DNA from: a virus
IMG/VR virus record: IMGVR_UViG_3300022200_002069
Span: 1 to 21,687 of that record
Strand: one strand, 5' to 3'
DNA length: 21,687 nucleotides
The translations under genes and the position numbers were made by a program. This document shows positions 1 through 21,687 of this stretch, piece by piece (position 1 is the stretch's first letter; each line of letters starts with the position of its first letter). A model generated the notes under the pieces. The model made no database searches, was not told the origin of the DNA, and saw only the letters and a program-made list of their open reading frames with translations.

Positions 1-245
1 CCTTTGTCCTGATTACAACTGGTACAAGCACATACGACATTCGTTGCGATGTCTTCACCGCCACGAGAGCGAGGATGGACATGATCGATAGATAACTGAG
101 ATAAATCATAAGTCTTTCCGCAATAGATGCAAGTGTGGTCGAAATGTTCCTTAATGCTGCGCCTCCACAGGCGCTTAGCTTCTGGAGAGGTCATAACGAT
201 TAAGTTGTAGAGGTAGTCGTCAGGGGTAGGAAGTAGAGGAGTCAT
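1..245 (-). CDS. HNH endonuclease, 3' end outside the window
   Basis: This reading frame starts at ATG 245 and continues past the window edge, giving 81 visible residues. It shows a zinc-binding HNH nuclease core: a CIYC pair at residues 39-42, the HNH signature LSIDHVHPRSRGGEDIATNV at 51-70 with the metal-binding DH at 54-55, and a second cysteine pair CTSC at 74-77 followed by NQDKG. HNH enzymes nick or cut DNA using one divalent metal ion. The start overlaps the stop of the upstream gene as ATGA, so the two are probably coupled. It lies two genes downstream of the probable small terminase, where HNH proteins help packaging cleavage in HK97-like phages. It could instead be a free-standing homing-type endonuclease. 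The family call is firm; the role is inferred. Confidence 0.85.
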   Translation of the reverse strand, partial: MTPLLPTPDDYLYNLIVMTSPEAKRLWRRSIKEHFDHTCIYCGKTYDLSQLSIDHVHPRSRGGEDIATNVVCACTSCNQDK

Positions 246-478
246 GCGCGGCTTTTTCGTGCTCGGTTTTTAGATGCTGCTTCGAGGAATGTTTTACCAT
301 TCTTTCTGTGGGATACATCTTTACCATCACCGTTACCGTAAGTGCCACGTTTACGATTCTCCTTGTTTAGTTCAGTACGTTTTTTAATCTGTAGTTTAGA
401 TGCGTCGTACTTTTTCTGATACGATTTGTAGTTACCGTTGGCGTATTTAGCGCCACTGAATTTAGACTTTCGGGCCAT
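242..478 (-). CDS. Small basic protein of unknown function
   Basis: This 78-residue protein is very rich in Lys, Arg and Asn, with a Tyr/Lys segment (SYQKKYDASK) and a C-terminal part reading GTYGNGDGKDVSHRKNGKT and then LEAASKNRARKSRA. It has no membrane segment or cysteine pairs. I chose ATG 478 over an in-frame TTG at 508 because a GGAG ribosome site lies five bases upstream of 478 (484-487). The start overlaps the end of the probable small terminase by 17 bases, and the stop overlaps the HNH start as ATGA. Short basic proteins with the DVSH...G motif recur beside phage packaging genes, from memory. Composition suggests nucleic acid binding, but I cannot name a function. Confidence 0.8.
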   Translation of the reverse strand: MARKSKFSGAKYANGNYKSYQKKYDASKLQIKKRTELNKENRKRGTYGNGDGKDVSHRKNGKTFLEAASKNRARKSRA

Positions 479-710
479 GGAGTCTCCGCTGGACAAGTTC
501 AGGGTCAACAGTAGGCATTACTGCTGCAAGTTTATCAAGGGGGCTGCCTTCAAAGGCGACCCCACTGATGTCATTAGTCTTTAGCCAATCACAAGCGGCT
601 TTTAGATCCGCAGTAGAAGCTTCGCCAGACTTAATCCTAGCCAAAAATTCTTTTGTGACGAGGTTGTGAAGTTCATTAAATTGGTCTTCAGTCGCTTTCT
701 TTTTGGGCAT
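462..710 (-). CDS. Probable terminase small subunit (T7 gp18-like)
   Basis: This 82-residue protein has a Lys-rich start (MPKKK) and a predicted helical body, FNELHNLVTKEFLARIKSGE at 11-30, then ADLKAACDWLKTNDISGVAF. The pattern of a helix, a GEA-x-TADL turn and a DWLK-NDI stretch matches small terminase subunits of T7-like and cyanophage genomes as I remember them; T7 gp18 is 89 residues. The small subunit recognises phage DNA and stimulates the large packaging ATPase. The large subunit is not in the window and would be expected beyond the left edge. The start lies 23 bases inside the upstream 58-residue gene. The assignment rests on motif memory and gene order, so it is probable rather than certain. 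Confidence 0.62.
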   Translation of the reverse strand: MPKKKATEDQFNELHNLVTKEFLARIKSGEASTADLKAACDWLKTNDISGVAFEGSPLDKLAAVMPTVDPELVQRRLHGPKV

Positions 711-864
711 CTTCAGTCACCTTAGGTTTCCTGGGTGATTTAATTTCATAACGTTGCTCACCAGGCTCGTTATACAAACGACCCAAAGCTTTTTCAGCTT
801 CAGCTTTTTTAGGATAGGTGCTAAGCACTTTACCTGAATATGTATCTACAAGTTGATAAGCCAT
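688..864 (-). CDS. Small hypothetical protein, 58 residues
   Basis: The frame from ATG 864 to TGA 688 encodes a 58-residue protein beginning MAYQLVDTYSGKVLSTYPKK, followed by an Ala/Glu/Lys helix (AEAEKALGRLY) and a charged tail. The start follows the stop of the 77-residue gene by two bases, and the end overlaps the start of the probable small terminase by 23 bases. Without this gene the interval between those two would be the only unexplained gap in the left part of the window, which supports it. The layout of two beta strands and a helix (YQLVDTYSGKVLSTY, then AEAEKALGRL) suggests a compact alpha/beta fold. I do not recognise a function. Confidence 0.72.
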   Translation of the reverse strand: MAYQLVDTYSGKVLSTYPKKAEAEKALGRLYNEPGEQRYEIKSPRKPKVTEDAQKESD

Positions 865-866
865 AA

Positions 867-1100
867 TTAAGAGTTTTTAAGTAGCATTTGGTCAAGTTTG
901 TTTTCAATACGGATCATGTGCGATTCCATTTTACTTACGGCTTCACTAAATTGTTCCTGGGGAACATAATTAGTTGCAACACGAAGTTCAAATGCGTCAA
1001 CACGACGATCTAATTCAGTTATTCTGTTGTGTAGTCGATTTGTAATAGCAGCACCGCCAGCAATTACTGCTACAAGTGCTGAGACACCAGCTTCAATCAT
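867..1100 (-). CDS. Small membrane-anchored coiled-coil protein
   Basis: This 77-residue protein has one hydrophobic segment near its N-terminus (VSALVAVIAGGAAI, about 6-19) followed by RLHNRITELDRRVDAFELRV and a second heptad-like helix, SKMESHMIRIENKLDQMLL. Hydrophobic residues at 3/4 spacing indicate a coiled coil. It resembles a conserved small cyanophage protein that I remember but cannot name. A membrane anchor plus coiled coil fits a lysis accessory protein such as an inner spanin or holin partner, or a membrane-bound structural protein; 77 residues is short for a spanin. The start overlaps the previous stop by eight bases. The architecture is clear and the role is inferred. Confidence 0.75.
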   Translation of the reverse strand: MIEAGVSALVAVIAGGAAITNRLHNRITELDRRVDAFELRVATNYVPQEQFSEAVSKMESHMIRIENKLDQMLLKNS

Positions 1101-1731
1101 TTATCAAAGATACAATAGGTACGATGTCGTGGCATAACACCTCTACTCGACTACCGGGTCGAAATGTGAAGCCAGCTTTCATTATCTCAGTGCACTTCAA
1201 TGCTCGGACAAGTTCGTAGTCCAGTCGCATCTTTTGTTCATGCCGTCGTGCAATTTGTTTACAAGTTTCTACCATACCACCATCTAGCGGTACAGAAAAT
1301 CCAACCTGCACTCCAAAATTACTATTACGTTGGTAACTATCGGTATGAACATCACCACCCATATAAAATGGTTGGAATGTCATAGTAGTCCCGTTACATG
1401 AGTTACCATTTACAAAATATTGGCGGCTTGGTGCACCATTGTTTTGGAATTGTACAGCTTGGTTAGTAACGTTACCCGTAGCCGCAGCTACAGGTGAAGC
1501 ACTGTTCTGTACCGTAGGCTCCTTTGCGTAAGCTGGGCTTACTGCGAGAAGACTGACAAGGAAGTAGTAGTAGAGACTTGTTGGATTGTTTCGGTTACGT
1601 CGATTGTCTCGATTACACCGGCTGCTCGCTCTACAATCTCCAGTTGAAACTGTTCCCCAGAATTTGTTACTGAGAAAGTTGTTGATGCATCTTCGATTGA
1701 ACCACTGGGTGTTACGTTGGTTCCAGACCAT
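1093..1731 (-). CDS. Exported structural-type protein with unclear start
   Basis: From ATG 1731 this frame gives 212 residues. The core resembles a cyanophage exported protein known from memory: a signal-like segment (SLYYYFLVSLLAVSPAYA, about 52-69) with a likely signal peptidase site before KEP, then TGNVTNQAVQFQNNGAPSRQ and a C-terminal half with four cysteines that could form disulfides in the periplasm. The problem is the start. Between 1731 and the signal segment there is no in-frame ATG, GTG or TTG. Either translation starts at 1731, after GGTGGAG, giving a basic 51-residue extension encoded in another frame over the upstream gene, or a noncanonical start is used near 1575. The gene overlaps the upstream one by 193 bases if the long form is right. 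Confidence 0.68.
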   Translation of the reverse strand: MVWNQRNTQWFNRRCINNFLSNKFWGTVSTGDCRASSRCNRDNRRNRNNPTSLYYYFLVSLLAVSPAYAKEPTVQNSASPVAAATGNVTNQAVQFQNNGAPSRQYFVNGNSCNGTTMTFQPFYMGGDVHTDSYQRNSNFGVQVGFSVPLDGGMVETCKQIARRHEQKMRLDYELVRALKCTEIMKAGFTFRPGSRVEVLCHDIVPIVSLIND

Positions 1732-1889
1732 GATTTATAATCTCCACCGTACACTTCAGTAGCAATCGTACGGTTAATATCGATTGTGGTTGTAGTAGTA
1801 GATTGCATACTACCTTGTGTAAAATTAGGCGTGACGGATTGAGCCGACACAGGTGCTGCCAACAGCATCAGCAAGATTAGTCTTTTCAT
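1539..1889 (-). CDS. Small exported protein, probable virion-associated
   Basis: This 116-residue protein begins with a classic signal peptide: a basic MKR, a hydrophobic core LILLMLLAAP and an Ala-type cleavage site around VSAQS (about residue 16). There is no lipobox cysteine, so it is not a lipoprotein. The mature part is Thr/Ser rich, with TQGSMQSTTTTTIDINRTI, then EVYGGDYKSWSGTNVTPSGS and a C-terminal STTTSLSVFSQ. I remember this pattern from cyanophage genes placed next to the exported protein downstream, where they are listed as structural. The start overlaps the previous stop as ATGA. Export of a structural protein by Sec is unusual and the function is unknown. The signal peptide is seen directly; family membership is from memory. 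Confidence 0.78.
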   Translation of the reverse strand: MKRLILLMLLAAPVSAQSVTPNFTQGSMQSTTTTTIDINRTIATEVYGGDYKSWSGTNVTPSGSIEDASTTFSVTNSGEQFQLEIVERAAGVIETIDVTETIQQVSTTTSLSVFSQ

Positions 1890-2065
1890 TTATTTTTTTC
1901 ACGAGTGATTGAAAAAGTTGCTAAAGTACCACTAAGAATGGAAGCCACATATGTTGGATCCATTTTTGGCATCCATCCTGCATAAGATGCAGTCAAGAGT
2001 CCAGCGGACCAGCAGAGGACGACGAATTTGATAAATCCGGCTTTCCTTTCGTTATCTTGTTCCAT
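1886..2065 (-). CDS. Holin-like small membrane protein, embedded start
   Basis: ATG 2065 to TGA 1886 encodes 59 residues. The N-terminus is charged (MEQDNERKAG), followed by a membrane segment FIKFVVLCWSAGLLTASYAG (about 11-30), a short loop MPKMDPT, a second apolar segment YVASILSGTLATFSI (about 38-52) and a basic tail REKNK. Two hydrophobic segments in a tiny protein with charged ends fit a small holin, the protein that opens the inner membrane at lysis. The start lies 73 bases inside the upstream proline-rich gene, in another frame, and the stop overlaps the next start as ATGA. No endolysin is visible in the window, so the holin role is an inference. It could also be a virion membrane protein. 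Confidence 0.7.
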   Translation of the reverse strand: MEQDNERKAGFIKFVVLCWSAGLLTASYAGWMPKMDPTYVASILSGTLATFSITREKNK

Positions 2066-2481
2066 GACTGCTTAAATACAGGTTTAAATAAATTAACTAA
2101 GTGTTTAAACAGTGAAGTAGCAGTTAGGGTGGCAGCAACTGAAACAAAAGCTGTTGTAGCTGCTGTAACCAAAACTTCACCACTTGGTACTGGTAATTCA
2201 ACATCAGTACCAGGTATTTCAAATGTTTGTACCTCAGGGATTTGAGACATTGGTGGTGGAGTTGGGGTTGGTATAGCGGCTGGTTTAGGTTGGGCTTGTT
2301 CGGATTGTTCCCGTGCTGGTTTAGCTTCAATACCTGGAGGTGGTCTAAGGTCGCTAGGAGGCACCACAAGGGGCGTATAAGAGGGCAAATCAGCCCGTGG
2401 TACCTCCAGTACCGGAACAGGTAATTGAAGCGGCTCAGGGAGCGTTATAGACGGGAATACCGGTGGTTCTCCCAAGTCCAT
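1993..2481 (-). CDS. Proline-rich single-pass membrane protein
   Basis: The 162-residue product has an N-terminal region of about 95 residues full of proline (PSITLPEPLQLPVPVLEVPR, VVPPSDLRPPPG, then IPTPTPPP), a sequence FEIPGTDVELPVPSGE and one predicted membrane helix, VLVTAATTAFVSVAATLTAT at 103-122. A basic stretch follows (FKHLVNLFKPVFKQSWNKITKGK) and a Ser-rich tail. The same arrangement occurs, from memory, in both T7-like and T4-like cyanophages, where it is listed as structural. The start overlaps the previous stop as TAATG, and the end overlaps the holin-like gene by 73 bases. The Pro-rich arm could span an envelope layer. Function is not established. Confidence 0.78.
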   Translation of the reverse strand: MDLGEPPVFPSITLPEPLQLPVPVLEVPRADLPSYTPLVVPPSDLRPPPGIEAKPAREQSEQAQPKPAAIPTPTPPPMSQIPEVQTFEIPGTDVELPVPSGEVLVTAATTAFVSVAATLTATSLFKHLVNLFKPVFKQSWNKITKGKPDLSNSSSSAGPLDS

Positions 2482-2642
2482 TATTTACCTGGAAAAAGAC
2501 CGTTACGAATAAACTCGACAGCTTTATCGTCGATGTCGTTATCGGTAGATTCAGCAAGTTTTTCCAGCATCTCAACAATCAACGCTTTAACGCGATCAGA
2601 TTGCAGAAATTGAAAAAGAATAGGACGAATAAGGGTGATCAT
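2481..2642 (-). CDS. Small conserved protein, 53 residues
   Basis: The frame from ATG 2642 to TAA 2481 encodes MITLIRPILFQFLQSDRVKA, continuing LIVEMLEKLAESTDNDIDDKAV and ending FIRNGLFPGK. The whole protein looks helical and amphipathic, with an apolar N-terminal third that may associate with membranes. Its start overlaps the upstream stop as ATGA, and its stop overlaps the next start as TAATG, so it fills the interval between two genes exactly; that strongly supports it as real. Similar short MITLIRP proteins occur in cyanophages, from memory. No function is known to me. It sits between the fibre-related genes and the membrane protein genes. Confidence 0.78.
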   Translation of the reverse strand: MITLIRPILFQFLQSDRVKALIVEMLEKLAESTDNDIDDKAVEFIRNGLFPGK

Positions 2643-2899
2643 GATTCAAAAAGGTTTTCAGGTTTAGGTTCAACCGACCATCTACGTCGGAATCGACCAT
2701 TACTAAGTTCAGGTACTTGCTCTACAAGTATTTCCGTTTCGGGGGCATACTCAGGAGGAGTACCTTCGGCTACATCTGTCTTCCACGTACCAGTGGCAGG
2801 TGGTTCACGAGCGTATTCAACATCCGACCAAAACAGACGAATGCTTGTCTCAGATGCAGGGTAGTCAACGACTACGTTATCTTTAATTACAGCTTCCAT
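2639..2899 (-). CDS. Small acidic hypothetical protein, possibly tail-fibre associated
   Basis: This 86-residue protein starts MEAVIKDNVVVDYPASETSI and continues with an acidic, proline-rich middle (EGTPPEYAPETE) and a C-terminal stretch VPELSNGRFRRRWSVEPKPE. The element PEL-x-G-x-W/F-x-x-x-W-x-V resembles a recurring motif in phage proteins encoded just after tail fibres, some of which assist fibre assembly. Two Trp-containing beta-type stretches suggest a small sheet fold. It begins 13 bases after the propeller gene, the last of the adhesion genes, which fits a fibre accessory role. This is a weak inference, and the protein should be treated as hypothetical. Confidence 0.72.
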   Translation of the reverse strand: MEAVIKDNVVVDYPASETSIRLFWSDVEYAREPPATGTWKTDVAEGTPPEYAPETEILVEQVPELSNGRFRRRWSVEPKPENLFES

Positions 2900-2912
2900 A
2901 ATAAAAATTAAC

Positions 2913-3758
2913 TTATAAAGAGTATTGATCTATACCATTACCACTACCCCCGCCAACATACAGGTGGCTGCCGTCAGGGGAGATATACATAGACCACGGA
3001 GTGGTTTCTTGCGCAGTTACAGTAAGACTATCGTCAATTGTTGGACCTACCATTGAAACGTCGTAAGCGGTAGTAGCATTCCATTGATAAATCTTGTTGT
3101 ATACGTTACCCACAATGTAAAAACGTTTACCGTCTGGTTTCATAAACATTCCCAGGCCAGCGCTTTCGTTGAGAGGTGAAGAAGCAATACTAGAGCCAGC
3201 GCTAGATGTGGTCGAGCCTAATGTTGAAATGTCCCAAGCGGTTGAAAGATCAATGCGTTTTATAGTATTTGAACCCATGCCCTGAACAAACACCATTGTT
3301 CCATCGGGGCTGAAGCTAATTCCCCGAATGTTGCTTTCAAATGTGCTAACGCTTGCTACTCTTGTCCATGAAGCTGTACTCAAATCCCATCCTGTAGACA
3401 AGGTGTATTGGTTAATGGTACTGTTCGTAAGGTCTGCAACGTAAAGTCCGGTCCCGTCAGGCTTAAAAAATATGCCAACGGGATTGGGGTTGTTGGTTGA
3501 ATTTGTATACAATTGATAATCACGGGCTCCATGGGAGCTGATGTCCCAAGCCGTTGGCAAAGTTGTTTCTCTTAGCTGTCTAGATGGATTTACAGTGTAA
3601 ACTTTTGTGCCGTCAGGCTTAAAAAATATTCCGCGAACATCTCCGCCTGCGTTGACGGTGTCAAACCGAACAAAACTTGCGGTACTAACGTCAGACCAAG
3701 AGGCAACGCTACTACTTGTTGAAATATTAGACCCAACCAAAGAAAGTAGAATGCTCAT
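2913..3758 (-). CDS. Five-bladed beta-propeller, likely adhesion protein
   Basis: The 281-residue protein contains five copies of a PDG motif at residues 48, 100, 151, 208 and 261, each inside a unit such as VRGIFFKPDGTKVYTV followed about 15-20 residues later by LSTAWDIST. Unit length is 51 to 57 residues, which suits one propeller blade. The N-terminal WSDVSTASF matches the missing outer strand of the last blade, which ends at IDQYSL, so the ring probably closes by joining the two termini. FKPDGT/WDIST repeats are common in bacterial surface proteins and some marine phage fibres. No catalytic site is evident, so carbohydrate or receptor binding is the likely role. The start overlaps the upstream stop as ATGA, within a cluster of fibre-type genes. 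Confidence 0.82.
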   Translation of the reverse strand: MSILLSLVGSNISTSSSVASWSDVSTASFVRFDTVNAGGDVRGIFFKPDGTKVYTVNPSRQLRETTLPTAWDISSHGARDYQLYTNSTNNPNPVGIFFKPDGTGLYVADLTNSTINQYTLSTGWDLSTASWTRVASVSTFESNIRGISFSPDGTMVFVQGMGSNTIKRIDLSTAWDISTLGSTTSSAGSSIASSPLNESAGLGMFMKPDGKRFYIVGNVYNKIYQWNATTAYDVSMVGPTIDDSLTVTAQETTPWSMYISPDGSHLYVGGGSGNGIDQYSL

Positions 3759-4435
3759 GACAAACCAACACCTGTTACATAAGCACCAGCATCTGCATAG
3801 TACATAATAGTTGCAATACCATGTTGAGCTAAAGTAAATGGGCCTGTTGATCCGTCTCCAGCTTTGTATATAGTAACGCCTGTTCCTGCTTGAATAGTAA
3901 CACCCGCTAATCCGGTATTTACAATAGTTACAATACCTTCCTCTGTATTATTATTGTCCACATTAATGGTAATAGTTCCTACCGGAATACCACATTGAAT
4001 AACATGGCCTAAATAAGTTGACGCATTTACAGTAGAAGCTGTGTTAATAAAATGCTCTTTAATAAATTTGGTTACGGTAGAATTATTGAAAGTAGTTTCA
4101 CCATTAAAAGTAGAAGCATTAGTGAAAGCAGTATCACCATCAACAGTGTTACTACCGTCAGTTTTTAACGTAATTTTATTGCCAGCTGTATTGGGAGTAC
4201 CTTGACTATCAACTTGTTGAACAACACCGTCAACGCTAGTACCACCAATGTTTAAATTGTTTACTCTAAGATTACTATTGAAAGTAGTTTCACCATCAAT
4301 AGTATTTGTACCGTCAGTTTTTAAGGTAATTTTATTACCAGCTGTATTGGGAGTACCTTGGCTGTCAACTTGTTGAATTACACCATCTGCGCTTGTACCA
4401 CCCACATTTAAATTGTTTACTCTAATGCTGCTCAT
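3755..4435 (-). CDS. Fibre-like protein with tandem repeat
   Basis: This 226-residue protein begins MSSIRVNNLN and has two near-identical 52-residue units (4-55 and 56-107), each containing VNNLN-GGTS-DGV-QQVDSQG and PNTAGNKITLKTDG. After a spacer with a third partial copy (STFNGETTFNNSTVTKF) comes a C-terminal beta-rich domain (about 125-226) with alternating Val, Ile and Thr, including GTITINVDN and VTIQAGTGVTIYKAGDG, ending TGVGLS. Similar heads close other phage fibres. Repetitive Asn/Thr/Gly shafts with a distinct head are typical of trimeric tail fibres. It overlaps both neighbours by ATGA. It may attach to the main fibre or form a side fibre. A structural adhesion role is inferred from architecture and context. 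Confidence 0.75.
   Translation of the reverse strand: MSSIRVNNLNVGGTSADGVIQQVDSQGTPNTAGNKITLKTDGTNTIDGETTFNSNLRVNNLNIGGTSVDGVVQQVDSQGTPNTAGNKITLKTDGSNTVDGDTAFTNASTFNGETTFNNSTVTKFIKEHFINTASTVNASTYLGHVIQCGIPVGTITINVDNNNTEEGIVTIVNTGLAGVTIQAGTGVTIYKAGDGSTGPFTLAQHGIATIMYYADAGAYVTGVGLS
4115..4426 (-). repeat. 156-base tandem direct repeat inside a fibre-like gene
   Basis: Two adjacent in-frame units of 156 bases (4271-4426 and 4115-4270) encode the 52-residue repeat. Long blocks are almost identical at base level; on the plus strand both copies carry attttattgccagctgtatt or the same block with one change. High base identity implies a recent duplication or ongoing gene conversion, and copy number could vary between relatives. 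Confidence 0.85.
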
Positions 4436-5145
4436 GATGGCCTCAAAAATTCAATGGACAAAGATTGGTTAGTTAAAGCATTAAGTACCCCATCTAATCG
4501 CAGAGCTATTGATGTTGTAGTATTGTTTGTATCGGTGCCCTTATCCCAAACAACTGATGTTTTAATAACTTCACCAGCTGCACATTCTAGGATTGCAGAG
4601 TGCTCATAGCTAGTAGTACTTGCTTCTTGATCTCGCCTATTAAACACTTTAATATAAAGTGTATCGTTCCAACCCGTTTTATTGTTAGCAGCAGCACGAG
4701 CGATACCAGAAGTTATGCGATGTACTTTTGTGGTATCAGCAAACGTCGGAAAAGTTGCCAAAAATTGATGATTCACACGATAAAAACCTGCTTGAGGAAC
4801 TACATACCAGTAATTAGTAGCATCCCAAGCAGAATGTGTATCTGTTTCAAACTCGGAGCCGATGGTGGCTGGATCTTTTACCCATTCAATAGGCCGAGAA
4901 AAACCACCACTACTAACATACTCTGTATAAGACGTTGTGTTGTAACCAGCTAGCCTTAATAAAGGTACAGCCGTACTATTTGGTACTGTTTCCCAATCAA
5001 GTTCACCTGAAGTGTTACCAGCAACTAAAGCTTGACCAGCACTAGAGTTACCACTTGGAAATTTAATTGTTACGTCAGTTGACGTGCTAGCAGCAGAAAG
5101 GGAGACTGAGCCTCCCCCGCTACTTGATAATTTAACAGAAGACAT
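4432..5145 (-). CDS. C1q/TNF-like jelly-roll fibre protein
   Basis: This 237-residue protein starts MSSVKLSSSGGGSVSLSAAS, a Ser/Gly-rich stretch like the N-terminal repeats of phage fibre proteins, followed by VTIKFPSGNSSAGQALVAGN. From about residue 80 it resembles a C1q-type globular head: IEWVKDPATIGSEFETDTHS, a WDATNYWYVVPQAGFYRVNH strand block, then repeated beta strands ending SLSIEFLRPS. The motif W-x-Y-x-V-P-x-A-G-x-Y-R-V matches the core strands of C1q/TNF jelly rolls. These domains trimerise and bind ligands, so host recognition is likely. It is the first gene after the main fibre, ten bases away, and overlaps the next gene by ATGA. The fold call is from motif memory and the role is inferred. 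Confidence 0.75.
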   Translation of the reverse strand: MSSVKLSSSGGGSVSLSAASTSTDVTIKFPSGNSSAGQALVAGNTSGELDWETVPNSTAVPLLRLAGYNTTSYTEYVSSGGFSRPIEWVKDPATIGSEFETDTHSAWDATNYWYVVPQAGFYRVNHQFLATFPTFADTTKVHRITSGIARAAANNKTGWNDTLYIKVFNRRDQEASTTSYEHSAILECAAGEVIKTSVVWDKGTDTNNTTTSIALRLDGVLNALTNQSLSIEFLRPS

Positions 5146-5155
5146 AATAATTTAA

Positions 5156-8100
5156 TTAAACAATAGTCCAGGTTGAGCCAGGAGGAATAGTGATTGTGAC
5201 ACTTGGGTTTACAGCAAGTGGACCAGCAGACATAGCGTTTTTACCTAAAGTAATGGAGTAGTTAGCAGTTACTGCTTGATCGTTTTCAAAAAACACTAGA
5301 TTAGTACCACCACCTTTAAGTGTTTCAGGAGTTGGTGTTTGCCAATACAAAGTTCCAGCGCCGTCTGTAGACAGTATTTGAGTAGTAGCTCCATCTGCAG
5401 CTGGTAATGTCCAAGTAACATCTGCTGCGATAGCACTAGGAGCTTTAAATCCTACAAAGTGAGAACCGTTAGCAGCTAATTCCTTGAATGCAAGAGTGTT
5501 AAGAACGTTTCCAGAAGTTTCAGATAGGAATAGGTTGCCAGTAAACGTATCACCAGTACTACGTGCAACGCTGCTGTCAACTTGAAGTTCAGTATTACTA
5601 ATTTCTAAACCACCATTAGCAGCTAAATCAACGCTAAACTCAGTGTTAGTTAGATCAAGACCATCGCCAGCGGTATAGGTGGTGTTAGTATCAGTAGCAG
5701 CGATGGTAATTGAACCGTTACCGTTGGTAATATTAACATTAGTACCAGCCGTAAGTGTAGCTTTACTTAGTGTGGTTCCACTTGAATTACCAATCAGAAG
5801 TTCACCATCGGCATAACTGGTTTGCCCAGTACCACCGTCAGCGGCCGCAAGTGTTCCTGTGATCGAAGAAGCACCAAGATCAACTGCAATTTCATTGTCC
5901 TGTCCTTCAGTTACAAGGCCGCCGTTGGCTTTTAGATCAGCAGCAAGTGAAATTGAACCAGTACCATTAGTGACGGTAATACCATCTCCTCCAGTAATAG
6001 TGGCTTTGGAAAGTGTATTACCAGTTGAATTACCAATCAGCAATTCACCGTCGGTGTAACTGGTTTGTCCAGTACCGCCATAATCAACACCAATTGTTGT
6101 ACCATTCCAAGTACCAGTACCGATGGTACCGACGCTAGTCAGACTAGAACCAGTAACAGTAGAGCCTAGAGTGGTGGCGTTTAGAACACTTGACCCATTA
6201 ATCTTATAATCTTTGCCTGATGCAAGATTAATGTTTTCACTGCTAGTCCAAGATGTGGAAGATTCTACATAATTAAATGTCTTATCGGTGGTCCCTTTAA
6301 CAGTAACACCGCCTCCATTTGAATAAAGATCACTTGGGCCAGGCTGGCTAAATGTTATGTTTGAATTAGTGGCTGTAATGTTATTGCTAACAGTAACTTC
6401 GTTAACGTTATTAACCGTCTGGTGGCTGACAATATATGTGTTTGCCGGAACACCGGTACCGGTAACCAGCATATTATCGATTACTTTGGCAAAATCATCG
6501 TCACTAACACCAGTAATAGTAGGACTATTATTTGTAGTGTTGCCAACAAAATCTTCACCAACAATAGAACTTAACGTAAGGTTTTTATCGTCAAGTGTAA
6601 TTTCAGTACTGTTAACTGTTGTAGTCGTACCATCTACTTGGAGGTTACCACCAATAACAATATTGCCAGTTGTAGTAACAGAAGCTGCTGCAATAGCCCC
6701 ACCATTAGTAATGTCATTACTATTTAGGTTGAGGTCGCCGGTCATTTGACCAGTACCATCTGTTGGCAGAGCACCCGCCGCCAAATCGTAAGCCTCTTTT
6801 ACTGCAGCTGCAGAGGCAACAACAGTAGAAGAATTTGTGTTTGTAGTATCAGTAATGCCTGTAATTGAACCAGCTGTTCCAGGACCACTCCCGTTATCAA
6901 AAGTGATACCGATATTTTGGTTTAGGTCAATATTACCCGACATAGCACCGCCAGTTTTTGGCAGAGCAGCATCAGCGGTAGTATTAGCAGTGTCTGCGTG
7001 ATCATAAGCAGCTTTTACGGCACTAGCTGTTGCAGCAGTCGTGGTTGAGGTACTGTCTGTCGCAGTGTTTAATTGGACAATGCCTGCAGCAGAAGTTGTA
7101 GCAGCGTTAATATCTAAAGTAACAGTTTTTACACCATTAGCAGTAGCAGTGGTTTTAGTAATAGGTAAGGTTACATCTACCTCTCCAACTTTACCATCTG
7201 TGTATTGTTTATTAGCAGCATCTGTATTTTGACCGGGGGTACCAAGACCGACAATTTTATAATTATTTAGGTCAACATTAGATCCAATTTGGATACCATT
7301 TTGTGTGGTAGATTTAACAGTTTGGTTAGCAGTATCTAAAGTTTCAATAAGAAGAGGGATACCTAAACTACCTGTAGGAAGACTGACGCTTCCCGATTGC
7401 TGATCAACTTCAAAATCACCAGCCTTAAACTTACCTTGATGGTCAACAATAACAGCCCAGATTTTGCCACCATCCAATTCAGTAATCTGTTTGGTTTCAT
7501 CTGGCGTACCACCGTTTTCAGGTAGTGCTCTGTAGTCAGTACCACTTCCCGCATATTCCATAGTGTGACCGCTAGATGCGACCATAGAACGGAAATAAAA
7601 TGAAACCGTGGTATTGTTACTGACAGGGAATTGCAAACCATCATTAAGAGACGCATTAGTTTGGTTTGCCCTAAAGATAGTAACCTCACCGGTTGTGCTA
7701 TTCCAATTAGTAATTGGATAAACCACTGATCCAATTTGGACTACCATATTGGTTGAGGGGACGCCTGTTCCTCCGCCACCAATAGTAAAAGATGAAATAT
7801 TATCAATTTTTATTTTATCAGCTCCAACAAGGTAACCGCTGTTTTGATTTACCTGTGCCGTAAAAATTGCACTTGGCGACTTACCGTCTGCAACCAAAGC
7901 ATAATCACCAAAGTCAGTGGTTGATGCAGCAAGGTTTGCTTGACCACCATTATGAGCTTTGAGGTGGTAATGACCAAAGAATGAATAGCTACTCGTCAGC
8001 TGTGTGTAGCCATTATTAGTAACAAAGATACCTGGACCTTTAAGACCAACTTGTGTAAAGCTGTCAGCAACCATTGACCGCAGTTTACTGTCATATGCAG

Positions 8101-9751
8101 GTTTAGCACCGTCAATAATAATACCACCTCCAGTAAATTCAGAGGTCAAATCACCAGCAGTACCAGCAGCAATATCGGTAGTACTGTAAGCTACTCGCTG
8201 GTCCCAATCACCTGGCATTGGATTTGAATAATCTTCTCTGTAATTAGAGTTAAGAATCTGACTATCAGTAAAGTTAGTACAGTTTTGAATATAAGGTGAT
8301 TTGTTAATCTTAGCTCCAGGCAAGAAGCCAAAGATCCAACCCTGATAGCTAGGCAAGCCTGTAGGATTGGTAGAGGAGTTGTACGCATCAATAGGGTGTG
8401 GGTCTGCGCCAGTTGTATCAGCTTTCATACCAACAAAAGTCATGTTGGCAATGTAAGTACCGCTATTACAACGGAACATCACAGCGTCAACATAATTCTG
8501 CTGGTTTACGTTCCAATAATCAGGGTTAGTAGTTCCAGCGCCAACAGTTTGCTCAGCTTCCATAGTTTGATATGGATCTTGCATCTTGCTTTCGCAGTTA
8601 GACAACGGCTGTACAAAGACACTACGAATAGAGTCACCAACAATTGACAGGTTCTTTTGGGTGATGTCTAGCGGCAATTGTTCCTGATAAACACCAGGGG
8701 CAATTGAAATGTAGTCACCATCATTAGCAAGTTCAAGAGCACGTTTAATAGTACGTACTTGGTTGATAATACGCCTTCCATTATTTGTATCATTACCACT
8801 ATACCTATCAACATAAATAGTTGTAGGTTGCACAGTAAAGTCTCCACCTGATGCTACAGCAACCCAACTGGTACCATTGAAAATACTAACAGTTTTGTCG
8901 GCGTCATTTTGAAACCAGACTTGACCCTTTAATTTATTAGTAGTAGACAGTGCAGAAGCGCCTGGCTGTGTTACATAGTTTCGATAGCGATGCTCAGCGG
9001 TAGCAGCAGAAACAAGACGGTCGTCATTAAATGCGCCGCTTTGCGTTTCAGTTAGACCCTCAGTTTCGATAATAATATCGTCTTCTAAAAGTCGATTAGC
9101 ATCAACACCACCTTCTTGGATACCAATAACAGTTGTACCGTTTGAAGTATTAGGCCTTACATCGATACCATCTGCACCAGTTATGTCAGTTGTGATAGCA
9201 GTGTCAATCTTGGTGTCAACACGGTCATCAATAGCTTCTGTAGTAGCAATTTTGGTATCGTCACTTACCCAAGGATTTCCATCATAAATAGTGTTGTCAA
9301 ACCTATCCCAATAATAATCTTTCAGGTATTCTTCAACATCTTCAGGAACACCAGGGCAGTTAGCTTCTTGTAGAGCATAACGAAGTTGCTCAAAGTTCTT
9401 GTTCAGGTCATCGGACCTAATGGCAGAACCAGGGTTGAACAACGCTCGGATGTCGTCAGTGTTGGTAACACGACGGATCTTAACGTTGTCAACATAATCT
9501 TCGTTTTCTCCCAATACTTGATCCGTTTTATTAGGGGGAGCAGTACCAGTAAACTCTACAATGGTTGGGTTAGCATCATCAATTTGCCAGGGATAAGTGG
9601 CATCAGTCGTGAGTTTTTCGTCCCATTCTTTAGTTGTAGCGTTCCAAAAGTAAACGTGTATTTCAGATTTAAAAATGTACGGGAAGTTAAAAGAAAACTG
9701 TGTCTTTGTCCCGTCTCCAGATTGAATTGTTTGTACGTCAGCACACGACAT
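5156..9751 (-). CDS. Mosaic tail fibre with T7 gp17-like N-terminus
   Basis: At 1531 residues this is nearly three times the length of T7 gp17. Residues 1-135 resemble the T7 fibre domain that docks on the tail, with VKIRRVTNTDDIRALF and IRSDDLNKNFEQLRYALQEA. Residues about 310-650 look like a right-handed beta-helix (TIYVDRYSGNDTNNG, then DGDYISIAPGVYQE). Residues 725-790 (GHTMEYAGSGTDYRALP, GGKIWAVIVDHQGKF) match a module I remember from T4-like cyanophage fibres. Then come coiled-coil-type units (KAAYDHADTA, ALPKTGGAMSGNI), a VDGTTTTVNSTEITLDDKN module, two GGTGQTSY repeats and a C-terminal tip NAMSAGPLAVNPSVTITIPP that is frequent in cyanophage fibres. It probably determines host attachment. 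The composition suggests assembly from recombined parts. Confidence 0.9.
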   Translation of the reverse strand: MSCADVQTIQSGDGTKTQFSFNFPYIFKSEIHVYFWNATTKEWDEKLTTDATYPWQIDDANPTIVEFTGTAPPNKTDQVLGENEDYVDNVKIRRVTNTDDIRALFNPGSAIRSDDLNKNFEQLRYALQEANCPGVPEDVEEYLKDYYWDRFDNTIYDGNPWVSDDTKIATTEAIDDRVDTKIDTAITTDITGADGIDVRPNTSNGTTVIGIQEGGVDANRLLEDDIIIETEGLTETQSGAFNDDRLVSAATAEHRYRNYVTQPGASALSTTNKLKGQVWFQNDADKTVSIFNGTSWVAVASGGDFTVQPTTIYVDRYSGNDTNNGRRIINQVRTIKRALELANDGDYISIAPGVYQEQLPLDITQKNLSIVGDSIRSVFVQPLSNCESKMQDPYQTMEAEQTVGAGTTNPDYWNVNQQNYVDAVMFRCNSGTYIANMTFVGMKADTTGADPHPIDAYNSSTNPTGLPSYQGWIFGFLPGAKINKSPYIQNCTNFTDSQILNSNYREDYSNPMPGDWDQRVAYSTTDIAAGTAGDLTSEFTGGGIIIDGAKPAYDSKLRSMVADSFTQVGLKGPGIFVTNNGYTQLTSSYSFFGHYHLKAHNGGQANLAASTTDFGDYALVADGKSPSAIFTAQVNQNSGYLVGADKIKIDNISSFTIGGGGTGVPSTNMVVQIGSVVYPITNWNSTTGEVTIFRANQTNASLNDGLQFPVSNNTTVSFYFRSMVASSGHTMEYAGSGTDYRALPENGGTPDETKQITELDGGKIWAVIVDHQGKFKAGDFEVDQQSGSVSLPTGSLGIPLLIETLDTANQTVKSTTQNGIQIGSNVDLNNYKIVGLGTPGQNTDAANKQYTDGKVGEVDVTLPITKTTATANGVKTVTLDINAATTSAAGIVQLNTATDSTSTTTAATASAVKAAYDHADTANTTADAALPKTGGAMSGNIDLNQNIGITFDNGSGPGTAGSITGITDTTNTNSSTVVASAAAVKEAYDLAAGALPTDGTGQMTGDLNLNSNDITNGGAIAAASVTTTGNIVIGGNLQVDGTTTTVNSTEITLDDKNLTLSSIVGEDFVGNTTNNSPTITGVSDDDFAKVIDNMLVTGTGVPANTYIVSHQTVNNVNEVTVSNNITATNSNITFSQPGPSDLYSNGGGVTVKGTTDKTFNYVESSTSWTSSENINLASGKDYKINGSSVLNATTLGSTVTGSSLTSVGTIGTGTWNGTTIGVDYGGTGQTSYTDGELLIGNSTGNTLSKATITGGDGITVTNGTGSISLAADLKANGGLVTEGQDNEIAVDLGASSITGTLAAADGGTGQTSYADGELLIGNSSGTTLSKATLTAGTNVNITNGNGSITIAATDTNTTYTAGDGLDLTNTEFSVDLAANGGLEISNTELQVDSSVARSTGDTFTGNLFLSETSGNVLNTLAFKELAANGSHFVGFKAPSAIAADVTWTLPAADGATTQILSTDGAGTLYWQTPTPETLKGGGTNLVFFENDQAVTANYSITLGKNAMSAGPLAVNPSVTITIPPGSTWTIV
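5690..6082 (-). repeat. Two copies of the GGTGQTSY fibre repeat
   Basis: Two 50-residue units, at 5933-6082 and 5690-5839, each read GGTGQTSY-x-DGELLIGNS and continue LSKAT, then a T-N-G-x-GSI segment. They lie 81 residues apart and are separated by an ANGGLVTEGQDNEIAVDL segment. Such units build the shaft of many marine phage fibres and are likely sites of recombination. Confidence 0.85.
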
Positions 9752-9765
9752 GATTAGTCACAATG

Positions 9766-12700
9766 TTATTTACGAATTTGGATGGATTCTAAATTAAGAG
9801 TTTCACCTGCAATATTAGCTTGAGCAGTCAAATCTTTTTCAACTTGCCTTAACTCAATTGCAGCGTACATGTCAGCATCCATCTCTGCATAAGCAATATC
9901 TTCTGCAGCACGCCGGGCTTCAGACAGCCTAGCATGGATGTCATGCCATTTCTTAAGAGACACTTCATCAGACTTGTAACCTTGACTACGTAGTTGACGT
10001 AGCTTTTCAATGCTCTTCCAATTACCAGCATCACGCATAATTTCTGCAATAGCTTCTCTAAAGAATCCACGCTCACCCATCAGACGGAACAATTCTGAAC
10101 GTTCAGCAGGAAGTAGTTTAACACCATCCTTAGTTCTAAACGTAGTGTTAACGTCAAACTCAATCTCTTGTAAAAACTTTTCCTCAGGAGATTGGTCAGG
10201 GTGTACTTTAATGGGACTGTAAGCATTCCAAAGGCGTTGCATTATGCCATAACCATTAGGTTTCTTACCAGTAACCGGGCTGTAAATATACGGTTCACGG
10301 TTAGTAGGATCAAGAGCACCAACAAAACGGTTACGGTTTTGAAGTTGTGACATAAGGTCTTGTTCAACTTCTTGTAAACCTTCGCTAAAAATACGTGACC
10401 ATTCACCACGTAAAGAAGACAAAGGACCAAGGCTGTTAATAAACCCAGCACCCCAGCGACTCATAGCACCTTCATTACCACTCACCATATCCATCAAAGG
10501 TTTGAGAGTAGACAAAGCAGTGCGATCAGTGATAGCAGCACCAAGTACAAAAGCAGCTTTTTCAAAGAACCTTTCAGTAGCAGCTTCACCTAACATGTCA
10601 AAGTTGTCACCAATATTAGCAACAAGTGCCATCCAGTCTGCTAAAGGACCGAAAGAGTCGTAAGAATACCACTTACCGTCTAGACCTTTGATACTACGAG
10701 GTTTCCAGTTAGAGTTCTTTACTCGTGATGCTTGTGATTCTTTATCATAAAGACCATCACCAGTAATACGATCATTCATAAAAAGACCAACCGCACCAGT
10801 CACTGCAAGACCACCAATAGCCTTACGACCACGAGTCATGTACTTAAGATCTGCTAGTTTGTTTTGCTTAGCAATAACATCCATATTTTCAATATTAATG
10901 TTACGTGCTTTTAGCAAATCATTAACACGATCTTCATTTGCAAGTAGATCAGCAAGAGGAGTGTAAGCTAATTCATTAACATCACGTTGGAATGGCGTCC
11001 AAGGTCCATACTTACCCATGATGTCAATCATGTTCATTCCAGTAGTCTGGAACATCATAAATGGACGAACAGTAGGAAGAACGTTAACAAAGTCAGTCAT
11101 ACCTTGAGCAAGAGGTGTGTCAAGGTTCAATGCCATCTCATCAGTGGCATACTTAACGGCTTCATCTTTCAACAAACCATCATCACCAAACATCTTTTTA
11201 TAATATTTGTCGGCAATAGGTTTGACGTTTTCTTTAGTAATGGGTTTACCAGATGAGATAAGCTCATCCATTGCACGGAAACGTGCTTCTGCAGATGCAT
11301 TAAATACACCAGTAAAACCGTCCAACGCTGTCATAGCATTAGGACCAAAGCGCAGAACCGGGTCTTTGGCAAGGTCATTCAACATTTCAATTTGATTGAC
11401 CACATACTGCAACCCTTCTTTACCTTCAGCAGCTTGAGTACGTGCAGCTTCTTTCAAAAAGGCAAGTTCACGTTCAGATTGCATAAGCAAATCAATTCGA
11501 GTAGCAGAACTTACAGAGGCAGGATCACGAGATGCACGCAAGAAAACATCACCAGCATAAGGTAATGCACGTTGGAGTGTTTCACCCATAGAGCTATAAG
11601 CTACCCAACCACGTTGAATTGCTTTTAGATCCCAAGACATTAAAGCGCCAGCAAAGTGTGCTGTTGGTTGTGAAATGATACCACCAAAGTTACCAGCAAG
11701 AGCACCAACACTTGAACCAATCCCAAGAATACTATTGTAAATATTAGACCAAACACCAGCAACCAGTTTGTTTTGAACTTCTGGGTTAAGATTAACAAGA
11801 GCACTACCAAGATCAGTAGTCATTGAGGCAATGTACTGATTCATCTTGACAATAGTGTCAATACGACCATCAGTAAGTTCATATGCCATCAGGAACTGAT
11901 CCATAAGTTGTGGTTGATTAGCAGCAATTTGCCTTAGGCTATCACCAAACCGTTGGGAATCAGCAAAGATACGTTGTGCTACTTCACCTGCACCAAGCAC
12001 AGTAGCTTCATTATAACCTTCGATGTTTCTAAATCCATTCTTAATTTGTTGGATTAGACCCATCTTACGGTTTTTGTAGTACTTAGCAGAAGAAGACAAC
12101 TGACTGACATATTGCATCATGTCAATAATTTTCTCTTGTGCTGCAGGTACTGCGCTAGTACCAGCCATTAGACGTGCACCTTCAGAAAGGTCTGAGATGC
12201 GTCCAGAAAGGCTCCCAGCAAGCAAAGACTGTGCCCTTGCTACATCCATACTAGACAGCTCTGAACCGAAGCCTCTGAGGGCTTTAGCAGCCATAGCAAA
12301 CCCACCTTCCGCAAGGATCTCTTTACCATCTGCATCACGAGTAATGTACGGTTCAAGTACCTGTCGAATGTCTGCTTTACTCATGCGTGGGTCAAACAGT
12401 TGGATAGCAACGTCTTCGTTTGCATCTAATACATCATCAAACGTAACCTTCCAGTTTGCACCTTCTGCACCAACACGACCAGCTTGCTTAAGTTGATCAG
12501 CAAGACCAAGCACAATATCTTGAGCAGCATCACCACTCTTCAGAGCATACTTAAGAGCAGGCTCAGAGATCATGTTACCAATACGACCATAAGAAGTGTC
12601 TAGGTTACGTGCAATTCGTGCAGCATCAATGCTAGCACCAACAACACCAAAGTCATCTACAGTACGTACACCAATTTCAGTGTAGTCATACAAGTCATGG

Positions 12701-13956
12701 ACACCTTTAAGAGGTTGATCAAGTGCAGGGTTTTGACTGTAATTATAAGCACCTACTTCATCCAACGCTTGCTCTTGTTTAAAAACAGAACGTGTGACAG
12801 CTTCCTCAGGTGTTTCTCTTAACAAACCACCTTCTCTGTAAGCCTTGATCATTTCTTCTTGCTGTTCAGGACCAAGCTCACTAAACTTAGGCCTTGCTTT
12901 TACAGTAGCTTCTTGTACTTCTTTACCAAGATCTTCAAAGTTTTCTGCAGTGTCCCAAATCCTAGCGGTCTGCTCAAATTCGGTAGCCTGGGGTTGTGTG
13001 TCAAACACTTTAGCAGCTTGGTTAAACTCAGAGGTCTCAGGTTCTGCTGTCCTTAACCAAGCACGTGCTTCAGGTGTTTCACCTACCAAACGGTTTGATT
13101 CACGCAGAGCAGCGGAAGTACCACCAAGAGCACTTACAAAACGAGTAGCACCAATACCAAGGTCAGTAACAATACCAAGACCAAGATCTTCGTAAATGTT
13201 CTTTTGTCGTTTGGTGTCTTCATCGTCATCAGCCAAAGTAGCCATGCTATCTGGAATGAAATCAAACGTTTTGGGGAATGATTGTTTAAGAGTACCCGTC
13301 AGGTTATCTTCAGTGTACTCACGACTAACAGCACCAACTGCAACACCTGCACCCATTTGAGTACCAGCTTGACCGATAAGTTGTACAAATTTATTGTTCA
13401 AAACGGACCAACCAAGCTTAGCTTTTCCTGCCATACCAGCAGCATTTAACAAACCAGCACCCATCATTGTCGGAACAACAACAGAAGAAATTTCACGAAC
13501 TGATTGTGCTACTTCGTTTTCAAACTCAGTGATTTTTGGTATGTTGACTCCAGGAATAATATTCAGTAAGTCTGTACCAAAATCAAGCAAACTTGTAGGA
13601 ATAGAAAGTGCTACTTCAGCAGTACCACGTGGGTCAGTTGCAAACTTTTCAAGTGAGCTGTCAATACCACCACCCATTTGGCGACGGTTCCACTCATCAC
13701 GGCTCATACCTTGAGCAGCGTAATAAGAATAATCTTTAGAAGGATCGAATACTATATCTTCTTGAGTAGCTTCTTCCGTAGAAGGAGCAGAGGGTTGAGC
13801 TGGTTTAGGCTGTCCTCCCGTAGGAGTAGGGGGTTGTTCTTCAGGTTGAGCGGCTTGTTCAGCCTGTTGTTGAAGCTGCATCTGAGCGTTAAACTCATCA
13901 GACAGCTCCATCTCACCTGGATCCTCCCTAAACTGCTCATAAGGATCGTATTCCAT
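9766..13956 (-). CDS. Internal virion protein, T7 gp16-like
   Basis: This 1396-residue protein is slightly longer than T7 gp16 (1318) and occupies the same place, after the gp15-like gene and before the tail fibre. Residues about 20-70 are Gln/Pro-rich and probably disordered. Apolar Gly/Ala stretches that could enter a membrane lie near 159-209 (VVPTMMGAGLLNAAGMAG, QLIGQAGTQMGAGVAVGAVS), 732-772 (IGSSVGALAGNFGGI) and 1042-1056 (AIGGLAVTGAVGLFM). Most of the rest is helical. In T7 this protein is ejected and forms part of a channel across the cell envelope. The lytic transglycosylase domain found at the N-terminus of T7 gp16 is not visible here. The ATG follows the previous stop by six bases without a clear ribosome site. 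Assignment rests on size, order and hydrophobic pattern. Confidence 0.82.
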   Translation of the reverse strand: MEYDPYEQFREDPGEMELSDEFNAQMQLQQQAEQAAQPEEQPPTPTGGQPKPAQPSAPSTEEATQEDIVFDPSKDYSYYAAQGMSRDEWNRRQMGGGIDSSLEKFATDPRGTAEVALSIPTSLLDFGTDLLNIIPGVNIPKITEFENEVAQSVREISSVVVPTMMGAGLLNAAGMAGKAKLGWSVLNNKFVQLIGQAGTQMGAGVAVGAVSREYTEDNLTGTLKQSFPKTFDFIPDSMATLADDDEDTKRQKNIYEDLGLGIVTDLGIGATRFVSALGGTSAALRESNRLVGETPEARAWLRTAEPETSEFNQAAKVFDTQPQATEFEQTARIWDTAENFEDLGKEVQEATVKARPKFSELGPEQQEEMIKAYREGGLLRETPEEAVTRSVFKQEQALDEVGAYNYSQNPALDQPLKGVHDLYDYTEIGVRTVDDFGVVGASIDAARIARNLDTSYGRIGNMISEPALKYALKSGDAAQDIVLGLADQLKQAGRVGAEGANWKVTFDDVLDANEDVAIQLFDPRMSKADIRQVLEPYITRDADGKEILAEGGFAMAAKALRGFGSELSSMDVARAQSLLAGSLSGRISDLSEGARLMAGTSAVPAAQEKIIDMMQYVSQLSSSAKYYKNRKMGLIQQIKNGFRNIEGYNEATVLGAGEVAQRIFADSQRFGDSLRQIAANQPQLMDQFLMAYELTDGRIDTIVKMNQYIASMTTDLGSALVNLNPEVQNKLVAGVWSNIYNSILGIGSSVGALAGNFGGIISQPTAHFAGALMSWDLKAIQRGWVAYSSMGETLQRALPYAGDVFLRASRDPASVSSATRIDLLMQSERELAFLKEAARTQAAEGKEGLQYVVNQIEMLNDLAKDPVLRFGPNAMTALDGFTGVFNASAEARFRAMDELISSGKPITKENVKPIADKYYKKMFGDDGLLKDEAVKYATDEMALNLDTPLAQGMTDFVNVLPTVRPFMMFQTTGMNMIDIMGKYGPWTPFQRDVNELAYTPLADLLANEDRVNDLLKARNINIENMDVIAKQNKLADLKYMTRGRKAIGGLAVTGAVGLFMNDRITGDGLYDKESQASRVKNSNWKPRSIKGLDGKWYSYDSFGPLADWMALVANIGDNFDMLGEAATERFFEKAAFVLGAAITDRTALSTLKPLMDMVSGNEGAMSRWGAGFINSLGPLSSLRGEWSRIFSEGLQEVEQDLMSQLQNRNRFVGALDPTNREPYIYSPVTGKKPNGYGIMQRLWNAYSPIKVHPDQSPEEKFLQEIEFDVNTTFRTKDGVKLLPAERSELFRLMGERGFFREAIAEIMRDAGNWKSIEKLRQLRSQGYKSDEVSLKKWHDIHARLSEARRAAEDIAYAEMDADMYAAIELRQVEKDLTAQANIAGETLNLESIQIRK

Positions 13957-13962
13957 AGTTAA

Positions 13963-16722
13963 TTAGTTTCTTCTGTTGTTAATAATTGTCATAGAGCGAG
14001 CCTTTTGATCAGCACGTAGCCGTTCAAAGTTGTTACCAAATCCAGATGCTTCTAAACGACCCGTTTGCGGGTTATAGAATGCATAAGCACGAGCATCACC
14101 AATATTGGTGGCATTTAAAGGCATACCAGCAAGATTTTTAAGACCAATATTTACAAAGTCATTAACAGCAGCAGGTGCTTGAACAGTCAAGTCAAGGATG
14201 TTAAACATTGCAATGGCGTAGTCTTGTGTACCTTCTTGGTAACCAAGTTGCTTAAGAATAGGTGCATACTTATTATTAGCTGCAGTAAGGTTAGTCATGT
14301 ATGCAGCATCAGCTTCTTCTGGACTCATATTAGGATCAGTTCCGAAACGCTCTGGTGCATAACTAAATGTACCACGGTTTCTCTTCCCGTCTCCTGGATC
14401 TGTATGCCCACGGTAAGCAGAAGTTGTACCACCACCAGCAGTACGTGTACCTTCGTTAATACCAATAGCTACAATAAATGGGTCGTTACTAGAAGCAGTA
14501 CCGTTGATACCACTAAACGATGATCGCAGGTTACCACCATCATTAAAGTTACCACCTGCTTGACGCAATGCACGAAGCCTTTGTTGTGGACCAGCAATAT
14601 CACTATAAAGTTGCTGCCTTAGTTCTGGTGACAACTCTTTGTTGATAGTTTGGGTAAGAGTAGGTACAGGTAGTTCAACCAGGTTAAGAGCTTTAAGCTG
14701 TCTGTTAATAATGGTAAACGGATCTAAACCATTGGTCATGCCAGCAACTGCAAGTACATCTGTAGGAATTACAAAACCAGGTTTACCGTATTGTTGGATA
14801 ATTGCTGTTGCTTCTGCAGCGGTAATAATACTTTCTGCTGTATCTAAAGTTTTCTCAAGACCGTCATCACTAATCCTCTTTTGAAGGGCTTGGTAATTAC
14901 GGCGAGCTTGTTCAACTTTACTAACGTTACCAGTGTTTAGATTGGGGAAATCTGCACCACCACCAGCTTTGGTAGCTTTACGATACCATTTACTGTTTGG
15001 ATTTCGCGCACCATCTTTAACTTCTTGAGCAAGCTGCATACCAATAGTATTTGCTGCTGTATTAAAATCAGCACCACCTGCTACAGCTTCGTCAACACGT
15101 TTCCTATACTCTGCACGCATCTGCTCTTGAAGAAAGACACTAGATGGAGTATTTGGTTTGTTAGTACCAAAAGAGGTTACACCATTTGCAACGCCTTTAA
15201 AAGAATCAGATTGATTTTTAAAGACACCTTGGGTATACTTACGTTGCTGGTTTGCAAAACGTTTCTGTAATTGGTTGGCAGCAGTTTGGTCAAGAAACGA
15301 CAAAGCATCAACAGCTTCTTGAGTAATGAATCCATCAGGAATCGATTCAAGTTTCTCAATTTGTCTAGCTTTTGCTTCCGCTTCTAACGTATAACTAGCT
15401 TGGAATTTAGTAATAGAAGATGGTACTTTACCGTAGGTATCTTTAAACGTTTTTACTGCTTCATCAGCAGCAGCTTGGCTAGGATTATTACGAAGCCTTT
15501 CAAGAGCAAGTTGCTCAGCTTCTCTGTATGCCAAGTTGTCAGCCTGCATTTCTGCAGTCCGCTGTTGAGTGTCTGCAGTAGAACGTGCTTGTTTCATGTC
15601 TGCAAACCTTGAAGGCCACTCATTAGCAAACGGTTTACCTTCAGGTTTTAAAACAGCACTTCCAATCTGCTCCATGGTGAACATAAATTCACCGTTTGGT
15701 TTACGCATGGTAGCAAGACTTTCGTATTGTTTAAGTGCTACTTTATTACCATAATCACTCTTCCAAGTTTGGAAAGAGGTTTTGATATTATCATTAAATT
15801 GAGCAGGGTTTTGAGTTAGAATTGTTTGGGCATCATCCCAACGCTTTTCTGCTAATTCTTTCTCTTCTCTAGCACGTGCTTTTGTTTGAATACCTTGGTG
15901 CAGACGTTGAACTTCAGCAGTACCAACACGCAACAACTCAGGTTTAATGTCAATTAGCAGTTTACCATTGACTGCATTCTCAGGGTTGATAAGGAAGTCA
16001 CGGTAAAACTGAGTCATGAACTGAGCATTTTCCTCAGAACTCATGCCAGGGTTTTCAGCAATAGCTTTTTGCAACTGCTGCTTATAAACTTCTGTAAGCT
16101 TGTAAACACCAGTACCTTGCTCAAGACCAAGACGAGTACCGCTACTCATTGATTTGAGTTTAGAAGCAGTCAAAGAATCAATACGACCCGTTGCCTCAGC
16201 TTCTTGAATTTGACCCAAACGCTCTTGTTCAGTTGCTTGTAGTTCAGCCTCCCCTTGGATCTGGTTGATCATTTCGGGAGTTAGAAGACCAGCCTTAGCT
16301 AACTCATAAGCACGAAGGCGATCCTCTTCAAACCTCGCTTCGTCAATTTCTTGTACTTTAGCAACAGCTGTCTTACTAAGATCAGCAATGCTCTTGAACA
16401 TATCAGAAGCAGCTTTCTGATTTATCTCAAGTTGTTGGCGTTTGGTGTCAGCTTCTAAACGCAACCTATCTGCTTCTTTTTGAAAGTTTCCAGTAATAAT
16501 TGTAGTATTAATTTTGCGCTGTGATTCTTCAATTTGTTGCCCTTCTTTCATTGCAGCCAGCTGACGCTGACGCTCTGAGATCTCAGCATTACGTGCATCC
16601 CGCATACTTGCAGCCATACGGGCGCTTTCAGCACGCATGTTAGCAATCTCACTACCGCTGACTTGAATAGGCTTGAAACCAAGCGACTGCGCTGACCTTC
16701 GGAATTTTTCTTGTTTAGCCAT
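13963..16722 (-). CDS. Internal virion protein, T7 gp15-like, with C-terminal EGTR domain
   Basis: The 919-residue product (T7 gp15 is 747) has a long helical body. Residues 1-165 are charged and coiled-coil-like (AESARMAASMRDARNAEISE), and much of the middle is Gln/Lys/Glu rich. From about residue 745 a different domain appears: IGINEGTRTAGGGTTSAYRG, then HTDPGDGKRNRGTFSY, then SPEEADAAYM. Glu757 in NEGTR and Asp775 in GHTDPG sit as an acid pair in a fold I remember from cyanobacterial and cyanophage proteins thought to act on cell walls, but this is not proven. An AGGTGG ribosome site lies three bases before ATG 16722. It probably forms part of the ejected internal core together with its neighbours. 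The core role is well supported by order; the enzymatic role is inference. Confidence 0.82.
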   Translation of the reverse strand: MAKQEKFRRSAQSLGFKPIQVSGSEIANMRAESARMAASMRDARNAEISERQRQLAAMKEGQQIEESQRKINTTIITGNFQKEADRLRLEADTKRQQLEINQKAASDMFKSIADLSKTAVAKVQEIDEARFEEDRLRAYELAKAGLLTPEMINQIQGEAELQATEQERLGQIQEAEATGRIDSLTASKLKSMSSGTRLGLEQGTGVYKLTEVYKQQLQKAIAENPGMSSEENAQFMTQFYRDFLINPENAVNGKLLIDIKPELLRVGTAEVQRLHQGIQTKARAREEKELAEKRWDDAQTILTQNPAQFNDNIKTSFQTWKSDYGNKVALKQYESLATMRKPNGEFMFTMEQIGSAVLKPEGKPFANEWPSRFADMKQARSTADTQQRTAEMQADNLAYREAEQLALERLRNNPSQAAADEAVKTFKDTYGKVPSSITKFQASYTLEAEAKARQIEKLESIPDGFITQEAVDALSFLDQTAANQLQKRFANQQRKYTQGVFKNQSDSFKGVANGVTSFGTNKPNTPSSVFLQEQMRAEYRKRVDEAVAGGADFNTAANTIGMQLAQEVKDGARNPNSKWYRKATKAGGGADFPNLNTGNVSKVEQARRNYQALQKRISDDGLEKTLDTAESIITAAEATAIIQQYGKPGFVIPTDVLAVAGMTNGLDPFTIINRQLKALNLVELPVPTLTQTINKELSPELRQQLYSDIAGPQQRLRALRQAGGNFNDGGNLRSSFSGINGTASSNDPFIVAIGINEGTRTAGGGTTSAYRGHTDPGDGKRNRGTFSYAPERFGTDPNMSPEEADAAYMTNLTAANNKYAPILKQLGYQEGTQDYAIAMFNILDLTVQAPAAVNDFVNIGLKNLAGMPLNATNIGDARAYAFYNPQTGRLEASGFGNNFERLRADQKARSMTIINNRRN

Positions 16723-16737
16723 TAGCCACCTATGTTG

Positions 16738-17640
16738 TTAAAATGTACTCCAATCAAAAGTAGCCGCACTCTTAGCAGCATCACTAATACCAGAGATCAA
16801 TGGAACAATAGTATTTTGTTTTGTAGGACGTTGTACAGCAGCAGGAGCCACAGGTAAAGGAGCCATGAATATCCTTTCAGGTGTTTCCATTGGACGCATC
16901 ATGCGAGGACCACGTTCAGGTTCAATCATCATACTTGCATTAGCTTGCAAGTCAGCAGCATACTTACCAAATGCAATCTGTCTCAAGTTACGTTGAGTTT
17001 GCTCTACAGAGCTAGACAAACTAGCATCCATGATTGCAGCGTTCCTACCAAGACTAGCAATGGTAGATTGCATAGCCTTGTTACGAGAGTTACCTGCTTG
17101 ACCAAGTGCAGCCTTACCTTCTGCTTGTACTTGGTCTACCAAGGCACCTTGACGTTGGAAAGCATACTCATCATACACTTCATTCAACGCAGCTTGTTCA
17201 GCCATACGGGCTTCTTGTTGAGCAATGTTGTTGTAGGTAAGTTGATCAGCAGTGTTTTCTACTGATTTACCATACGCCTTATATGCTTGAAGATATTGAA
17301 AGTCTTGAATGCTGTCGTTGTACTGCCATTGACGCAGTGCATTAGCATATTCATACTTACGATTGGTTTGGTAGTTAAGTTGTTGAATACCAAATGCAGT
17401 TCTATTTGCTTCATTTTGTACATTAGCATCAAGCTCAGCCTGAAGCTTATTCATTTCGTAAGCACGTTCAGCTTGTTCGTTAGCTTCTTTGGCTTGGTTA
17501 GAGCCCATGATACCTTCAAACAAGCTGCTACCAATATCAAGCAAAAGGCCTGCACCTGCTGCAGAAATAACAGACATTTCCAACCCCGATTCAGCAAGCT
17601 GTTCATCCAAGAGGTTGTAGTTTTTATTTAATTCAAACAT
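16738..17640 (-). CDS. Internal virion protein, T7 gp14-like
   Basis: This 300-residue protein (T7 gp14 is 196) has one apolar stretch near the start (VISAAGAGLLLDIGSSLFEG, 24-43), then an almost wholly helical, Gln/Ala/Asn-rich body with repeated Tyr and Arg, typical of the first internal core protein. The last 60 residues are proline-rich (MMRPMETPERIFMAPLPVAP). In T7, gp14 is ejected and inserts in the outer membrane to open the envelope channel. The start at 17640 overlaps the TTPB stop as TAATG and follows a strong GGAGGA site, so I prefer it over an internal ATG at 17577. Position directly after tail tubular protein B supports the assignment. Confidence 0.82.
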   Translation of the reverse strand: MFELNKNYNLLDEQLAESGLEMSVISAAGAGLLLDIGSSLFEGIMGSNQAKEANEQAERAYEMNKLQAELDANVQNEANRTAFGIQQLNYQTNRKYEYANALRQWQYNDSIQDFQYLQAYKAYGKSVENTADQLTYNNIAQQEARMAEQAALNEVYDEYAFQRQGALVDQVQAEGKAALGQAGNSRNKAMQSTIASLGRNAAIMDASLSSSVEQTQRNLRQIAFGKYAADLQANASMMIEPERGPRMMRPMETPERIFMAPLPVAPAAVQRPTKQNTIVPLISGISDAAKSAATFDWSTF

Positions 17641-20279
17641 TAAGTCCTCCTATAGAATCGGGGAGAGTAGTTACCTTCCCACATCATTGATACCAATGAT
17701 ACAGGATATGGGAAATTGCTTGTCACTTTAAGATCAAAATTAGTATTACGTTGGTGTACAGGTACGATAAAAATTTTCTCTGATTCAACAGGATTACTAT
17801 CAGCAGAATAATAATCAGCTTCCATGTTGTGCTGAATATCTTTCCATTCGTTAGAGCCTTGTGCTTTTAGCTTGAACTGGATTGCTCCAGTACGACCAAT
17901 AGAAAACTTAGCTCTAGATATAGTAAGTTGAGCAGTGTAATCAGTTGTAACTTCGTTTCGCCTGTAGTAGAATTTAGGTAAAGTAACTTCAAAGTCATAA
18001 TTATAACCAACGATAATACCGTCAGCATACTCAAGGAAATTACCTTTTACTTCAAAGTAACGATAACCTGTACCAAGTTCAGTACGTTCGGTTGCTTTTG
18101 CCCAGTAACCGGGATCAGCATCAATCACAGCATCTGTACCTTTATCTGCTGTAGGAACAGTCAGAAGCATAGCAGCTTCTTTATTTGCAATAGGTGTGTA
18201 CGGTACGTAGATTTTAGTGATGTCGTTTGTTTCATCATAGACAACAGGGTCAACACCAACTGCTGGGCTAACCGGACGTGTAGCCATGTCTAGTACAGGG
18301 TTACCGCTAAACCCAGATGCAGTCGCAATAGTAGAACCAGCTGGCAACTCATCTAACGCAATAGAACCAATGGTGTATTCAGTTCCATGTTGAGAAACAA
18401 CGAACACCTCATCGTTAATAATCTTTGCAGATTGAATAGTACCAGGCAATTCCCACTTAGTCCATGCTTGAAATAGATCTTCCTTACCATTATTATAATA
18501 TCTATAAAGGTACAGGTAAGAGGTATCCCTGTCTACAAGCATCAACACAGAGTTAGGTGGACTGGTAGTAATACCATCAATAGTATCAGGCAACCATTCA
18601 AGTACAGCTTTACTGATGTCTATTACAATAGGTGATTGTTCCACACTACGTAGTTGCATAGTAAACAACTTACTATAACCAGGAACACGGCTAACAAAGG
18701 CAGTAGTTGTACCTACATCCACAGGTGCAATGTCAGTAGCCATCTCATAGTTAGAGAGTGCACGGATTACTGCAGAACTAGGTGTAAGAACACTAGCATC
18801 AGTTGCATACAGTTGGAACTGTTGACGTTCACTAAACAACAACAAACCTTGTGGAGAAGGTAGAACGTCAGACAACACAACAGGACGCACACTAGACACA
18901 TTAAGATCAATAGGATCTGAGTCAATCTGTGTCAATGCAGATCTAGTAAAGAGATTATAACTATCGTTTGCTACACCAAGAATTATGTTATCTTCAGACA
19001 ACATACCAAAGCGGTTGCTGTAAAAAAACGTAGAGTTAAGTTTTTTACCAGTATAAGTTACAGGTGATGTATCGTTAACTGTGATAAAAGAGGGAGGTGG
19101 GTTAGTAGTATCATCACCAGTCAACCGTCCCTTCCAATCAATAGGTTCAAATGTAAATGTATTTGGACCTGTGTTACTTAACCTGTGAGGCATATAATTA
19201 GGATCAAGTCCTGGAGAAACGTCAGGAGCATGAGTCTCTTCCCAATAACCACGCCCCCTATTTATAGTGGAATCATACGCAACAAATTTAACGTAATAGT
19301 CATCTTCTGCATTATTACTGTTTAGAATTTTTACAATATGACCACCAAAAGATTCTAAAGGTAATTTGCTAACATTATTTACATCATCTTCAAACACCTC
19401 TAGCGAAATGTTATTAACACCACCTCTGGCATCAATATCAAATGCTACAGGATTACCAGTTGGTGCACTGTAGTCAAGAACAACAGACTCAGCTTGTGAC
19501 GCAGGTACAGCATCAGTGTGCTTAATAACAATACTATTAGCGTAACTTTCTAAATACCACGTACCTGTATTACTAAAATTACTGTCAGTACGAAGGTAGT
19601 TTACAATAGCATCAATTAAATGGTGATCTAGATCATTCTCACTTGGAACAGTGGCCCCAGTATTATCTAATACATGAAACAACATATCATCGTATGTTGT
19701 GTTATTTGTAGATGTTATAGGGCCGGTACCATTACCGTTAAGGATGTCTATGTTGTTAATGGTAACTGTAAATTCATCATCTGGCGTAAGAGTATTTAAT
19801 TTGATAGTAGCTACAGAACCAGCTGAAAACGTGCCTGCTGCCTGCATAGCAGTGTTAACAGTTTTGTTGGTAATAATTGTAGTGTCTTGAATACTTCTAA
19901 AATGAAAAGAAGGTTCTGTTGCAGGAGCGTCAAAATCAGTTAAATACGTACCAGCGTTATCGGTAATAGTACAGAACGTACCATCTTCTGCAGTCCAAAC
20001 AAAGATGTCAGATCCTTTAATACAACCAATATAAGACCCAGCAGCAGCACGGTCAATATAAAACCAAGCTGCACCTGCTAGTTCACTTTGGGTATAAGCA
20101 TCACCATTAGCTTTACGCAACACGTTAGTGTATTTCATACCAGGTCTTTTAAGTAGACCAAAGGTTGCATCAGGATAACCGTTAAGACACTCAGTTACCT
20201 GATTCTGTAATTTTTTATCATCATTCTGACGGGATACACCGCCAAGAAAATTAGGAGTTAGCTGAGTTACTGCTGGCAT
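17640..20279 (-). CDS. Tail tubular protein B (T7 gp12-like nozzle)
   Basis: The 879-residue protein (T7 gp12 is 794) opens with LTPNFLGGVSRQNDDKKLQN and NGYPDATFGLLKRPGMKY, which match the T7 gp12 pattern of KGG-x-S-x-Q, then NG, then GLxKRP. The middle is beta-rich, as expected for the propeller-like nozzle that extends the tail tube. The end, VSLVSMMWEGNYSPRFYRRT, corresponds to the conserved gp12 C-terminus around SxxWEG-Y. It assembles as a hexamer below tail tubular protein A and carries DNA through the tail. The start overlaps the TTPA stop as TAATG, which suggests coupled synthesis of the two tail proteins. Confidence 0.93.
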   Translation of the reverse strand: MPAVTQLTPNFLGGVSRQNDDKKLQNQVTECLNGYPDATFGLLKRPGMKYTNVLRKANGDAYTQSELAGAAWFYIDRAAAGSYIGCIKGSDIFVWTAEDGTFCTITDNAGTYLTDFDAPATEPSFHFRSIQDTTIITNKTVNTAMQAAGTFSAGSVATIKLNTLTPDDEFTVTINNIDILNGNGTGPITSTNNTTYDDMLFHVLDNTGATVPSENDLDHHLIDAIVNYLRTDSNFSNTGTWYLESYANSIVIKHTDAVPASQAESVVLDYSAPTGNPVAFDIDARGGVNNISLEVFEDDVNNVSKLPLESFGGHIVKILNSNNAEDDYYVKFVAYDSTINRGRGYWEETHAPDVSPGLDPNYMPHRLSNTGPNTFTFEPIDWKGRLTGDDTTNPPPSFITVNDTSPVTYTGKKLNSTFFYSNRFGMLSEDNIILGVANDSYNLFTRSALTQIDSDPIDLNVSSVRPVVLSDVLPSPQGLLLFSERQQFQLYATDASVLTPSSAVIRALSNYEMATDIAPVDVGTTTAFVSRVPGYSKLFTMQLRSVEQSPIVIDISKAVLEWLPDTIDGITTSPPNSVLMLVDRDTSYLYLYRYYNNGKEDLFQAWTKWELPGTIQSAKIINDEVFVVSQHGTEYTIGSIALDELPAGSTIATASGFSGNPVLDMATRPVSPAVGVDPVVYDETNDITKIYVPYTPIANKEAAMLLTVPTADKGTDAVIDADPGYWAKATERTELGTGYRYFEVKGNFLEYADGIIVGYNYDFEVTLPKFYYRRNEVTTDYTAQLTISRAKFSIGRTGAIQFKLKAQGSNEWKDIQHNMEADYYSADSNPVESEKIFIVPVHQRNTNFDLKVTSNFPYPVSLVSMMWEGNYSPRFYRRT
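17645..17650 (-). promoter_or_regulatory. Strong ribosome-binding site GGAGGA
   Basis: On the minus strand GGAGGA precedes ATG 17640 by four bases (CTTA), inside the last codons of the tail tubular protein B gene. It is the best ribosome site in the window and settles the gp14-like start. Confidence 0.85.
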
Positions 20280-21361
20280 TAGCGTGTCAAGGTATGGAAC
20301 GGTTGATAAGGTTGATAGTAGTCACCACCTTTAGGTGCTCCAAAGAATGAAACATCTTCTTGGTTACACTCATACTCCATTGCCATAGCACGAGCATAAG
20401 CTTCTTTTTGTTGGAGCATTTGATATTGATTAGGGTCGCCAATAATACGGCTAGACACAATACCTGCAGCACGTGCTACAATATATGCTTGGATAGGTTG
20501 TGGGATATTTTCCCAGTCAAAGTTCCAAGTAATATCAACATAGAGTGTTTCGTCAGTCCACTTATAAGAGTGGGCTTTTTTGTCGTAGAGTTTACCCCCA
20601 CGGTTTACAGAAGCTCTACCGATGTTTTGTGTGTAATTTCTATTCAGATCCATTTGGAGCACGTTGTTAGCAATCCGTACTTCGTCGCTAGAATCAGGTG
20701 TAATCGGGTAATCGTATTCTTTATTGTAAGACCATCCTTCACTTTGTACTTCACGTGAGACTTCCCTCAGGGTGTTGAGTGCAATCGCAACGTCCGGGTT
20801 GGTTTGAGTTTCAACTCTACTTGTAACATTAGATTGGGTTAGACTGGCTTGGGTAACAGTGTTACCGACATTAGTACCGTGATTAATGTTTAGTGTATGG
20901 TTATAGTAAATAGGGCTGAGTGTGAGGTTAGCAGCCGTGGCAGTAGTAGCTGTACTAATGGTGTATTCAAAGTTACCACCTCCTACATCGGTAGGACCAC
21001 TATCTACAGTAACTGGTATAGTAATAGTTGAACTACTAATAGACACACCTTTAGGAATGAAGGCAGATGTAGAAGTAAGTGTAGTACCAGAAGCACTAGC
21101 ATTTGGAGTAAACACAGCACGTGTCGTAGCAATAGATGTGTTGTCTTCCACACCAGTACCACCAATGTAAGACCCTTGGGTCAAATCACTTTTAGAAGTA
21201 TACAGTGTAGTGCCAGTAATATAACCTGTGAACCTAGAGGTTTCACTAAGTACAAGAGTTTCTTCAGTTGTCAACGTGGTTACAGGAGCCTGACCAACTG
21301 ACGCCAGGATCTGATTAACAGCTTGTAGCTCAGTGTTGGAGCCAGTAGTAGGGAAAGGCAT
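20279..21361 (-). CDS. Tail tubular protein A (T7 gp11-like) with large insert
   Basis: The ends match T7 gp11 closely: ELQAVNQILASVGQAPVTTL at 11-30, then TNPDVAIALNTLREVSREVQ and SEGWSYN, ASVNRGGKLYD at 250-260, AYIVARAAGIVSSRIIGDPN, a MEYE motif and a terminal LTR. T7 gp11 has 196 residues, whereas this one has 360. The extra length lies at about 31-185, a Thr/Ser/Gly-rich beta-type segment with GTTLYTS and GTGVEDNTSI. The conserved flanks imply a normal gatekeeper ring between the portal and the nozzle, with the insert probably exposed outside the tail. The gene starts 96 bases after the capsid stop and follows the terminator. No clear ribosome site precedes ATG 21361. Confidence 0.92.
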   Translation of the reverse strand: MPFPTTGSNTELQAVNQILASVGQAPVTTLTTEETLVLSETSRFTGYITGTTLYTSKSDLTQGSYIGGTGVEDNTSIATTRAVFTPNASASGTTLTSTSAFIPKGVSISSSTITIPVTVDSGPTDVGGGNFEYTISTATTATAANLTLSPIYYNHTLNINHGTNVGNTVTQASLTQSNVTSRVETQTNPDVAIALNTLREVSREVQSEGWSYNKEYDYPITPDSSDEVRIANNVLQMDLNRNYTQNIGRASVNRGGKLYDKKAHSYKWTDETLYVDITWNFDWENIPQPIQAYIVARAAGIVSSRIIGDPNQYQMLQQKEAYARAMAMEYECNQEDVSFFGAPKGGDYYQPYQPFHTLTR

Positions 21362-21395
21362 AATTGTAAATGAGTCTTATTCTCAATAAAGAATT

Positions 21396-21447
21396 AAAAA
21401 AAAGGAGCCCCCGAAGGGCGGACGAAGTACGTCCACCAAGAGGCTCC
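21396..21447 (-). terminator. Branched intrinsic terminator after the capsid gene
   Basis: On the minus strand the RNA reads GGAGCC (21442-21447), then an internal hairpin GGACG-loop-CGUCC (21419-21433), then a second one CCC-UUCG-GGG, closing with GGCUCC (21404-21409) and eight U residues (21396-21403). The outer stem therefore holds two inner hairpins, one capped by a UUCG tetraloop. It should stop part of the transcripts after capsid, allowing read-through to the tail genes. The structure was paired by hand. Confidence 0.9.
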
Positions 21448-21457
21448 CAAAGAAAGA

Positions 21458-21687
21458 TCAGAATGCACCAGGCTTGACGTTGGTAGCATAAAGCTCAACG
21501 GCAGCAGCGGGATTCAGGTAGTCAGCGCCCATGGCGAGACGACCCAGGATCACATCACCCTGATAGATAACGGAGACATCGCCACTGGTGACTTGCACCT
21601 GAGGAGCGATAGCTTCCACACAACCAGCAGCTTCACGCTGGAAGATCAGACCACAGGAAGTAGCGCCGACTTCAGCAGCAGTACCAT
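21458..21687 (-). CDS. Major capsid protein, C-terminal end only
   Basis: The 5' part lies outside the window; the last 75 residues are visible. They read CGLIFQREAAG, then IAPQVQVTSGDVSVIYQGDV, ILGRLAMGADYLNPAAAVEL and end NVKPGAF. The GADYLNPAAAVEL ending is the form I remember from cyanopodovirus capsid proteins (T7 gp10A-like). The capsid protein builds the icosahedral head, which agrees with tail tubular protein A next door. Base composition is clearly richer in GC than the tail genes (38 of 60 bases at 21501-21560, against 25 of 60 at 17281-17340), with many C-ending codons, as often seen for the most highly expressed phage gene. Confidence 0.92.
   Translation of the reverse strand, partial: GTAAEVGATSCGLIFQREAAGCVEAIAPQVQVTSGDVSVIYQGDVILGRLAMGADYLNPAAAVELYATNVKPGAF

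Follow-up and report, generated by a model that had tools for sequence, protein, structure and literature searches.

A predicted beta domain with exchangeable one- and two-module forms inserted in the tail adaptor of T7-like cyanophages

The gp11 protein (tail tubular protein A) of T7-like phages is regarded as a conserved structural component of the tail. In both T7 and P-SCSP1u this adaptor forms a dodecamer between the portal and the nozzle (PMC6702177, PMC10575957). On the platform of gp12, residues E26, D35 and D39 of the α1-α2 loop of T7 gp11 alternate between two conformations and thereby manage the 12-to-6 symmetry step at the nozzle (PMC6702177). The nozzle of P-SCSP1u is contacted by E19, E20 and N24 of the adaptor, and the fibres lodge between adaptor and nozzle docks (PMC10575957). 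The gates of the tail belong to the nozzle gp12 and the channel of the gp11 ring is without constriction (PMC6702177), and the term "gatekeeper ring", applied to gp11 in a first-pass annotation of the DNA analyzed here, is therefore misplaced. Decorated adaptors are already known: the 741-aa tail tubular protein of Vibrio phage VP2 is adaptor-type by fold search and carries extra beta (Ig) domains. The VP2 Ig domains come after the adaptor region (~residues 227-450), whereas the insert described below lies within the α1-α2 loop. We found no description of the present insert in the open-licence literature, nor is it known as a described feature. What is new here is an inserted, duplicated, recombining domain in this loop.

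The DNA analyzed (the window) is a 21,687-base IMG/VR virus record, from a short-tailed virus that probably infects marine picocyanobacteria. All genes described below lie on its minus strand. The 360-aa tail adaptor (20279..21361) is directly followed by the gene for the 879-aa nozzle (tail tubular protein B, gp12-like; 17640..20279; PF25675, E=2.5e-161), which is the gene order of T7-type adaptors. The adaptor matched phrog_446 (E=4e-57) and belongs to PF17212 (Tube; E=5e-36, 124.5 bits versus a Pfam cut-off of 22.3), which covers it in two stretches, the best at residues 180-336, and its PDB matches by phmmer were P-SCSP1u gp22 and T7 gp11. The AF2 model has the T7-type adaptor fold, with helix bundle and fibre dock. 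A whole-chain Foldseek search with this model returned adaptors, aligned over the core, with TMt values of 0.70-0.72 to 8i4m_G and 6r21. The protein thus shares with T7 gp11 and P-SCSP1u gp22 the core fold (TMt ~0.7), the adaptor-nozzle order and the α1-α2 site, but those two proteins have an α1-α2 loop of a few residues without an extra domain.

The window also encodes a 1531-aa tail fibre (5156..9751), assigned by PHROG tail-fibre families. It is followed by three ORFs of 237, 226 and 281 aa (2913-5145), whose family matches are weak or absent; the 226-aa ORF has two near-identical N-terminal repeats, and FKPDG-like motifs recur in the 281-aa ORF in the manner of beta-propellers. At 1093-1889, two ORFs (116 and 212 aa) overlap in different frames and probably represent overlapping genes; the larger contains an internal signal-peptide-like stretch and matches phrog_1755 and phrog_848. 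A partial ORF at the contig edge (3-245) has an HNH-endonuclease-like motif (CIYCGK...IDHVHPRSRGGED...CNQDK). Between the capsid gene and gp11, a G+C-rich inverted repeat followed by a minus-strand T run was seen by eye (21400-21450, unscored); we take its position to be that of the terminator that follows gene 10 in T7. Rfam families and tRNA were absent from the window.

In phmmer alignments, adaptor residues 10-31 corresponded to T7 gp11 residues 12-33 and residues 183-333 to T7 residues 32-177, leaving an extra segment of ~153 residues between T7 L32 and E33. The first-pass annotation had reported such a segment at residues 31-185, which correspond exactly to 20807-21271, and had noted flanks alignable with T7 gp11 on both sides; the segment is real and the flanks do align. 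As delimited by loop length relative to relatives and by AF2 beta strands, the insert spans residues 31-183 (20813..21271) in the α1-α2 loop. It is preceded by the N-terminus and helix α1 up to the insertion point (residues 1-30, ELQAVNQILASVGQAPVTTL, 21272..21361; AF2 helix 11-21), which align with T7 gp11, and followed by the remaining adaptor with the helix bundle, fibre dock and C-terminus (residues 184-360, 20282..20812), identified by the PF17212 stretch and by Foldseek over the core.

The AF2 model, computed with 34 homologues, predicted a beta-only insert with long strands at residues 34-55, 153-165 and 172-184 and with pLDDT mostly 83-94 over residues 41-160, in keeping with the extra domain of beta-type patterning that the first-pass annotation had described. 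The overall pTM was only 0.51, so that the position of the domain with respect to the core is unreliable, and the insert alone, predicted without an alignment, gave a pLDDT of 33. We read the model as a hairpin stalk bearing a beta domain. A single-module profile (A3) had three matches in the window protein. Module 1 comprises ~residues 41-88 (21098..21241, from the profile and the alignment) and is preceded by the ascending stalk strand, which starts at residue 34; the profile matched the two together at 21113-21274 (E=1.2e-18). Module 2, a diverged tandem copy present in the long class only (~residues 88-148, 20918..21100), was matched at 20921-21100 (E=0.014). The third match, at 20798-20986 (E=2.6e-6), fell on the returning stalk strands (~residues 149-187, 20801..20917), which are also seen in the AF2 model and run up to a conserved ETQTNPDVAIA. 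In the pooled set, the similarity between modules 1 and 2 exceeded that of all shuffles, and z was individually above 4 in three proteins (L031, L034, and L035); the pairwise score for the window protein alone was non-significant. The likeness beyond shuffles shows that the two-module class originated by tandem duplication, which is clearest in its less diverged lineage.

To place the insert among relatives, the α1-α2 loop length was compared in 17 annotated marine podovirus gp11 proteins. The loop has 3-4 residues in 13 of them (S-CBP3, S-SRP01, S-B28, S-CBP1, S-RIP2, S-TIP37, NATL2A-133, P60, Syn5, P-SSP7, two uncultured Mediterranean phages and a roseophage) and 17-19 residues in three (S-CBP4, DSL-LC07, and P-GSP1). 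Only S-RIP1 has an insert (88 residues). Most cultured cyanophage gp11 proteins are thus without the segment, which the first-pass annotation had allowed might be widespread among T7-like cyanophages. The S-RIP1 protein (294 aa, annotated merely as "tail tube A"; L081, record HQ317388, host Synechococcus WH8101) carries its single module at the same site as the window protein, lacks the second module, and its insert is ~38% identical to that of the window. A tblastn search of annotated phages with the insert alone was uninformative, as it missed even the S-RIP1 homologue, probably because of the low-complexity filter. Among uncultured relatives in IMG/VR the insert is common, with 97 distinct sequences among 154 extracted inserts (some contigs are represented twice). 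Full-length insert-bearing homologues in IMG/VR are 58-100% identical, and the insert is therefore no sequencing accident. Counted in the same way as the loops above, the inserts fall into a one-module class of 88-95 aa and a two-module class of 151-163 aa, to which the window belongs with 157 residues. The sole match in bacterial genomes was a gp11-like protein in a MAG (L160, 89% identical), which we read as a probable phage contig binned there.

Nei-Gojobori dN/dS values were 0.23 for short and 0.22 for long inserts and 0.18-0.20 for the core, with no sign of hypervariability of the insert in dN/dS. Together with the confident AF2 fold, a dN/dS of ~0.22 means that the insert is neither disordered nor unconstrained; it is a real domain under purifying selection and is conserved within its clade, which speaks against the possibility of an unfolded, non-conserved insert that the first-pass annotation had raised against itself. 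Mosaicism is general in phage genomes, and loop lengths of 3-4, 17-19, 88-95, and 151-163 aa are as expected of an insertion-tolerant site, so that a neutral duplicating module could be carried as a tolerated passenger in a permissive loop and spread by general recombination among co-occurring phages. We consider this unlikely given the dN/dS of the insert, the invariant residues that occur across the insert family and the retention of both alleles in many samples.

The history of the insert differs from that of the protein that carries it. In a core-only tree, every insert-bearing protein fell on one side of a branch (92/84), and one- and two-module proteins interleaved. In a tree of the insert columns common to both classes (76 taxa), the two-module inserts formed a single clade with a support of 97, a clade that the core sequences of the 76 taxa rejected (delta lnL 616, p-AU 0.00015). 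Columns before module 2 alone gave one class change, and columns after module 2 gave two. Inserts of different classes that are 56-70% identical were found on cores that are 97-100% identical (near-identical cores with divergent inserts are L015/L028, L005-L014/L149, and L016-L020/L099-L107), and, conversely, inserts that are 92-95% identical were found on cores that are 65-67% identical (L018/L026 and L132/L154). From this conflict between core and insert, in identity as well as in trees, it follows that the insert has been exchanged as a cassette; our reading of the cause is recombination in the conserved gp11 flanks. Chimeric metagenome assembly would also generate a mosaic of inserts and cores, and some of the mosaic pairs have the features of such an artefact: L015 and L028 are on contigs that begin at gp11 and go from 83% to 99.94% identity near a single point at the 3' end of the insert, so that this pair may be an assembly chimera. 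We regard assembly as a very improbable source of the general mosaic, since the insert itself is present in the isolate genome of S-RIP1 and since a single core type was seen joined to the long insert in four metagenomes (L016 to L020) and joined to the short insert in no fewer than four further ones (L099, L101, L103, and L107), the latter including contigs of 31 and 42 kb.

The adaptor residues that touch the nozzle in P-SCSP1u fall just before the insertion point. By homology, the insert would emerge where adaptor and nozzle join, close to the bases of the fibres, would presumably be exposed there on the virion, and would be present in 12 copies per virion as in the T7 and P-SCSP1u dodecamers, which corrects the "six or more copies" of the first-pass annotation. 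That annotation also proposed a fibre-docking collar, with which the position of the insert agrees. As a structural collar, the insert would act as a clamp between the adaptor on one side and the nozzle platform and fibre bases on the other, and stabilize the 12-to-6 symmetry change without direct host contact, as might be suggested by the insertion site, which is the very loop by which the T7 and P-SCSP1u adaptors hold the nozzle, and by the conservation of the domain under purifying selection. A clamp is expected to co-evolve with its partner and not to be swapped, but the nozzle tree requires 13 changes of insert class and the core tree 14; the class therefore does not follow the nozzle, and the linkage looked for on the nozzle tree was not found. 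A 3-residue loop, moreover, suffices in functioning related phages.

Tail fibres were compared across relatives over their N-terminal 161 aa. The fibre N-terminal domain is larger in the window and its close relatives (161 aa aligned), and the aligned stretch is shorter in insert-less isolates, where the N-terminus matches at 33-53%. A fibre N-terminus was detected in six long-insert records (L022, L027, L008, L029, L004, and L063), and each is either the larger type I or its 54% relative, in favor of a collar. Type I N-termini, which are 69-79% identical to that of the window, occur with both insert classes, and the smaller type occurs with short inserts and without an insert; the short class thus has both types, which counts against a collar. 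The link between insert class and fibre N-terminus is suggestive at most and, if present, weak. With this evidence on both sides, we hold a collar to be possible but doubtful.

Searches for related domains gave one family. Of 14 single-module inserts, eight matched the tail fiber family phrog_38233, the best with an E of 1.2e-7; all were of the short class and matched over one small stretch of the 896-position profile (approximately positions 554-626 in the one insert looked at in detail), a match that rests on T/S/G-rich sequence; the long insert of the window itself had no match to it. Sequence comparison of the insert with Pfam and PDB gave chance matches only. An Ig-like decoration domain was considered and found no support in sequence, as no Ig family matched the insert at E values up to 10. 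When the module was sought by profile in the tail fibre of the window and in the other ORFs of the loci, nothing significant emerged.

Tail tubular proteins are credible as contact proteins by analogy with published data. Receptor binding is published for tail tubular proteins: in Vibrio phage OWB, adsorption is mediated by TTPA and TTPB, both of which bind Vp0980 (PMC7241545), although the insert is not known from the OWB adaptor, and a natural nozzle mutation was reported to change the hosts infected by an Acinetobacter phage (PMC10904470). Because of these contacts, the cassette exchange, the independence from the nozzle and the match to a fibre family, we tentatively favor an auxiliary host-contact module for adsorption over a collar or a passenger, at somewhat short of an even chance. 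The predicted fold, the constraint on the insert and its site beside the nozzle and fibres also count in favor of this reading. The same observations fit the "additional adhesin" of the first-pass annotation, and it is from them that we infer a host-binding role. Two small tandem modules on a beta-hairpin stalk would project from the α1-α2 loop of each of the 12 adaptor subunits, so that 12 accessory beta domains would surround the adaptor-nozzle junction beside the six fibres. These domains might give weak multivalent binding to the host cell or steady the virion on its surface, and populations might switch between one- and two-module alleles by homologous recombination via the conserved gp11 flanks. 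Receptor-binding tips are typically hypervariable, and the low dN/dS of the insert, with no hypervariability of this kind, speaks against an adsorption module. As the insertion point faces the nozzle platform, packing of the domain on the nozzle and the fibre bases is just as conceivable.

The adaptor of this virus bears a domain, folded by prediction, duplicated and recombining, at the place where the fibre meets the nozzle. Should the insert bind the host, predictions of cyanophage host range from the fibre alone would overlook a determinant; should it clamp the nozzle, it would be relevant to how the 12-to-6 symmetry joint can be remodelled. S-RIP1, a cultured phage with a one-module insert, makes both the adhesin and the collar readings testable. 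With considerable reserve, we suggest that the adaptor ring of T7-like cyanophages may carry a second determinant of host contact, outside the fibre, with one- and two-module alleles swapped by homologous recombination, and that adsorption could thereby be changed without a change in the fibre gene.
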